From Candidatus Methanogranum gryphiswaldense (GTDB lineage Archaea; Thermoplasmatota; Thermoplasmata; Methanomassiliicoccales; Methanomethylophilaceae): a stretch of DNA of 64,000 bases. The translations under genes were made by a program, and so were the position numbers. Below the pieces are notes generated by a model. The model worked only from the letters and a program-made list of their open reading frames with translations, ran no database searches and was not told the DNA's origin. Location of the stretch: positions 927,093 through 991,092 of the forward strand of contig CP076745.1 in NCBI GenBank assembly GCA_019262145.1. The letters are read 5' to 3'. How positions within the stretch are numbered: the first letter of the stretch is position 1; every line of letters starts with the position of its first letter. Positions 1-64,000 of the stretch are shown piece by piece.

Positions 1-60
1 TTTCAAAAAAAGAAAATGTTGCATACTGAAAGATTTACAATACCGACCCATGGCCCATCA

Positions 61-1443
61 TCATTGAGATATGGTTACAGCAGGCCTGTCCCTTGGTTCC
101 AAACTTTTAATTGCGGTGCGCGCAAGATACCACATCAAGGCTCCCCCTAATATTTCGACCACTGTCAGAACCAACCATAAACCTGTAAGGGTGCCAATCA
201 AGAATGTGACCGATACGAACGCCACTGTTAATAAGACATTTCTGATGAATGAGGACCACATGGAAACAATGGAACGTCCGATTGCTTGGAGCACAGACGA
301 ACCGACGAATATCATCCCCATGATAGGAAGAGAGATGAATAGGATACGGGTAAGATTTACCATCTCCCCGTGGAACGCTTGCATATCAGAAGCATATGTG
401 AACAGCGAGGCTATCGGCTCTGCGAATATTATCACGATGATGGCCAAAATAGTCAATATCATTAGGGAGAATTTTGTTGAGAAATCGAATGCTTGCTTGA
501 TCATATCGTATCTCTTCATTCCAAATTCCGCCGAACAAGCAGATACCATCGCACCACCAACTGCCTGCGCCGGTATAAGTGCCAGATACATTATTCTCCA
601 CACAGAGGTGTATATGGCCATGACTCCTGAGGACGCCACTGCGATTATACAGAGGTTGTATACGATATTGAAAAGTGACATCAGACACAATTCTGCAGAT
701 TGGGGTATACCAACCACAAGTATCTCGTGCATCCTAATAGCACTGAATTTAAGGTCCTTCAATCTCATCGTGAGATACGTTCCTTTCTGAGCTATGAACC
801 AATATATTCCCACGATGATCGATATCGAGAATGCTATTACTGTCGCCCATGCGGCACCTGATACACCCATTCCAAATCCATAGATCAGAATTGGATCCAA
901 TATCATATTGATGACAGCTGCCAGAACCTGTATGTACATCGATCTTTTAGCAGCACCCTCTCCCCTCAGGATACCAGACATCATACAGCTCATCATCAGG
1001 ACGATCGAGCATAGATAGATCGGTACCGCATATGCCATGGAATCTTCGATCGTTCCCGCGGCACCTATCAATCTCAATACTGGTTCAGCGGTAAGTAGTA
1101 ACAACGGCGTCATGATCAAAGCGATTATGATCACGAGTAATATCGCCTGCATTGCCAGACGCTCTGCGTTCTCTTTTCTATGCATTCCTATATTGCGTGC
1201 TATGGCAGCGGATGCCCCGATGGCCATTCCATTGCCCAACCCCAATATTACTGAATAAATAGGGCCCACAAGCCCCAATGCCGCCATCGGACCTGAACCC
1301 AATCCCGTAACCCAAAGAATATTGATGATACTGCTGCTCTGTTGGACAAGCAACGTGACCGCTATCGGTATAGAAAGATACTTGATCGCTTTCTTAGGAT
1401 CGCCAAGCATCATATTGACCTCTTTGGTCTCCGTTGCCTCCAT
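61..1443 (-). CDS. MATE family multidrug/metabolite efflux transporter
   Basis: The 460-residue product is almost entirely hydrophobic and arranged as about twelve membrane helices, the normal length for the MATE family. After a short polar N-terminus the first helix is followed by the glycine-rich stretch GLGNGMAIGASAAIARNIG, characteristic of MATE proteins, and there are two homologous halves. MATE proteins export cationic drugs or metabolites against a Na+ or H+ gradient; the substrate cannot be read from sequence. The gene is divergent from the ABCE1 gene with a short AT-rich gap, and no neighbour suggests a substrate. The stop is TGA. Confidence 0.9.
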   Translation of the reverse strand: MEATETKEVNMMLGDPKKAIKYLSIPIAVTLLVQQSSSIINILWVTGLGSGPMAALGLVGPIYSVILGLGNGMAIGASAAIARNIGMHRKENAERLAMQAILLVIIIALIMTPLLLLTAEPVLRLIGAAGTIEDSMAYAVPIYLCSIVLMMSCMMSGILRGEGAAKRSMYIQVLAAVINMILDPILIYGFGMGVSGAAWATVIAFSISIIVGIYWFIAQKGTYLTMRLKDLKFSAIRMHEILVVGIPQSAELCLMSLFNIVYNLCIIAVASSGVMAIYTSVWRIMYLALIPAQAVGGAMVSACSAEFGMKRYDMIKQAFDFSTKFSLMILTILAIIVIIFAEPIASLFTYASDMQAFHGEMVNLTRILFISLPIMGMIFVGSSVLQAIGRSIVSMWSSFIRNVLLTVAFVSVTFLIGTLTGLWLVLTVVEILGGALMWYLARTAIKSLEPRDRPAVTISQ

Positions 1444-1530
1444 ATTGTGGGGTCATACTCGTACGATATTTGATTTTATCTCCATCGATCTACCTTAAAA
1501 GTTAAATCATTGGTCAATATAGTCCGGTGC

Positions 1531-3297
1531 ATGAGGATAGCGGTGGTATTGCATGACAGATGTCAAAGCAGGAAATGCAATCACGAATGCGAAAAATTCT
1601 GCCCCCTGATAAGAACAGGAATAGAATGCATAACATGGGGAGAAAGAGGGAAACCGATAATCTCGGAGGCCCTGTGTCAAGGTTGCGGTATCTGCATCAA
1701 CAAATGCCAATTCGACGCTATCAAGATAATCGGTCTTGCAGATGAACTCAAGACAGAACTAATCCATCAATATGGAGAGAATTCGTTCCGCTTATACAGA
1801 CTTCCGATCCCCAAAAAAGGATTCATAACCGGTATTCTTGGACCCAATGGGATAGGAAAAACCACGGCCGTCAAGATACTATCTGGCATAGAAATACCTA
1901 ATCTTGGAAAATTCAATAATCCCCCGTCGAAAGAAGAGGTCCTCAAATATTTTGCAGGTACCGACCTCCATGACTATCTTGTCGGCGTATATGCTGGAAA
2001 CACAAAGGTGGCGATGAAACCGCAGTACGTGGACAAACTTCCTCAATCTGTGAAGGGTGTTGTCCGTGATCTCCTTGGAAAAGTACAAGAAAGAATGACC
2101 TTGGAACAGGCCGCTGATGCCTTCGATCTCACAGAGGTCCTGGACAGGGAACTGGACAAACTTTCTGGAGGAGAACTGCAAAGATTGGCCATGGCTGCCA
2201 CAATGATGAAAGACGCAGATGTCTACTTCTTCGATGAACCGACATCGTATCTGGACATATACCAGAGAGTAAAAATGGCAAGGCTCATCAAGACACTTGC
2301 AACAGACAAACAGGTCGTGGTCATTGAGCACGATCTCGCGATATTAGATTATCTGGCAGACAATGTGAGCGTTGTCTACGGTTCTGAGGGTGCGTACGGT
2401 GTGTTCACCTTGGCAAGACAGGTCAGAACTGCAATAAACGTATATTTGGACGGGTACCTGCCCGAGGAAAATATAAGATTCAGGGACAGACCTATCGAAT
2501 TCGAAGCCTCCCCGCCAAGAACAGATTGGAATACCGCCAACCTAGTTGAATTCGATCACATAAGGAAGGATTTCGGAGAGTTCGAATTGGATGTGAGCAA
2601 AGGAGCCGTCAAGATCGGTGAATCGGTCGGTATAGTGGGTCCTAATGCCACAGGAAAGACAACATTTGTGAAAATGCTTGCAGGGGTCATCGAACCAGAC
2701 GAGGGGAAACTGGACACATTATTAAAGGTGGCATATAAACCTCAATACATCTCCAACGATATGGAGGGTACAGTGCAAGATGTCCTATATGCCAACGCTT
2801 ACGAGACCGTTATAAGTAATTTCTTCCAGGGAGAGGTCATCACCCCACTGGGAATTAAGAATCTCATGGATAAGGATCTAAAGAATCTATCGGGAGGAGA
2901 GCTTCAGAGAGTTGCTATAACATTATGTCTGGCAAAAGATGCAGATATCTATCTTTTCGATGAACCCTCTGCATACCTTGACTCCAACCAGAGAATGAAT
3001 GCTGCCAAGACCATAAGAAGGATGATGGAGAAATCCGGGCGCAGCGCGATGATCGTGGACCACGACATATATTTCCTTGACATGGTCTCAGATTCCATGA
3101 TGGTCTTCGGAGGAGAACCAGGACATCACGGTATCGGAGAGGGACCGTTCGATATGAGGATAGGAATGAACAAATTCCTTTCCGCTGTAGATATAACGTT
3201 CAGAAGAGATACTGAAACTCACAGACCCAGAATAAATAAACCTGATTCCAGACTCGACAGGGAACAGAAATCCAAAGGCGAATACTATTACGCTTGA
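1531..3297 (+). CDS. Ribosome-recycling ATPase ABCE1/Rli1
   Basis: ABCE1 splits archaeal ribosomes after termination. The product (588 residues from this start) has an N-terminal ferredoxin-like domain with two sets of four cysteines (CQSRKCNHECEKFC and CQGCGICINKC), then two ABC ATPase domains. Walker A motifs GPNGIGKTT (near residue 103) and GPNATGKTT (near 370) are each followed by an LSGGELQR signature and a DEP(T/S) Walker B region. An upstream TTG at 1510 is in frame, but family alignment (MRIAV..DRCQ) and a TATA-like TTAAAAGTTAAAT at about 1493 favour a leaderless start at ATG 1531. No frame damage is visible. Confidence 0.97.
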   Translation: MRIAVVLHDRCQSRKCNHECEKFCPLIRTGIECITWGERGKPIISEALCQGCGICINKCQFDAIKIIGLADELKTELIHQYGENSFRLYRLPIPKKGFITGILGPNGIGKTTAVKILSGIEIPNLGKFNNPPSKEEVLKYFAGTDLHDYLVGVYAGNTKVAMKPQYVDKLPQSVKGVVRDLLGKVQERMTLEQAADAFDLTEVLDRELDKLSGGELQRLAMAATMMKDADVYFFDEPTSYLDIYQRVKMARLIKTLATDKQVVVIEHDLAILDYLADNVSVVYGSEGAYGVFTLARQVRTAINVYLDGYLPEENIRFRDRPIEFEASPPRTDWNTANLVEFDHIRKDFGEFELDVSKGAVKIGESVGIVGPNATGKTTFVKMLAGVIEPDEGKLDTLLKVAYKPQYISNDMEGTVQDVLYANAYETVISNFFQGEVITPLGIKNLMDKDLKNLSGGELQRVAITLCLAKDADIYLFDEPSAYLDSNQRMNAAKTIRRMMEKSGRSAMIVDHDIYFLDMVSDSMMVFGGEPGHHGIGEGPFDMRIGMNKFLSAVDITFRRDTETHRPRINKPDSRLDREQKSKGEYYYA

Positions 3298-3397
3298 CCT
3301 GTTACATTAAACAGTATCTTTCAACATACGGCCAACGTTATATGTTTCAAACGAGACCCTTGTTGATTTGATACTGTGATCTTTGATTAGGGGTGGG

Positions 3398-3640
3398 TCA
3401 AACAATACCAGACTTAAGCTCTGGAAATATTACCATCGACACTATGTATGCCGAATATACACTCACGAGCAGAACACCGTCTTTTTTAGTGATCTTGTTT
3501 CTACTTCTTATCATGATGAACATTAGTGCTGCGAACAATATCATCACGGGTATGTGGAATGCCACTCTGAACCAAAATAGAAAAGGATCATACCGGTGGG
3601 TATACCCCAAAACTCCCATACCGCGATGATAATATATCAA
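3398..3640 (-). pseudogene. C-terminal remnant of a Na+/Ca2+ exchanger (CaCA) family protein
   Basis: The frame encodes about 80 residues with two membrane helices, including FHIPVMILFAALMFIMI and ITKKDGVLLVSVYSAYI. The second matches the pattern at the end of CaCA-type cation exchangers (basic loop, (K/R)xxG, then a last helix ending in YxxYI). The rest of the roughly 300-residue family is absent. Upstream in the same frame there is soon a stop, then the promoter of the divergent PHP gene. The only start is a TTG with no evident ribosome site. I read it as a decayed 3' end; a standalone small membrane protein is the alternative. Confidence 0.45.
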
Positions 3641-3715
3641 AAAAGTATGTGTTACATTCTATTGACCGCGCCGCGAATACGTTTAAATTAAATACAACCA
3701 TCGAACTCTCAGACC

Positions 3716-4696
3716 ATGGACTGTATGGGAAGGGCAGACACACATGTACACACCTATTATTCCGGATTCAGTCAGCTGAGCGTACTTAAATTTCCTGAAT
3801 CGACAACACCACCTGAAAAACAGGTGGATTGTGCCAGAAAGAATGGCATTAATGTCCTTTGCATTACGGACCACAACGAAGTGGCCGGTGGATTTGTAGC
3901 TCAGAAATATGCCAAGCAATTCAATGATATCGAAGTGGTCGTCGGAGATGAGATAATGACATCTGACGGCGAGATAATTGGATTCGGCTTAACAGAATAT
4001 GTCAAACCTTTTATGACGATCGAAGAGACCGTAGACGTCATAAGAGAACAAGGGGCGCTCACCATTGCACCACATCCTTTCAGTTTTCATGTCCGTGGCC
4101 TCAAAGAAAAAATATTCGACATAGATCTGGATGCATTCGAGGTCATAAACGGTGGCCATCCCGACAAATATTCCAATCATTTCGCGCAGATGGTCATGGA
4201 TAAATTCCCTGGAAGATGGGCCCCTATTTCAGCAAGCGATGGACACTCCAACTTTACAGTGGGATATAATTGGACTGAATTCGAAGGCAACACCGCCGAC
4301 GACCTGAGAAAGGCCATAATAAACAAGACGACGGTTCCAAAAGGTAAGCCTTCACCGGTTCTAAGTGAAGTGCAATGGAGCTATGAGGTGGTCATCGGCG
4401 GACAAAAACTGATGTCCAAAGCCCTAAGAAGGAAACTCGAACCAATTGAAAATAATGCACTGATCGATAAAATACTCAGCCTGCCAGATCTAAAAAATGC
4501 GACAGGCATATTTGGCGGCTTAATGTACTGCATGCCGCCAATACCGTTCATAGCCACATTCCTCAGCACATCATACCTGAAACTGAATGCCATGCGCATG
4601 AATGCAGATGCACAGGACAGACTTGAAGAAATTGCAAAGATCATAGAAGGAAAAGACGAAACAGTAAAAAATGTCGTCGATGATTTACATGCATGA
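3716..4696 (+). CDS. PHP-domain metal-dependent phosphoesterase
   Basis: PHP proteins hydrolyse phosphate esters with a cluster of metal ions. The four metal-ligand motifs are visible in order: DTHVHTYYS near the N-terminus, CITDHNE, APHPFSF and SASDGH near residue 180. The last 110 residues after the PHP domain are not recognised. An A+T-rich box (GTTTAAATTAAATAC, about 3680-3694) sits about 25-35 bases before the start, so the mRNA is probably nearly leaderless. The substrate is unknown; relatives act on nucleotides or small phosphates. The 3' end overlaps the next gene, suggesting co-expression. Confidence 0.85.
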   Translation: MDCMGRADTHVHTYYSGFSQLSVLKFPESTTPPEKQVDCARKNGINVLCITDHNEVAGGFVAQKYAKQFNDIEVVVGDEIMTSDGEIIGFGLTEYVKPFMTIEETVDVIREQGALTIAPHPFSFHVRGLKEKIFDIDLDAFEVINGGHPDKYSNHFAQMVMDKFPGRWAPISASDGHSNFTVGYNWTEFEGNTADDLRKAIINKTTVPKGKPSPVLSEVQWSYEVVIGGQKLMSKALRRKLEPIENNALIDKILSLPDLKNATGIFGGLMYCMPPIPFIATFLSTSYLKLNAMRMNADAQDRLEEIAKIIEGKDETVKNVVDDLHA

Positions 4697-5045
4697 CACA
4701 TTCGATATAAAATTTTACAAAGTATGCGTTTGTATTCCGAAAGAATACTCTGAAGAATTAATGGACTCTGTGACAGACATAGCTAGACCTATGTATCCAG
4801 GATATGACAGGGTATTTTTAACTGCTCCTGTGACAAGCACATGGAGAACATTGGAAGGGTCAAATCCTTACAACGGCACCGTAGGTGAGATCACAACGGC
4901 CAAAGAGGTCCGCGTTGAATTTGCAGTTCATTCTGCAGACCTAAAAAAGGTAATTGAAAAAATAATATCGATTCATCCATACGAAGAACCGGGAATTGAT
5001 ATCCTCCCGATGATAGGTTGGAAAGATATCATTGACCATCCTTGA
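4671..5045 (+). CDS. CutA1/YqfO-like (NIF3-associated) domain protein
   Basis: The roughly 120-residue product has the ferredoxin-like fold signature of the CutA1 and NIF3-insert family, best seen in the end motif IHPYEEPGIDILP, which closely matches the HPYEEP motif of YqfO proteins. In those families the domain trimerises and may bind metal or ligand; no reaction can be assigned here. Starts at 4671, 4680 or 4689 are all ATG and all overlap the end of the PHP gene, so translation is probably coupled. The 3' end overlaps the convergent gene by 17 bases. Confidence 0.7.
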   Translation: MSSMIYMHDTFDIKFYKVCVCIPKEYSEELMDSVTDIARPMYPGYDRVFLTAPVTSTWRTLEGSNPYNGTVGEITTAKEVRVEFAVHSADLKKVIEKIISIHPYEEPGIDILPMIGWKDIIDHP

Positions 5046-5625
5046 TCTTCACGGCATATATTCCATCAAATGTCCTCTGAAGTTTGAATATCTTATTGCT
5101 TTGTTTTCTATACTCTAAATCCTCTTTTGATATCAGTCCCATATCAAAATATTCATCTAATGCCTTATCCCCTTCATCATAATCGAAGAATATACCGACA
5201 AGAACATTCATTTTGTAATTGCGGCAATATATGTCCGAAGGTATCTCGCCACCAGAACGGGCGAATATATCTTTCTTCAACTTTGGGAGCATCGATAACC
5301 CCTCATTACAGGCTAACAGGCATTCATCGTATTTCTTAGAATTATAGTAGGCAAGAACAAGCTTCTCATTAATATCATAATGCTGGATATTGTTGAATTT
5401 TGCTTCTTTTCCCATCTCTCCAATCGTTACAGCAAACCCGAAATTCCCATCTGCAATGGCTTGATCCAATACGGACATAACAAATGCAAATTTTGACGAT
5501 GTGTCTGCACATTTGAGATATCTCCCCAGCTTCACTTTGTTTTGATCACTGAGTTCGGAATACCATTTTCCTAGACCGACGGCCGAGACCTCAGGAGGAG
5601 TGTCCTTGTTTTTGTTGAAGAGCAT
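5029..5625 (-). CDS. Hypothetical TPR-like protein
   Basis: The 198-residue product is soluble and mostly helical. The central part (AYYNSKKYDECLLACNEGLSM) has the spacing of a tetratricopeptide repeat, and a second weaker helical pair follows with FFDYDEGDKALDEYFDMG. There is no signal peptide or membrane segment. I do not recognise a family. TPR-like proteins usually mediate protein contacts. It is convergent with the CutA1-like gene, sharing 17 bases at the ends, and upstream of the CDF gene on the same strand is only a 30-base gap. Confidence 0.65.
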   Translation of the reverse strand: MLFNKNKDTPPEVSAVGLGKWYSELSDQNKVKLGRYLKCADTSSKFAFVMSVLDQAIADGNFGFAVTIGEMGKEAKFNNIQHYDINEKLVLAYYNSKKYDECLLACNEGLSMLPKLKKDIFARSGGEIPSDIYCRNYKMNVLVGIFFDYDEGDKALDEYFDMGLISKEDLEYRKQSNKIFKLQRTFDGIYAVKIKDGQ

Positions 5626-5657
5626 GAATTAGAATATCGCGAATGTCAGATAAAAAC

Positions 5658-6704
5658 TCATTTCCTTATTTCTTTGTCTATATGGACGTTCGCGCCACAA
5701 AAATGCTGTTTCCCCTGAATCAGATTTGTTACATTCCATTCTATCGAATGCAAAAAATCCTCTTTTCTTTCAGAGCAATCATTTCTGCAATGACGACAAT
5801 TGAAGCCACCACAAGGTTCTGGAGAAAGGGTCAAGTCTACTGAATTACCGAATTTTGACCATATGGCTTCCATGAGTGCCTTTTTTTCCTCATCTTCCTC
5901 GGCTATTGTCATAGAAGCAGGAAGGGTGACATGACAGTCCATATGCATCGAACTACCATACTTTATCACTCTAAGACTATGGATATCTATCCATTTGTCA
6001 CTTCTGTGTTCGTTAAGACAGTCCACTACTTCTGAAAGGACCTCCTCATCCGCCCTGTCCATAATGCAATCCAAACTTGTCTTTATGACGCGGACACCAG
6101 TTATTATTATCAGTGCCCCGAAGATCAAGGCCAAAAGCGGGTCCATCCACCAGATATCCACGCCGAATAACATCCCGACATATACCGCTGATAGCCCGAC
6201 TATGATACCAATTGATGAGTATGTGTCAGTGCATAGATGTTTGCCACTTGCTTCCAATGCAGGAGAGCGATTCTTTTTGCCCTTTCTTATAGCTATTCTG
6301 CCTGTTATAAAATTAACTGCAGCTGCGAATATGATGAGCACAAGACCGATATCCAGATCTGATAGTGGTTCAGGATCTAGGAAATTCTTTATCGCTTCCA
6401 TGATGATCAGCGCACCGGCTACCGTTATGAGGGTGCCTTCCGCATATGCGGATATCGTCTCCACTCTGCCATGACCATACGGGTGGGACTTATCGGGAGG
6501 TTGTGCGGATAGGTACAAAGCATAAAGCCCGATGAATCCTGCCACCACGTTCACGATGCTTTCCATCGCATCCGTCAATATCGCAACGGACGATGTCAGC
6601 ATATAAGCCAAGAACTTGATCGCCATGAGCGAAACGCCCACTACGACTACCACTCTTTGAAAACTGTAGTTCTCACGTGCAGCCGGGCTCATTTCAACTG
6701 ACAT
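5658..6704 (-). CDS. Cation diffusion facilitator (CDF) metal exporter
   Basis: CDF proteins export Zn2+, Fe2+, Mn2+ or similar metals in exchange for protons. The product has six predicted membrane helices, the metal-site motifs LTDAMES in helix 2 and KHLCTD in helix 5, the loop HPYGHGRVET, and a cytoplasmic ferredoxin-like domain. The C-terminus carries an extra cysteine-rich tail (CGGFNCRHCRNDC plus a later FCG) that most relatives lack. The start at 6704 is preferred because a TATA-like TTAAAATATC lies about 22-30 bases upstream at 6725-6736; an in-frame ATG at 6725 would fall inside it. Confidence 0.9.
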   Translation of the reverse strand: MSVEMSPAARENYSFQRVVVVVGVSLMAIKFLAYMLTSSVAILTDAMESIVNVVAGFIGLYALYLSAQPPDKSHPYGHGRVETISAYAEGTLITVAGALIIMEAIKNFLDPEPLSDLDIGLVLIIFAAAVNFITGRIAIRKGKKNRSPALEASGKHLCTDTYSSIGIIVGLSAVYVGMLFGVDIWWMDPLLALIFGALIIITGVRVIKTSLDCIMDRADEEVLSEVVDCLNEHRSDKWIDIHSLRVIKYGSSMHMDCHVTLPASMTIAEEDEEKKALMEAIWSKFGNSVDLTLSPEPCGGFNCRHCRNDCSERKEDFLHSIEWNVTNLIQGKQHFCGANVHIDKEIRK

Positions 6705-6757
6705 TGAAACGAGAAATGTATCCAATGATATTTTAAGTTTATCTACATGTGCCAGTA

Positions 6758-8167
6758 TTAGGAATTCCTAACATTTGTAACAACGACATTGTCCTCTTTT
6801 CCTCTGAACCATGAGACAAAAGTACCTATTATACACATTACCAGACAAACGGAGAACGCAGTCTTCATGACATTTATGAAATCGCCATACGTGGACGGAT
6901 TGATGTTGTCTGTCGAACCTAGTATAACTGATATGCAACACATTGCGATCCCCATGCTCGTCATCATTCCGGTCTGTCTCATCAACGATACAGAACCGGA
7001 TGCCAAACTTCTGTCCTTAGCGGACACGGATGACATGATGGCAGCGGTATTCGGTGCAGAGAAGAGGCCATATCCCAAACCCAACAGTAAAAGGATCATC
7101 GCGACATACCAAAGATTTACCTCCGTACCCATGAACAATATCAAGAAAACCGATAATGTGGTTATGGACATGCCCAACGTTGGCAACAATCTTTTATCAA
7201 GACTGTCTGAAAGACTTCCAGCCTTTGCGGTCAACAATACCTGTATCAACGGCTGTAACAACATTATCATTCCTGCCTGTGAGGCTGAAAGCGCCCCTAT
7301 GGTCTGAAGATATAGCGCAAAGAAAAAGGATACCGAATAAGAGGATGCATAATTCATGAATGCCGCTATGATGGAACGCCTGAACACCTTGTTCTTATAG
7401 ACGTTTACTTTCATGACCGGATGTTCTGCCCTTTTTACATATGACAAAAATACGAACAAGAGAGCCCCTCCTACACCCATGGATACGAATGCCCATATCT
7501 CCGGAAGATTGATCATTCCGTACATCAAGGTCAAGATCATTACCATGTAGATCACGGACCCCTTGTAATCCATTTTAATATCCTTTCCCAGAGTGATCTC
7601 ATCTTTGAAGTGGCTGATCATTATCAAAGAAATGATAGATAGGGGAACAAGCGCATAAAACAAAAATCTCCATCCGAAGATATCGGTGACAACCCCTCCG
7701 ATAGTTGGGCCTAATGCCGTTCCCATGTAAACAGCGGTCGTATTGATCCCTATTGCCCAACCACGCTTATTTGAAGGAAAAGCATTCACGATCATCGTTA
7801 TGGATGTTACAGCAAGACATGCAGTACCCACTCCCATCAATGCCCTGGCCAACAGGAATAAGGAAAAAGAAGGCGCCAATGCAGCGAAAAACAATGAAAC
7901 CAACATTATCAATACGCCCGAAATGAATACTTTCTTCAAACCGTATATGTCGGCAACTCTTGTCATAGGTACCATTGACATGACCGATGCCAAAAGGAAG
8001 ATCGTATTGACCATTCCTAGCGAATGGGACCCCACTGAAAATTCTTGACCTATGGAGACAAGGGCTAAATTGAGCATCGTGCTAGCGAATGGCGCCAAAA
8101 AGATTCCGGCAGACGTTGCAACGAGCAACGTCTTCAATTCTCTGTCCGAGTAAGACGACCCCTCCAT
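6758..8167 (-). CDS. MFS drug/metabolite exporter, EmrB/QacA-like
   Basis: The product of about 470 residues has fourteen probable membrane helices and the MFS loop motif RVADIYGLKK between helices 2 and 3, typical of the DHA2 (14-helix) family of proton-driven exporters. Helix 5 carries the antiporter-like motif GPTIGGVVTDIFGWR. It is a close paralogue of the transporter at 27077-28468; both end with a similar YGDFI...WFRGK tail. The start at 8167 is chosen because TATTTATATC (about 8192-8201) fits a TATA box 25-30 bases upstream. That box is shared with the divergent cobalamin adenosyltransferase gene. Confidence 0.9.
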   Translation of the reverse strand: MEGSSYSDRELKTLLVATSAGIFLAPFASTMLNLALVSIGQEFSVGSHSLGMVNTIFLLASVMSMVPMTRVADIYGLKKVFISGVLIMLVSLFFAALAPSFSLFLLARALMGVGTACLAVTSITMIVNAFPSNKRGWAIGINTTAVYMGTALGPTIGGVVTDIFGWRFLFYALVPLSIISLIMISHFKDEITLGKDIKMDYKGSVIYMVMILTLMYGMINLPEIWAFVSMGVGGALLFVFLSYVKRAEHPVMKVNVYKNKVFRRSIIAAFMNYASSYSVSFFFALYLQTIGALSASQAGMIMLLQPLIQVLLTAKAGSLSDSLDKRLLPTLGMSITTLSVFLILFMGTEVNLWYVAMILLLLGLGYGLFSAPNTAAIMSSVSAKDRSLASGSVSLMRQTGMMTSMGIAMCCISVILGSTDNINPSTYGDFINVMKTAFSVCLVMCIIGTFVSWFRGKEDNVVVTNVRNS

Positions 8168-8235
8168 GGGGTGATTCTTACTTCCGTGATATAAATACTT
8201 ATTAATCCTCACAAAAAGATGTATGCATAACGATC

Positions 8236-8781
8236 ATGTCTAACATCCCCATCGAGATAAAAAAAGAACTCGGCCTTGTACATGTTTACACAGGTATGGG
8301 TAAAGGAAAGACCACTGCCTCCTTAGGCTTGGCCTTCAGAGCCGCTGGAAGAGGTCTAAATGTACTCATGATACAATTCCTTAAACCCCCTGAGAATTAT
8401 GGTGAACATCTTGCCGCAGACCATTTTGAGAATCTGACGATAATACCAATGGGTCTGGACCATATGGTCGGAAGAGTGCCTAAGGCTGAGGACATACGGA
8501 TCGCAAAAGAGACACTCGCTGAGGCAAGGGACCTCATATACTCAGAAAAGTACGACCTGGTCATATTGGACGAATGCAATGTCGCCATATCATGGGGACT
8601 GATTAGTTCCAAGGACGTGATCGATATACTCAAAGAACGTCCGGCGAATATTGAGATCGTACTGACTGGAAGAGGAGCTCCGAAGGAAATAATTGACTAT
8701 GCAGACCTTGTCACAGAAATGAAGATGGTAAAACATCCGTTCGACAAAGGTATCAAGGCCAGAAAAGGCATAGAATATTGA
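8236..8781 (+). CDS. Corrinoid adenosyltransferase, CobA/BtuR type
   Basis: CobA/BtuR transfers adenosyl from ATP to the cobalt of cob(I)yrinate diamide or cobalamin. The 181-residue product has the family's P-loop GMGKGKTT near residue 22, the RAAGRG helix, the ATP-contact motif LDECNVAISWGLI, and the late TGRGAP segment. Length is normal. Methanogens of this kind depend heavily on corrinoids for methyl transfer, consistent with the methyltransferase at 61979-63037. It is followed after 29 bases by cysteine synthase on the same strand. Confidence 0.93.
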   Translation: MSNIPIEIKKELGLVHVYTGMGKGKTTASLGLAFRAAGRGLNVLMIQFLKPPENYGEHLAADHFENLTIIPMGLDHMVGRVPKAEDIRIAKETLAEARDLIYSEKYDLVILDECNVAISWGLISSKDVIDILKERPANIEIVLTGRGAPKEIIDYADLVTEMKMVKHPFDKGIKARKGIEY

Positions 8782-8810
8782 AATAAATGATACAGTCGTG
8801 AGGTGTGGTT

Positions 8811-9713
8811 ATGGCAATATACAAAGATATCACCGAGACAATTGGAGAGACGCCTATGGTAAGACTTAACAGGATCGCTCCTGAAGGCAGTCATGTTTAT
8901 GTGAAGATAGAAAGAGGAAATCCTGGAGGCTCGATCAAGGACCGGCCGGTTCTGGCAATGCTCAACGATGCAGAGGCCAGAGGCATACTGAAAAAAGGAG
9001 GTGTTATCGTAGAACCTACATCCGGCAATACTGGCATAGCACTTGCAATGATATCTGCTGCTCGCGGATACAAAGCCATATTGGTGATGCCAGACACAAT
9101 GTCGAAAGAGCGTGTTTCATGCATGGCCGCTTACGGTGCCGAGATAATTTTTACCCCCGGGATCGATGGCATGCAGGGTGCAGTAAAAAGAGCAAAAGAG
9201 ATCGCTGAAGAACGCGGAGGATTCATACTCGGACAATTTGACAATCTCATTAATCAGGCATCCCACAGGGTCACAACAGGCAGAGAGATACTAAGGGATC
9301 TACCAGATGTCAACTTCATCGTCGCCGGCTTTGGAACAGGTGGTACCGCAACAGGCATTGCCATGGCACTCAGGGACGCTGGTTCGAACGCAACCGTCAT
9401 AGGTGTAGAGCCTGCAGAAAGCCCATTGGTTACCGAGGGACATGCCGGACCACATAGGATCCAAGGGATAGGAGCCAATTTCATACCTGGTAACCTGAAT
9501 AAGGACCTAATGAAGATCGTAACTGTGAAAAGTGATGATGCAGTAACAACGGCCAGAGACCTTGGCAGAAAAGAAGGCATCTTTGCCGGTATATCGTCAG
9601 GTGCAGCGACGTTCTACGCATTGGAACTGGCCAAGATAGACAAGAGCAGCAGGATCGTCGCAATACTCCCCGACGGTGGCGAGAAATACATGAGCATGGG
9701 AATCTACAACTGA
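8811..9713 (+). CDS. Cysteine synthase (PLP-dependent)
   Basis: The enzyme makes cysteine from O-acetylserine (or O-phosphoserine) and sulfide. The 300-residue product shows the PLP-lysine motif GGSIKDRP near residue 43, the SGNTGIALA substrate loop and the phosphate-binding GTGGTATG loop. ATG 8811 is chosen because GAGGTG (8800-8805) lies five bases upstream; a GTG two codons earlier overlaps that site. Whether acetylserine or phosphoserine is the substrate cannot be told. Two tightly spaced genes follow (TatD-type and ThiF-type), forming a likely operon. Confidence 0.93.
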   Translation: MAIYKDITETIGETPMVRLNRIAPEGSHVYVKIERGNPGGSIKDRPVLAMLNDAEARGILKKGGVIVEPTSGNTGIALAMISAARGYKAILVMPDTMSKERVSCMAAYGAEIIFTPGIDGMQGAVKRAKEIAEERGGFILGQFDNLINQASHRVTTGREILRDLPDVNFIVAGFGTGGTATGIAMALRDAGSNATVIGVEPAESPLVTEGHAGPHRIQGIGANFIPGNLNKDLMKIVTVKSDDAVTTARDLGRKEGIFAGISSGAATFYALELAKIDKSSRIVAILPDGGEKYMSMGIYN

Positions 9714-9719
9714 GGCAAA

Positions 9720-10445
9720 ATGGCAGACATACAGGGATTTGCGGATGCACATCTACACATTGTCGATGTAGAGAAACAAGGCGGATATCCTGATATCGAA
9801 AATGCATCCCTGTTGCTGTCGTGCACATCATCCTTTGATCAATGGGAAGAACAGAGAAAGATGGACGCAGCTGATTCGAGGATATTCCCATTCTATGGTA
9901 TACATCCTTGGTTCGTCTCTACAGCACCTTCCGATTATATTGATCTGCTTCACACATTCCTAAAAAGAGACGAGCGTTCAGGTGTAGGCGAGATAGGGAT
10001 CGATAAGACCCACCCCATATTAGATCTGCAGATGGAAATGTTCAATGCACAGATGGAAGTGGCCAACGAACTTAAAAGGCCGGTGACCATCCATATGGTA
10101 GGCACAGAGGCAGAGACGCTAAAGGTCATAAAGGATCAAAGAATGAAGGTCCCTGTGATACTCCATTCGTATTCAGGACCTGATAGCTACATCGGAGCCT
10201 TCTCCAAACAAGAATGTTATTTCTCCATATCTCCCAGGATACTTCAGAAATCTGAGATAAGGATAATGCGTCTACTTTCTACCATACCGGATGACAGATT
10301 GCTTATAGAGACCGACGCCCCGATACGGAGCCGCAACTGCAATGATATGGCACATCTTATCAAGATACTCGCGGGGTTCAAATCCATGACGACATCCGAA
10401 TTGGTTGCCCTTACTAAGAACAACACCATGAGAGTGATCGGTTGA
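9720..10445 (+). CDS. TatD family metal-dependent hydrolase
   Basis: TatD proteins are TIM-barrel metal hydrolases, often acting as deoxyribonucleases or quality-control enzymes. The 241-residue product keeps the N-terminal metal site DAHLHI, GIHPW, the metal-bridging GEIGID, IHMVG, HSYSGP and the terminal ETDAP aspartate motif. It is a little short and diverged from bacterial TatD, so the precise substrate is uncertain. It lies 6 bases after cysteine synthase and overlaps the next start in a TTGA junction, so translation is probably coupled. Confidence 0.82.
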   Translation: MADIQGFADAHLHIVDVEKQGGYPDIENASLLLSCTSSFDQWEEQRKMDAADSRIFPFYGIHPWFVSTAPSDYIDLLHTFLKRDERSGVGEIGIDKTHPILDLQMEMFNAQMEVANELKRPVTIHMVGTEAETLKVIKDQRMKVPVILHSYSGPDSYIGAFSKQECYFSISPRILQKSEIRIMRLLSTIPDDRLLIETDAPIRSRNCNDMAHLIKILAGFKSMTTSELVALTKNNTMRVIG

Positions 10446-11149
10446 ACACTTCCAGATCCGCGAGGACTGAACTTATCATAGGTCAAGACGGACTGGACCG
10501 TATGGGATCTGCACGTGCGGTGGTCGCAGGTGCTGGAGCTGTCGGCGGTTATGCTTTTGAGGCACTTGTACGCGTAGGAATTGGACATATTCGTGTCATT
10601 GATGGCGACAGCATTGTGGAAAGCAATCTAAACCGCCAGATACTGGCAACATATGACACGATCGGACGTCCGAAGGCCGTATTGGCCAAAGAAAGGGCAT
10701 TATCCATCAATCCCACCATAGATGTAGATTCTGTCGAATGCCTGATCACAAAAGATACTGATTTTCAGGAACTGATAGGCCGTCCAGATATACTGATAGA
10801 CGCAATAGATACGATAGGGAACAAAACAGCACTGCTCAGATATGCCTCTGAAAACAACATACGTACGTTCTCATCCATGGGTGCAGCTCTGCATATGGAT
10901 ACGACGGCGATACATATTGCCACCCTCAATAGAACACGGGTTTGTCCATTAGCATCTGCTCTTAGATCGAACTTGAGAGACGTGAACACATCCAATATAA
11001 CGTGTGTGTATTCGGAAGAACAACCTGTCGTTACCCCTACAATGAAAGATGAACGCGGAAAAAGTGTTCTGGGTTCACTTCCAACTGTACCGGCGATCTT
11101 CGGAATGACTCTTGCCAACGAGGCAATAAAATTCATAATTTCAAAATGA
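10442..11149 (+). CDS. ThiF/TcdA-like E1 (ubiquitin-activating fold) enzyme
   Basis: The product (235 residues, TTG start overlapping the previous stop) has the Rossmann motif GAGAVGGYAFEAL and the E1-type DGDSIVESNLNRQ, where the arginine contacts ATP. This layout matches TcdA (CsdL), which uses ATP to cyclise N6-threonylcarbamoyladenosine in tRNA, better than ThiF, since zinc-binding CxxC pairs are absent. A different sulfur-carrier or substrate activation role is possible. The thiF of the thiamine cluster is a separate gene at the right edge of the window. Confidence 0.8.
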   Translation: MNTSRSARTELIIGQDGLDRMGSARAVVAGAGAVGGYAFEALVRVGIGHIRVIDGDSIVESNLNRQILATYDTIGRPKAVLAKERALSINPTIDVDSVECLITKDTDFQELIGRPDILIDAIDTIGNKTALLRYASENNIRTFSSMGAALHMDTTAIHIATLNRTRVCPLASALRSNLRDVNTSNITCVYSEEQPVVTPTMKDERGKSVLGSLPTVPAIFGMTLANEAIKFIISK

Positions 11150-11323
11150 GGATCGCATCGGCGACCTGTGTAAGTTGAGCAATGGAAAACCTTCAATCAG
11201 CCAGTAGCCCCATTACCTGATCGAGAACAGCTCCTTAGCACACAAATGGACGCTCTGAGTATCACATTGGACAACTTAATATAATGCCGCTACAATATAT
11301 AATTTCACAGAGGGAGATGGACC

Positions 11324-12250
11324 GTGCCTATTAAGATACCTGATGACCTTCCAGCTGTATCAACTTTGGAAGCTGAGAATATCTTCGTAATGACCGAAAA
11401 ACGTGCGGTCTCACAGGATATACGTTCCCTCAAAATTCTGATCCTCAATCTAATGCCTACAAAAGTAGAAACAGAGATTCAAATATTGCGTCTTCTTAGT
11501 AACAGCCCTCTGCAGACAGACATTTTCTTATTGCAGATGGCCACTCATAACTCTAAAAATACATCTCAAGAGTACCTGAACAAATTCTATTACACCTTTG
11601 ATGAGGTAAAGGACCAAAAGTTCGATGGCATGATAATAACCGGAGCTCCAGTCGAAAATATAGATTTCGAAGAAGTGGATTATTGGCCAGAACTCTGTGA
11701 TATAATGGAATGGTCCAAAAAGAACGTCTTCTCTACTTTCCACATATGCTGGGGTGCTCAGGCCGGACTGTATCACCATTACGGCATACCCAAATATCCA
11801 CTCAATGAGAAGATGTCTGGTGTCTTCGAGCATTTCATATTAAACATGCAAGAACCCTTGCTAAGAGGCTTTGACGACGTATTCAATCTGCCACATTCCA
11901 GGCATACCGAGGTACATGCCAGTGACATCTATCGCGTACCGCGCCTTCATATCGTGGCAATGTCCGAGAAAGCAGGAGTTGGTATCGTGGTATCAGAAAA
12001 ATGCGGACAAATATTTGTATTGGGTCATGCAGAATATGATAAGACCACATTAGCCAACGAATATGACCGTGATACTGGCCGCGGAATAAATCCACATATA
12101 CCTGACAATTATTTCCCTAAAAATGATGTTCAGAATGATCCAGTGGTTAAATGGAGAAGCCACGCAACGCTGCTCTTCACAAACTGGCTCAACTACTACG
12201 TATATCAGGGAACACCATACGATGTTAATGACATAGGAAAGGATGCATAA
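11324..12250 (+). CDS. metA: Homoserine O-acetyltransferase (MetA family)
   Basis: MetA-type enzymes acylate homoserine as the first committed methionine step. The 308-residue product has the catalytic cysteine in [16 protein letters not shown] and the LGHAEYD glutamate motif. The acyl-donor position reads APVE, as in Bacillus-type MetA enzymes that use acetyl-CoA, instead of the APLG of succinyl-specific E. coli MetA; acetyl specificity is thus predicted (inference). That fits MetY at 57565-58893, which uses O-acetylhomoserine. The GTG start follows GGGAGATGG. The next gene overlaps by one base. Confidence 0.93.
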
Positions 12251-12633
12251 TGTCTATAGAATCGATTTCAACAGATAAAGCGCCCCTGGCGGCTGGCCCT
12301 TACTCACAGGCCATAAAAGTTAACGATATGATATTTACCGCAGGTTTGATACCTGTGGACCCTAAAACGGGAAAAATACCAGAAGAAATAGAAGATCAAA
12401 CGAAACAGGTCATGGAAAACGTAATGGCTGTCCTCGCGGCATGTGGCGCGAAGAACAAGAACATTGTAAAGACAACGATATACCTTACCGATATGAAGAC
12501 ATTCAGCACTGTGAACGGCATATATTCGATCTATCTAGAACAACCTTATCCGGTAAGATCGTGCATTGAAGCAAAAAGTCTACCTAAAGGCGTGAAGATA
12601 ATGGTGGATGCTATCGCATACATCGGAAAATGA
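12250..12633 (+). CDS. ridA: RidA family enamine/imine deaminase
   Basis: RidA hydrolyses reactive 2-aminoacrylate and similar enamines released by PLP enzymes. The 127-residue product has the family pattern: N-terminal AAGPYSQAI, the FTAGLIPVDP strand, and the C-terminal RSCIEAKSLPKGV, with the arginine that binds the substrate carboxylate. The ATG shares its A with the TAA stop of metA, a sign of coupled translation. Placing RidA beside PLP-linked sulfur amino acid enzymes is sensible. Its TGA abuts the convergent radical SAM gene. Confidence 0.93.
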   Translation: MSIESISTDKAPLAAGPYSQAIKVNDMIFTAGLIPVDPKTGKIPEEIEDQTKQVMENVMAVLAACGAKNKNIVKTTIYLTDMKTFSTVNGIYSIYLEQPYPVRSCIEAKSLPKGVKIMVDAIAYIGK

Positions 12634-13779
12634 TCATATATTGATTATCTTGGGATTTACGAGTTTACCAATAATGGCGTCGCGGACGTATTTATTATAC
12701 TGACTGAGATCAGGCTTATCCCTTAGTATCTCTTCTGATACATCCATTACATGCCTAAAGACACCTTTGAATATCCTACATGAGTTTCCACCGATATTCT
12801 CGATACCACATTCGTAACAGGCATCTATACTGCACCCACCGTTACAATGGTCGAAGAACTCGCATTCTAATTTGCATTTCTCTCTTCTGGCTATTGTACC
12901 TAACAAGATCTGTCTGAATCCTTCGGTCATGAATACTTCATTTATGTGCTCTATATCCGCGATGTTCGCAAGACGATATTTCTCTGGGCAATTCTTGGCA
13001 CATGGATAGACATCCCCGTTAGGATAGATGCATAGCCATTTTGTGAGACATGAATTATGTGCACAATCTGAGTCAACCGATTCTCCCAATGCATTCAAAA
13101 GATACAGATAATGTGGTATCAGTGGAACATCGGAATCCTTGTCAAAAAGCCATTCATCGAATGCTTTGATACTCTCTGAAATATATTGGTCAGCATCCGG
13201 TATCAAAGATGTATCATCCGCTGCACATCCGGAAGGAATGATCGGAGACAAAGATAGGTTTATGTTCCTGTCTCTAAAGTATCTATAAAGTTCGACCTGT
13301 TTTCCTACTGTCTCGGAAGATATTGTAGAATTCACAGAGAATACGTGCTCTTTCTTAGAAAGATAGACCAGATTCTTATCTACAAGCTCTCCTTTTTGCC
13401 TCAATACACCGTCATAAGGTCCCTCGAAGGATATGCCGATATTAATCTGATTTTCCCTACAGAAATTAGCAAATTTTCTATCGATGAAAGTACCGTTTGT
13501 CTGTATGGTGTTCCCTACTCTGTGAGTGCCCTTGCCAAAATATTTGTTTTGAAATGAAATGACATCCCTATAAAATTGAATGGAGAGCATCATCGGCTCA
13601 CCTCCGTGCCATATGAACCACGCAGACTCATACTCTTCAGAGATCAAACGAAACAACTTGTCCAATGTGCCAGATGATATGCAGCCCGAAACCCTTTCTT
13701 CCTGTCTATGATAGCAATGCCTGCAATCGAGATTGCACGCCATTGTTGGTTTTATTACAACCGAGATGTAAGGGTTCAT
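12634..13779 (-). CDS. Radical SAM/SPASM peptide-modifying enzyme
   Basis: The 381-residue enzyme has the radical SAM cluster motif C15-x3-C19-x2-C22 (ACNLDCRHCYH), the SAM-binding WHGGEP, and a long C-terminal SPASM region: CLTKWLCIYPNGDVYPCAKNC, then CKLECEFFDHCNGGCSIDACYECG, enough cysteines for two auxiliary 4Fe-4S clusters. This matches the anSME-like family, which includes sactipeptide and ranthipeptide maturases. No sulfatase lies nearby. Instead, 30 bases upstream on the same strand is a gene for a small cysteine-rich protein (13810-14106), its probable substrate. Thioether crosslinking of that peptide is inferred, not shown. Confidence 0.92.
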   Translation of the reverse strand: MNPYISVVIKPTMACNLDCRHCYHRQEERVSGCISSGTLDKLFRLISEEYESAWFIWHGGEPMMLSIQFYRDVISFQNKYFGKGTHRVGNTIQTNGTFIDRKFANFCRENQINIGISFEGPYDGVLRQKGELVDKNLVYLSKKEHVFSVNSTISSETVGKQVELYRYFRDRNINLSLSPIIPSGCAADDTSLIPDADQYISESIKAFDEWLFDKDSDVPLIPHYLYLLNALGESVDSDCAHNSCLTKWLCIYPNGDVYPCAKNCPEKYRLANIADIEHINEVFMTEGFRQILLGTIARREKCKLECEFFDHCNGGCSIDACYECGIENIGGNSCRIFKGVFRHVMDVSEEILRDKPDLSQYNKYVRDAIIGKLVNPKIINI

Positions 13780-13809
13780 ATTCGACCGAATGAATATTCC
13801 AGATCAGGA

Positions 13810-14106
13810 TCAGAACGGCCAATATGTCCAAACGCCGTTGAATCCGTGTGTGCAATAACAGCAACATGCACAGCACACTACTGCACCGCCTACTATGGCA
13901 AGATGCCATCCCATGGAATTACAATACCCTTTCTCACTACAGCAACTGTAATCACACGGTTTGTCACCACCGTGTTCAGCAGTATCAACGCGATCGTTAT
14001 GGTCATTAGGGGCTTTCGCGTGCATAGCGATAGATGTGAATGCTGTAGGGGACTGGCTCATGTAAAGCGAGGTCAGTTCCTCAATAGATGAAGAGTTGTT
14101 GGACAT
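13810..14106 (-). CDS. Candidate RiPP precursor: Cys-rich 98-residue protein
   Basis: The product is 98 residues. The first half (leader, about 1-47) is polar, ends in EHGG, and is free of cysteine. The second half holds all ten cysteines at 51, 55, 56, 62, 78, 79, 81, 82, 83 and 85, in two clusters: CDYSCCSEKGYC, then CCACCCYC after the hydrophobic HLAIVGGAVV. It ends with the aromatic GVWTYWPF. ATG 14106 is selected by an AGGTGA site four bases upstream and a TATA box at 14155-14166. The gene is 30 bases before the radical SAM gene. Alternative: a small membrane protein with a cysteine-rich transmembrane end. Confidence 0.7.
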   Translation of the reverse strand: MSNNSSSIEELTSLYMSQSPTAFTSIAMHAKAPNDHNDRVDTAEHGGDKPCDYSCCSEKGYCNSMGWHLAIVGGAVVCCACCCYCTHGFNGVWTYWPF

Positions 14107-14154
14107 GATTTCACCTGACCGACTGGCATCGGTACCTTCCACCGAAATCGATAC

Positions 14155-14166
14155 GAATATATTAAA
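14155..14166. promoter_or_regulatory. Shared TATA box between RiPP-like operon and DUF5685 gene
   Basis: GAATATATTAAA (plus strand) reads as TTTAATATATTC on the minus strand. Its core AATATATT is symmetrical. It lies about 49 bases before the minus-strand precursor start and 35 before the plus-strand start at 14201, so one AT-rich element could serve both divergent transcripts. Confidence 0.55.
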
Positions 14167-14200
14167 GGTTCGAACCATTCCCCAATAAACATCACGAAAT

Positions 14201-15115
14201 ATGTTCGGCTATACGCTCCCTCGCTACGATAAGATGTCCTCTTCCGACCTGGCAATATACCAGAGATATTACTGTGAGACGTGCCATCAACTCAAACAGG
14301 AATTCGGACTCGTTTCTACCGCAACTGTGAACTATGATATGACATTCAACACAATTGTTATCAACTCTATCGCTGGCGACATACTGGATTTTGAAGGAAC
14401 CAAAAGATCACCGTTCTGTGTATTCTCAGATCCTAAGGCCGATTCAGATATGATGAGAAAAATGGCAGCATATACCGTACTCCTGACCAAATGGGAACTT
14501 GTCGATGACGATATAGACAAACCATCTCTGAGAACGGACCTGATCTCGCTAACCCTCGGAAAGGCAATCGCTAAAGCCGAGAAACTGTATCCCGAATACG
14601 ATAGGACCGTCGGAGAAGGATTTGGCAGATTGCATGACCTCGAAAAATCAGAATGCACTAATGCAATTAAAATGGGAAATGTATTCGGAAGGGCACTTTC
14701 AGTTGCTTTGAGTGATTTTGCTGGCGAAAAAACAAACAATACCCTAGAAGATCTGTTTACACAGCTAACCACATTGGTATATGTGCTTGATGCCATAGAT
14801 GACCTGGATGAGGACTATATTGACGAAACTTACAATCCATATCTGACCAATTGTGAAATGTTCATTAACAAAAAGGATTACATCTCAAAGAATGTCTATT
14901 ATTTATCTGATACAGTGAACAGCATCGTTGGTTCCATGCAAAGATCCTACAATGATGTAAAAAAGGACATGCGTGCCTGTACTGGAGTATCTGATAACAT
15001 CATATACTTTGGTTTGCCGGAATCAGCAAAGAATGTACTATCTGGAACAAGCCAAGCGAAAGCAAGTGTGAAGAATGTGCTCAAAGGACACAAGGAACGT
15101 AATGCCTCATATTGA
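14201..15115 (+). CDS. DUF5685 family protein
   Basis: The 304-residue product begins MFGYTLPRYD and has YCETCHQL and NYDMTFN, the N-terminal signature of DUF5685. The central ALDAIDDLDEDYID acidic motif resembles the aspartate-rich motifs of helical prenyl-transferring enzymes, which is only suggestive. The protein appears soluble and helical, with a CxxC that could bind metal. No function is established for the family. It is divergent from the RiPP-like operon and may share its promoter, but nothing shows a functional link. Confidence 0.75.
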   Translation: MFGYTLPRYDKMSSSDLAIYQRYYCETCHQLKQEFGLVSTATVNYDMTFNTIVINSIAGDILDFEGTKRSPFCVFSDPKADSDMMRKMAAYTVLLTKWELVDDDIDKPSLRTDLISLTLGKAIAKAEKLYPEYDRTVGEGFGRLHDLEKSECTNAIKMGNVFGRALSVALSDFAGEKTNNTLEDLFTQLTTLVYVLDAIDDLDEDYIDETYNPYLTNCEMFINKKDYISKNVYYLSDTVNSIVGSMQRSYNDVKKDMRACTGVSDNIIYFGLPESAKNVLSGTSQAKASVKNVLKGHKERNASY

Positions 15116-15361
15116 ACGTCTTCCACATGGGTCATAATCAGTACATACATCTAACGTATCCACGCGGACCCCTTTTCTTGAACATGCCGTCACACCTTGA
15201 TCCACGATTAAACTCCTACAATTCTCACAAGACCCCGGACGATATCTCTCACATGTATTCTCCATTTGGGTCCTTTCATCTCTAATTGTACATAGCCAGA
15301 TCATATCCGAATGTATGCAAAATCTACATGTCTTGCACTTACGGTAATTCTCATTTGTCAT
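15107..15361 (-). CDS. Small cysteine-rich protein, probable metal-binding
   Basis: The 84-residue product contains ten cysteines, beginning KCKTCRFC and later CENC and CGRR, without hydrophobic segments. The spacing suggests two zinc or iron-sulfur sites. I recognise no family. It overlaps the 3' end of the DUF5685 gene by 9 bases on the opposite strand. Because the cysteines sit in pairs in a frame without other disturbance, I think it is a real gene, but the size leaves doubt. Confidence 0.6.
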   Translation of the reverse strand: MTNENYRKCKTCRFCIHSDMIWLCTIRDERTQMENTCERYRPGSCENCRSLIVDQGVTACSRKGVRVDTLDVCTDYDPCGRRSI

Positions 15362-15429
15362 CTATACCTGATTGCAGTATCGATAGATAAAACAGAAAGT
15401 AACAAAAACCACATGTCTATACGGATGCT

Positions 15430-15993
15430 ATGAAGATCAGGATAAGTTACATGGGAATTCCTTTTTCCAATTCCGAAGAGGCCGCCAACAAGTTCGCGGC
15501 ATCCATGGAATGGGATAGCATAGAACTTATTCCCATGATAACCTCGCAAGGCGTAGTTAACTCCCTTACATCCGGTGAATGCGACTATGGTGTCGTAGCA
15601 TCCAGTAATATCACCGCAGGACCGGTCATAGAGACCCAGGTAGCTTTGAAAGGGAGAAACGATATAATCGGCGTATCAACGGACATTGTTCCGATACACC
15701 ACTGTGTCTTTGTAAAAGACAAAAATATCCGTATAAGAACTGTATCTTCTCATATACAGGCACTCCTTCAGACCAAGGGCACTCTAGAAAAACTATATCC
15801 TGGCACAACTAGACTTGAAGTCGAGGATACAGCCTATGCAGCAAAAATGTTAGCAGGCGGAGAGCTGCCTGACGACACTGCCGTCGTATGCAGAAAGAAT
15901 GCCGGAGAATATTATGGTCTATTCATGGCTCACGAGAACATAGAGGACCGTAAGGATAACATGACCACATTCACACTTCTAAAGATGTCATGA
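15430..15993 (+). CDS. Prephenate dehydratase-like domain protein, orphan
   Basis: The 187-residue product resembles the catalytic domain of prephenate dehydratase: ECDYGVVASSNITAGPV corresponds to the family segment before the substrate pocket, and DNMTTF near the C-terminus corresponds to the catalytic TRF motif. Here that motif reads TTF, so the key arginine is absent, and there is no ACT regulatory domain. It may be a ligand-binding or altered-activity relative; it is unlikely to be an ordinary PheA. The 3' end overlaps the convergent acetyltransferase gene by 23 bases. Confidence 0.6.
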   Translation: MKIRISYMGIPFSNSEEAANKFAASMEWDSIELIPMITSQGVVNSLTSGECDYGVVASSNITAGPVIETQVALKGRNDIIGVSTDIVPIHHCVFVKDKNIRIRTVSSHIQALLQTKGTLEKLYPGTTRLEVEDTAYAAKMLAGGELPDDTAVVCRKNAGEYYGLFMAHENIEDRKDNMTTFTLLKMS

Positions 15994-16522
15994 TGTCTCT
16001 ACGTTCGATCCGTCCAAGTGTATAATGACGAACCTGATTTCTCTTCTTGCAAAGGTCTTCGAATTCCAACACCTTCTTGAAATTTGCTTTCTCCATACAT
16101 CTTCCTGATGCTTCATTCTCCGAATCGTAACGTGCCTGTATCCAAAGATAATCAGTATTGTCGAATATCCATCTACATACCGCACATAGGGCCTCGGTCA
16201 TTATCCCTTTGTTCCAATGATCCTTAGAAAGACAATATCCCAGCTCACAATATCTCTTGTTTGGGAAATCCTGCACCGCAGATATACTGCCGATGGGCAT
16301 GTTATACTTTTTTTGCGTTATGCACCAGTCCATGGAACCAAAACGATATTCACTGATACACGATGCGATATAAATCGCTGTGACATTGATGTCCGAATGA
16401 GCATTCCATGTTAGAAACTCTGTGACATCCTGATCGGACATCCAGCTATCATAACATGTTGGAACATCCGCCATCGTAAAACGCCTCAGATGAAGACGTT
16501 CGGTGAATATGGGCATCGTCAT
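15971..16522 (-). CDS. GNAT N-acetyltransferase, RimJ/RimL-like
   Basis: The product begins MTMPIFTERLHLRRFTMAD, the standard start of RimJ/RimL-type acetyltransferases, then has the ELGYCLSKDHWNKGIMTEAL acetyl-CoA loop and SENEASGRCMEKANFKK helix. These enzymes acetylate N-terminal amines or small molecules; the acceptor is unknown. ATG 16522 fits the family N-terminus better than an upstream in-frame start at 16588, which lies inside the preceding gene. It follows the zinc-ribbon gene on the same strand after only 10 bases, so the two are probably co-transcribed. Confidence 0.85.
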   Translation of the reverse strand: MTMPIFTERLHLRRFTMADVPTCYDSWMSDQDVTEFLTWNAHSDINVTAIYIASCISEYRFGSMDWCITQKKYNMPIGSISAVQDFPNKRYCELGYCLSKDHWNKGIMTEALCAVCRWIFDNTDYLWIQARYDSENEASGRCMEKANFKKVLEFEDLCKKRNQVRHYTLGRIERRDIMTSLEV

Positions 16523-16532
16523 ATCACAGGAA

Positions 16533-17195
16533 TTATATCCTGATGGAACAGTTGGCATAACCCTCACGAATAATACCATATATGACACTGAACGGAATGG
16601 ACGTTTTGACAGCTATGCCTGTACAAGTGTCTCCTTTCTTGTATGCGTCCAAAATCGACTTGACGAGTTGATCATCGTTGACAGATGATGATATCTTTCT
16701 CGATTCTAAAACATCGACCTTCTTGATGTTCTTCTTCTCAATACTCCATGAGGTGGACCTGCATTTAGGACATCTTTTCGGAGGCCAATCTCTCTTAGCC
16801 GTCCATTTATGTGAACATCTAAGGCAGTCGTATGTCCTCGGTGCTTCATTCCAATGGTATGTCCCACAACTTGGACATCTGCGAGGGTCCTCACTTGTAG
16901 ACCCCCATTCATAATTGCATCTTGCACAGGTCTTCAACTCAAAAGGCTTCATCCATATGGTAGACCTGCACGAAGGACAGTTACGGGGTATGCTATCCGT
17001 CTTCCTAGGCTTCCAGTGATAGGAACAACGTGAACACACGTAATATTTCGGTACTAGTATACCATTCCCGCTTTGAGCATTACCCGCCAAGACCTTCTGA
17101 TCCCCTACTACCAGAATATGTATCCAACTTAAAATATTATCCGTATATTCTTCATTGAAAGGACTATGAAATTCCGAATAATCTAATGAAAACAT
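16533..17195 (-). CDS. Triple zinc-ribbon protein with C-terminal HTH-like segment
   Basis: From ATG 17195 the product has about 220 residues. Three consecutive zinc ribbons are clear: CSRCSYHW...CPSC, CARCNYEWG...CPSC and CLRCSHKW...CPKC, each ending in a tryptophan-containing turn. The last 50 residues (AYKKGDTCTGIAVKTSIPFS) look like a helix-turn-helix. The combination suggests nucleic-acid binding, perhaps transcriptional control. It is divergent from the MFS exporter at 17302, leaving about 100 bases of shared upstream DNA, so regulation of that exporter is possible but unproven. Confidence 0.7.
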   Translation of the reverse strand: MFSLDYSEFHSPFNEEYTDNILSWIHILVVGDQKVLAGNAQSGNGILVPKYYVCSRCSYHWKPRKTDSIPRNCPSCRSTIWMKPFELKTCARCNYEWGSTSEDPRRCPSCGTYHWNEAPRTYDCLRCSHKWTAKRDWPPKRCPKCRSTSWSIEKKNIKKVDVLESRKISSSVNDDQLVKSILDAYKKGDTCTGIAVKTSIPFSVIYGIIREGYANCSIRI

Positions 17196-17301
17196 TACGA
17201 CATCCAAAGAAAATTTGTACTCAATAATAACGTCTATTGTCGATACCGAATGCCGCTGTTGGTCGTATAAGTTTGATATATTTGCATTATATTCACGGCC
17301 T

Positions 17302-18702
17302 ATGCACAACGCCTATGGGATAGACAGAAAACATATGCTTATTCTGTTCGTTGTGGCATTTGTATCTTTGGCCGACGGAATGGACGGCAGCATTGCCAAT
17401 ATCGCCCTACCGACCTTGGCCGATGAAATGGGCACAGACACCGGAACAATTTCCTGGGTGACGGTCACATATTATATGATGGTCGCAGGAACCATACTAC
17501 TTTTCGCAAGAATTGCGAGTAACGGTGCCATCAGAAAAATATTGATCCTCGGACTTGTCCTTTTCGCCGCCGGCTCACTTATGTGCGGTCTTTCTCAAAC
17601 CCTACCTGTACTTCTCATTGCAAGAGTTATTCAGGGTACAGGTGCGGCCATGATGGGTGCTGCAGCACCGATGATATGCGTTGAATATCTTCCCAGGAAC
17701 AAACTTGGTCTTGGATTCGGCGTCATAACCCTGGGATGTTCCATAGGGTATGCCACAGGACCCGCTATCGGAGGATTCATAATCGACGCGCTCTCGTGGC
17801 ATTGGACATTCTTTATCAGCGTACCCCTTGCAATAATCGTCATGCCCATAATGCTGATCGCGATACCAAAAGACAGTCCAACAAAAGGAAAACATATTGA
17901 TATCAAAGGCGCCGTGATCTTACTGCTAATGACGTTCTTCGGCATTTATGCTCTGCAGAGATGCTGTTATGAGGGCGAATTCTTGATGTCTATTATCGCA
18001 ACAGTACTTTTCTTTGTACTTTTAATATTATTCGTATTCGTTGAACTTCGGAAAAAGAACCCAATACTGAACGTACGCGTGTTCATGAACAGAGACTTCA
18101 ACTATGTTTTCGTGGCATTCCTCATTATCAATCTGGTGTATATGGGAATGTTATATCTCATACCCTTCTATCTGCAAATAAATCTGGGGCTTTCCGCATC
18201 CCTTAGCGGTGTGTATCTGCTCATTCCATCTATCGTGACCCTCATCTTCGTCATGCCGCTTTCAAGAAAATCAGATTTCATGGGAAGAAGGCTTTTCAGC
18301 ATAATCTCATGTATCTTGCTACTAGTATCATGTTTGATCTGGGTGTTCTTCTCACCATTGAAAATGATAATACCTTTGATAATTGCGTTCGTCTTAATGG
18401 GCCTTACATGGTCCACATGCGGAGGTGCCATGGCCAGCCGTATTGTGGAAAAGACCGAGAATGAAAGCCGTGAGATGGGGTCGTCCCTTATGAACGAGGC
18501 CGTTTACATTGGGTGCGCAGTAGGTACCGCACTTTATGCGATGATATTCATATTCTACACTGGTTCAGGAAACATTGATTTCGCCGATCTTCCTCCTGAC
18601 GTCTTCCTCAAAGGATTCGTATTCACATTGATCGTATCCGCGATACTATGTGCTATTGCCCTCTTCATGTCGACAGTTGTCAAAGATAAGAACGATGCTT
18701 AA
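17302..18702 (+). CDS. MFS exporter, EmrB/QacA-like, 14 helices
   Basis: From ATG 17302 the product is 466 residues with fourteen predicted helices. DGMDGSIANIALPTLADEMG in helix 1 is the classic DHA2 family beginning, and GPAIGGFIIDALSWHW in helix 5 is the antiporter motif. These proteins expel lipophilic compounds using the proton gradient. The ATG follows a GATATATTTGC TATA-like region about 25 bases upstream, so earlier in-frame starts from 17215 are unlikely. It is divergent from the zinc-ribbon gene. Confidence 0.9.
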   Translation: MHNAYGIDRKHMLILFVVAFVSLADGMDGSIANIALPTLADEMGTDTGTISWVTVTYYMMVAGTILLFARIASNGAIRKILILGLVLFAAGSLMCGLSQTLPVLLIARVIQGTGAAMMGAAAPMICVEYLPRNKLGLGFGVITLGCSIGYATGPAIGGFIIDALSWHWTFFISVPLAIIVMPIMLIAIPKDSPTKGKHIDIKGAVILLLMTFFGIYALQRCCYEGEFLMSIIATVLFFVLLILFVFVELRKKNPILNVRVFMNRDFNYVFVAFLIINLVYMGMLYLIPFYLQINLGLSASLSGVYLLIPSIVTLIFVMPLSRKSDFMGRRLFSIISCILLLVSCLIWVFFSPLKMIIPLIIAFVLMGLTWSTCGGAMASRIVEKTENESREMGSSLMNEAVYIGCAVGTALYAMIFIFYTGSGNIDFADLPPDVFLKGFVFTLIVSAILCAIALFMSTVVKDKNDA

Positions 18703-18874
18703 ATCCCATGATAATTCAGGAAATAGGACATCTTCATTACAAAGATGTCAAAATATTTGATTATAGTATTTAGCTCATTAAAAATGACCCTTCTTGATTT
18801 TTTTGATGTTCCCGTACTGTATTCTACAATCGGTCCGATGTAAACTTATTATACGTCACAATTAACTGAGGCAC

Positions 18875-19504
18875 ATGGCGAAAAAAAATATCCTCATTGC
18901 AATTACAGCAGTGGTCTTGGTCATTGTAGTGGTTGCGATCACAGCATCACTTTCAAATAATGATCCAAAAGAAGAGGAAGTAACTTACAACGGTAACGGA
19001 GGTTTGACCATAAGCGGCGAGAGTGTGGCCGTATCCTCAGATGAAACCGTTCAACCATGCATGTTTATCTACAACAGCTACGCATTTGACAGCTGGAACA
19101 CAAAAGTGGATGGCAGCGGTACCACATATACAGAAGGCGAATCTGTAGACTATGGAACTGTACTCTATGCCCAATGGACCGAAACATATGCTGTTACAGG
19201 TTATTCCATTGATATTGGTCCCCTTACCCTGAATTTCAACGGTGAGATCGTGGATACAAGTTCACTTGTTATTGTGTTCCCCGATGTATTGCCTACATCT
19301 ATCATCACATTGACTGGTATCCCCGATTGGGAATATTCTGGAGGTATATTTTCATGTGTATACGAAGGCAATACATATACTCTGACGATAACTGTGATCG
19401 ATGCGGATAATGTGACCTGCACCCTTGTTGATGATATTCCAACAATAACAATAGAGACAACAAGCAATATCGAACTTTCACTAATGTTTGTTATATCCGA
19501 GTAA
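18875..19504 (+). CDS. Membrane-anchored surface protein with InlB-type repeat
   Basis: The 209-residue product begins with a positively charged end and one hydrophobic helix (IAITAVVLVIVVVAITASL), so it is anchored with the rest outside the cell. The segment from about 37 to 105 has the pattern of an InlB B-repeat (Listeria-Bacteroides repeat), including FDSWNTKVDGSGTTYTEG and VLYAQWT. The remaining beta-rich region is not recognised. Such proteins act in adhesion in gut archaea. Related repeat architecture appears in the protein at 33739-34998. Promoter-like AAACTTATTATACG occurs about 35 bases upstream. Confidence 0.75.
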   Translation: MAKKNILIAITAVVLVIVVVAITASLSNNDPKEEEVTYNGNGGLTISGESVAVSSDETVQPCMFIYNSYAFDSWNTKVDGSGTTYTEGESVDYGTVLYAQWTETYAVTGYSIDIGPLTLNFNGEIVDTSSLVIVFPDVLPTSIITLTGIPDWEYSGGIFSCVYEGNTYTLTITVIDADNVTCTLVDDIPTITIETTSNIELSLMFVISE

Positions 19505-19836
19505 GAAAAACCCTTTCCAAACCCCTTATTTTTTATTCATAGTACACATAAATGAAATTTCCTCCGATCCATTGAATGTGTGGTTTGGATACTGTACGAC
19601 ATTATGAAAAAAATTTGAATTTACAATGCATTTTTACCGGCAAAGTGTTAAATATTTTCCATTACTGAAGAATATCTGTCTAAGAATACAAGAGACTCGC
19701 GTTCGATGATTGCCCCCTTTAGATCAACATAAATGTCAACGCTTACGATAAACGATTGAAATACAAAGTGAACAAATTTTAAATTGATGATAGAAATCTA
19801 AACCCCGTAAAAACCCAAATGTATGTAAGGTTCTAA
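19505..19836. other. Intergenic region, AT-rich
   Basis: No credible gene or RNA is seen. The right part holds an AAATTTTAAATTGATG stretch about 60 bases before the DMT transporter start, a probable TATA box. A T-rich run directly after the InlB-type gene (CCCCTTATTTTTTATTC) may act as its terminator. Confidence 0.5.
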
Positions 19837-20757
19837 ATGAAAGACTTAGGAGAAGATATTACCGGCCATCTGCTAGCGTTGATCACCATCTTGATCTGGG
19901 GAACTACTTTCGTATCGACAAAGATGTTGCTAGATTATTTTTCTCCAGTAGAGATATTGTTCATGAGGTTCGTGATCGGATTTGCAGTCTTGGTCGTCAT
20001 TTGTCCTCATCTGTTAAAGGTCAGAGATAAAAAACATGAGATGTATTTTGCCGCTGCAGGTCTGTGCGGCGTAACACTCTACTATCTTCTAGAAAATATG
20101 GCCTTGTCTTATACGCTTGCCTCCAATGTTGGAGTGATAATCTCGATTGCACCTTTCATAACAGCAATATTCGCACATTTCTTTATCAAAAACGAGAAAT
20201 TCAGAATACAGTTCTTTATCGGTTTTATTATTGCAGTGGCTGGAATATCACTCATAAGCTTTAATGGGTCCAATGTCCTCGAATTGAATCCATTAGGCGA
20301 TCTTCTAACGGTTCTGGCCGCAATAGCCTGGGCGGCATATTCTATATTGACCAAGAAGATTGCAGAATTCCATTACAACATGATATTGGCAACACGCAGG
20401 ATCTTCTTATACGGACTTATATTTATGATACCCGAACTTCTCGTATTCGGATTCGCCCCTGATGTTAACGCACTAATGCAGCCTACCAATCTATTCAACA
20501 TATTGTTCCTGGGAATAGGCGCATCGGCGATCTGTTTCTTGACATGGAACTCTGCGGTTAAGATGCTCGGCGTAGTAAAAACCAGTGTTTATATCTATTT
20601 GGGTCCTGTGATCACTGTGATAACGTCTCTCCTAGTATTACATGAAAATATCACCATCGTTGCAATAATAGGAATGATACTTACCCTTGCTGGACTGATA
20701 ATATCAAGGAACGGGATCATAAGAAAAAAGAAGGATGTTGTTGATGATGTCCCCTGA
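19837..20757 (+). CDS. EamA/DMT family transporter
   Basis: The 306-residue product has ten membrane helices as two EamA repeats. The first starts LALITILIWGTTFVSTKML, the family hallmark, and the second contains LTVLAAIAWAAYSILTKK. Drug/metabolite transporters export amino acids, nucleosides or other small molecules, and substrate cannot be inferred. The protein ends in a basic tail. Convergent with the unidentified gene at 20784-21272. Confidence 0.9.
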   Translation: MKDLGEDITGHLLALITILIWGTTFVSTKMLLDYFSPVEILFMRFVIGFAVLVVICPHLLKVRDKKHEMYFAAAGLCGVTLYYLLENMALSYTLASNVGVIISIAPFITAIFAHFFIKNEKFRIQFFIGFIIAVAGISLISFNGSNVLELNPLGDLLTVLAAIAWAAYSILTKKIAEFHYNMILATRRIFLYGLIFMIPELLVFGFAPDVNALMQPTNLFNILFLGIGASAICFLTWNSAVKMLGVVKTSVYIYLGPVITVITSLLVLHENITIVAIIGMILTLAGLIISRNGIIRKKKDVVDDVP

Positions 20758-20783
20758 CAAATATGATTTTAGAACAATGATGA

Positions 20784-21272
20784 TCAGAATCTGACAAACA
20801 TCTCGTTGAATTCCACCGTGGTACATCCTTTGCAGAATTCTTCGATATTGAATTGAGCAGCCTGTGCCTTCGCATGGTCCCTTTTATTTTCATCGACGAT
20901 GAAGATCGTATCATCGGATTCGAATATCACATATTTGATGTAATCATTGGCAAACCTCACCTCCGCTGAGAATCCGTTATAAACAGCTTCCTTAAGATTA
21001 TCAACCATGAACTCAAATGTGCAGGTCCTGTATTGTGGAAGATCGTCCTCCACATTGTATTTTATCAAGTTCTGGCCCTCGGTCCTGGATGCAATGATGT
21101 TGCGACTCACTTTTGAATCATCATAAACACGGTACACGCTGAAATCAGCATTTATACGATCCTCTATGACAGGATGGTCGAAAATCCATAGCTCTATTAT
21201 ATCCTTGTTGCACATGACCACTTCTTTCATATCCGATTCCAACTGAACGCGCTTATTAATTATGCGTTGCAT
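20784..21272 (-). CDS. Hypothetical protein, soluble
   Basis: About 160 residues from the ATG at 21272. It is a mixed alpha/beta protein with no membrane segments; visible stretches include IIELWIFDHPVIEDRINADF and YIKYVIFESDDTIFIVDENK. I recognise no family. The open frame extends upstream to 21398, but a TTTTTTAATAAAACC box at about 21340-21350 suggests transcription begins after that, so the shorter start is preferred. A cysteine (CKGC) pair lies near the C-terminus. Confidence 0.6.
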   Translation of the reverse strand: MQRIINKRVQLESDMKEVVMCNKDIIELWIFDHPVIEDRINADFSVYRVYDDSKVSRNIIASRTEGQNLIKYNVEDDLPQYRTCTFEFMVDNLKEAVYNGFSAEVRFANDYIKYVIFESDDTIFIVDENKRDHAKAQAAQFNIEEFCKGCTTVEFNEMFVRF

Positions 21273-21424
21273 GGATTTAATGATATCAAGACACGTAATT
21301 GATTGATTTTGTTGATCTGAACGTTGTCCTCGCAATGGTTTTATTAAAAAATCTGAATGAACCATATTAAAAATTAAGAAACGTTTATATTCGCACAAGT
21401 TGATTGAAAATTGGGTGTTACAAA

Positions 21425-21649
21425 ATGGTCGACATTCTAGACTGCAAAGGACTTATGTGTCCTATGCCCGTCGTTCAATTGGCTAAGAAGATCAAAGCCA
21501 TAGAGATAGGTCAAGAATTAGAATTGATCTCTGATGATGTCGGTTCCAAAGAAGATATTCCTGCATGGTGCCAAAGGACCGGCAATCAACTAATCGAAAT
21601 GAAGGAGTCAGGTAAAACCTACACGTATCGTATAAAAAGACTCAGATGA
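21425..21649 (+). CDS. TusA family sulfur carrier protein
   Basis: TusA-type proteins carry sulfur as a persulfide on a conserved cysteine. The 74-residue product shows the diagnostic CKGLMCPMPVVQLAKK with the catalytic cysteine before PMP, followed by a beta-alpha-beta fold. ATG 21425 is preferred; the TATA-like ACGTTTATATTCGC lies about 45 bases upstream. It leads a run of DsrE-like genes on the same strand, which supports a sulfur-relay role, for instance in tRNA thiolation or cofactor synthesis. Confidence 0.93.
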   Translation: MVDILDCKGLMCPMPVVQLAKKIKAIEIGQELELISDDVGSKEDIPAWCQRTGNQLIEMKESGKTYTYRIKRLR

Positions 21650-21752
21650 AACCAAAGGAAATCATGTGATTTCCATATGAACAGTGATTAACATGACGCA
21701 TGTTGACATTATATCGATATCTGACCAAAGATGAATCTTGAGATGATGATCA

Positions 21753-22163
21753 ATGGATGAAACAAAAAAAGTAGCAATAGTTGTGTCTGAATGCTCTTTT
21801 GATAAGGGCGTGATGGCGATGATGATAGCAAATACTGCGGCGAGTATGGGAATGGAAGTACATGTGTTCTTCACATTTTTTGGATTGAACCTATTGAAAA
21901 AAGGTGCCAGGCCCAAACTCTCTGGCATGTATCGTTTGTTCACTGGAACATTTGAGAAAAAGATGTCTAAGGTCGGGATCCCCAAATTTGGTGAACAACT
22001 GAGTATGGCCAAAGATCAGGGTGTGAACATATATGCGTGCAGTACGTCCATGGCCTTGATGGGTGTTAAAGAGGAAAATATGACCGATGGCGTAAAGATC
22101 ATAGGTGCAGCCGGTTTTCTGAACATTGCTGCAGATTCGGATATGCAATACTTCATTGGATGA
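21753..22163 (+). CDS. DsrE/DsrF-like sulfur-relay protein
   Basis: The 136-residue product has the DsrE fold beginning KKVAIVVSECSFDKGVMAMM, the AASMGMEVHVFFTFFGLNLL strand-helix unit, and a cysteine in IYACSTSMALMGV at the position where related peroxiredoxin-like DsrE proteins (DUF6210/DsrE2-type) carry an active cysteine. Its length and internal insertion resemble DsrE2/DsrE-like proteins of archaea. The next gene begins within 5 bases. It probably accepts or passes on sulfur from TusA. Confidence 0.85.
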   Translation: MDETKKVAIVVSECSFDKGVMAMMIANTAASMGMEVHVFFTFFGLNLLKKGARPKLSGMYRLFTGTFEKKMSKVGIPKFGEQLSMAKDQGVNIYACSTSMALMGVKEENMTDGVKIIGAAGFLNIAADSDMQYFIG

Positions 22164-22167
22164 TAAC

Positions 22168-22467
22168 TTGACCTCTACATTGTTCATTCTGCTAAAATCC
22201 CCCTACGAATATCGTGACCTGAACATAATCAATATGTTGAAAGGAGATAGGTCAGGAGTTATACTGTTCGAAGATGCGACGCTATTCTCAGTTTATAGCG
22301 AGAGAAGAACAGACCTTTTGAAGGTTGTCGATAGGGTCTTTGTCATCGATGACGACCTAGAGGCAAGAGGATTCAAAGGTAAGGCTGGAGAAGGAACAGA
22401 GGTCATTGACTATCCACATGCAATAGACCTGATAATGGATGGATACGATCAAACGATCACATTGTGA
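22168..22467 (+). CDS. DsrH/TusB-like protein
   Basis: From TTG 22168 (five bases after the previous stop) the product is 99 residues, beginning LFILLKSPYEYRDLN and followed by GVILFEDATLFS, the pattern of the DsrH/TusB family, the smallest member of the heterohexameric DsrEFH/TusBCD complexes. An alternative ATG at 22126 overlaps the preceding gene and gives a non-family extension. It belongs with the following two genes as the three subunits of such a complex. Confidence 0.78.
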   Translation: MTSTLFILLKSPYEYRDLNIINMLKGDRSGVILFEDATLFSVYSERRTDLLKVVDRVFVIDDDLEARGFKGKAGEGTEVIDYPHAIDLIMDGYDQTITL

Positions 22468-22475
22468 GGCATATT

Positions 22476-22832
22476 ATGGGAATATTAACGATACAGATAA
22501 GATCCGGTACCATGATGAATATGGACCCTAATGTAGCATTGAAATTGACCAGGGCCGCCATTGATAAAGGCCACAAGGTCAAGATATTCTGTTATGGAGA
22601 AGGAGTGACCCTCATAAAAGCTGGCCAGAATCCAAAGAGATTTCCCAATGTTGGCAACATGATCGAAGAATTCGCTTCCTTGGGGGTGGAGATCGTAATT
22701 TGTGAGACGTGCGGTTATGCGCGCGGCATCCAAAGAGGAGAAGAGATAAAAGGAACGAAGGTAGGAAGCATAACTAACGATTTCTCGCTCTTTGTCTCGG
22801 AAAGCGACCGTCTTGTAACAATATCCAGGTGA
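22476..22832 (+). CDS. DsrE/TusD-like protein
   Basis: The 118-residue product begins MGILTIQIRSGTMMNMD and has the DsrE-fold KVKIFCYGEGVTLIKAGQ and the cysteine motif VEIVICETCGYARG. In TusD/DsrE the cysteine of this strand accepts sulfur. A GTG at 22464 is also in frame, but ATG 22476 better fits the family N-terminus. The gene lies between TusB-like and TusC-like genes, the TGA overlapping the AGGTGA site of the next. Confidence 0.85.
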   Translation: MGILTIQIRSGTMMNMDPNVALKLTRAAIDKGHKVKIFCYGEGVTLIKAGQNPKRFPNVGNMIEEFASLGVEIVICETCGYARGIQRGEEIKGTKVGSITNDFSLFVSESDRLVTISR

Positions 22833-22836
22833 TATG

Positions 22837-23196
22837 ATGGCTGATAAAATCATTGTTTTGATAAGAAAACCACCTTATGGAACAGAGGAGGCATTCGCAG
22901 GAGCCAGGTTGGCTCTTGGTGGACTTGTGAGCGGAGTGATCGCAAAGGCAGATGTCCTTCTTATCGAAGATGGCACATTGAATGCTATAGATTCTCAGGT
23001 ACCCACGGCAATAGGGATGCCATCCAACGGAGATGCACTTCAAGACATAATCGATATGGGCGGAGAGGTCTTCTGTGTAACGGAGGACCTTGATCAACGG
23101 ATCGATGGCGCGAAGGTCTTAGACGGTGTCAAATTGATACATCGGACCGAAGTACGCAGTATTGTTGATAGGTATCAGATCGTCAACACTTTCTGA
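22837..23196 (+). CDS. DsrF/TusC-like protein
   Basis: The product (119 residues) begins MADKIIVLIRKPPYGTEEAF, then GLVSGVIAKADVLLIEDGT, which matches the TusC/DsrF family, a structural partner in TusBCD complexes that usually lacks the active cysteine. A cysteine is present in EVFCVTEDLDQRG-like context near residue 83, so activity is not excluded. Of two adjacent ATGs, 22837 has the better spacing to AGGTGA at 22827-22832. It ends the sulfur-relay operon. Confidence 0.85.
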   Translation: MADKIIVLIRKPPYGTEEAFAGARLALGGLVSGVIAKADVLLIEDGTLNAIDSQVPTAIGMPSNGDALQDIIDMGGEVFCVTEDLDQRIDGAKVLDGVKLIHRTEVRSIVDRYQIVNTF

Positions 23197-23348
23197 TCCA
23201 ATCCCTATCAACTGTCTTTTACCTTTGAATTATCGTATGATATCGACTAATTAATGATGTGCCTTCCACCACTTCAACACGATTATTTGTCTTTTAAATA
23301 TGCAAGAACAAGATAACAGTTATAACCGCACACATCCATCTTAAGAAC

Positions 23349-23849
23349 ATGCAGTTTCGTGTATGTGAATTAGTCAAAACGAAAGGCGTTGTACTGCCTT
23401 TGGCAATACTTCGCATAATGATAGGTTTCATGCTTCTGTGGGCATTCTTCGATAAGATGTTTGGTCTAGGCCTCTCTACCCCGGCAGGATCCGGTATGAT
23501 AGATGGGGGATCGCCGACGCACGGATTCCTTTCTGGCAGCAACACGCTAAGTTTCCTAGCAGCCTATTCCAACATCCTTGACGTCGTGATCATGTTGGCA
23601 TTCCTGCTGATAGGCATAGCCCTTATGCTCGGCATTGGTATGAAGATCGCAACGATAACGGGGGCCCTTGTGTTCTTAATGATGTATATAGCGCTGTTCC
23701 CACCCGAGAACAATCCCATACTCGACGACCACATAATCTACATCTTCGTCCTGATGGCGGTGTACATGGCTAATGCAGGCTCCTATCTCGGACTAGGGAA
23801 CTGGTGGAAGGAACAGAAGATCGTAAAGAGGTTCCCATTCTTGGAATGA
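23349..23849 (+). CDS. DoxX/DoxD-like membrane protein
   Basis: The 166-residue product has four predicted helices. VVLPLAILRIMIGFMLLWAF, the loop FGLGLSTPAGSGMIDGGSPT, and the late helix resemble the DoxX/DoxD family, including the small subunit of thiosulfate:quinone oxidoreductase. Methanogens of this group lack a usual quinone chain, so that activity is unlikely; a redox or membrane-stress role is possible. It follows the sulfur-relay genes after 150 bases with its own TTTTAAATATGC promoter, so a link to sulfur is only positional. Confidence 0.75.
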   Translation: MQFRVCELVKTKGVVLPLAILRIMIGFMLLWAFFDKMFGLGLSTPAGSGMIDGGSPTHGFLSGSNTLSFLAAYSNILDVVIMLAFLLIGIALMLGIGMKIATITGALVFLMMYIALFPPENNPILDDHIIYIFVLMAVYMANAGSYLGLGNWWKEQKIVKRFPFLE

Positions 23850-23977
23850 CTGAAATGGACCGTATCGGTCGAAAACAAACATTTTCCCAACTTCAATTTT
23901 AAATGGCCGTAAGGATCAATATTCTTTCAGCAGATACGCGAAGAAACACGAACCTTTCTTAACAATGACCTCCCACG

Positions 23978-24568
23978 TCAGTCATCTGAATGATCATGAT
24001 ATCTGAAGGACATCCTGTTCTTGCTGAACGGATCAATAAAAAATACCAGATATATCCAATCCTTGATCCCTTTTTCTTTCGAATAAGGCGGAGTGAACAT
24101 TCTTCTGACCGAAGGAGTGAACATATACAGTATCACTATCGCCATTATCACTATCATCAACGTTGGACGTATGGAAATAGGGCCAACGGTCATATCGAGG
24201 TCGAACACAGAGAATCTTATGAACATGCTGAGAACCGACAACAGTATGTAAATTCCAGATAGCCTTACGATCGATCCCCAGGCACTCCTATTGCGCGAAA
24301 GAAGCCAGAATGCTGCTATAAGATACCTGAAATACAGACCTAATAGGACGATCATCAAAAGGAAATAGATCAATATGTCGACCATTGACCTTGTCAATAT
24401 GATCTCGTCCACTTCCAACATAGCTCTGTAAAGGTATACAGAAGCAACGAACAATGCCAATGCCATCACGACCAACATGGACTTTGGTGGATTCTTCAAC
24501 TTATCCATGTATTCTTTCTTGTCCAGAGGCGGAATGCATTGCTCCATGCAAGGATATATCGCGTTCAT
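23978..24568 (-). CDS. Hypothetical membrane protein, five helices
   Basis: The 196-residue product has about five hydrophobic helices, such as SMLVVMALALFVASVYLY, and basic loops. It ends with a histidine-rich RYHDHSDD tail. I recognise no family. Its start is 30 bases from the divergent gene at 24599, another unrecognised membrane protein, so the two may be controlled together. Confidence 0.65.
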   Translation of the reverse strand: MNAIYPCMEQCIPPLDKKEYMDKLKNPPKSMLVVMALALFVASVYLYRAMLEVDEIILTRSMVDILIYFLLMIVLLGLYFRYLIAAFWLLSRNRSAWGSIVRLSGIYILLSVLSMFIRFSVFDLDMTVGPISIRPTLMIVIMAIVILYMFTPSVRRMFTPPYSKEKGIKDWIYLVFFIDPFSKNRMSFRYHDHSDD

Positions 24569-24598
24569 TTAAAATAATCTGTCTTTGTTACGAGTACG

Positions 24599-25498
24599 AT
24601 GAATAGGGATCTGATCGATGCCACCGACAAGGTTCTCAAGACAATACTTGGCCGAACATGGACGGACCTCGTTTTCCGTCCTTCATTGGTCCTAGTAGTG
24701 ATCTTTTCATATATTTTCTACGCAACCTATTACATTTACAGGGTCCACGTATCATCTTTGACCTCATCCAATCCAGATATGCTCGTGGGAGACACCCTGA
24801 TCCTGCTGATAGGTTCCCTTGTGGTAGTCCTGATCGCCGTGATACTAATGTTCGGTAACACAGCCCATGAGAAACACGAATCCGCCCTCAGAAGAGACCT
24901 AATAGAATATGTCAGAGTCAGGCAAGACAATGATTCAAGCGGTGTATCATCTACCCTTTTAGAACTCATCACCATAGATAAGAGCATTGTCGATATTAAA
25001 AATAGAAAAAAAGATACGATCAATCTTTTATTCATATTGGGCGTGGCAATCGTGTTCGTATCACTGAGCCTCATACCTAACCTCGGCCTTTATCAAGAGA
25101 TATTCATGATCCTGAACTATACCCTCACGATTGGTATAGCTATGATTGCCTTGCCTTCCCTAAGCACGTTCCTCTCAGATCATGAAAAAGGAACAGTGAG
25201 ATTCTGTAATAAGCTGTGTGAGATCTCTGATGCTCTAAGATTGGGAATAGCTCCTTTGGATCTTAAGACCGTAGATATGCCTCTAAAAAAATACAGGTTA
25301 TACACTGTAGCTACCTTAGGTATCTTCGGAATATACTGGTTGACCCGTATATTCGCCATAAGGAACAAACACTACATGGAACAATGGTATTTCGAGGACT
25401 GCCTTTTTATGTCCTTAGAGGAACACATGGTGAATAAGATCGACCTATTCGATGGTGACATTAGAGAAACCATCATATCATCCCATAAGGATGCATAA
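24599..25498 (+). CDS. Hypothetical membrane protein with long cytoplasmic loop
   Basis: The 299-residue product has about four to five helices: LVLVVIFSYIFYATYYIY, LILLIGSLVVVLIAVILMFG, LLFILGVAIVFVSLSLI and the final LGIFGIYWLTRIF. A charged, helical segment of about 55 residues lies between the second and third. The end of the protein, GIYWLTRIFAIRNKHYMEQW, resembles the last helix of DUF4234-type proteins, a weak similarity. Function unknown. The gene diverges from 23978-24568. Confidence 0.65.
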   Translation: MNRDLIDATDKVLKTILGRTWTDLVFRPSLVLVVIFSYIFYATYYIYRVHVSSLTSSNPDMLVGDTLILLIGSLVVVLIAVILMFGNTAHEKHESALRRDLIEYVRVRQDNDSSGVSSTLLELITIDKSIVDIKNRKKDTINLLFILGVAIVFVSLSLIPNLGLYQEIFMILNYTLTIGIAMIALPSLSTFLSDHEKGTVRFCNKLCEISDALRLGIAPLDLKTVDMPLKKYRLYTVATLGIFGIYWLTRIFAIRNKHYMEQWYFEDCLFMSLEEHMVNKIDLFDGDIRETIISSHKDA

Positions 25499-25616
25499 AT
25501 GTTATAGAATTTACCAACGCTACAAAATGCATCTTCATCAAGAGGATGCTGGTGGAACTGAATCATATGATTGGACTGATCAGAATTTACATTATATTTT
25601 CAGAAAAAGAGACACT

Positions 25617-26342
25617 ATGAAAGCTTCTACGACGGAAAGGACAGCATATGCCATCCCGATGACCGAATCAGAATTGGTGGATGAACAGCCGAGAGATGCA
25701 TTAGGAAGATTTACTGCAAAGAAGAGGGTCGTCCTTATCGATGAATATGGAGATATGGGAACAAACAAAGAATCAAAAAGATGGTTTGCCCTCACAGCGA
25801 TGGTATCTGACCACCCTCATGAGTTAATGGAAATATCTCAAAGGTATGAACCCAACACGAAAGGAAAATTATACAGTAAAAGCAACGAATTAAAATTCAT
25901 CACATCTTCGGATGAGACCCGTCTTTCGATACTGACGGACATCGCCAAAACAAAACCATCTATTTTTGCCATTGAAACAGACAAATGGAAAATTGACCCT
26001 TACAGCACTTGGCCAAGACAAGGATCAAAACTTTATGTAACAAGTGCAGGACTCCTCATGGACCAAGTTGCAAAGAATTTTAATGGCGAACTGCACGTGA
26101 TGTTCGACAAGAACACAGCGCTTCAACCAATTGATGCCGTAAAAATATGCAGACAAGCAGGAAAGAAACATGGTAATCAAGTGATCTGCAACGACCCTGC
26201 TGCAGATTCGAGATATGAACTGCTAATGCAGACTAATGACTTTGTAACAGGTTCAATAGGTTTTAAGATGAACAGTCCTGAAAAGAACAGCGATAGATTC
26301 TTCAAGGTCATAGAGAATTTTACAAAAGAAATAAGAAAATGA
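25617..26342 (+). CDS. DUF3800 family protein (RNase H-like fold)
   Basis: From ATG 25617 the product is 241 residues. After a charged N-terminus the motif VVLIDEYGDMG, followed by WFALTAMV, matches the DUF3800 opening (DExGD plus a hydrophobic strand), and SNELKF and HVMFDKNTAL follow as the later acidic positions. The family is predicted to be nuclease-like and often accompanies mobile or defence loci, but its reaction is not established. The frame continues upstream to 25452 within the previous gene; the shorter start is chosen because upstream residues are not family-like. Confidence 0.75.
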   Translation: MKASTTERTAYAIPMTESELVDEQPRDALGRFTAKKRVVLIDEYGDMGTNKESKRWFALTAMVSDHPHELMEISQRYEPNTKGKLYSKSNELKFITSSDETRLSILTDIAKTKPSIFAIETDKWKIDPYSTWPRQGSKLYVTSAGLLMDQVAKNFNGELHVMFDKNTALQPIDAVKICRQAGKKHGNQVICNDPAADSRYELLMQTNDFVTGSIGFKMNSPEKNSDRFFKVIENFTKEIRK

Positions 26343-26520
26343 AACTACGTGGGCCAGGTGTATGGCCGTTGTCTCTTGAGTTAACTTGAGGGCAATTTGT
26401 ATAAATATTCAATACAAAAATATCTTATGCAGCCAATCTTCGTATGCTTTGAAGATCATCGATGAGAAAAAATAAGAATATATCGTATCAAGGATATATC
26501 GTATCAGAACAGGTAATATC

Positions 26521-26976
26521 ATGTATTGCAGAAGATGTGGAAAAGTCATAGATAACAACTCCAAATTCTGTCCTGAATGTGGAGAACCTACGGGAACGGT
26601 ACCACCATACGGTAATACATGCTACAATCAGAACCAGCAGTATAACAATACGTGTACAATGCCAAAAAAGGACGTGGGTGTGACTGTCATACTCGCCCTC
26701 GTAGGAGGCCTACTATTTTTCAACGGTATCGGACAGATATATGTTGGGAAGATAGGAAGAGGTCTATCCATAATGCTATTCGGATGGCTCCTTGGAGCGG
26801 CAACTATCATATCTATGATATCTTTCGACATCACCAATGTCAATATAACTTTTGGAACCTGGGTAATATTTGCTTTTTGTGAACTCGCACTTTTTATTTG
26901 GCAGGCTTATGATGCATATATGCTCGCTAACGAATACAATAAGAGGACATGTGAAACTGGACATCCCCCGTGGTAA
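26521..26976 (+). CDS. Zinc-ribbon protein with TM2-like membrane domain
   Basis: The 151-residue product begins with a zinc ribbon, MYCRRCGKVIDNNSKFCPEC, typical of archaeal membrane proteins that carry an N-terminal zinc finger. A flexible asparagine/glutamine linker follows, then FFNGIGQIYVGKIGRGL, the hallmark of the TM2 domain, and three hydrophobic helices. Role unknown. ATG 26521 follows a run of AT-rich DNA with GGTAATATC upstream. It is convergent with the MFS gene. Confidence 0.8.
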   Translation: MYCRRCGKVIDNNSKFCPECGEPTGTVPPYGNTCYNQNQQYNNTCTMPKKDVGVTVILALVGGLLFFNGIGQIYVGKIGRGLSIMLFGWLLGAATIISMISFDITNVNITFGTWVIFAFCELALFIWQAYDAYMLANEYNKRTCETGHPPW

Positions 26977-27076
26977 TGATTCGATGATCTGTGATCGATC
27001 TCGTGAGCTACCGTCCTTATCCAAATTAATTTGAATGATGTTTTTCACATCTGGATCTTTATATTTGAAAAATAAA

Positions 27077-28468
27077 TTATTGATCTTTAATAGGTTTCCC
27101 TCTGAACCATGAGATAACAGCCCCGATTATACACAATGCAAGACATATCATGAACGTCAAATGTATCGAATCGATGAAATCTCCATAGTTTGAAGGAGTT
27201 ATATCGCCCATATATCCCATGAATATGGATATGCATATCATGGCAATTCCCATCGATATCATCATCCCTATCTGACGAAAGACCGATGCCATGCCTGCGG
27301 CCTCGCCTTGATATTTCTTTGGCACTGAAGAGACAATAGCTGAGACATTGGGTGCGGAGAACAATGCCATACCGGCACCGAACACCAAAAGTATCAAAGC
27401 CATGTAGGCCAAAGATGTGTCCAATTCTATGAAAATCATCATTGCCGAACCTATGCATACTATGCCCATTCCTAACGTCGGCAATATGCGCTTATCTCTC
27501 ATCCGATCAGACAGAGAACCTGCCCATATTGTGAAAAAAACCTGTACCAGAGGCTGAAGCATCATAAGGATTCCGGCCTCTGTCGCTGTCATTTCACCTA
27601 TGCTTTGAAGATATAACGCCATGAAGAATGTGAGTGATGATGCAGCTGCATAGTTCATAAAAGCAGCTAGACAGGAACGCCTGAACATACTTATTCTAAA
27701 AAGTTCAACCTTCAGCACTGGCTGTTCCATTCCTTTCAGAAGATAAAAAGTGAACGCCAATGATATCGCTCCCAAAAATATGAGGATCAAAGCCCATGAC
27801 TCAGTAATATAGGCCACCCCATACATGAGCATCAATATGGAGGCCATCCAAAGAATAGCGCCCTTTGTATCCATATTTTCTCCGCGCATCGGAGCGATCT
27901 CCTTTTTGAACCTCATAAAGAACACGAACGATAACACAGAGATAGGAACGACCAACACAAAGAGGACCCTCCATCCCATGACATCGGATATAGCTCCGCC
28001 GAGACTGGGGCCCACCGTGAATCCAACTAACATTACGGCCATGTAAACTCCAATGGCCCAGCCACGTTTTTCCAAAGGATATACTGCCGATAACATCGCC
28101 ACACCGGTTACAGCAAGCACAGAAGAGCCAGCACCTAAAATAAAGCGCATTATCAGTAAAAATTCGAGATTGGGACTCATAGCAGATAATATGGCGGAGA
28201 TAGTAACGACCACAAGACCGATCATCGACATTTTTCTCATGCCATATATGCTTGCGAAACGCGCGGCCGGTACCATGAACATGACCGATGCTATGAGAAA
28301 GGACGTGTTGATCATTGCAAGGGAATGAGCACCCACGCCGAAGTCCCTACCAATGCATGGTAAGGCCAAGCTCATCATCGTTCCCATGAGTGGAGTAAGT
28401 ATGGACCCCACACATGTTGCCAAGAGGACCATCTTTGATTCCCTCTTGGAATAAACACTGTTTTCCAC
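27077..28468 (-). CDS. MFS exporter, EmrB/QacA-like, probably TetR-controlled
   Basis: The 463-residue product has fourteen predicted helices, starting with VLLATCVGSILTPLMGTMMS, the loop RFASIYGMRKMS and GPSLGGAISDVMGW. It is a paralogue of the transporter at 6758-8167. The TetR-family gene at 28825-29463 lies upstream on the same strand, which suggests, but does not prove, that the TetR protein senses a compound removed by this exporter. No copy of the TetR operator was found directly before it. Confidence 0.9.
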   Translation of the reverse strand: MENSVYSKRESKMVLLATCVGSILTPLMGTMMSLALPCIGRDFGVGAHSLAMINTSFLIASVMFMVPAARFASIYGMRKMSMIGLVVVTISAILSAMSPNLEFLLIMRFILGAGSSVLAVTGVAMLSAVYPLEKRGWAIGVYMAVMLVGFTVGPSLGGAISDVMGWRVLFVLVVPISVLSFVFFMRFKKEIAPMRGENMDTKGAILWMASILMLMYGVAYITESWALILIFLGAISLAFTFYLLKGMEQPVLKVELFRISMFRRSCLAAFMNYAAASSLTFFMALYLQSIGEMTATEAGILMMLQPLVQVFFTIWAGSLSDRMRDKRILPTLGMGIVCIGSAMMIFIELDTSLAYMALILLVFGAGMALFSAPNVSAIVSSVPKKYQGEAAGMASVFRQIGMMISMGIAMICISIFMGYMGDITPSNYGDFIDSIHLTFMICLALCIIGAVISWFRGKPIKDQ

Positions 28469-28824
28469 ACGCCCGTTAGAACTTGATGGATAGATATTGA
28501 TTTGGGTCTCTGGTACAAGTGGAACAACCGTATCATTCTAATTTTCAAAATAATGACACATACGATGAATATCTGTTAGAATGTTATAACAATTAACTAT
28601 TGAACACAAACAAGAAAAATAAACCTAAGTGGATCCAAAAGACCCTCTTCATACTTTAGGAAAAATTTTAAATGATGACCATTCGACGTAGAGATCTTAC
28701 TTCATATGACAATCAAATGAATATCATTGTGCCAGTGATGGGAATTTCAAATAATGCTTCTTACAATTTAATACAATTTGAACTATTAACATTTTTTGAA
28801 TTGATATTTAAGGCCTTGAAATTT
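28469..28824. other. Intergenic region between TetR gene and MFS gene
   Basis: I see no credible gene. The stretch is AT-rich, with several possible A/T boxes (AATTTTAAATG near 28664, ATATTTAAGG near 28805). The GTATCTTAA operator element seen upstream of tetR does not recur here, so joint transcription from the tetR promoter or an independent promoter are both possible. Confidence 0.5.
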
Positions 28825-29463
28825 TTACGAGCCGCTTATCGCGTCCTTACCATCTTTAAGCTGCACTAAAATGATCCTAATGCTTCTGCCATATGTTCCG
28901 ATGCACTCTTTTGTAACATCAGTGATATTGCGCGTAGAACTGTATATCGGGTATATTCCCACTGCAAGCGACATCTGTGTATCAAAGAAGAACGATGACT
29001 TCTCATAGTCCAGCTCCGGAACGAGCTTGCTTATCAACTTGATCATAGACTCCTTACTCTCAGAGATCTTTGTCCGAACCTCATCCAATTTCTCAGAGGA
29101 CATGTTTTTCTCGAGAACCGTGTGCATTATGGAGTACAATTCTACCATTCTGCCGTGCCTCATCAAACACTCTGCCCACATATCTGCAATCTCATTGATA
29201 TCGTATTTTTCCCCAGACTTGAAAGTCTTCTTTAGATCCTTGGCCCATTGCGCAACATCCATGCTCAATATTACGGCTACCACTTCTTCTTTGGTGGAAA
29301 AATAATTGTAAATTAGCGGCCTTGTCGCATTCAATCTCTTTGCTATTGCCTCGAACGTCAGACCATTAAATTTCTTTTCATCATAGATCTCAGAACTAGC
29401 AGTTATGATCTCATTCATCCGCGTCTCTTTATTTTTCTCAGATCTTGCACGTTGAAATTCCAT
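28825..29463 (-). CDS. TetR family transcriptional regulator
   Basis: The 212-residue product has the TetR DNA-binding domain: IITASSEIYDEKKFNGLTFE, AIAKRLNATRPLIYNYFSTK with the recognition helix. The rest is helical ligand-binding domain without close match. TetR proteins repress their own or neighbouring genes until a ligand binds. Two palindromic elements upstream (29526-29549 and 29570-29592) are its likely operators. The downstream MFS exporter and the tiny plus-strand gene at 29627 are probable targets. Confidence 0.9.
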   Translation of the reverse strand: MEFQRARSEKNKETRMNEIITASSEIYDEKKFNGLTFEAIAKRLNATRPLIYNYFSTKEEVVAVILSMDVAQWAKDLKKTFKSGEKYDINEIADMWAECLMRHGRMVELYSIMHTVLEKNMSSEKLDEVRTKISESKESMIKLISKLVPELDYEKSSFFFDTQMSLAVGIYPIYSSTRNITDVTKECIGTYGRSIRIILVQLKDGKDAISGS

Positions 29464-29525
29464 TTTATCACTAATTTAATACCTATAGTTGATGTTGTTC
29501 GTGCGTATTTAATAATATTCATTGT

Positions 29526-29549
29526 GTATCTTAACTCGAATTAAGATAC
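29526..29549. promoter_or_regulatory. Palindromic operator, probably bound by the TetR protein
   Basis: GTATCTTAA (29526-29534), six-base spacer CTCGAA, TTAAGATAC (29541-29549): a perfect nine-base inverted repeat. It lies just upstream of the ATTATTAAATACG TATA box of the minus-strand tetR gene. This position fits autorepression. Confidence 0.7.
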
Positions 29550-29569
29550 GCTCCGTAAGCAATAAATAG

Positions 29570-29592
29570 TTAGAATACGTTGTGTATCTTAA
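29570..29592. promoter_or_regulatory. Second operator-like palindrome near the small divergent gene
   Basis: TTAGAATAC (29570-29578), spacer GTTGT, GTATCTTAA (29584-29592). The right arm is identical to the arm of the first operator; the left differs at two positions. It overlaps the expected start of transcription for the plus-strand gene at 29627, whose TATA-like CAATAAATAG is at about 29560. Confidence 0.6.
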
Positions 29593-29626
29593 GGCTAAGG
29601 GTGACTGAAGCCTGGGAGAAAATAAC

Positions 29627-29725
29627 ATGACCGAAGTAAAACAGAGCTGGTTCTCGAAAACCAAAGCATCAATATCAAATAAATTCAAATCATCGAATTC
29701 TAAATGCAAAAAAGACAAAAAGTAA
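29627..29725 (+). CDS. Tiny basic peptide gene (32 residues)
   Basis: A short frame starts at ATG 29627 after GGGAGAAAATAAC and stops at TAA 29725. The peptide is very basic (ten lysines of 32), with MTEVKQSWFSKTKASIS and a KCKKDKK end, one cysteine, and no membrane segment. It has a TATA-like box and a palindrome at its presumed start site. It is too short for sequence similarity to mean much; the promoter, ribosome site and operator arrangement are the evidence. An untranslated RNA is the alternative. Confidence 0.45.
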   Translation: MTEVKQSWFSKTKASISNKFKSSNSKCKKDKK

Positions 29726-29992
29726 GGATACTGCCCGCTAATTACGGACAGGGATCTATTATTATGCCGAAACATCCTTAATTAAATTTCAAAAATCGAT
29801 ATGGATCCATCCTGGATATGTATGGAAATAAAATTAAAAACCTCTGTATCCCCCTCATATCCTTCTCCGGCAACATCAAAATAGGATGTCTAATTATTAT
29901 ATTCTGACGTATTTTTGAATTCTTACTTATAATATATTTTAAAAAAATTACTGGAGTAGATCATTTCTGATCATACCCCAGAAAAATCAAGG

Positions 29993-31603
29993 TTACATTA
30001 TTTCCGACTTGATGATCTTCGAAGCCATTTCACCGATATAAACGACTGGACCCATTGTGTGTCCACAATTGACCTGTGGCATTATTGAAGCATCCGCTAC
30101 ACGCAAACCTTTGACCCCACGGACCCTCAGATGTGAATCCACGACAGCCATCGGATCCTTATCGAGGTCCCCAATACGTGCGGTACCAACTGGATGGAAT
30201 ACAGTGCCAGCCTCATTACGTATAAATGACTCGATCTCCGCATCGGTCGCATCGAGAGAAGGATGAACAAGCTCAGTATAGGGGGATAAAGCCTTGGTCT
30301 TAGTCAGCTGCATAGCATAACGCACGCCCTTGATAAAACGTCTCATATCATCCCCATCACCGAAATAATTGGGATCGATCAGAGGCTTATCGTGCGGATC
30401 CCCTGATGCCAGCAATACATTCCCTTTACTCTTCGGGATCGTAAGTATCACTGGAACAGAATAGCCGCTTTTGTCGGCAATACCTTCCACTCCTAAGAAC
30501 TCCTTCTCCGAACCGCTTGCATTATGCGTATAATAGAATATCAACTCGAAATCTGGCCCTTTGTGGGTACCATCCAAAGATACGAGACCGGCAGCCACTC
30601 CGGGATAATAACACGATGGACCTGTGTGATCCTTCCTCCATTGTGCAATGGACTCCTCGCTAACCGGGTTAAGATGAGAATCCGGAATCGATTTAGAAGA
30701 TAAGAATTTCATTGTGAACATCAAGTGGTCATTCAGATTCTCACCAACACCAGGAACGTCCGCAACCAATGGTATGCCGTGTTTCTTCAATTCCTTCTTA
30801 GGACCAACTCCTGACAGTTTTAAGATCTGAGCAGTATTGTATGTTCCGGCAGAGAGGATCACCTCCTTGTTGGCCTTTATGCTTTGGACCTTCCCTTCAT
30901 GTTCGATCTCGACACCAGTTACGATGTTGCCCTCGAATATGACCTTGCGAACAAATGTGTTCGGCTGAATAGTAAGGTTAGATCTTTTCCTGATCTCCTT
31001 GGAAAGATAATTGTCCGCTGGTGTTTTCCTTACATTATCAACAAAATATTTTTGCACGATATCAGCACGATATGCATCCTCGCCGGAGAAATCACCGATC
31101 CCACCAAATCCTGCCTCTTTGAACCCTTTCAACATTGTGTGCACGAAATCCGTAGGATATGCTGAATCCTCCAAACGAAGCATGCCTCCCTTTCCCCTGT
31201 AACGGCTTGGTCCAAGGTTTGTATCCTCAATCCTCTGGAAGATCTCCAGTGCCTTTTCATAATTCCATCCTTCGGCACCTTGTTTTTCCCAAGAATCATA
31301 GTCTTCTTTGGTTCCCCTCATCCAGAATCCCACATTGATCCCGGAAGAACCTCCAACCACGCGACCTCTGGGATGATAGATCTTACGACCATTCAGACCT
31401 TTCTGCGGCTGCGTCTCATATTGCCAGTCATAGTCTGTCCCCCAAACCATGAAAAAAGCCCCTGGTGTCCTGGAGATGTCATTTGTATTCTCACCACCCG
31501 CCTCTAACAATAATACAGATGTCTTCGGGTCCTCACTGAGTCTGGACGCTACTACCGGTCCGGCTGTCCCGGCTCCAACAATTATGTAATCGTATGATCT
31601 CAT
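29993..31603 (-). CDS. GMC family FAD oxidoreductase (choline/alcohol dehydrogenase-like)
   Basis: The product is about 536 residues. It has the FAD-binding YIIVGAGTAGPVVASRLSED, the GMC signature GGSSGINVGFWMRG, the GVGENLNDH, the HPVGTARIG catalytic histidine region, and the C-terminal VADASIMP. GMC enzymes oxidise alcohols or choline with FAD. ATG 31603 is preferred over upstream codons because a strong GAAAGGAGGTAGCG ribosome site precedes it. This fully bacterial-style site, and a family rare in methanogens, suggest acquisition from bacteria. The electron acceptor in an anaerobe is unclear. Confidence 0.93.
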   Translation of the reverse strand: MRSYDYIIVGAGTAGPVVASRLSEDPKTSVLLLEAGGENTNDISRTPGAFFMVWGTDYDWQYETQPQKGLNGRKIYHPRGRVVGGSSGINVGFWMRGTKEDYDSWEKQGAEGWNYEKALEIFQRIEDTNLGPSRYRGKGGMLRLEDSAYPTDFVHTMLKGFKEAGFGGIGDFSGEDAYRADIVQKYFVDNVRKTPADNYLSKEIRKRSNLTIQPNTFVRKVIFEGNIVTGVEIEHEGKVQSIKANKEVILSAGTYNTAQILKLSGVGPKKELKKHGIPLVADVPGVGENLNDHLMFTMKFLSSKSIPDSHLNPVSEESIAQWRKDHTGPSCYYPGVAAGLVSLDGTHKGPDFELIFYYTHNASGSEKEFLGVEGIADKSGYSVPVILTIPKSKGNVLLASGDPHDKPLIDPNYFGDGDDMRRFIKGVRYAMQLTKTKALSPYTELVHPSLDATDAEIESFIRNEAGTVFHPVGTARIGDLDKDPMAVVDSHLRVRGVKGLRVADASIMPQVNCGHTMGPVVYIGEMASKIIKSEIM

Positions 31604-31929
31604 TAACGCTACCTCCTTTCTTATCTTAAACTTCCTTATCTTCACACAAAAAATCCATTATTGATTGTAGTAGAACTGTATCAATTTAAAGAGTTTCACA
31701 TTTAAATGTAAAAAATCACAACCTGTATGATTCCAAAATATAATTTACTTCGATAAATGATACTCTACATATCCAATTGAACAATGCAAATATTTACTTT
31801 TGTAAAAAAACAAAAACCAGAGAAATCAATGCAACCTCTTTTTAAAATAATCAGCAACGTGCAATACAAAAAATAACAACGATCTTAAAAGTTCAAATTT
31901 CTTATCGATAAAAAAAATTACGCCGCAAT

Positions 31930-32215
31930 ATTATATACTTACAATATGTAAGTAGTATATGGAGATGGTTAACGGCCCACGAAGAAGCCGGATACCCTAT
32001 GTGTCGATCTTCAACGTTCGTACAGAACGTTCATAATGACCCATAGTTCCTCGGTCACGGTCATCACACTGAGTCCATTACCATGAAACTCGGTGTAGAT
32101 CTCGAAGATCTTACACCACCTCCTACCAGGATGAACCTGCGGATTCGCCGAAGTTTAAAGCATGCGGCAACTCCGTAGGCTTCTCACTCCCGCGAACATG
32201 CAACCGCCGGAGCGA
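31930..32215 (+). repeat. Unit A of an inverted pair of promoter-bearing sequences
   Basis: A TATA box (TTATATACTT, 31931-31940) precedes a GC-richer stretch in AT-rich surroundings. It has strong hairpins: AACGTTC gtaca GAACGTT near 32010, and GGTGTAGATC tcga AGATCTTACACC near 32090-32115. It resembles the minus strand of 32400-32640 in the box, in ACGGC...AGAAG, in GTCGATCTTCAAC and in GGATGAxCCTGCGGAT. A 25-codon frame from ATG 31959 is present, but the shared blocks are out of frame between copies. I favour a structured RNA or mobile DNA; no known RNA family is recognised. Confidence 0.5.
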
Positions 32216-32399
32216 TTGTATTTTTATCACATCCTGGTATCAAAACAAAAACCAAAATCAGTTAACACAATTCAAACAATACCAGAAGACGGGCGGCCCG
32301 AATCCGTCACGACCTGTCACGTTCCCGGCAGATCCGGTACCGCCCCGGCAGACGGGACACATGCTAATTTCAATTCATAGAATTGATTTGAGATACAGA

Positions 32400-32640
32400 G
32401 AGATAGATTTGTCCCCATGAACTTCTGTCTGCCGAAGTACGGGACGCTTGCGGATCTGCGTGTATTTTTAACGCGAACAGATCCGCAGGGTCATCCCGAC
32501 AGGAAGCATTTTGATCTTCAAAACCAGTGTATACACCCCGTGAGGAATGTTGAAGATCGACATCATTCAGATGTACGGTCCTTCTGGAAGCCGTTTTCAT
32601 ACTTCCCATATAATATACGACGTTCGAAGTATTTAAAGAC
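32400..32640 (-). repeat. Unit B, inverted diverged copy of unit A
   Basis: Read on the minus strand it begins with CTTTAAATACTTC (TATA box, 32629-32638), then ATTATATGGG, ACGGCTTCCAGAAGGACCG, GTCGATCTTCAACATTC and GGATGACCCTGCGGATC, each matching unit A in the same order. A further hairpin, GCGGATCTG...CAGATCCGC, spans about 32450-32495. A 90-codon frame exists on this strand but looks unlike a protein. The two units face each other, with about 190 bases of GC-rich spacer containing the repeated CCCGGCAGA element. Confidence 0.5.
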
Positions 32641-32961
32641 AAGCGAAAAACAACTAAAATTCATTAAAAATATTGAATATTTTTAGAATATGTTCTTAAA
32701 AACCAAATCTCAGAACATTAATTCATTTCTGAAATTGAAATAGAAAACCATACTCTAGATTGCAAAAATACAAATCGATCATGAATGACTTTTATCATAT
32801 TTTGATCCCTTGAATTATAACAATGTCAATTGAAGATGATCTTACACTCGAACATCATCATTGGTCTTTTGTATGATTTTAAGTATTTTGAACAAAAAAT
32901 ATATGTTGTAGTATGGTTCTACGTCCTCATAATGTGGTAAATACAAAAAATATATATTTAG

Positions 32962-33261
32962 ATGGCTGCAACTAATATGAGCAATTTTGTTTTTTTATAT
33001 AAATTTGAAACTATTGATGAATTTTACTATGTAATAGATCATATGGAACCCTACGTCGATCTATTGCCCTATGAAGGTCCATTCTTAGGAGGTCTACCCT
33101 CGGTGAATGATTTTGTAGTAATATATTTTAAAGAATTAAGAAAATTACAAGATATTCCTTTATTGGAATCTCGTATAAGGATATTATACGATTCAACAGA
33201 ACGCGTATTGGAAAGTATCAAAAAATACAGAGAATTAATATTGATGGATATTGACTTTTAA
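32962..33261 (+). CDS. Hypothetical small acidic protein
   Basis: The 99-residue product is soluble, acidic and rich in aromatic residues (FVFLYKFETIDEFYYVIDHM). I see no known domain. The gene is AT-rich, like its surroundings; AAAAAATATATGTTG at about 32895 could be its promoter. The gene stands alone in the accessory region and may be of foreign origin. Confidence 0.5.
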   Translation: MAATNMSNFVFLYKFETIDEFYYVIDHMEPYVDLLPYEGPFLGGLPSVNDFVVIYFKELRKLQDIPLLESRIRILYDSTERVLESIKKYRELILMDIDF

Positions 33262-33346
33262 TATGCTTATAACGAAGGGTCAAATATCAATTGTTCAAAT
33301 TCGTCTTTCAAAAAATTCACGAACGACGAAATAAGGACAGATCCTT

Positions 33347-33517
33347 GATGCTCTGTACACACGATAACCGACAGCATCTCCGCCGATGTATGTCACGACT
33401 GCCGGTGATCCAGGCGATAAGGGACCTCAGAGATACGATCCATGACGTAACTGCAAGATGATATCGAAGCAGCTGGGGGTAGAGATACAGAATTGCAGAT
33501 GCCTTTGTATGAAGAAG
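33347..33517 (+). repeat. Dispersed repeat, copy 1 of 3
   Basis: Shared with 35123-35294 over its whole length and with 36612-36736 over most: GATGCTCTGTAC, CGATAACCGACAGCATCTCC, TGTCACGACT, GATCCATGAC, AGATACAGAATTGCAGATG and TGTATGAAGAA occur in order. A frame resembling that of copy 2 is broken here by a deletion of about two bases after CTGTAC. It lies between two gene ends in an otherwise empty stretch (33262-33738). Confidence 0.7.
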
Positions 33518-33738
33518 AATTGATTATATGTCATAAATTTTTCATAAAATAACAGAAACTGGGAGTAAGATTACTTTATATTCTCAATACATGATTGTTA
33601 CCCGGGTTTCGACTCGGTCAGATATATCGACCACATACTGGATATGTGCATAAAGATTGCAATTACTGAAGCTATCATAAACCGTATAATGAATGTAAAA
33701 AGCAAACCGATGTCTAAACTGCACAGGAGATAAAAATA

Positions 33739-34998
33739 ATGAATATGAGTCTCTTCAATAGAAAAAGGACATTGTATGCGATTTTGCTTACTGTTCTATT
33801 AACTACCACGGTTCTCGCTGTTACATATGATAAAGATGACAGCTCAGCAGTGGTCGCTGATACGTTCAATGACGGAAAATTTTACTACAGCATAACTTCT
33901 GAGGAAAACAACGAGGTATCCATTACCGATACCATGGTGAGCACAGGCAGTATATCCATACCGTCCAGTGTAGAACATTATGGAAAGACGTACAATGTCA
34001 CCTCAATTGGCAATAATGCATTCTATGGATGTTCCGGTTTGACAGGCTCATTGACCATACCTGACAGTATTACTGTCATTGGAAGTTATGCATTCTATGG
34101 ATGTTCCGGTTTGACAGGTTCCCTGACGATACCCGACAGCCTTACCACCCTCAACATTTATGCATTCTGTAACTGTTCCGGTTTGACAGGTTCCCTGACG
34201 ATATCCGACAGCCTTACTAGGATTGGTTTTGGTGCATTCTCTGGGTGTTCTGGTTTCACTGGTTCATTGACCATACCTGGTAACGTCACCATGATCGATA
34301 ATTTTGCATTCTATGGTTGCTCTGGCTTCAATGGTTCCCTTATCATATCAGGTGGTGTGAAGACCGTCGGCTTCTCATCGTTCGAGAACTGTACAGGATT
34401 CACAACTCTTACGATACCTTGGAGCGTCAATGTGATTGAAAATACCGCATTCAAGAACTGCATCGGTCTAACATCCATATCCATAAGTTCCAATCCCAAA
34501 TGGACCGATATAATGAGTAATGATGTGTTCTCCGGTATAACATTCTACGATGAGACCGGCACGACCGTTCTGGAACAAACGGCAAGCAATCTTTGCCGCT
34601 ATTCCTTTTCCGGTACATATGAGCATATGGTAAGGGGCGATCCGATCGAAATAAATTCCATCAATTTCTATGATGAGGAAGGTTGGCCACTGGACGAACC
34701 GATCCAACCTGACGTGGCCAAAGGAAGCTCTTTCATCATCCCTTCATACTCAGGGATCAAGACTGGATATGTTTTCAGCGGATGGAATGACGGAACAGCC
34801 ATCTATGCAGCAGGGTCCACATATACGACAGGTTCGTCCGATGTTTCTTTTACAATCGTATGGACCGCTACAGATAGTAACGATGCCGATGATTCCAATT
34901 CTTCTACCGATTGGTTATTGTATGCTACAATTGTCATCGTTATTCTGATTGTAATAGGTCTTGCCGCATATTACTTCAAAATCCGGAAGAATGCATGA
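33739..34998 (+). CDS. BspA-like leucine-rich repeat surface protein with C-terminal anchor
   Basis: The 419-residue product has a signal/anchor helix (TLYAILLTVLLTTTVLAVTY), then seven tandem LRR_5 (BspA-like) units of about 24 residues each, the first five containing almost identical (A/S)FYGCSGLTGSLTIPDS. An InlB-type domain follows (GYVFSGWNDGTAIYAAGSTY), and a C-terminal helix and basic tail (ATIVIVILIVIGLAAYY) anchor it. ATG 33739 follows CAGGAGAT. Such proteins mediate adhesion and occur in gut-associated archaea, likely acquired from bacteria. The near-identical repeats suggest recent unit duplication. Confidence 0.88.
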   Translation: MNMSLFNRKRTLYAILLTVLLTTTVLAVTYDKDDSSAVVADTFNDGKFYYSITSEENNEVSITDTMVSTGSISIPSSVEHYGKTYNVTSIGNNAFYGCSGLTGSLTIPDSITVIGSYAFYGCSGLTGSLTIPDSLTTLNIYAFCNCSGLTGSLTISDSLTRIGFGAFSGCSGFTGSLTIPGNVTMIDNFAFYGCSGFNGSLIISGGVKTVGFSSFENCTGFTTLTIPWSVNVIENTAFKNCIGLTSISISSNPKWTDIMSNDVFSGITFYDETGTTVLEQTASNLCRYSFSGTYEHMVRGDPIEINSINFYDEEGWPLDEPIQPDVAKGSSFIIPSYSGIKTGYVFSGWNDGTAIYAAGSTYTTGSSDVSFTIVWTATDSNDADDSNSSTDWLLYATIVIVILIVIGLAAYYFKIRKNA

Positions 34999-35005
34999 AT
35001 AAACT

Positions 35006-35038
35006 GCCCGGTACACATACCGGGCTACTTTTTATTTT
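35006..35038 (+). terminator. Hairpin terminator after BspA-like gene
   Basis: GCCCGGT (35006-35012) and ACCGGGC (35019-35025) form a seven-base stem with a six-base loop, followed by a TACTTTTTATTTT run. Confidence 0.8.
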
Positions 35039-35122
35039 CTGATCAATTGCGGATTCGATAGTTGTAATTCACACCAAAACCTATTGGGACCTAAACGATG
35101 ATTAAGAGCCGAGAAGACCGTC

Positions 35123-35294
35123 GATGCTCTGTACGACACGATAACGGACAGCATCTCCGACGATGTATGTCACGACTACCGGTGGTCCAGACAATAAAGG
35201 GCTTCGGAAATATGATCCATGACCAGAACTACAAGCTAATATCGGAACAGTTGATGATAAAGATACAGAATTGCAGATGTCCTTGTATGAAGAA
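35123..35294 (+). repeat. Dispersed repeat, copy 2 of 3 (most complete)
   Basis: The best-preserved copy. It can be read as two protein frames: ALYDTITDSISDDVCHDYRW before a stop, then, in a shifted frame, GNMIHDQNYKLISEQLM and IQNCRCPCMKK. This suggests the repeat family derives from the 3' end of a protein-coding gene that has decayed in all copies. No database family is recognised. It lies in the otherwise empty 34999-35447 gap. Confidence 0.65.
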
Positions 35295-35447
35295 ATAAAA
35301 AAAATAATTTGCATTAAATAAAACACAAGCAATTTATCCCATTCAATTAATTTATTGAATTCTATAATTTTATGCAGAATAACAGAAACAATCTGAATTC
35401 ATTATGTCACTCCACACAAAAACTTATAGAACCTTATTTAATAACAT

Positions 35448-36338
35448 TTAAGGCAAAGTTGTAACCTCTGCCCTTGGACCTGCGATATAGAATGTGTGTT
35501 CATGCTGAGATACTATGCCACCATTGATCTCTATCATTTGTGTATAACCGGAAAGTATACCGCGACGTAAAAGGTATCTTACATGTTTTTCAGCATCTGG
35601 AAAATCACAGCTTCTCGCACAGAATGCAAATGTACTGAACTCACCTTTCACATATTCCAAGAATTCTTGAGCTTTAGGATCGTCCACCTTACGTTCTCTA
35701 ACCACACGAACTATGTTTCCTTGAGGCCCATCGACGACTGCGCCTCCTCCATTTGTAGCAAACGGCTCTACGGCCATTACATGGCCTGTCTTTAAAATCG
35801 TACTATCTCCATTCGCATAACTCGGCACGGAAAACCCCGCATGTAGTTTATAAACCTCGATTTGGTGTCCGTTGAGATTGTCAATAGGTTTGAAACCTGC
35901 TTGATTTATCACCATCTCGACCACACGTCCGATATCTCCAAGTGTCGTACCTTCACCGACAAACTCTGCCACTGCGTTCCTAGCAAGCTTTGATGCTTCG
36001 ATCAATTCGGTATATTTCCTGGTACCGACTTCCACTGTGCCTGCTATGTCGCCTATATAACCGTCTATCTCAGCACCACAGTCGATCTTAACAACGTCCC
36101 CCAGCTCGAAAACCGTGGGATCATTGATACATGGTGTGTAATGAGCAGCAACTTCATTTCTGCTTATGTTACATGGAAACGCAAGTCCGCAACCGTGCTC
36201 TCTGATGTATCCCTCGACTTCCTGTGCGACATCATAGAGTTTACCGCCTGTTTTAACAAGCTCCATTCCTAACTCTCTAGCAGCTCCTGCCACCTTACCA
36301 GCTTTACGAAGTTTTTCTAATTGTTCGCTTGTCAGCAT
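35448..36338 (-). CDS. map: Methionine aminopeptidase, type II
   Basis: MetAP removes the initiator methionine. The 296-residue product is of the archaeal/eukaryotic type II class, with a 60-residue insert. Metal ligands are visible: aspartates in DCGAEIDGYIGDIAG, the histidine in LHAGFSVPSYAN, the glutamate in AVEPFAT, and the last glutamate in SQHEHTFYI. Length is normal. AGGAAG precedes ATG 36338, within the end of the small upstream frame at 36340-36537. It lies in the accessory region but is an essential housekeeping gene. Confidence 0.95.
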   Translation of the reverse strand: MLTSEQLEKLRKAGKVAGAARELGMELVKTGGKLYDVAQEVEGYIREHGCGLAFPCNISRNEVAAHYTPCINDPTVFELGDVVKIDCGAEIDGYIGDIAGTVEVGTRKYTELIEASKLARNAVAEFVGEGTTLGDIGRVVEMVINQAGFKPIDNLNGHQIEVYKLHAGFSVPSYANGDSTILKTGHVMAVEPFATNGGGAVVDGPQGNIVRVVRERKVDDPKAQEFLEYVKGEFSTFAFCARSCDFPDAEKHVRYLLRRGILSGYTQMIEINGGIVSQHEHTFYIAGPRAEVTTLP

Positions 36339-36339
36339 C

Positions 36340-36537
36340 TTAATACTTCCTCGATTTTTCTTCGCCTACATTTTCCATAAAATTTGAAGCTGTCATTATA
36401 TCTTGAGCATTGACATCGTATAAAAAATTACAGTCACTTGTCTTCAAACCTGAAACCTCCGATACGTTCAATCCGTGTTTTGCAATTTCCTCACCTTGAT
36501 CTTGAACATTACCGTGTTCAAAATTTGATGATTTCAC
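36340..36537 (-). CDS. Small hypothetical protein upstream of map
   Basis: A 65-residue acidic frame ends one base before the map start; the map ribosome site lies inside it. Upstream are GAGTGA four bases before its ATG and AATAAAATATGG, a good TATA box. The product (KHGLNVSEVSGLKTSDCNF) has no recognisable domain. Translation coupled to map would be natural. A leader without function for its product is equally possible. Confidence 0.45.
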   Translation of the reverse strand: MKSSNFEHGNVQDQGEEIAKHGLNVSEVSGLKTSDCNFLYDVNAQDIMTASNFMENVGEEKSRKY

Positions 36538-36611
36538 TCAATCTATTAACAGATTTATTTACCATATTTTATTCTTCTTTGATAAAATTCTCACGTCTTT
36601 TAACATCTTAG

Positions 36612-36736
36612 CTACCGTACACTGCGATAACCGACAGCATATGTCACGACTGTCCGATGGTCTAAGCGATAATGGACCTCAGAGACACGATCCATATCAC
36701 TACAAGATCATATCGGAACAGCTGAGATAGAGATAC
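36612..36736 (+). repeat. Dispersed repeat, copy 3 of 3 (truncated)
   Basis: Matches copies 1 and 2 from CGATAACCGACAGCAT onward but lacks an 11-12-base CTCCGCCGATGT block. It stops at AGATACGG, exactly where the tRNA-Arg 3' fragment begins. The missing right end of about 30 bases (GAATTGCAGATG...) is replaced by the tRNA sequence. Confidence 0.65.
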
Positions 36737-36764
36737 GGTTCGAATCCCTTCCTGCTCGCCTCTT
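36737..36764 (+). repeat. Inverted 28-base copy of the tRNA-Arg 3' end (att-like)
   Basis: GGTTCGAATCCCTTCCTGCTCGCC plus TCTT is identical to the minus strand of 36888-36915, which covers the T-arm and acceptor 3' strand of tRNA-Arg(CCT) and a few flanking bases. Integrases often use exactly this part of a tRNA, but normal integration leaves direct repeats; here the copy is inverted, 123 bases away. Confidence 0.8.
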
Positions 36765-36893
36765 TATATTCTGATATAAATCACATGATTAATACAAAAA
36801 TCTGATATCTAAAAACAAAATGCATATTGGAAATTATCTTGAACGAACCTTTCAGGAAAAAAACCCAGACAAATGTAATAGAAGACGAAGAGG

Positions 36894-36968
36894 CGAGCAG
36901 GAAGGGATTCGAACCCTCGGCTTGCAGCTTAGGAGGCTGCCGCCATATCCAGACTAGGCCACCTGCCC
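36894..36968 (-). tRNA. tRNA-Arg (anticodon CCT)
   Basis: On the minus strand, GGGCAGG pairs with CCTGCTC as a seven-base acceptor stem. The D-arm is GCCTAGTCTGGATATGGC, the anticodon stem GCAGC/GCTGC encloses CTCCTAA with anticodon CCT, and the T-arm GAGGGTTCGAATCCCTT is canonical. It reads AGG codons. No intron is present, and CCA is not fully encoded (GCC follows the stem). Confidence 0.93.
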
Positions 36969-37020
36969 GCGAGTTATCTGAGGCTAAAAGGTTATTGGAT
37001 AAAAGGTTTATGGATGGACG

Positions 37021-37037
37021 CCAGTGATATTCACTGG
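37021..37037 (-). terminator. Hairpin after FKBP gene
   Basis: CCAGTGA (37021-37027) and TCACTGG (37031-37037) form a stem with a three-base loop directly after the FKBP stop. Further downstream on the minus strand a CCTTTTATCC stretch follows. Confidence 0.55.
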
Positions 37038-37045
37038 CTGTGATC

Positions 37046-37726
37046 TCATTTCTTTGCCAAGGACCAGATCTCGATGAACTCGACTGTGTCGACACTGAAT
37101 GCCTCACGAAGTTCCGAGACGATCTTGAACCTTGCAACGGGCCATTCCTGGTGGAACTTTGTGACCTCGGGGAGTGTCACAACGACCTTGTCACCGGGGA
37201 ATGCAAACTCGAATCCCACAGCATCGCCGAAGTTGAGCTCGATGATGGCCTTCGCCTTCTCGACCTGTTCCTCGATGATCTCTGTGACAGTGATCTTGTA
37301 GAGGAGATCGTGTCCTGCGAGGGGGTTGTTGAAATCGACCTTTACGCGGCCTGCACCTGCGGACATGACTATTCCGGATTTGTTGCCGAGTGTGACCTGA
37401 AGTCCTGGGTAGGGGTTGATCTCCTGCTTGTAGAACTCTCTGATCGGATAGATCTCGATGAATTTGGGGTCCCTTACACCTGCTGCTTCTTCACATGGAA
37501 CGGCGACCTCGATCTCCTTTCCAACCTCTGCGGTCTCGAGGGCTTTCTCGAGTGCGGGGAAGAGCTTCTTGGAACCTACCACATATGCCATTGGGGCGTA
37601 GTGGTATTTCTCGTTGTATATTCCTGCGTCTTTAGCGACCTGTTCGACGGTGGTGTCGTAGAGTCTCTCTGTGTCGGCAAAGTATGCCTTGTAGTCCATG
37701 CGGATCATTTTCTTAACGTCTGCCAT
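37046..37726 (-). CDS. FKBP-type peptidyl-prolyl isomerase, SlyD-like
   Basis: The 226-residue product is a long archaeal FKBP/SlyD-type foldase. It has YDTTVEQVA and the IF-domain insert with PALEKALETAEVGKEIEV, then IEIYPIREF and GHDLLYKITVTEI (the return to the FKBP domain) and a C-terminal extension. It catalyses proline isomerisation and chaperones folding in the cytoplasm. GGTGA lies before ATG 37726. The promoter region carries an unusual inverted repeat around the TATA box (37763-37795). Codon use here looks biased toward highly expressed genes (many G/C third bases). Confidence 0.93.
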   Translation of the reverse strand: MADVKKMIRMDYKAYFADTERLYDTTVEQVAKDAGIYNEKYHYAPMAYVVGSKKLFPALEKALETAEVGKEIEVAVPCEEAAGVRDPKFIEIYPIREFYKQEINPYPGLQVTLGNKSGIVMSAGAGRVKVDFNNPLAGHDLLYKITVTEIIEEQVEKAKAIIELNFGDAVGFEFAFPGDKVVVTLPEVTKFHQEWPVARFKIVSELREAFSVDTVEFIEIWSLAKK

Positions 37727-37762
37727 GATTATTCACCATTTATTAATGAATGTAATAGATTT

Positions 37763-37795
37763 GGCGATACTCTACTTTATATTAAAGTTATCGCC
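37763..37795. promoter_or_regulatory. Inverted repeat flanking TATA box of FKBP gene
   Basis: TTGGCGATA (left arm, GGCGATA at 37763-37769) and TATCGCCCAA (right arm, TATCGCC at 37789-37795) enclose CTTTAATATAAAG, itself the likely TATA box on the minus strand. The arms match over seven bases. The arrangement suggests a regulator that blocks or aids TBP binding. Confidence 0.55.
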
Positions 37796-38052
37796 CAACA
37801 AGGATCTTCAAACCTCATCGTTTTATGCGAATCCAGTATCGTGAATAATAATTATGGGGTCAAAACAATGACAGACACATAATTTCTCATCATATGGTCA
37901 TCCAATAACGATACGCCGTATCATCCTCCGAGGATGCATCGAATAAGAAAAATAATGTGCGATCACCTATCCAGCACTTGGATTTATATCATTATTTATC
38001 GATGATAACATGAAAACCATTAAAAACAAGATACCCATACCGTCGATTCAAA

Positions 38053-38129
38053 GCCACCTTTGCATAGCCCGGTAGTGCGGCTGACTTGTAATCAGCAGGT
38101 CGGGGATTCGAATTCCTCAGGTGGCTCCA
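38053..38129 (+). tRNA. tRNA-Thr (anticodon TGT)
   Basis: GCCACCT pairs with AGGTGGC; the anticodon stem GCTGA/TCAGC encloses CTTGTAA with anticodon TGT; the T-arm GGGGATTCGAATTCCTC is canonical. Discriminator T and an encoded CCA (38127-38129) follow. It reads ACA (and, by wobble, other ACN) codons. No intron. Confidence 0.95.
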
Positions 38130-38264
38130 CTTCTTCTTATCCTTTTGAAAAATGGTGATTTATTTTTCTATTCATGTATGTTCATATTTGATCTTTGACC
38201 GAATTCTGTCAAGAAATCGTCAAAAAGCATCACAGATAAATATACAATCTGCAAGCATTCCACG

Positions 38265-38795
38265 ATGAAAATGATCGTTACGATGCTACCTTTAAAAGAA
38301 CAGGGTGTAGCCACATTCAAACACGATGTGCAAGAAGCGTTCCAATTCGGCTTCGAAACGGAATTCAGAAAATGCGAAGAAACTATCCTTCCAGAGAAGG
38401 ATATAAATGATTCGCTGAACGCAAAGGGAGCTGAAGCCTACTGGGCTATCGCCGACGGGACCCCATGCGGTGGAGCCGTCATAAATATCGATGCTGATGC
38501 ACACCACGGCCATCTAGATTTGTTGTTTGTAAATACAGATCAACAAAGATCGGGAATCGGATACGCCATTTGGAAGGCCCTCGAAGATATGCATCCCGAG
38601 ATCAATGTTTGGGAAACATGCACACCTTATTTTGAGAAAAGGAACATCCATTTCTACGTGAACAAATGCGGTTTCCACATCGTTGAATTCTACGGTCCGT
38701 TCCATCGTGACCCTAATTCTCCCGAGGGAGTTGGCGGAATGCCAGCAGAACAGGGAGATTATATGTTCAAATTCGAAAAGAATATGATTAGATGA
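38265..38795 (+). CDS. GNAT family N-acetyltransferase
   Basis: The 176-residue product has the GNAT pattern: GHLDLLFVNTDQQRSGIGYA with the acetyl-CoA pyrophosphate loop (QRSGIG), and FYVNKCGFHIVEFY near the end. Length is normal. The substrate is unknown. It stands alone between tRNA-Thr and an unannotated stretch. Confidence 0.85.
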   Translation: MKMIVTMLPLKEQGVATFKHDVQEAFQFGFETEFRKCEETILPEKDINDSLNAKGAEAYWAIADGTPCGGAVINIDADAHHGHLDLLFVNTDQQRSGIGYAIWKALEDMHPEINVWETCTPYFEKRNIHFYVNKCGFHIVEFYGPFHRDPNSPEGVGGMPAEQGDYMFKFEKNMIR

Positions 38796-39532
38796 GATAA
38801 ATGATCTTTCAAGAGCAGACACACACAGCACACCAGAAGAAGAGAAGCACGACCTTCATGCCGATGTTCTTGGAACAAATGCGCACGCATCTTTGATTTG
38901 CCGATATCGGCCGTACACATTCCTTTCCATCGAAGAAAATTGTTCTGTTCGTAGCTTTCTCAATGACCTGTTTATCAAAATTAGTCATATCGTCAAACGA
39001 ATACTTTGTCTCTTTCAGCAAAAACTGATGTGGAAGGCGCACTTCCACAAAACAGTTGCCGTTACGATATGTCTGCATTGCTTCTTCCCATCATCTGATG
39101 CCTATCTCTCCCCTACATATCGTCGTAATCATGCTCGGCCTTGCATCAATATTGAGTGAAAAACTCAATTTTTCACTTGAATAAGAAAAAGATGTATTTT
39201 CCTTCCCCCTTGTATAATATAGCGTTTTCGTGATAGTGACTATTGCATTTTCGTGATTTTATTTCCACATGGTTTCTCAGAGACCCAAATCGATCTCGTA
39301 TTTGACGTTTACATTGTTAATTTACATAGCATCCATCTGACCTATGATTCTTGTACTTTCCACTTGATATACGTTTATACGCAACCATTTTTGATAATTG
39401 TACAAACACATGGTATCCTCAAAATACACAATCACTTCAAAGGTACATTATCACCTTCGTGAATGATCAGATAATAAAGTATGCTGTGCCCTCAATCACA
39501 GTTAAATAATCCCAAACCTTCGTTCCCGCAAC
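38796..39532. other. Region without a confident gene
   Basis: A minus-strand frame of 89 codons at 38809-39078 (with KETKYSFDDMTNFDKQVIEK) has somewhat gene-like composition but no clear ribosome site or family, so it is left as doubtful. Other notable points: ATTGAGTgaaaaACTCAAT hairpin near 39153-39171, and a direct repeat GC(G/A)TTTTCGTGAT at about 39222 and 39245. GTTAAATAATCC at about 39501 is a plausible TATA box for the next gene. Confidence 0.4.
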
Positions 39533-40486
39533 ATGTCCTTCAGATACAGCTCATTGGAAGATTCTATCGTCAACGTAATCAAGAAAAACGTCGAAGGGAA
39601 GGACATAGGTGTGGCATTCTCCGGCGGACTGGATTCGGGACTGGTGTCGGCAATATCCAAGAGATACGCCAATTCGGTAACGCTTTACACATGCGGCACC
39701 GACAAAGCGTACGATGTCCTCATGGCAAGAGAACTCTCCGAGAAACTGGAACTCCCGTGGGTGCACGCTAGGATATCAATAAACGACATCGAGGAACGCC
39801 TCAAGGAAATGATGGTCGCCACGGATACCACAGACCCATTCACCCTCTCATACGAACTACAATTGTACTGCGTGTGCATGACGGCGAAAGAGGACTATAT
39901 CGTCACCGGCCAAGGCGCGGACGAATACTTCATGGGGTGCGCCAAATTCATAGACCAGCCTGATGAGGATTACGAGGTCCTGAAGGATTCTGCGGTCGGA
40001 AGGCTTATAGATGTTTCCGTCCCCTGCGAGAGAAGGATCGCGGCACATTTCAAGAAGGAATTGATCTATCCCTATATGGACGACGCTGTTGTATCCGAGA
40101 TAAAGAAGATAGACCCCGAAATACTCAGACCCACGGACATGGACTCCAGGAAATCGGTATTGAAAGAGATCGCAATGGACCTCGGATATCCGTTCCTTAC
40201 AACCAGGAAAAAGAAGTCGTCGCAATACGGCTCCGGTACCACAGATCTTGTACGCGCATTGGCCAGACAGAGGAAGATGAAATACAACGAGTATATCGAA
40301 TCATTATGCGATGAGGTCCTATCTGGAACGCCGTCAAGGAAGAAGACCGCGGCCGTCTACGCCCGCATAGATCCGATACTGAAGGCGGAAGCAGAAAGGA
40401 TCCTTCAAGAACAGGGGTCATCACCATCCGAAGCCGTGGATATGCTCTACCGCAAGATCGTAGCAGATTACAACAATAAAGACTGA
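39533..40486 (+). CDS. Asparagine-synthetase-like ATP pyrophosphatase with RelB/DinJ-like tail
   Basis: The 317-residue product is an N-type ATP pyrophosphatase of the asparagine synthetase C-terminal class: SGGLDS at residues 30-35, TGQGADE (the family's GxGADE site), and YPYMDDAVV. The glutamine amidotransferase domain is absent, as in several archaeal relatives, so the amide donor would be ammonia or another protein. From about residue 273 the tail AAVYARIDPILKAEAERILQ, then GSSPSEAVDMLYRKI closely follows the ribbon-helix-helix pattern of RelB/DinJ antitoxins. This fusion is unusual. No toxin gene is adjacent. Confidence 0.85.
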   Translation: MSFRYSSLEDSIVNVIKKNVEGKDIGVAFSGGLDSGLVSAISKRYANSVTLYTCGTDKAYDVLMARELSEKLELPWVHARISINDIEERLKEMMVATDTTDPFTLSYELQLYCVCMTAKEDYIVTGQGADEYFMGCAKFIDQPDEDYEVLKDSAVGRLIDVSVPCERRIAAHFKKELIYPYMDDAVVSEIKKIDPEILRPTDMDSRKSVLKEIAMDLGYPFLTTRKKKSSQYGSGTTDLVRALARQRKMKYNEYIESLCDEVLSGTPSRKKTAAVYARIDPILKAEAERILQEQGSSPSEAVDMLYRKIVADYNNKD

Positions 40487-40594
40487 GTTCTGTACTTCAC
40501 GATCGGCATGTACGTTGTTCAGATCTCTGAGATCGCTCCAACTTGATCGCAAATTTTTGTCTTGACTGCAAAGTCCATCAGATGTGCCCAATTA

Positions 40595-41767
40595 TCATTC
40601 CTTACCGATTATCTTGAATGATTTGTATGACTCACCGTCATCTATGTACATCTTAGAATCCTTTGCACCAGCCTCGAGTGCCTCAAGATTGTATTTAGCA
40701 GGTTCGTAACCGCCATTCAAAGCAAGTTCGAACATTTCTTTGGCCTTTGCCCTATCTGCCTTGACACCAATGCCCATGGCGTACATAGAACCAAGATTGG
40801 AGGATGATTCAGCAAATCCTCCCGCAGATGCTTTACTGAACAGATCAAAGGCCTTCTTCGTGTCCTTAAGGACACCGACACCGTTGAGATACAGAAGTCC
40901 CAGATTGTTCATGGATTCCAAAGAACCTTTCTCCACGGCCTTTGAAAGATAGATCACTGCTTTCCTTTGGTCCTGATCCACACCGAAACCGAACATATAT
41001 GCTGTGCCTACCGCGGCCATGCACCTGGGATGACCGACGGAGGCCCCCCTCTCATAACATTCAAAGGCCTTCTTCCGGTCCTGCATAGCATGCGGACCGC
41101 CATGGTCGTATGTACATCCTAAAGAGAACAAGGCATCCGGACATTTCTCCACCGCGGCCTTCTTGAGATACTGGAATGCCCTAAAATCATCCGGCGATTT
41201 CATACCGAGGCCCAAAGTATACATCAGATACAGGTCGTATTGAGCAAATTTGTGGCCCTCGTCCGCGACCGCTGTCAGAAGTTCCAGCGCCTTGCTGAAA
41301 TCCTCTCTGTCGGGATCTGTGAGGTACATTGTACCCAATCTGAACTTCGCCTCTAGATTGCCCTGTGCTGCGGCCTTCTCATACCACTCAGCTGCCTTTG
41401 CGGTGTTCTCCTTCACACCGTCACCTCTCTCGTAGGTGAGCCCCAAATAGAACTGCGCCTGCTCAAGCCCCTGCTCTGCAGCCTTGCCGCACCATTCCAG
41501 ATACTTCGAAGGGTCTTTCTTTACCCCTTCCCCTTTCATGTACATTACAGCAACAGCTAATTGACCTTCAGCACTTCCTTGCTCGGCCGCCTTCATATAC
41601 CATTTGAAGGCCTTCTTGGGATCCTTCTTCACCACATGGCCTTCAGCATAGGCTGTACCAACATACAACTGAGCTTTCAGCTCTCCTTTCTCTGCGTCCT
41701 TAACGACTTCCTCAAAGGTAGGCACAACAACGATAAGCGCGTCCAAAGTTATTGAATCATCGGTCAT
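40595..41767 (-). CDS. Sel1-repeat protein
   Basis: The 390-residue product consists of about nine Sel1-like repeats of 36 residues, e.g. AQFYLGLTYERGDGVKENTA and SMNNLGLLYLNGVGVLKDTK. These form a superhelical scaffold for protein interactions. There is no signal peptide, so it is probably cytoplasmic. Sel1 proteins are common in gut microbes and are often near surface-protein genes. The N-terminal 30 residues and the last 30 are unique. Confidence 0.9.
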   Translation of the reverse strand: MTDDSITLDALIVVVPTFEEVVKDAEKGELKAQLYVGTAYAEGHVVKKDPKKAFKWYMKAAEQGSAEGQLAVAVMYMKGEGVKKDPSKYLEWCGKAAEQGLEQAQFYLGLTYERGDGVKENTAKAAEWYEKAAAQGNLEAKFRLGTMYLTDPDREDFSKALELLTAVADEGHKFAQYDLYLMYTLGLGMKSPDDFRAFQYLKKAAVEKCPDALFSLGCTYDHGGPHAMQDRKKAFECYERGASVGHPRCMAAVGTAYMFGFGVDQDQRKAVIYLSKAVEKGSLESMNNLGLLYLNGVGVLKDTKKAFDLFSKASAGGFAESSSNLGSMYAMGIGVKADRAKAKEMFELALNGGYEPAKYNLEALEAGAKDSKMYIDDGESYKSFKIIGKE

Positions 41768-42074
41768 AGATACACAATTAGTTGCAAGATAAAAATTTGT
41801 ACAAAACTAATCGAAAAGTATTTGATTACATCCAACTGTATATTAGATTTGCCGTGGGCGTTCGATTATCTCGGGCTCTATCCATTTGTGCTTAGCGATA
41901 TAGGTGGAAACACTGTTCACGGCAATTAGTCACAACATTCTTACTTTTTGACTTACAGTCGATGACTGAAATCCATAAAATAATGAATTGATCTAACGAT
42001 ATACGATGACACCGCTCAAATCGTTGTTATCCAGTATTGAACAGATTTATAATTTTCAACGACCTAGTTGACTC
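41768..42074. other. Divergent intergenic region
   Basis: No gene is seen. AGATTTATAATTTTC (about 42044-42058) is a good TATA box for the surface protein gene, giving a leaderless transcript. Confidence 0.55.
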
Positions 42075-44321
42075 ATGGATGATAAAAGCAAATACGTCAT
42101 TATAACGGTCGTATTGGCGGCACTAATCGGAGCCGGATGCTATGCTTTCGGAGTATCACAGCAATCGAATGACGATGAGACCGATCTTACCGGATATTGG
42201 TACCAAGTTGGTTACTACATCTATGATGACGGCATCTATCGCTCCGTCGATCAGAGCTCGATGTCCCTCGACTACGGCATAAACATAATAGGTTGTGAAA
42301 AAGGAATATTCACTGGCATATACCAGAACGGCGAGATCACCGGAAGTTATTCAGACGATACCATTGTCTTCACAGGTGTGTACGATGATTACACCACTTG
42401 GTTCTATGGGACAATATCCGGCAACATGATCTACGCCTCATGCACTGAATATGGCGGTAACATGAAGGGCGGATATCTTGTTTATTCACAGGACATCAAT
42501 GCTGTTCCTTCCAATCCATCGGTCACGGACATCATGGGCGACTGGGAGGTCGTATCTGCATACGCATTGATCGAGGGCAATATTGTCCAGATCAGCGGTG
42601 ATTCCCTGACCATAACAGAACAGATGGGGTCCGTATTTTACGGTAATATGGAACAAATGAAAGACAGCCAGATAGAAAACACCGATATAACTGGTGCCTT
42701 TACAAATATCGACAATGACGGTTACCGCATCGGATACATGTTGGATGAATACGGTGTGAATTGGACCGTCCTTATGAAAGATGGACAGATCGTACTCCGC
42801 ACTAACATCCTCGACACCATGGAAACAGAAGAATACTTGCTTGGATCTGTAGAAAGATCATACACCCGGGATGGCGATTCATCCTCTCTGAATGTGGAAG
42901 CAGACCTGGCTGAAACATCATGGAGATGGGAAAGCTCCATGGTCGCATATGATAATACTGTGTCTGATATCTACATCGACTACATCATCAATTTTGATAC
43001 ACAGGAAGGTTCTATCCTTTCAGGTACGATGGATTACAGAGGGTACAGCCATGAAATGACAGCCTATCTCTATGGTTCATCACCAGTCACTATATGCATA
43101 TCAGGAAAATATTCCGAAATGGACATCTACGGGATCGGGACCATCATCGATGGGAAGATCTATTTCAACGAATGGTCCGATGACGGGAAAGAGCTCACAA
43201 GTACTGTGTTCACACAAGTAACTGACGAACCGATAGAGCCAGATACACTTGTAGGTCACTGGTCGTGTCTTTCTTCCATCGGTATCGACATTGATGACCA
43301 GATATATTATTCGACAACTGGATACAATATGGAAGAACTTTATGATCTGACCATTCTAAATGCTGAGGACGGCATGTTCAATGGATATTTCGAAGATGTA
43401 AAGATCGCCGGTACGTATGAGGGCGGCGTTTTAAGATTCACTGTGACAACGGATGAAGGACTATCCTTATTCTTTACTGGACGTTTTACAGCAGATAACG
43501 TGTTCTTGTCCGAGGAACTCTATTACAACGAAAACGGAATCATCCAGGTCTGGAGGTCTATCTACTCCACATCCTACATGTTATCAGGATTATCGTCCGT
43601 CGAGGACGATGGAATTGCTAGTGATTGGACATCGCCCGATGGATATTCTTTCCAATACATCGACGGGACCGCAGATGATCTATTAGGCCGGAATATAACA
43701 ATAAAAAAGATGGGACCGTTCGTAACTGGAACCATGGAACAGGAAGTTGACGGAGTACTGGTCGACAAGAAGTTCATTGGCATATACCACATAAGCGCGA
43801 ACAACATATCCAGCAGAGCTATCATAATGGATGAGACCGGACTTGTATATGAGGTGAAACTATTGGACGGCGTACTCTATCTTTCAACAACGACCGTAAC
43901 TGATTCTGAGTACACTGGAGAACGTGTTGCCGCTGACCGCATCTATACGCTGGATGGGTCCTCCCCGATAATCCCCGGCAGCCTTGACCTTGAAGGTACT
44001 GTGTGGACATCCACATATTCAATCTGTATGGACAAGGATGGTAACGTAGGAACATATGGCAATATGACGATCTCCATCGAAGATCAGTATCTAAATCTGT
44101 TCTCTGGTACTGTTGTAATTAACGAAGAATCCTACGGACTTGTAGGGTACATGATATTCGACAGCGATATCGATGAACCCAACTTGGTAATATCATATTG
44201 TGACAACGTGATGTTCGAAAGTAAGACAGCGGTGATCGACAGCGAAGGTGTGATGCATCTGACAGGATACAATGACGGATCGGATAGCAGCAAAGCCTTC
44301 AAGGTTGACCTTAGCCAGTAA
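42075..44321 (+). CDS. Large membrane-anchored surface protein with internal repeats
   Basis: The 748-residue product begins with a short cytoplasmic end and one helix (YVIITVVLAALIGAGCYAF), so nearly all of it is extracellular. It contains about six diverged beta-rich repeats of 105-120 residues, each with an opening like DLTGYWYQVG, DIMGDWEVVS, DTLVGHWSCL or DLEGTVWTST, and a later FxGxx(Y/M) segment. They resemble lipocalin-like or avidin-like beta barrels in rhythm only; I recognise no family. The role is probably adhesion or cell-surface structure. The end lacks a second anchor. Confidence 0.8.
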   Translation: MDDKSKYVIITVVLAALIGAGCYAFGVSQQSNDDETDLTGYWYQVGYYIYDDGIYRSVDQSSMSLDYGINIIGCEKGIFTGIYQNGEITGSYSDDTIVFTGVYDDYTTWFYGTISGNMIYASCTEYGGNMKGGYLVYSQDINAVPSNPSVTDIMGDWEVVSAYALIEGNIVQISGDSLTITEQMGSVFYGNMEQMKDSQIENTDITGAFTNIDNDGYRIGYMLDEYGVNWTVLMKDGQIVLRTNILDTMETEEYLLGSVERSYTRDGDSSSLNVEADLAETSWRWESSMVAYDNTVSDIYIDYIINFDTQEGSILSGTMDYRGYSHEMTAYLYGSSPVTICISGKYSEMDIYGIGTIIDGKIYFNEWSDDGKELTSTVFTQVTDEPIEPDTLVGHWSCLSSIGIDIDDQIYYSTTGYNMEELYDLTILNAEDGMFNGYFEDVKIAGTYEGGVLRFTVTTDEGLSLFFTGRFTADNVFLSEELYYNENGIIQVWRSIYSTSYMLSGLSSVEDDGIASDWTSPDGYSFQYIDGTADDLLGRNITIKKMGPFVTGTMEQEVDGVLVDKKFIGIYHISANNISSRAIIMDETGLVYEVKLLDGVLYLSTTTVTDSEYTGERVAADRIYTLDGSSPIIPGSLDLEGTVWTSTYSICMDKDGNVGTYGNMTISIEDQYLNLFSGTVVINEESYGLVGYMIFDSDIDEPNLVISYCDNVMFESKTAVIDSEGVMHLTGYNDGSDSSKAFKVDLSQ

Positions 44322-44325
44322 AAAC

Positions 44326-44355
44326 GAGGGACGACCTCCCTCACCTTATATTTTT
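44326..44355 (+). terminator. Hairpin terminator after surface protein gene
   Basis: GAGGGA (44326-44331) and TCCCTC (44337-44342) form a stem; ACCTTATATTTTTATC follows. Confidence 0.7.
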
Positions 44356-44459
44356 ATCACAGTTTACGGAAGTATCCTGGATCGTGGATACTTACTATAA
44401 AAGAATAGGGATCAAGGTCGAGATTGCTGAAAACGAATTGAAATGATTTAAAAAAGGTT

Positions 44460-44906
44460 TCATTCTTTTTCAGATTCTTTCTCAGCTTCAAATTTGGCCT
44501 TAGGACAGTGATCCCTGAGTATGCGAATGAACTCCTGTTTATCTTTTGGAGATACAGCTACGAATCCGTCTGTGCCATGATATATGAATACGGAGTCCGA
44601 TGAGAACCCCAAGGAATATTTCCAAAGATTCTTGTCCTCTATCTTCTTGATCGATGGATACGGTATAGCAGGTGGCTCACTGAAGGTCAAAGGACATTTG
44701 ATGACCAGTCTGTCTTTATCGAATATGTACTTGGTGCCATGGGCAGAAAGGACTATCAACAAAATGATCACGAAGAACATCGGAAGGGTATAAACGAACT
44801 CTCCCCTGAATATTATATAGAATACAACGGCGACAAAGCCTATCATGGCCATTATGGCCCAAAACACATTACCGAATTTTGTAGGAAAAACATTTGCGTC
44901 GTCCAT
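44460..44906 (-). CDS. Membrane protein with bacterial PH-like domain
   Basis: The 148-residue product has two helices (AIMAMIGFVAVVFYIIF and LPMFFVIILLIVL), then YIFDKDRLVIKCPLT and IPYPSIKKIED, followed by FVAVSPKDKQEFIRIL. This is the layout of bPH_4-type domains, in which a pair of helices precedes a pleckstrin-like fold. No function is established. The acidic C-terminus (EKESEKE) is disordered. Confidence 0.75.
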   Translation of the reverse strand: MDDANVFPTKFGNVFWAIMAMIGFVAVVFYIIFRGEFVYTLPMFFVIILLIVLSAHGTKYIFDKDRLVIKCPLTFSEPPAIPYPSIKKIEDKNLWKYSLGFSSDSVFIYHGTDGFVAVSPKDKQEFIRILRDHCPKAKFEAEKESEKE

Positions 44907-45129
44907 ATGAAGTTAAGCAATAATTCAGGATATATACCTGTCTATTGCTGGATACAGAAATGATCGGACCATATTCTTTATTATGTGGTCCCACAATACT
45001 TGCTCTCCATGAGACAATTGAACACCAGGGATTACTTTGCCATAGGTGTGATCGCATTCATTGTGATCGTAACAGTGATCGTTGCAATAATCACCGTAAT
45101 GAAATAATGATGTTCCAGACATCTTAATT

Positions 45130-45687
45130 TCACGCAATGGTCTTGATTACACGCGCAGGATTACCCACTACCACAGTATTTGGGGGAACGTCCTTTGTTA
45201 CAACAGACCCAGCGCCCACGACTGAGTTCTCACCTATGGTCACGCCCGGCAATACGATCGCACCTGCCCCGATCCAAGCATTCTTCTCTATCACGATGGG
45301 CAATGATATCACTGCCCTTCTGTCACTCGGATCCAATGGATGGTTCGACGTCACAAGTTTCACTGCAGGTCCGAACATTACATCGTCACCGATCGTTATG
45401 CCACCCTGGTCCAGGAAATAACATCCACCATTGATGAAAACATTCTTTCCGAATTTGAGGAACTATCCCCAATCTGAATAAAAAGGTGGGATTATAGTAA
45501 CATCTTCAGAAAGTTTTGAACAAGTGAGCTCCCCGACGAGTCTCCTGATCTCTGCAGCATCGTGATAACCGCAGTTTATCTCCGCGGTTATCCTCATCAT
45601 GCGAGAGTATCCGTCCAATACTTTTTGATGGTCGGCATCAGACGCCCTTATGGGCTCTCCTGCCTTCATACGGTCATAGATGTCCAT
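45130..45687 (-). CDS. Sugar O-acetyltransferase (Maa/NodL type) with one in-frame TAG
   Basis: The uninterrupted frame of 186 codons has one internal TAG at 45463-45465 (minus strand). N-terminal part: [20 protein letters not shown] as in maltose acetyltransferases, then [10 protein letters not shown]. After [34 protein letters not shown] and the left-handed beta-helix with [11 protein letters not shown]. The total length is normal, both halves are intact, and TAG falls at a variable position where relatives have Gln, Lys or Arg. Because TAG is not used as a stop elsewhere here, readthrough as pyrrolysine is likely; a CAG-to-TAG nonsense mutation is the alternative. Confidence 0.8.
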
Positions 45688-45716
45688 ATGCCGACCATCG
45701 TTTTATTCAGATAAAA

Positions 45717-47237
45717 TCACTCTGCTCCCTGAACAGCCCTGTTGGAGAAGCCGTCGCCCTTACGAGCGACTTTTGTGCACTCCTTATCAGAATAGGGCAC
45801 CTTGTTGGGTGCGATCTGTACCGATATCCTCTTGCCATTCAGATTCTTGTTGGACAATGCCTTGAGTGTCATCTCGGCATAGTCCCCTTTGATCTCGACA
45901 TATGATGTTGTGCTGCCGAGCCCTACTCTTCCGACAAGATCGTCGGTGAGCTTTGCGGACTTCTTCACAACATCTGATATCTGCACGCGTCCGTAACCAT
46001 CCTCTTTTCCGAGGTTGATCTGCAATGCGACCATCTCCTGTCTCTCGGTCTCTGTCTTGGACGGGATAACCTTGACCACTTTAACCTCGGGTACAGGCGC
46101 CTGAGCGAGATTTCCGGACATGATCGAGATGAGATCTTCCATCCTCATCTTATGGATCCTCTTTCCGGTCTCTCTCTCATACATCCTTACGCGGTTGTCC
46201 TCCATCTTTGTGACGAAGGATATCGCGATACCTTCTTTGCCTGCCCTTCCGGTCCTTCCGATACGGTGGAGATAGACCTCTGGATCTGAAGGAACATCAT
46301 AGTTGACGACAACGTCGATGTTGTTGACATCGATGCCTCTTGCGGCAACATCTGTCGCGATAAGAGCCTGGAATCTGTCAGATTTGAAGTTCCTGATAAC
46401 TTTCTCTCTCTTCATCTGAGGCATATCGCCGTGGAGTTCGCCCACTTTGTATTTCTCGCTGAGCTCTTCGAACAGCTCGTCGACCATCTTCTTGGTCTGA
46501 CAGAATACAATTGTCTTAGGGGAGTTGCATGACAAGATCATCTCGAGTCTCTCGTGCTTTCCTCCTCTGGAAACTGGAATGAAATACTGCGTTACAAGGT
46601 CAGAACATGGTTCATCCTTTGATACACGTACTTCCAATGGGTCGATCATGAAACGTCCGCCCATGCGCATGATCTCATCTGCCATGGTAGCAGAGAAGAG
46701 CATTGTGTGTCTCTCCTTGGGTAAGGAGTCCATAATGAAATTGACCTCCTCTTCAAAACCCATGTCGAGCATACGGTCCGCCTCATCGAGTACGGCCTCT
46801 TTGATGCATGTTACGTCGAGGACACCTTTCTCAATCAGGTCCTTTACACGTCCTGGGGTTCCGGCAACGATGTCAGTTCCTCTCTTAAGGTTAGCGAACT
46901 GAGCGCTGTAGCTTGAACCACCGTATATCGCCACGCTTCTGTGCCTGGTGTAACTGGAGAGCTTGTAAAGCTCCTCCTCTACCTGAGCTGCAAGTTCCCT
47001 TGTAGGGCAGAGTATGATCGCTGAGGGCTTCTTCATCCCTGGAGCGATCCTTTCCATTATTATTGTACCATATGTCGCAGTCTTGCCAGTACCTGTCTGT
47101 GCCTGGGCAAGGATGTCCCTACCCTCGATCCCTACAGGTATTGCTTCTATCTGGACTGGGGTTGGTTCTGTCCATCCCATGTCCCCTATTGCTTTCAAAA
47201 TCTTTACGTTGAGTCCCAAATCTGTGAAATTAGTCAT
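45717..47237 (-). CDS. DEAD-box RNA helicase with DbpA-like RNA-binding domain
   Basis: The 506-residue helicase has the Q motif, AQTGTGKT, PTRELA, DEADRML, SAT, ARGIDV and HRIGRTGRAG in the usual order. A C-terminal domain from about residue 410 (LGKEDGYGRVQISDVVKKSA, VEIKGDYAEMTLKAL) matches the RRM-like domain of bacterial DbpA, which targets 23S rRNA. A role in ribosome assembly or cold adaptation is likely. It lies 30 bases upstream of the acetyltransferase start on the same strand. Confidence 0.95.
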   Translation of the reverse strand: MTNFTDLGLNVKILKAIGDMGWTEPTPVQIEAIPVGIEGRDILAQAQTGTGKTATYGTIIMERIAPGMKKPSAIILCPTRELAAQVEEELYKLSSYTRHRSVAIYGGSSYSAQFANLKRGTDIVAGTPGRVKDLIEKGVLDVTCIKEAVLDEADRMLDMGFEEEVNFIMDSLPKERHTMLFSATMADEIMRMGGRFMIDPLEVRVSKDEPCSDLVTQYFIPVSRGGKHERLEMILSCNSPKTIVFCQTKKMVDELFEELSEKYKVGELHGDMPQMKREKVIRNFKSDRFQALIATDVAARGIDVNNIDVVVNYDVPSDPEVYLHRIGRTGRAGKEGIAISFVTKMEDNRVRMYERETGKRIHKMRMEDLISIMSGNLAQAPVPEVKVVKVIPSKTETERQEMVALQINLGKEDGYGRVQISDVVKKSAKLTDDLVGRVGLGSTTSYVEIKGDYAEMTLKALSNKNLNGKRISVQIAPNKVPYSDKECTKVARKGDGFSNRAVQGAE

Positions 47238-47511
47238 GTCACGGTCCTAAAAAGTCCGTGCGAGATATCGGACCCTTACAATTCTGGGGTTAGCATTACC
47301 CCTATTTAAAGCAGATGTTCTAAAAAAGACATTACAATGACACCTTGTTCATACTGAAAACACAAGAGCAGATTATGCATTGTTTTGACAGCTTATAATA
47401 GTTCTTGATATTGTGATCGATCGAATGGTCCATTCTCATTAATTTTCAAGTAAATGTAGTTATACCGATCTTAAATTGTGTCTTATCTTAGCATGAATCT
47501 TGAAAAGCAAT

Positions 47512-48006
47512 TCACATGAACATATCCAAGATCATGGCCGATGCAATACAGGTTATACCTATGAATGACGCCATTGACGAGAATCTGAGGAATTTCAATT
47601 TCCTGCTTACCGTTGCCTCTTTGATTTTTATGCCCTGCTCCAGATCCTCCATCATGAGGATCCGCATGCTGACCATGTCATGTTTGTAATTGTCAAACCT
47701 ATCAGCGTCCAACTTCCTATAATTGGAATGAGGGAATACAACGACCATTGACAATGAAAGCGATAGGACCAATGAGATCATACCGAATGTCAGAATAAAC
47801 TTACTTCCGTAATTGAAATCATTGACAGCCACCAACGTCGCTGTTGTCGTCAATATTATGCTGTTGAACAAAAGCGATACAGAAACGCGATCGTACATGC
47901 CGTTGTCCGTGCCCCTGAGATCATCATATCTATCGAATAACGATTCCCTATGAAAATCAAGAACTTCTTTATCCCAATCATCGTATTGAGATTCTCTGTC
48001 CAACAT
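47512..48006 (-). CDS. Hypothetical membrane protein, three helices
   Basis: The 164-residue product has a charged N-terminus (LDFHRESLFDRYDDLRGTDN), two adjacent helices (VSLLFNSIILTTTATLVAV and ILTFGMISLVLSLSLSMVVV), a cytoplasmic loop and a final helix (SFIGITCIASAMILDMF). The layout is somewhat like SLATT-type membrane proteins, but the similarity is weak. Function unknown. Confidence 0.6.
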   Translation of the reverse strand: MLDRESQYDDWDKEVLDFHRESLFDRYDDLRGTDNGMYDRVSVSLLFNSIILTTTATLVAVNDFNYGSKFILTFGMISLVLSLSLSMVVVFPHSNYRKLDADRFDNYKHDMVSMRILMMEDLEQGIKIKEATVSRKLKFLRFSSMASFIGITCIASAMILDMFM

Positions 48007-48105
48007 GGTGGTACATCACATATCATATATTTTGTCTTTGTGAAAAAAAGACCTGGAGAACCATTTAAATCTGTATGTAGTTGCTAGTATTGGACTCATA
48101 TTGGG

Positions 48106-48312
48106 ATGCATCAAGATATGAATGGAAAAAAAGACGCACTCAAACGCGGTATATTTTTATTTTTACCTGGTACAGTTGGAATTTTGATTGGATATGCGAT
48201 AATCCTTCTTACAGACGACATTATTTTACAAATATTGATCGCGGCTATTGTTATTACCATAATAACCATTAGCTATATGCGTGTTAAAAGCTTAAAAAAC
48301 AATAATTTATGA
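48106..48312 (+). CDS. Small membrane protein
   Basis: The 68-residue product has two helices (GIFLFLPGTVGILIGYAIIL and ILQILIAAIVITIITISY) with basic ends. No family is recognised. It is divergent from the membrane protein at 47512-48006, about 100 bases away, so the two may be related in function. Confidence 0.55.
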   Translation: MHQDMNGKKDALKRGIFLFLPGTVGILIGYAIILLTDDIILQILIAAIVITIITISYMRVKSLKNNNL

Positions 48313-48436
48313 TATATTTGACTTATTTGGAAATCAAGTAAATCTGTAAGATTCATTGTTAGAAGTTGGAAAGGATATCACTGATAACAGTGATCTGATG
48401 ATGAAAAATTGAAGAGGGGCCTTGGCCCCATTGATC

Positions 48437-49123
48437 TTATTTGCTGTTGACGATCTGTTCAGCAGATTGGATGCACTTGGTCAGAACAGAATACGCATTG
48501 ATCATGTCAGCCTCTCCGACAATGAAGATCGTATCCGTATGACAGCTGACGGTCTCCTCTATGTTGATGCCGGCGTCGGACAGGTTCGTTATAAGGAACG
48601 CTATGACCCCGCTGGTATCGACTATCTTTTCCGGAGATTTCACGGCTATTTCAACCAGGTTCTCTCTGATCTTTATGATGTTGAATCTTCCGACGGTGTC
48701 CATGATCCTGTCCTTCAACATACGGTCCGCTATGATGGTGACAGCTGATGCGGATTGAACACACTGCATGATCGAATTCTCATTCCAAAGGTCCTTGAAG
48801 AGATTGTCCATCTTATGAAGAACTGTCCAATCGTTCTTCGCTGTGACGATACACGTCTTGGTCCTCATCTCCAGCCTGCTGTCCTTGAGGATCTTGAGAA
48901 TGCTGAGTTCGTGGTCGGTGGTCGTGTTCAGTTTGCCTGCATAACGGCGACATGCGATCATGACGGCCTCCTCATTATCAACCTCGAGGTCCTTCATTAT
49001 CATTCTTGCCAGTGAAGAATAGTTTATCAGGCCTTTCGCAACACAGTCCTTGATGCTCGGATGGGCGTCAATATAGATCCTGGTTCTTTCGGCCAAACTC
49101 TCCTTAGACACATTTTTGGACAT
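48437..49123 (-). CDS. HTH- and ACT-domain protein
   Basis: The 228-residue product starts with a helical part (ERTRIYIDAHPSIKDCVAKG, YSSLARMIM) like a winged-helix domain common in archaeal ACT proteins. The C-terminal part has GVIAFLITNLSDAGINIEET and IFIVGEADMINAYSVL, the paired beta-alpha-beta pattern of an ACT domain, as in aspartate kinase. ACT domains bind amino acids, so a ligand-responsive regulator is likely. It sits next to amino acid genes, but no target can be named. Confidence 0.75.
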   Translation of the reverse strand: MSKNVSKESLAERTRIYIDAHPSIKDCVAKGLINYSSLARMIMKDLEVDNEEAVMIACRRYAGKLNTTTDHELSILKILKDSRLEMRTKTCIVTAKNDWTVLHKMDNLFKDLWNENSIMQCVQSASAVTIIADRMLKDRIMDTVGRFNIIKIRENLVEIAVKSPEKIVDTSGVIAFLITNLSDAGINIEETVSCHTDTIFIVGEADMINAYSVLTKCIQSAEQIVNSK

Positions 49124-49210
49124 AATAGATGAATATCGTTCTAAGTATATATGTTTTGTTTCATATCAGACAAATTGTCTTAAATGGTTTAGAAAAAATA
49201 TCGATTATCA

Positions 49211-49708
49211 TCAATCAAAATATCTTACGCGTCCTGGCTCGTAATGTCCACGAGGAGAGGGCGACTCGTCTGGTACGCCCAATACAATAATGGCCATCGG
49301 CTCAGAATCCTTGATCTCGAGTAGCTTCTTCACACGCTCCACAGGATCTGGGTTGGGATACAATCCACACCAGCAAGTACCGTACCCAAGACCTTTTGCT
49401 TCAAGCAAAATGTTCTCGACGGATGCTCCACAGTCCTGTTGCCAGAATTCCGACAGGGACGGTATCCCAGAGATGATGATAGCGCAAGATGCCTGTTCGG
49501 CCATCTTCACATACGGAGTGACCTGTGACAGGTTCTCCATTTTGCTGCGATTCCTTACGACCGTGAATTTCCACGGACGAGAGTTTCTGGCACTGGGGGC
49601 CATCATTGCAGCCTCAAGTATGAGGTCCAGGTCCTTTTGCGGTATCACTCCCGGTTTGTACTTTCTTATACTCCTGCGCTCCCTTATTGCAGTTCCTACA
49701 TCCATCAT
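49211..49708 (-). CDS. Nitroreductase family protein (FMN)
   Basis: The 165-residue product begins AIRERRSIRKYKPGVIPQKD and continues MMAPSARNSRPWKFTVV, the FMN-binding hallmarks of the nitroreductase family; GYGTCWCGLYPNPDPVE carries the later FMN loop. It reduces quinones, nitro compounds or flavins using NAD(P)H or F420-like donors; the natural substrate is unknown. ATG 49708 or 49705 are both possible, with GAGGTGAT immediately upstream. It lies 6 bases after argD in the same operon. Confidence 0.92.
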   Translation of the reverse strand: MMDVGTAIRERRSIRKYKPGVIPQKDLDLILEAAMMAPSARNSRPWKFTVVRNRSKMENLSQVTPYVKMAEQASCAIIISGIPSLSEFWQQDCGASVENILLEAKGLGYGTCWCGLYPNPDPVERVKKLLEIKDSEPMAIIVLGVPDESPSPRGHYEPGRVRYFD

Positions 49709-49714
49709 ATCACC

Positions 49715-50887
49715 TCAGAGACATTCCTTGAACATTTTCATGAACATGGCGACATGTTCTTGTTTCAATATAAGAGGTGGGATTAGACGAATGACCTTTC
49801 CGTGACACACATTGATGAGGATGCCGTTGTCGAGCATGTACTTCTGAATGCCGACCGCGGTCTCCGGACTGTCCATTTCCACGCCGATCAAGAATCCCTT
49901 TCCGCGTACATCCTTTATCTTCGGACTGTTTATGGCCTTGAGTTCTTTCATCCATGCATCTCCGACGGTATTCACGTTATCGAGGATGTGTTCCTTCTTC
50001 ATGATATCGATCACAGCACTTCCTGCCGTGCATACCAAAGGATTACCGCCGAATGTGGTTCCATGTGTACCTGGTGTCATGACTGAAGAAAGTTCGTTGG
50101 TGGTCACTACGGCCCCTATCGGTACTCCTCCGCCGAGCCCCTTTGCCATCGTTATTATGTCCGGTATGACATTGTAATTCTGTGTGCCGAACCATTTTCC
50201 GGTGCGGCCCATTCCTGTCTGCACCTCGTCAACGATCATTATCGCACCAGTATCGTTACAGACATCTCTCACCGCCTTGTAGAACGCTGGTTTTGCCACG
50301 ACAACGCCGCCCTCTCCTTGTATGGGTTCAATCATCACTGCGGCCGTATCCTTGTCCACTATGGATTTGAGTGATTCCTCATCGTCATACTCGTAATAGT
50401 GATAAGCGTGACTGATTAGAGGCTCGAAAGACTTCTGATACTTGGTCTGTCCCGTGGCTCCCAGCGATGCTGCTGTACGTCCGTGGAAACCATTCAACGC
50501 AGATGCCACCTTCGAACGTCCGGTGTAACGGACAGCTACTTTGAGGGCGCCTTCGTTTGCCTCCGCCCCGCTGTTGACGAACAGACTGCGGTTAAGATTG
50601 CCGGGAGTGATACTTGCGATCTTCTCGGCCAGTATCACCTGCTCCTCAACATTGTAAAGATTGGATACGTGGATCAGTTTACCTACCTGGTCCTGTACTC
50701 TCGCCACCCATTCCGGGTGCGAATACCCAATAGCATTCACTGCGATACCAGCTACCAGATCCAGATATTTTTTTCCGGTGGTGTCGTAGAGATATACGCC
50801 TTCACCGTGTGTGAACGAAATATCGATGCGTCCGTAGTTCTGGAAAAGATACTTCTGACCTTCATTCTTTATCTCTTCGAATTTCAT
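49715..50887 (-). CDS. argD: Acetylornithine aminotransferase
   Basis: ArgD converts N-acetylglutamate semialdehyde to N-acetylornithine with PLP. The 390-residue product has GAEANEGALK, HGRTAASLGATG, DEVQTGMGRTG and the PLP lysine in TMAKGLGGG. ATG 50887 with GAAGTGA five bases upstream is preferred; a GTG start at 50896 overlapping argB by four bases is also possible. Last of the arginine genes in the minus-strand cluster. Confidence 0.95.
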   Translation of the reverse strand: MKFEEIKNEGQKYLFQNYGRIDISFTHGEGVYLYDTTGKKYLDLVAGIAVNAIGYSHPEWVARVQDQVGKLIHVSNLYNVEEQVILAEKIASITPGNLNRSLFVNSGAEANEGALKVAVRYTGRSKVASALNGFHGRTAASLGATGQTKYQKSFEPLISHAYHYYEYDDEESLKSIVDKDTAAVMIEPIQGEGGVVVAKPAFYKAVRDVCNDTGAIMIVDEVQTGMGRTGKWFGTQNYNVIPDIITMAKGLGGGVPIGAVVTTNELSSVMTPGTHGTTFGGNPLVCTAGSAVIDIMKKEHILDNVNTVGDAWMKELKAINSPKIKDVRGKGFLIGVEMDSPETAVGIQKYMLDNGILINVCHGKVIRLIPPLILKQEHVAMFMKMFKECL

Positions 50888-50892
50888 TATTG

Positions 50893-51708
50893 TCACTTCA
50901 ATATTATTGTTCCGTGAGGGACATTTTTCATTATGTCCGTCACTATGCTTCTTTTATCCTTACCGTTGACCATGCGGACGACCTGTACTCCTGCGTTCAA
51001 AGCATTGCGACAGGCCTCCACCTTCGGTATCATTCCGCCCGAGATCACTCCCGAGGCTATGAGTTCATCCACTTCCTTCAGAGTGAGTTTGTCTATCTTT
51101 GATGACGGGTCATTGATGTCTGTGAGTATTCCAGGGACGTCGGTGATCGTTATCATCTCTTTGCATTTCACCCCGGCGGCAATACCAGATGCCATTGTAT
51201 CGGCATTGACGTTCAGTTTATTTCCCAACGCATCCTTGCCGATCGGGTATATGACGGGGGTTATGCCGGCCTTCAGCAGGTCGAATATCGAATCGACATC
51301 GACATCGCTGACCTCTCCGACGAGCCCCAGATCGACTGTGACCTCCTGTCCGCCCTCCATCACAGTATACGGTGCCTTCTTCTCACAAAGAGTGAACGTG
51401 TATCCTGCACAACCCAGTGCCTGGATGGATGCCTCGATAAGGCATTCGACCACGTCCGCATTGAGTTTACGGAGCACATCTTCTGCAACGTCGAGAGCAT
51501 CTGCATCAGTGACCCTCACACCGCCGACCTTCTTAGGGGTCATGCCTCTCCTCTCCATCTCCTCGGAGATCTCGGGACCTCCTCCGTGAACGAGGATTAT
51601 CTTGGCACCGTCATGTATGAGCTGGGCGATCTCGTTGGAGAGGCGCATCATGTCCTCCTTGCCACGTATCGCATTGCCACCGAACTTTAGGACGTAGATG
51701 TTCTTCAT
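50893..51708 (-). CDS. argB: Acetylglutamate kinase
   Basis: ArgB phosphorylates N-acetylglutamate. The 271-residue product has KFGGNAIRG, VHGGGPEISEEM, the ALGCAGYTFTLCEKK nucleotide-fold segment and TITDVPGIL. Length is normal for the non-regulated type; no N-terminal extension for arginine inhibition is seen. The gene lies 9 bases after argJ. Confidence 0.95.
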   Translation of the reverse strand: MKNIYVLKFGGNAIRGKEDMMRLSNEIAQLIHDGAKIILVHGGGPEISEEMERRGMTPKKVGGVRVTDADALDVAEDVLRKLNADVVECLIEASIQALGCAGYTFTLCEKKAPYTVMEGGQEVTVDLGLVGEVSDVDVDSIFDLLKAGITPVIYPIGKDALGNKLNVNADTMASGIAAGVKCKEMITITDVPGILTDINDPSSKIDKLTLKEVDELIASGVISGGMIPKVEACRNALNAGVQVVRMVNGKDKRSIVTDIMKNVPHGTIILK

Positions 51709-51717
51709 TCCTGACCC

Positions 51718-52944
51718 TCAGGTTGCATATTCCGCATTGATACGGACATAATCATAAGTGAGGTCACAGCCCCATCCAGTAGCTGATTCCTTTCCTATTC
51801 CCAGATCCAACAAGATGCATACTTCCTTGTTGTCCATGGCCATACGGACCACTTCGACCGAACGCTCTTCTTGGAACACCGGTGCGCCACTATCGAGGAT
51901 CGGGACCTCCATGTCCCCTCCCTTGATCGTCAGATGCACATCCTCCAATTTGAAATTGCAACCACTGTTTCCCAGAGCCATCATGATACGACCGTAATTC
52001 GGATCGGACCCGAATATGGCAGACTTCACCAAGGGGGAGTTGATGATCTTCTTTACCGCCATGCGGGCGTCTTCCTTTGTCTCTGCTCCAGTAACCTGAA
52101 CCTCAATGAGCTTCGTTGCACCTTCTCCGTCCATCGCGATCGTCTTTGCGATCTTTGTCATTATGAGCTGAAGTGCCTCTATGAAGGCTGGATCGGTATC
52201 AGCATCCTTTCCTTTTGCCATTCCGTTGGCCAAAAGGATACATGTATCGTTGGTGGACTGGTCACCGTCTACCGACACCATGTTCATACTGTCATCCAGG
52301 ATCGTTTGCCAGGTCTTCTTGAACTTGGGCGAGAGCTTAGCATCTGTTGTGACCAATGACAACGTTGTACCGTGAAGCACCTTAAGATGGGGCGCGATCA
52401 TTCCGCTACCCTTTGAAATGGCAGATATGTAGACCAATGTACCGTCGCCTAGACGTACGCGGGCCGATGCTTCCTTCTTTATCGTATCAGTGGTCATTAT
52501 TGCTTCTGTGATCAGACTGTCCGCCTCGCGGCCCTCGTCAAGCTCATGGCAGGCACGGCTGATACCATAACGGATCTTGTGCATGTCCATGAAACGTCCG
52601 ATGAGACCTGTGGACATTATGCCGACCTGTTTCTGGTCGATATTCAACTCTGCGGCGACCGCCTTCTGCATTGACATCGCATCCTCTATTCCGCGGCGTC
52701 CGGTGAGGGCATTCGCATTACCGCTGTTTATGACAACAGCGGATAATATTGGTGAGTTGTCACTCATCATCACCTGTACTGGTGCAGCTTTGACTTGATT
52801 CGATGTATATGCAGCGAAAGCTGTAGCCGGTACTTCCGAATACAGCAAACCCATGTCCAACGCACGGTATTTTACACCGCTGTGAACTCCGGCCGCTTTA
52901 AATCCCTGGGGAGTCGTTATTCCTCCGTCGATAAATTCTACCAT
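51718..52944 (-). CDS. argJ: Bifunctional glutamate N-acetyltransferase/ornithine acetyltransferase
   Basis: ArgJ transfers acetyl from acetylornithine to glutamate, and in some cases from acetyl-CoA. The 408-residue product has GITTPQGFKAAG, NSGNANALTG and GSDPNYGR. The autocleavage motif, usually NMATML with the threonine as nucleophile, here reads LHGTTLSL with four extra residues after the preceding GMIAP. Cleavage probably still takes place before a threonine. It begins one base after argC ends. Confidence 0.94.
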   Translation of the reverse strand: MVEFIDGGITTPQGFKAAGVHSGVKYRALDMGLLYSEVPATAFAAYTSNQVKAAPVQVMMSDNSPILSAVVINSGNANALTGRRGIEDAMSMQKAVAAELNIDQKQVGIMSTGLIGRFMDMHKIRYGISRACHELDEGREADSLITEAIMTTDTIKKEASARVRLGDGTLVYISAISKGSGMIAPHLKVLHGTTLSLVTTDAKLSPKFKKTWQTILDDSMNMVSVDGDQSTNDTCILLANGMAKGKDADTDPAFIEALQLIMTKIAKTIAMDGEGATKLIEVQVTGAETKEDARMAVKKIINSPLVKSAIFGSDPNYGRIMMALGNSGCNFKLEDVHLTIKGGDMEVPILDSGAPVFQEERSVEVVRMAMDNKEVCILLDLGIGKESATGWGCDLTYDYVRINAEYAT

Positions 52945-52945
52945 T

Positions 52946-53962
52946 TCATACCCCCAATCCTGGAAGGTTGAGACCCGAGGTCTCTTTCAGCCCTAGCATG
53001 AGATTCATGCATTGGACCGCTTGCCCTGAAGCACCCTTGACAAGATTGTCAATGACACCAAAGACCACTACCTTGTCCCCGATGACCTTTGAGGCCACAT
53101 GGGCATGGTTGGAACCGACCACCGCGCGGATGGATGGCTCCTCTACATAATGTACGAAGGGTTCTCCGTCGTACTGTTTCTTAAATATCTCTCCGACCTG
53201 GGCATCGTCCAGGTCCGTGTTGAGTTTGAAATAACATGATGATAGGATGCCACGCACGATCGGGATCAGCTGAGGCACGAACATCACGTTCACATGGGAC
53301 CCCGAGAACATATCAACCGCCATCTCTATCTCTGGAGTGTGACGGTGGGTCCCCACGCTATACGGTATTATTGACTCGCCGCACGTTGGATGGTGCAAGC
53401 GAGGCGATGGCACCATTCCCGCTCCCGAAGTTCCACTTTTGGCATCGATGATTATATCCTGTTCCACGAACCCAGACTTCATAAGGGGAGCACAGGCTAA
53501 TATTGCGGATGTCGCATAACATCCTGGATTGGCAACTATGTCCGCATTCTTGATCTTATCACGGAACAACTCTGGAAGTCCGTAAACGGCCTTCTCAAGG
53601 TGCTCCAGGTCCGTGTGCTGATGCCCATACCACTCTTCGTATGTTTTGACATCGTGCATACGATAATCGCCAGAAAGGTCGATCACCTTCACACCAGAAT
53701 CGGCCAAAGCGGGAAGTTCCTGCATGGCGACACCATGAGGCGTTGCCACAAAAACAAGGTCCAGATCCTTTGTGTCCGAGATCTTCTCTGTGAACTCAAG
53801 GTCTAGATACCCTTTGAGGAACGTGTGTACGTCGGAGACCTTCTTGCCGACATTCTGACGGGACGTCAGTGCTGCAAGCTCTACCTCCGGGTGTACACAC
53901 AAGATGCGTGAAAGTTCACTTCCTGTATAGCCCGTGCCTCCGATAACTCCTACTTTGGTCAT
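52946..53962 (-). CDS. argC: N-acetyl-gamma-glutamyl-phosphate reductase
   Basis: ArgC reduces N-acetylglutamyl phosphate with NADPH. The 338-residue product has the N-terminal GGTGYTGSELSRIL nucleotide loop, the catalytic cysteine in NPGCYATS, GAGMVPSP and the histidine in GTHRHTPEIE. Length is normal. It is first in the argC-argJ-argB-argD cluster and divergent from argG; GGTGATATG-like sequence precedes the start. Confidence 0.95.
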   Translation of the reverse strand: MTKVGVIGGTGYTGSELSRILCVHPEVELAALTSRQNVGKKVSDVHTFLKGYLDLEFTEKISDTKDLDLVFVATPHGVAMQELPALADSGVKVIDLSGDYRMHDVKTYEEWYGHQHTDLEHLEKAVYGLPELFRDKIKNADIVANPGCYATSAILACAPLMKSGFVEQDIIIDAKSGTSGAGMVPSPRLHHPTCGESIIPYSVGTHRHTPEIEMAVDMFSGSHVNVMFVPQLIPIVRGILSSCYFKLNTDLDDAQVGEIFKKQYDGEPFVHYVEEPSIRAVVGSNHAHVASKVIGDKVVVFGVIDNLVKGASGQAVQCMNLMLGLKETSGLNLPGLGV

Positions 53963-54324
53963 ATCATCACCATATCATGAGGTGTGAGTTTACCGACAAA
54001 CCGATTAAAAATCTATTGTTTCATTTCAGACATGAACTTTTCAATACGTTGCAAATGATACACTTATGGCCCATCCTGTACTCAATGAGGTCACAGAGAC
54101 AAAACAGACACCAGATGTAATGACGTCCAACTGTGTCCACGACAACGCACGATTTGTGTATGTTCTGTGGCCTTAGCGCTTTATAAAGAACCTCCGAAAC
54201 TCTAGACGAGCATTATCCGACAACACATACAGATACTCACCTTCGCAACACCTGTTTGTCCATAGTAAAACATGTATTCAGGACAATAATATAAACATTG
54301 AAAGAATATCAAACACCGATAAAC
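53963..54324. other. Divergent argC-argG control region
   Basis: No gene is seen. AATAATATAAAC (about 54284-54295) is the likely TATA box of argG. AGATTTTTAATCGG on the minus strand (about 54002-54015) fits argC. CGCTTTATAAAGAACC near 54177 is a further possible promoter element. No clear palindrome that would mark an arginine operator was found. Confidence 0.5.
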
Positions 54325-55554
54325 ATGGCATGCAAACCAAAATGCACAACAAAAGAAGAGACCAAGGAAAAGGTAGTCCTTGCTTACTCCGGAGGATTGG
54401 ACACGTCAGTGGCCATCCGCTGGCTTCAGGAAAAGTATAATCTCGACGTGATCGCTGTCGCAATAAATGTCGGACAGCCTCCGAGCAGCGATGATATTGT
54501 CGCACGTGCACTCAGAAACGGAGCTGTCAAAGCTGATTTCGTCGATGTTCAGGACGAATTCGTCAATGATTTTGTATGGCCTGCACTCAAGGCAAATGCC
54601 GAGTATCAGAACATATACCCCCTCAGTACCGCCATCGCAAGACCGATGATCGTCAAGAAACTTGTCGAGGTAGCAAAGAAAGAAGGGGCAAAATACATAG
54701 CGCACGGATGCACGGCCAAAGGTAACGACCAAGTAAGATTCGATGTGGGCATAGTATCCCTGGATCCAGACCTGAAGATCATCGCACCGATGAGAGAATG
54801 GGTCATGACACGTGAAGAGGAGATCGACTATGCACAGAAGAATGGCATCGAGATCATTGTCAAGAAGGAGAATCCCTACTCCAGAGACGAGAACCTTTGG
54901 GGAGCATCATGCGAATGCGGACTCCTGGAAGACGCATGGGCAGAACCCCCTGCAGGCGTATGGATCCATACTGTCGACCCTGAGAAAGCCCCTGACACAC
55001 CCAGATACATAGAGATCGAGTTCAAGGAAGGAATCCCCGTCGCTCTCGACGGTAAGAAGATGAAAGGTGTCGACCTCATCAATGAATTGGACAAGATCGC
55101 TGGAGAGAACGGTGTCGGACGCATCGATCATGTCGAGGACCGTCTGGTAGGTATCAAGAGCAGAGAAACATACGAGTGCCCCGCAGCGGTCACATTAATC
55201 AAAGCGCACCGTGCGATGGAATCACTCACGGTCCCCAGAGATGTCATCGAATACAAAAGAGGACTGGAGCACAAATTCTCCGAAATAGTCTACTACGGCC
55301 TATGGTTCGGCGGACTACGCAAACCCATAAACGCATTCATCGATGAAACACAGAAATTCGTTACCGGTACTGTCCGTGTCAAGCTCTACAGAGGTAACTG
55401 CACGGTCGTCGGAAGAAAATCAAAATATTCTCTGTACGACACAGGCCTTGCAACATACGCCAAGGGAGATCAGTTCGACCACACTTCCGCTGTTGGGTTC
55501 ATCTATTGTTGGGGACTTCCTGACCAGACCGCAGCCAGAGCACAGAAGAAGTGA
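54325..55554 (+). CDS. argG: Argininosuccinate synthase
   Basis: ArgG joins citrulline and aspartate using ATP. From ATG 54325 the product is 409 residues with the P-loop-like LAYSGGLDTSVAIRWL, then STAIARPMI, HGCTAKGNDQVRF and EYKRGLEHKFSE. A TTG nine codons upstream is in frame but lies close to the TATA box. Nearby argH follows after 5 bases. Confidence 0.96.
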   Translation: MACKPKCTTKEETKEKVVLAYSGGLDTSVAIRWLQEKYNLDVIAVAINVGQPPSSDDIVARALRNGAVKADFVDVQDEFVNDFVWPALKANAEYQNIYPLSTAIARPMIVKKLVEVAKKEGAKYIAHGCTAKGNDQVRFDVGIVSLDPDLKIIAPMREWVMTREEEIDYAQKNGIEIIVKKENPYSRDENLWGASCECGLLEDAWAEPPAGVWIHTVDPEKAPDTPRYIEIEFKEGIPVALDGKKMKGVDLINELDKIAGENGVGRIDHVEDRLVGIKSRETYECPAAVTLIKAHRAMESLTVPRDVIEYKRGLEHKFSEIVYYGLWFGGLRKPINAFIDETQKFVTGTVRVKLYRGNCTVVGRKSKYSLYDTGLATYAKGDQFDHTSAVGFIYCWGLPDQTAARAQKK

Positions 55555-55559
55555 TCAAT

Positions 55560-57005
55560 ATGGAAAAACAGGCACTTTGGTCTGGAAGATTCGACAAAGA
55601 AATGGATGATTCCACTCTTCTTTTCACATCCTCTCTGGATGTGGACTCCGCACTTGCATTCTATGACATAATGGGCTCATTGGCCCATGTCAGGATGCTG
55701 AAGAAGTGTAAGATCATCCCGGCCAAGGATGCCGACCTTATCATCGATGGTCTGAAAAAGATCGAAATGATGCTTGAGAACGAAGAACTGGAGATGGACG
55801 GGGACCTGGAGGACATCCATACCAACATAGAGGTCAAACTCACGGCCATGATCGGTCAGGCTGGCGGAGAACTTCATACAGGAAGAAGCAGGAACGACCA
55901 GGTCGCCACTGACTTCAGGATGTACCTGAGGGATTGCGCACTTGAAGCTGCGGACAAGATCGACGACCTCATCATGAGCCTCATAAGGATGGCGGAAGAG
56001 AATGGGGCCACGATCATGCCCGGCTTCACCCATATGCAGCATGCGCAGCCGATAACCCTCGCCCAACATTTCCTCGCCCATGCATTCAGACTCGGGAGGA
56101 GTGCTGACAGGTTCATGGATGCTGTCGCAAGGATGGACAAATGTCCGCTGGGCGCAGCAGCATTGGCAGGTACCACATACCCCATCGACAGAAAGATGAC
56201 CGCCGAGGCCCTTGGATTCAAAGAACCAACAGAGAACTCGATAGACACCGTTGCCTCGAGGGACAACGTGTCCGAACTTGCATTCTGTGCCGCCATGGCG
56301 GCTGTCGACATGTCATCGATATGTGAAGAACTTGTAATTTGGTCCTCCCCGGAATTCGGTTTCATCGAGATGGCCGACAAATACACCACAGGATCATCGA
56401 TAATGCCCCAGAAGAAAAATCCTGATATCGCGGAACTCATCAGAGGCAGAACAGGTTCGACGGTCGGAGGATTGGTGTCCATGCTCGTAATGACCAAAGG
56501 ACTCCCTCTTTCCTACAACCGCGACCTGCAGGAGGACAAAGGTGCGGTCATGGATGCACTCCAGAGCGTCACCGACTCCGCTGAGATGCTCTCCAAGGTC
56601 ATACTCACCACGAACTACCACAAAGATAGGATGCTGGAGGTCACTCAGAAGGGTTTCATCAACGCCACCGACCTTGCAGACTATCTCGTGACCAAAGGTG
56701 TCCCGTTCCGTGAGGCACATGGCATAGTGGGAGAATCTGTGAGATATTGCATTGAAAATAACAAACGCCTAGAAGATCTGACCATCGAAGAATTCAAGAA
56801 ATTCTGTCCAAAGATAGACAAGGATGTTTACGAATTCCTCACGGTCGAAGCATGTGTCGAAAGACGCAGGTCCTACGGAGGTACATCCTTGGCATCCACA
56901 GATGCTCAGATCTCCCTGGTTATAGGACAACTGATGAAAAGGGACGATGCGATAAGAGAGGACATGCAGTTCATCGAAAAATGCTGGGAAAAACTTCTTG
57001 AGTAA
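55560..57005 (+). CDS. argH: Argininosuccinate lyase
   Basis: ArgH releases arginine and fumarate. The 481-residue product has LHTGRSRNDQVATDFRMYLR, PGFTHMQHAQP, the superfamily signature GSSIMPQKKNPD and normal length. ATG 55560 lies 5 bases after the argG stop. The gene ends before a strong terminator hairpin. Confidence 0.96.
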   Translation: MEKQALWSGRFDKEMDDSTLLFTSSLDVDSALAFYDIMGSLAHVRMLKKCKIIPAKDADLIIDGLKKIEMMLENEELEMDGDLEDIHTNIEVKLTAMIGQAGGELHTGRSRNDQVATDFRMYLRDCALEAADKIDDLIMSLIRMAEENGATIMPGFTHMQHAQPITLAQHFLAHAFRLGRSADRFMDAVARMDKCPLGAAALAGTTYPIDRKMTAEALGFKEPTENSIDTVASRDNVSELAFCAAMAAVDMSSICEELVIWSSPEFGFIEMADKYTTGSSIMPQKKNPDIAELIRGRTGSTVGGLVSMLVMTKGLPLSYNRDLQEDKGAVMDALQSVTDSAEMLSKVILTTNYHKDRMLEVTQKGFINATDLADYLVTKGVPFREAHGIVGESVRYCIENNKRLEDLTIEEFKKFCPKIDKDVYEFLTVEACVERRRSYGGTSLASTDAQISLVIGQLMKRDDAIREDMQFIEKCWEKLLE

Positions 57006-57014
57006 ATTATTTTC

Positions 57015-57034
57015 TGGTCCCCTCGTGGGGACCA
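57015..57034. terminator. Hairpin terminator between argH and convergent GNAT gene
   Basis: TGGTCCCC (57015-57022) and GGGGACCA (57027-57034) enclose TCGT; the stem is perfect over eight bases. T-rich sequence follows on the plus strand (CACTTTATCTT) and on the minus strand (GAAAATAATTT), so it could serve both genes. Confidence 0.75.
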
Positions 57035-57044
57035 CACTTTATCT

Positions 57045-57518
57045 TCAAAGGACCAACTCCATATCCAAGACCACTGTGTTGTATCCTGACCAGAATCTGA
57101 CCTCTTTGAAACCTTTGCGTTTGTAGATGCGTATGCCGCCATCATTCAATTTGTTTACGTGAAGGAAAATGCGCTTAAGTTTCAGATTGCGTGCTATTGA
57201 GATCACCTGGTCCAGCACCATGGAACCTATGCCTTGTCCCCTGTGCCCATCCAAGATGTAGTACTTGCTGAACTCCATCTCGTCCCCCTCGACCACATAC
57301 GAGATGTAACCTATGCGCTCACCGCCATCGATGATGAAAGCGTACTTGTAGCCGTCCGATATCTGCTTCCTTATGATATCAGGCGTTTGATTCTTGTCAT
57401 AAAATCTCTGAATTCCCTCTACAGAAACGTATGTGTATACCTCGAACAAAACCTCGTGCGCCATTGCGGAAAGATTCTCCGCTTCATCGGACCCTACCCA
57501 CTCCAATATCTCTGACAT
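57045..57518 (-). CDS. GNAT family N-acetyltransferase
   Basis: From ATG 57518 the product is 157 residues with YYILDGHRGQGIGSMVLDQV (the acetyl-CoA loop) and HVNKLNDGGIRIYKRKGFKE, typical GNAT motifs. The frame continues upstream to 57620, but this overlaps the metY 3' end and its terminator, so the shorter start is used. Substrate unknown. Confidence 0.88.
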   Translation of the reverse strand: MSEILEWVGSDEAENLSAMAHEVLFEVYTYVSVEGIQRFYDKNQTPDIIRKQISDGYKYAFIIDGGERIGYISYVVEGDEMEFSKYYILDGHRGQGIGSMVLDQVISIARNLKLKRIFLHVNKLNDGGIRIYKRKGFKEVRFWSGYNTVVLDMELVL

Positions 57519-57534
57519 ATTTTCAAAAAAAGAT

Positions 57535-57558
57535 GGTCCCTCCTGTGAAGAAGGGACC
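57535..57558 (-). terminator. Hairpin terminator after metY
   Basis: GGTCCCT (57535-57541 plus strand) and AGGGACC (57552-57558) form a seven-base stem; on the minus strand ATCTTTTTTTG follows, a typical T-run. Confidence 0.82.
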
Positions 57559-57564
57559 GTTGGA

Positions 57565-58893
57565 TCATAATTTATCGAACGCCTGATCGAAATCCGCAAG
57601 GATGTCTGGGATCGATTCACAGCCTATGGATAGTCTTATCGTTGTCTGCTTTATGCCTGCGGCCTCAAGGTCCTCCGGACTTAGCTGCGAATGAGTGGTG
57701 CTTGCAGGGTGTATCACCAAGGATTTCATGTCTGCGACATTCGCAAGGAATGAGAACAATTTCAGACTCTCACAGAATTTTTGAGCGTCCTCTTTTGTCC
57801 CCTTGATCTCAAACGTGAATATCGAACCAGCACCTTTAGGGAAATATTTCTGATACAAAGCATGGTTGGGATGATTCTTCAGCGAAGGATGGTTTACCTT
57901 TGCGACCTTCGGATGTTTGCTTAGATACTCTACGACTGCTAACGAGTTCTGTACATGGCGTTCTACACGCAAAGAAAGGGTCTCCAACCCCTCAAGGAGA
58001 ACAAATGCCGCTATCGGCGATATGCAGGCTCCTGTATCACGGAGAAGCACGGCTCTGACCCACATGGTGAATGCGCACGGTCCAAAGGTCTTGTAGAACG
58101 GAAGGCCGTGATAACTTGGATCGGGATCGACGATCTTGTGGAACTTGCCAGCCGCTTTCCAATCGAATTTCCCACTCTCGATTATGACCCCGCCTAACAC
58201 CAGTCCGTGTCCGCCAATGAACTTGGTCGCAGACTCGACACATATGTCCGCACCGTGTTCCAACGGCCTGAAAAGATACGGGGTGGCGAATGTGTTGTCC
58301 ACTATCAGCGGGATATTGTGCTTGTGAACGATCTTCGCCAGTTTGTCGATATCGTACAATGTTGCATTAGGGTTACCGAACGTTTCGATCAGCACTGCCT
58401 TTGTATTTTCCTGGATCGCATTCTCGAAATTATCAAGATTGTCTGGATTGACGAATGTCGTCTTTATCCCGAACGCAGGAAGGGTGTTTGCCAGAGTGTT
58501 GTACGTACCTCCGTAGATATTATTGGAGGATACAATGTGATCGCCTGCATCCGCAAGTGCCTGGAATGTGTATGTAAGTGCTGCCGCGCCAGATGCCACG
58601 GCGAGTGCGGATGATCCGCCTTCCAACGCCGCTATGCGCTTCTCAAAAGCGAGTTGCGTATCATTTGTCAAACGACCGTATATGTTACCCCCTTCCTTGA
58701 GTGCGAACCTGTCCGCGGCCTGTTTCGCATCCTTGAAAACATAGGATGTCGACAGATAGATGGGGACCGCCCTTGCACCTGTGGTGGGATCTGGTTGTTC
58801 CTGTCCGGCATGCAGCTGAAGTGTTTCAAAACCAAGCTTATCCGTATTGTTCGGACCGCCAGGCACATTATTGAATGAAGATTCATTTGACAT
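57565..58893 (-). CDS. metY: O-acetylhomoserine sulfhydrylase
   Basis: MetY makes homocysteine from O-acetylhomoserine and sulfide with PLP. From ATG 58893 the product is 442 residues: GFETLQLHAGQEQPDPTTGA, YGRLTNDTQ, ASGAAALTYTFQAL, the PLP lysine in ESATKFIGGHGLVLGG, and SIGCESIPDILADFDQA. GAGAGGCGAAC before ATG 58893 supports this start. It is far from metA but completes that route. Confidence 0.95.
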   Translation of the reverse strand: MSNESSFNNVPGGPNNTDKLGFETLQLHAGQEQPDPTTGARAVPIYLSTSYVFKDAKQAADRFALKEGGNIYGRLTNDTQLAFEKRIAALEGGSSALAVASGAAALTYTFQALADAGDHIVSSNNIYGGTYNTLANTLPAFGIKTTFVNPDNLDNFENAIQENTKAVLIETFGNPNATLYDIDKLAKIVHKHNIPLIVDNTFATPYLFRPLEHGADICVESATKFIGGHGLVLGGVIIESGKFDWKAAGKFHKIVDPDPSYHGLPFYKTFGPCAFTMWVRAVLLRDTGACISPIAAFVLLEGLETLSLRVERHVQNSLAVVEYLSKHPKVAKVNHPSLKNHPNHALYQKYFPKGAGSIFTFEIKGTKEDAQKFCESLKLFSFLANVADMKSLVIHPASTTHSQLSPEDLEAAGIKQTTIRLSIGCESIPDILADFDQAFDKL

Positions 58894-59035
58894 ATGTTCG
58901 CCTCTCGCAGAATGAACTGCCGATATAACCGACATTGATTGAAGGTATTTACGGACTACTGGTGATACTATTCCGATAAGAATACCAAGGCGAACGGAGA
59001 GAGACCTGATGACAGAGATGCATAAAGAAGTATGA

Positions 59036-59401
59036 TCAGCTGAAATCTATGTCGTTATCGGAGCTGATCTCGAACTTTATGTTAGCTGCATTCAAATAGC
59101 CGATGATGACCTGAGTTATCTTTGACATGTCCGTGGCCTTGCTGAAGCACTTTATGTAGAACTCCTTGCGGTCCATCGGGAAAACCATCCTGATCTTTCC
59201 TTTTCTGTTGTAACCTTCAGGCTTACGGTTCTGCCTGAGATCGATCATGTTCAATTCTACGAACATCTGGAAGATCTCTTCCTCATCGGGCATCTGGCCG
59301 ATCTCTTGAAGGAAGGCCCTAAGGATATCGGGAAAAACTGGAACGAGGTCCTTATAGTCGGACTTCCCCTTTAGGATAAAATGATTGCTATAGACCTTCA
59401 T
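59036..59401 (-). CDS. Hypothetical protein
   Basis: The 121-residue product is soluble with FPDILRAFLQEIGQMPDEEE (helical) and a later beta-like part. No domain is recognised. It lies between metY and thiDN without clear operon partners. Its ATG at 59401 lacks a strong ribosome site. Confidence 0.6.
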   Translation of the reverse strand: MKVYSNHFILKGKSDYKDLVPVFPDILRAFLQEIGQMPDEEEIFQMFVELNMIDLRQNRKPEGYNRKGKIRMVFPMDRKEFYIKCFSKATDMSKITQVIIGYLNAANIKFEISSDNDIDFS

Positions 59402-59516
59402 CGATTTCCGACATACATCGCAATTATTTAATTGGTTCTGATGATCTGTTCCAAAATGGTCATTGTGCAGGCTGGATTCTCTTACATTTTAAATACGTAG
59501 TATAGAATGACCAAAT

Positions 59517-60800
59517 ATGAGGACCGCTCTGTCCATTGCAGGCTCCGATTCTATCGGTGGAGCAGGCATACAGGCCGATATAAAAGCAATGACCGCAGTG
59601 GGCGTTCACGCTACCACTGTCGTTACTGCTATTACAGCGCAGAATACCTGCAAGGTCAAAGCTATCTACCCAATACCTCCTGAGATGATACAGGAACAAT
59701 TGAAGGCCGTCCTGGAAGATTGCGATGTCAAAGCGATAAAGACGGGGATGCTCTATAATGCGGAGACCGTCAAGATCATTGTCGATGTATTGGAAGAACA
59801 CGAGGTCCCGCTTATTGTGGACCCTGTGATGATGGCAACGGTCGGAGACACCCTCTCAGATCAAAGCCTCGTACGTGCCCTGAAGGAACAACTCCTTCCA
59901 ATATGCGAACTTGTGACCCCGAACAAACATGAGGCCGAGGTCCTGGCAAAAATGAAGATCCTCAACGAGGACGATGCCATGTTCGCATGCGAGATAATCG
60001 GCAAACAAGGTTCGTCCGTATTGTTGAAGGGGGGGCATATGGACACTAAGATGATCGTGGACTACCTTTACCTCTCTTCAGAATTCACAGAGATAAAGAA
60101 TCCAAAATTGAACAAAGCAGGACACGGTAGCGGTTGCACACTGTCTGCCTACATCACAGCACACATGGCAAACGGTAACGACCTGGTCAATTCAGTGATG
60201 AAGTCCAGGGAACTCATGCAAGAGGCGATAGCTTCACAGTATGAGATCGGAAAAGGCGAAGCCGTCGTCAATCCCAATGTAAGGGGCGGCAATGACAAGG
60301 TCAAATATTCCGTCCTTGAAGCTGTGGATGAAGCCGCAAGAAGGCTTGCGGATATGATCCCGCAAGAACTTGTCCTGAGGAACGGGATCAACATCGCCTA
60401 TGCGATGCCTAACGCCGCTGGACCTGAACAAATCGCTGCGGTCGATAAAAGGATGACATTCCACAACGGAATGCTCGTCAAAAATGGTGAAGCAAAACTC
60501 GGTGCGGCAGAACAGCTGTCCTATGTCCTTCTTGAGATCATGAAGGAAAATCCGGATAGCAGATGCATCATGAACATCCTCTACACGAAGGATACTGAAG
60601 ATATCATGGAAGAGGTCGGATTCTCCGTCTCTAGATTCAATCGGAAGAAAAACAGTTCGATCGCCGATATGACCAAAGATGCCATCGCTCAAAAGAACAA
60701 AAAGGTCCCTGATGCAATAATCGACAGAGAAGAGAAGATGATCAGGATAATTGGAAAGGATCCAGAAGATGTCCTGAATAAACTTGAATCCGTTCTCTGA
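59517..60800 (+). CDS. thiDN: Bifunctional HMP kinase/thiamine-phosphate synthase (ThiD-ThiN)
   Basis: The 427-residue fusion begins with ThiD: MRTALSIAGSDSIGGAGIQA, ITAQNT, DPVMMATVG and the GHGSGCTLSAYI anion hole with the catalytic cysteine. From about residue 265 the ThiN domain follows (VLEAVDEAARRLADMIPQEL, NIAYAMPNA), which in archaea makes thiamine phosphate. ATG 59517 follows TTTTAAATACG at about 59490. ThiE, another enzyme for the second step, is encoded 2 kb downstream, so one step appears doubled. Confidence 0.93.
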   Translation: MRTALSIAGSDSIGGAGIQADIKAMTAVGVHATTVVTAITAQNTCKVKAIYPIPPEMIQEQLKAVLEDCDVKAIKTGMLYNAETVKIIVDVLEEHEVPLIVDPVMMATVGDTLSDQSLVRALKEQLLPICELVTPNKHEAEVLAKMKILNEDDAMFACEIIGKQGSSVLLKGGHMDTKMIVDYLYLSSEFTEIKNPKLNKAGHGSGCTLSAYITAHMANGNDLVNSVMKSRELMQEAIASQYEIGKGEAVVNPNVRGGNDKVKYSVLEAVDEAARRLADMIPQELVLRNGINIAYAMPNAAGPEQIAAVDKRMTFHNGMLVKNGEAKLGAAEQLSYVLLEIMKENPDSRCIMNILYTKDTEDIMEEVGFSVSRFNRKKNSSIADMTKDAIAQKNKKVPDAIIDREEKMIRIIGKDPEDVLNKLESVL

Positions 60801-60912
60801 TGTGACCTTGAAGGCCTATCATCCCCTAAAAAAAGAATTTTAAATCGAAAACAGCACATCATTACAAAATGATAACTGCTGAACAATTATTCCGAAAATG
60901 AAAAACAATAAC

Positions 60913-60932
60913 TCCCGGGTTTGAACCCGGGA
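60913..60932. terminator. Bidirectional hairpin terminator
   Basis: TCCCGGGTT (60913-60921) and AACCCGGGA (60924-60932) form a nine-base stem. Minus-strand continuation is GTTATTGTTTTTC; plus-strand continuation is TTTAGTTTTATT. It lies between thiDN and the convergent FKBP gene. Confidence 0.8.
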
Positions 60933-60945
60933 TGAAAATTTAGTT

Positions 60946-61869
60946 TTATTCTATCGAGACAATCACGATCTTGAAATAAAGTACCTGGTTGTACTTCTCA
61001 CCGACAGTCTTGTAGTCGAATGTGTCTGCTACACCTTCACTACTGGGATCGGTCACAGATGTGATGTAGAAACAGCTTGTTCCGAAATCGACCTTGATCA
61101 TCTGGATCTCAATGTTGCCTGCAGCGTCCTCTCCAACCTTCACATAGTCAGTCACATTGTATGTGAACGTGATGGTGGATGCTGTTGTGCTAGAGACTTC
61201 AAGAGTCACTTTACCGTAATCTCCTTCATAGTTGACATAACTGCTTCCTGCCTCAGGAGAGTAATAGACGGTGACCATTCCGGTCGAAACATCATAGGAA
61301 GATGTCGCTAACCATCCGTACACGGACGTGAAGCTCATGTTGCTTCCAGTTCCGTCAAGGTCCTCGTATATTGCTTCGAATTCGGTAACCGTCATGGTCT
61401 CCGATCTTGCGACTGTTATTGCATTAGAGCAGTCTACGGTACCTGTAGTATCAGGCGCGACGTACCCTTCGCCTACGACTACTGTAACCCAAACAGTATC
61501 CCCGACCTTATGTCCAACGATTGCGTTCTGGAACGCCGCAAGGACATCATCGTCTCCGACCGTGAACTCAAGAACAGCATAGCTCGTCTTGGAATAGTCG
61601 TTTGACTTCTCGATGTTATCATCGTTTCCAATCGACGAGTAGGTGGTATCAAAAACAACAGAGTTTTCTTCTCCGTAGTAGCTGTAGAACGTTCCAACAT
61701 AGTTCACTGTAACAGTGCTACCGTTGTTGACCAAGGAATCATCCTTGACCAAATATTTATCGTAAACACCCGCCCCAATCACGGCACATACGGCCAAAAT
61801 GAAGACGACAAAACACACCTTCATTATTGGGTCTCTGTCCTTCTTGACCTTCCCTTCGTTACCAGTCAT
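60946..61869 (-). CDS. Membrane-anchored FKBP-type isomerase-like protein
   Basis: From ATG 61869 the product is 307 residues. One N-terminal helix (VCFVVFILAVCAVIGAGVYD) anchors it, the rest is outside. The segment STVTVNYVGTFYSYYGEENS...FDTTY and EFTVGDDDVLAAFQNAIVGH-like KVGDTVWVTV match an FKBP domain with a large loop. The C-terminal 150 residues are beta-rich and may hold a second domain. It probably assists folding of secreted proteins such as those at 18875, 33739 and 42075. Several longer starts upstream are in frame. Confidence 0.85.
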   Translation of the reverse strand: MTGNEGKVKKDRDPIMKVCFVVFILAVCAVIGAGVYDKYLVKDDSLVNNGSTVTVNYVGTFYSYYGEENSVVFDTTYSSIGNDDNIEKSNDYSKTSYAVLEFTVGDDDVLAAFQNAIVGHKVGDTVWVTVVVGEGYVAPDTTGTVDCSNAITVARSETMTVTEFEAIYEDLDGTGSNMSFTSVYGWLATSSYDVSTGMVTVYYSPEAGSSYVNYEGDYGKVTLEVSSTTASTITFTYNVTDYVKVGEDAAGNIEIQMIKVDFGTSCFYITSVTDPSSEGVADTFDYKTVGEKYNQVLYFKIVIVSIE

Positions 61870-61978
61870 TGATACCAAGACTCGCAATGTATGTTTAGTA
61901 TATAATTTTGTGCGACTAGCAGGCACCGATATCGCGCACATACAAGGGTTAATCTACTGACATAACTCTTCACTGGGT

Positions 61979-63037
61979 ATGACGATGAAGGATGCTGGTC
62001 ACAGAACTGCCGTCGAGGCAGCACTGAACCACGAGAGATACGAAAGAACACCGGTGAATAATTTCGCCTTAGTGACCGCCGCGAGGAGCGCCGGTATCAA
62101 AGTGGATGATGCCAGATGGCATCCTGAAGTGTCAGCTAGGGTCGCCATTGAATACTCACTGAAGACTCATTCCGATTTCGTGAAACCTGTCCTTGATTCT
62201 CAAATACCTTTTGCCGACCTTGGCATGAAGGTAAGATTTCCTGAAGATGACTACGGGTCGGTAAAATCAGAACTTGTAAAAAATGCTGAGGATATCGACG
62301 GTCTTGCATTTTTCGATCCTACCAAAGCATCGGAATGCCCCAATTTTACAAACGTCATTGTAAAAGGCATCGAAGAGACTGTGAAACAACTCAGGGAAGA
62401 CCTTCATGTCTGCGGACTATCATGGGGGCCCATCAGCACTGCTGGATATCTCATGGGAACTGAGAACATGCTCATGATGACAATGATGGGTGAAGATGAA
62501 ACCGTGAAAAAACTCATCAACAAGACAGCGGATTTTGTCTTGGCACAACAACTAAAGATGATCGACGCAGGTGCCACCTTGATGTGGATGGCCGACCCTA
62601 CCTCTTCTGAGGACTTAATCTCTCCAGATATGTTCACCGATCTTTCCTTCGGACCCATCAAGAAGGTCATAAGCAAGACCAAAGACCAATACGACGTCAG
62701 TGCCTTCCTGCATATTTGTGGAAATACCACTGACATCTTGAAGACCCTTCCGGACACTGGATGCGATTGTTTCAGTTTCGACCACGCCGTGGACATCGGC
62801 AAGGCCAAGAAAATAGCAGGGGAAAACATCGCTCTGATGGGTAACATAGACCCCGTGGGCATGATATTGCAGGGAACGCCAGAACAGATAACCAAGAGAT
62901 GCTATGAGATGATAGATGTCGCAGGACAGAACGGAGGATACATCATAGCTCCTGGATGCGAGACACCGCAGGCTAGTCCTGACGAGAATGTTGCCGCAAT
63001 GGGCCTGGCAGGCATCAACTATTGGAAATACCAATAA
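61979..63037 (+). CDS. MtaA/MtbA-type methylcobamide:CoM methyltransferase
   Basis: These enzymes transfer methyl from a corrinoid protein to coenzyme M for methanogenesis. The 352-residue product belongs to the uroporphyrinogen decarboxylase superfamily and has the zinc site H-x-C in LHICGNTTDILK and the later DTGCDCFSFD cysteine, plus APGCETPQASPDEN, matching methyltransferases rather than HemE. The specific methyl donor (methanol or a methylamine) cannot be told; no corrinoid protein gene is nearby. It lies between the FKBP and thiE genes. Confidence 0.85.
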   Translation: MTMKDAGHRTAVEAALNHERYERTPVNNFALVTAARSAGIKVDDARWHPEVSARVAIEYSLKTHSDFVKPVLDSQIPFADLGMKVRFPEDDYGSVKSELVKNAEDIDGLAFFDPTKASECPNFTNVIVKGIEETVKQLREDLHVCGLSWGPISTAGYLMGTENMLMMTMMGEDETVKKLINKTADFVLAQQLKMIDAGATLMWMADPTSSEDLISPDMFTDLSFGPIKKVISKTKDQYDVSAFLHICGNTTDILKTLPDTGCDCFSFDHAVDIGKAKKIAGENIALMGNIDPVGMILQGTPEQITKRCYEMIDVAGQNGGYIIAPGCETPQASPDENVAAMGLAGINYWKYQ

Positions 63038-63074
63038 GCAACCGTTATACGTTCACACCCCCATGCACTGTGCC

Positions 63075-63704
63075 ATGTTCGACATATACGTGATAACTGA
63101 CAGAGGCCTGTCGCACGGCCGTTCCGAAGCAGAGGTAGCGAGACTTGCCTACGAGGGCGGAGCCGATATCGTTCAACTGAGGATGAAGACAGAAGGCGGA
63201 AAGGAAATGCTCGAACAGGCCAAAGCCATAAAGGAATTGGCCGACGAATATGCCAAATTCTTCATTGTCAATGACAGGGTGGACATAGCCATGCTTTCAG
63301 ATGCGGACGGCGTACATCTTGGACAGAATGATCTTCCAATACAGGAAGCAAGGAAACTTTTGGGCGACGATAAACTGATAGGGGTCTCGGTAAGGAACGT
63401 GGATCAAGCAATAGAGGCGTTCGAGGCCGGTGCCGATTATATTGGGGTCGGTTCAATATTCCAGACTAATACAAAACCCGATGCTTTACAATCCTTGGGA
63501 CTTGATGCATTGTTCGAGATAAGAAACGCTGTGGACATCCCGATCGTTGCCATAGGCGGCATCAACAGAGGGAATATCAAGGATGTCATCAGATCTGGCG
63601 CTGATGCCGCTGCAGTAATTTCAGCCGTCGTAGGTCAGGATGACATATCCGGATCTGTCCATGAATTAAGGGACATGGTCCTAAAGGCGAAGAACAACAT
63701 GTGA
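63075..63704 (+). CDS. thiE: Thiamine-phosphate synthase
   Basis: ThiE couples HMP-pyrophosphate with thiazole phosphate. From ATG 63075 the product is 209 residues with DIYVITDRGLSHGRS, FIVNDRVDIAML, ADGVHLGQNDLP, DYIGVGSIFQTNTK and VAIGGIN. Another ATG at 63063 is four codons upstream. Overlap with the ThiN domain of thiDN suggests redundancy, or use under different conditions. ThiS follows after 17 bases. Confidence 0.93.
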   Translation: MFDIYVITDRGLSHGRSEAEVARLAYEGGADIVQLRMKTEGGKEMLEQAKAIKELADEYAKFFIVNDRVDIAMLSDADGVHLGQNDLPIQEARKLLGDDKLIGVSVRNVDQAIEAFEAGADYIGVGSIFQTNTKPDALQSLGLDALFEIRNAVDIPIVAIGGINRGNIKDVIRSGADAAAVISAVVGQDDISGSVHELRDMVLKAKNNM

Positions 63705-63721
63705 CCCTGGAAGTTTGAGAT

Positions 63722-63916
63722 ATGAAGGTCAATAGCAGATCAATTCAGATAATGGGAGATATGACACTGGCAGAGATACTCGCTTCACAGGGATATGTGA
63801 CATCCAGAATAGCAGTGGAGCTAAATGGCAGGATCATACCGAGATCAGAATATGAAACGACCATTGTATGCGACGACGATTCCATGGAGGTCGTCAGCAT
63901 CGTTGGTGGTGGATGA
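63722..63916 (+). CDS. thiS: Sulfur carrier protein ThiS
   Basis: The 64-residue product has a ubiquitin-like fold, with LAEILASQGYV and RIAVELNGRIIP, and ends VSIVGGG with the glycines needed for adenylation and thiocarboxylation. It donates sulfur for thiazole synthesis. Its TGA overlaps the next ATG (TGATG), which supports coupled translation with thiF. Confidence 0.92.
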   Translation: MKVNSRSIQIMGDMTLAEILASQGYVTSRIAVELNGRIIPRSEYETTIVCDDDSMEVVSIVGGG

Positions 63917-64000
63917 TGAGAATAACCGTCAACGGAACATCGATTGAGATCGAACCGTGCACCGTATTCCAACTGAGGGATGGGTCGCACAAAGGTACCG
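63916..64000 (+). CDS. thiF: ThiF-type adenylyltransferase, partial (runs off window)
   Basis: The visible first 28 residues begin MRITVNGTSIEIEPCTVFQL followed by RDGSHK, matching the short ThiS-like N-terminal segment of one ThiF subfamily (the thiF_fam2 type of Clostridium). The catalytic part lies outside the window. It would adenylate ThiS at its terminal glycine. The ATG overlaps the thiS stop. Confidence 0.75.
   Translation, partial: MRITVNGTSIEIEPCTVFQLRDGSHKGT

Follow-up and report, generated by a model that had tools for sequence, protein, structure and literature searches.

SPASM-type radical SAM enzymes encoded beside a short leader-bearing protein represent the usual arrangement of RiPP systems, and in the SCIFF, sactipeptide and ranthipeptide systems it is a Cys-rich peptide that adjoins such an enzyme. 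Peptide prenylation is carried out by ComQ and PalQ, peptide prenyltransferases with an isoprenoid-synthase fold (PMC5331326, PMC10853753, PMC13290415). The Trp of ComX is the third or fourth residue from the C-terminus (PMC5331326, PMC10853753), and the members of the ComQ/PalQ type characterised so far all act on Trp and have a Gln ahead of the second motif (PMC13290415).

The window analysed here, which is the whole stretch of 64,000 nucleotides taken from the Candidatus Methanogranum gryphiswaldense contig CP076745.1, carries a three-gene cassette that is conserved in one methanogen family and that is composed of a Cys-rich peptide, a radical SAM/SPASM enzyme and a DUF5685 protein. The initial annotation had delimited a peptide-enzyme system at 12634–14166; both of these genes are real, but the span misses the third conserved gene, DUF5685. 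The peptide and enzyme genes are separated by 30 bp and both lie on the minus strand, a detail left unstated at that time, and DUF5685 is divergent from the peptide gene. The features of the locus are the following:

12634–13779, minus strand: radical SAM/SPASM enzyme P0001, 381 aa, with PF04055 and PF13186 above the gathering score
12778–13050, minus strand: SPASM cysteine region C244...C334, from the enzyme alignment
13714–13737, minus strand: CxxxCxxC motif (CNLDCRHC), present in 26/27 aligned homologues and absent in genome G004
13810–14106, minus strand: ORF of the 98-aa Cys-rich peptide P0002, proposed substrate, with homologues in 40/40 loci
13813–13845, minus strand: aromatic C-terminus GFNGVWTYWPF, with Trp third from the end; W-P-[FYNL] ends 37/37 peptides
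13852–13914, minus strand: hydrophobic TM-like helix with CCACCC, from the AlphaFold (AF2) helix 65–85 and Kyte-Doolittle values
13921–13956, minus strand: first Cys block CDYSCCSEKGYC, with the C-x2,3-CC motif found in 37/37 methanogen peptides
14038–14085, minus strand: conserved leader motif IEELTSLYMSQSPTAF, from the peptide alignment
14107–14200, no strand assigned: divergent promoter region of 94 bp, common to the peptide and DUF5685 genes, whose ACCTTTAATATAT region is conserved in the congeners G001 and G002
14201–15115, plus strand: DUF5685 protein with an isoprenoid-synthase-like fold, proposed prenyltransferase (PF18937, E 1.3e-41; AF2; Foldseek; co-occurrence)
14504–14518, plus strand: first Asp motif D102-x3-D106, both Asp at 100% in 32 archaeal and 79 bacterial DUF5685 sequences
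14789–14815, plus strand: second Asp motif D197-x3-D201-x3-D205, 99–100% in the 111 sequences
15107–15361, minus strand: 84-aa CxxC-rich protein, a non-universal accessory whose homologues lie near DUF5685

The peptide was found directly upstream of the enzyme, on the same strand, in 40/40 related loci (L081–L120, stretches of about 6–19.5 kb) from 10 genera of one family, with a gap of 0–52 bp wherever the ORF starts are clear, and therefore the pairing is not due to chance. Two of these peptides, those of L084 (G004) and L111 (G044), escaped the ORF search with a single sequence and came to light when the gap was read. Peptide and enzyme were strictly together in all loci fetched, the co-occurrence that the initial annotation had named as the way to check its proposal, and the search for a small gene lacking its radical SAM partner revealed no true case, the nearest being G004, whose enzyme lacks CxxxCxxC. 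Among 100 related genomes, matches to the peptide with convincing E-values were confined to the family of the window and lay directly ahead of the same enzyme, and a profile search of a 250-genome sample of the class found none outside that family; two weak matches elsewhere (E 0.0014) were discarded as they run through stops. The distribution of DUF5685 follows the same line: 45 of the 61 family genomes hold the enzyme and DUF5685, 15 hold neither, and one holds only a DUF5685 fragment, which sits at a contig edge (Fisher p 2e-13, computed without correction for linkage or phylogeny). In three genomes DUF5685 lies away from the peptide, at 3.6 kb in G006, 1.9 kb in G050 and 19 kb in G060, and all three genes are kept in each of them. 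In fact, peptide, enzyme and DUF5685 were the only near-universal genes across the 10 genera in a neighbour clustering whose 90-aa cut-off hides some peptides, which were tracked separately. The same clustering revealed neither a conserved protease or exporter near the cassette, as had been noted for the window itself, nor a sulfatase among the conserved neighbours. The methanogens carrying the cassette are probably gut-associated anaerobes.

The peptide is a genuine 98-aa ORF with ten Cys, as first described, and its C-terminal half runs in the order CDYSCCSEKGYC...CCACCCYC...WTYWPF. An alternative in-frame ATG at 14178 would yield a peptide of 122 aa; the start was placed at 14106 because this is the one kept in relatives. 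The TATA-like element ACCTTTAATATAT and the ribosome site reported for this gene are both present, and the AT box of the divergent promoter region, at about 14153–14176, is kept in the two congeneric genomes. Across 37 aligned peptides, the invariant residues are Y15, Q18, C51, C55, C56, C82, Y84, W96 and P97. Tyr15 and Gln18 belong to the leader, which is followed by a variable linker; the Gly-Gly that had been taken as the leader's end is not conserved among the 37 peptides, and a C39-type Gly-Gly leader was consequently rejected. The Cys core with its glycine/valine hydrophobic stretch was also part of the first description: the Cys core is real, but a probable transmembrane helix had been missed. 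In the AF2 model (overall pLDDT 59.5) only helix 65–85 reaches fair confidence, with block pLDDT up to 86, and the 19-residue Kyte-Doolittle maxima are 1.6–2.7 with 0–1 charges in all 37 peptides, so the predicted helix is probably membrane-spanning. No family was matched when P0002 was compared with Pfam and NCBIfam models, in agreement with the earlier impression that it is unlike known families. Variants of the ORF occur: in G059 (L119 8828–9415, minus strand) it has no stop after YWPF and continues for ~97 residues over the enzyme gene start, and in genus g7 (L088 9604–10116, plus strand; L104 9198–9857, minus strand) it bears a long Lys/Glu/Ala-rich N-terminal extension.

The enzyme has the CxxxCxxC motif and the SPASM cysteines that define the radical SAM/SPASM superfamily, as had been claimed, and these are conserved, G004 excepted: C239, C244, C260, C302, C306, C312, C316 and C334 are invariant in 27/27 homologues. 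The best NCBIfam models were DynA (160.7 bits, cut-off 450), anSME TIGR03942 (146.9, cut-off 349.45) and TIGR04083 (97.8, cut-off 300), and no curated cut-off was reached. P0001 shares with these enzymes the domain layout, a full-length alignment and the SPASM cysteines, whereas it misses their cut-offs at least twofold in bits and has other partner genes. The scores were 45.9 against 425 for the SCIFF maturase TIGR03974, 61.4 against 340 for the ranthipeptide enzyme PapB, and 90.8 against 310 and 81.7 against 425 for the cyclophane maturases GrrM and AmcB; SCIFF, ranthipeptide, anSME and cyclophane assignments, all under the family cut-offs, were thus set aside. The closest solved structure is anSME (E 6e-44), followed by SCIFF- and other peptide-maturase structures. 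In P0001 the radical SAM domain comes first, the best family matches starting at residues 4–10, and there is neither an N-terminal extension nor an RRE leader-recognition domain. An RRE may also exist as a separate protein, and none was conserved near the cassette loci.

The enzyme of G004 (L084 7096–8199, minus strand) has lost CxxxCxxC and has a degenerate GGEP, with the SPASM cysteines intact and the peptide and DUF5685 persisting. Its ORF starts ten bases past the peptide stop and therefore leaves no room for CxxxCxxC; since the peptide and DUF5685 are kept, radical chemistry seems dispensable in this one genome, which is 94% complete. By its sequence, this enzyme is apparently a non-radical descendant retained beside its peptide and DUF5685. 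Elsewhere, the radical SAM homologue of G029 (L104 8013–9178, minus strand) is broken by a frameshift, either true or an assembly error, and G050 (L248 5504–8079, minus strand) has a second, different radical SAM/SPASM-like gene pair, with no Cys-rich peptide visible beside it.

For the third gene, the open-access literature searched yielded one passing mention of DUF5685 and nothing relevant on it, nor anything relevant on Methanomassiliicoccales or Methanomethylophilaceae with radical SAM enzymes or RiPPs. Its AF2 model (pLDDT 88) was compared by Foldseek, and about 46 of the best 50 PDB matches were isoprenoid synthases, with probabilities mostly of 0.8–1.0, including polyprenyl and farnesyl diphosphate, squalene, dehydrosqualene and terpene synthases, MoeN5 and Ord1. 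No PDB fold match fell below E 0.001; the best E-value was 0.028 and the range 0.03–0.5, and so a class I isoprenoid synthase fold is suggested rather than proven. The two Asp motifs sit where two long helices end, an arrangement also found in that fold, and Y24, C25, C28, E148, Y194 and N212 are likewise universal; prenyl transfer does not explain the invariant YCxxC to which the first of these belong. The hhalign comparisons with polyprenyl and squalene synthases gave non-significant E-values of 0.12–0.23, a test in which a known related pair failed too, and the best local match covered the first Asp motif in both comparisons. Searching PDB sequences with DUF5685 retrieved nothing real.

Like ComQ/ComX and PalQ/PalX, the cassette combines an isoprenoid-synthase-type fold, as predicted for DUF5685, and a first Asp motif with a small putative peptide substrate bearing a near-C-terminal Trp; this Trp is the third-last residue of all 37 methanogen peptides, the acceptor placement of the ComQ/PalQ type. 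In contrast, DUF5685 has no detectable sequence homology to ComQ or PalQ, no conserved Gln before its second Asp motif (residues 185–196) and a complete second Asp motif, and the cassette differs in its Cys-rich tails, radical SAM partner and archaeal host.

A parallel was found in bacteria. A scan for clostridial-type DUF5685 retrieved 80 loci, nearly all from Clostridia plus one record labelled Calditrichales. Since three sequences supplied the search patterns, this sample is biased to close relatives. In 79 of the loci the DUF5685 ORF could be located, and 77 had a J-domain/TPR protein alongside, usually overlapping or less than 100 bp away; Pfam DnaJ was confirmed on two of these partners. 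At least 4 Cys are found in the last 45 residues of 76/77 partners, the mean being 7.5 in this tail against 0.33 per 45 residues elsewhere. C-x2,3-CC occurs in 58/76 tails, where 15 would be expected from tail shuffling and 32 from shuffling inside the Cys segment, and Trp of any kind occurs in only 29/76. DUF5685 followed by a J-domain protein with a Cys-rich tail was seen at L122 5001–6508, L123 4965–6570 and L051 1501–3031, which come from Clostridia and from one genome (G082) belonging to another family of the window's order, and one actinobacterial plasmid DUF5685 had no Cys-tailed J-domain neighbour immediately downstream. The clostridial system shares with the cassette the DUF5685 family itself (profile E 5e-36) and a neighbour whose C-terminus is rich in Cys and includes C-x2,3-CC, whereas it has a J-domain/TPR scaffold instead of a short leader, a less hydrophobic tail and no conserved radical SAM gene, a radical-SAM-like ORF having appeared at only about three loci in a crude motif scan. 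As DUF5685 stands beside Cys-rich tails in Bacteria and Archaea, the common factor is the Cys-rich C-terminal tail.

The reading preferred here, with a probability of about 0.38, is that the peptide serves as a substrate with a membrane helix, and that two enzymes would act on its Cys-rich tail: the radical SAM enzyme, and DUF5685 in the role of a prenyltransferase. This substrate would consist of a conserved N-terminal leader followed by the tail, which includes a short membrane-spanning helix and has a Trp-Pro-aromatic end. The SPASM enzyme may alter the tail by radical chemistry, such as a thioether or other C-H crosslink, a step taken solely, by analogy, from the behaviour of the family. 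Judged from the modelled class I isoprenoid synthase fold and both Asp motifs, DUF5685 would most likely attach an isoprenyl group either to a cysteine of the tail or, ComQ-like, to the third-last residue, Trp. Since the Gln is missing from DUF5685 and many clostridial tails contain no Trp, Cys is the more plausible acceptor across the family, with Trp96 as a possibility in methanogens. What results would be a small modified protein anchored in the membrane. What was observed comprises the linkage of the genes, their conservation and motifs, the folds predicted for them and, in Clostridia, a parallel pairing of DUF5685 with Cys-rich tails; from this we infer the peptide's status as substrate, both reactions, the acceptor, the location and any cellular role. 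The peptide gene always neighbours those of a radical SAM enzyme and of DUF5685, whose predicted fold resembles that of terpene or prenyl-chain enzymes, so an unusual modified, perhaps lipid-tagged, protein is predicted as possible. Counted against the full model were the weak Foldseek E-values, the non-significant profile comparison, the missing Gln, YCxxC, G004 and the lack of a RiPP protease or exporter. A broader proposal, doubtful on present evidence, is that DUF5685 is a prenyltransferase family lipidating Cys-rich tails in Bacteria and Archaea, the methanogen tail being also SPASM-crosslinked, and, equally doubtful, that its targets are J-domain proteins in Clostridia and a leader peptide in methanogens. 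Lipidated Cys-string J-domain proteins are known from eukaryotes, and bacteria would make them too if this were true; DUF5685 would gain a testable function, and a single archaeal system would join radical SAM peptide modification to a further one, probably with a lipid.

The SPASM step could also stand without prenylation, the enzyme introducing a thioether or C–C crosslink in a RiPP-like manner and DUF5685 serving as a carrier, chaperone, or metal- or isoprenoid-binder for Cys-rich tails. This account, tentative and on balance somewhat unlikely, draws on the occurrence of DUF5685 next to Cys-rich tails in proteins of two unrelated kinds, on the lack of a sequence-level tie to isoprenoid synthases and on the invariant YCxxC and the linked CxxC protein, which suggest metal or redox handling; however, the retention of five motif aspartates in 111 sequences would be unusual if catalysis were lost. 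It is unlikely that the peptide is left unmodified as a small membrane protein with a structural or metal-binding role, with the SPASM protein as its iron-sulfur partner or cluster loader: about ten Cys, several of them invariant, the TM-like helix and the G004 enzyme, which retains SPASM cysteines without the SAM motif, are compatible with such a role, whereas CxxxCxxC is kept in 26/27 enzyme homologues and an enzyme of this type next to a leader-bearing protein is the layout of a RiPP.

The analysis lends no support to sactipeptide, ranthipeptide or SCIFF labels, the first two of which come from the initial annotation. A bacteriocin system of the sactipeptide, ranthipeptide or SCIFF type, quite improbable here, would account for a SPASM enzyme adjoining a Cys-rich peptide, but the enzyme lies far under the cut-offs (45.9 of 425 bits for the SCIFF maturase, 61.4 of 340 for PapB) and lacks the N-terminal extension that would house a leader-recognition domain, the core is TM-like, DUF5685 is an extra component, and the genes are broadly retained within the family. 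It is highly improbable that P0001 is an anaerobic sulfatase maturase and has the peptide beside it by accident: anSME is its closest solved relative and second-best NCBIfam model, but the score of 146.9 bits stands against a cut-off of 349, the peptide is linked in 40/40 loci, and the conserved neighbours include no sulfatase.

Beside the three-gene cassette, the gene of the 84-aa CxxC-rich protein overlaps the DUF5685 3′ end in convergent orientation, and a homologue was found in 23/40 loci and in 6/7 further stretches; one of the latter is from G060, whose DUF5685 gene is remote from that of the peptide, and the homologue stays with DUF5685 there too. Farther along, a protein with three zinc-ribbon-like CxxC repeats is encoded at 16533–17309 (minus strand), and some related genomes have a relative of it close to the locus.
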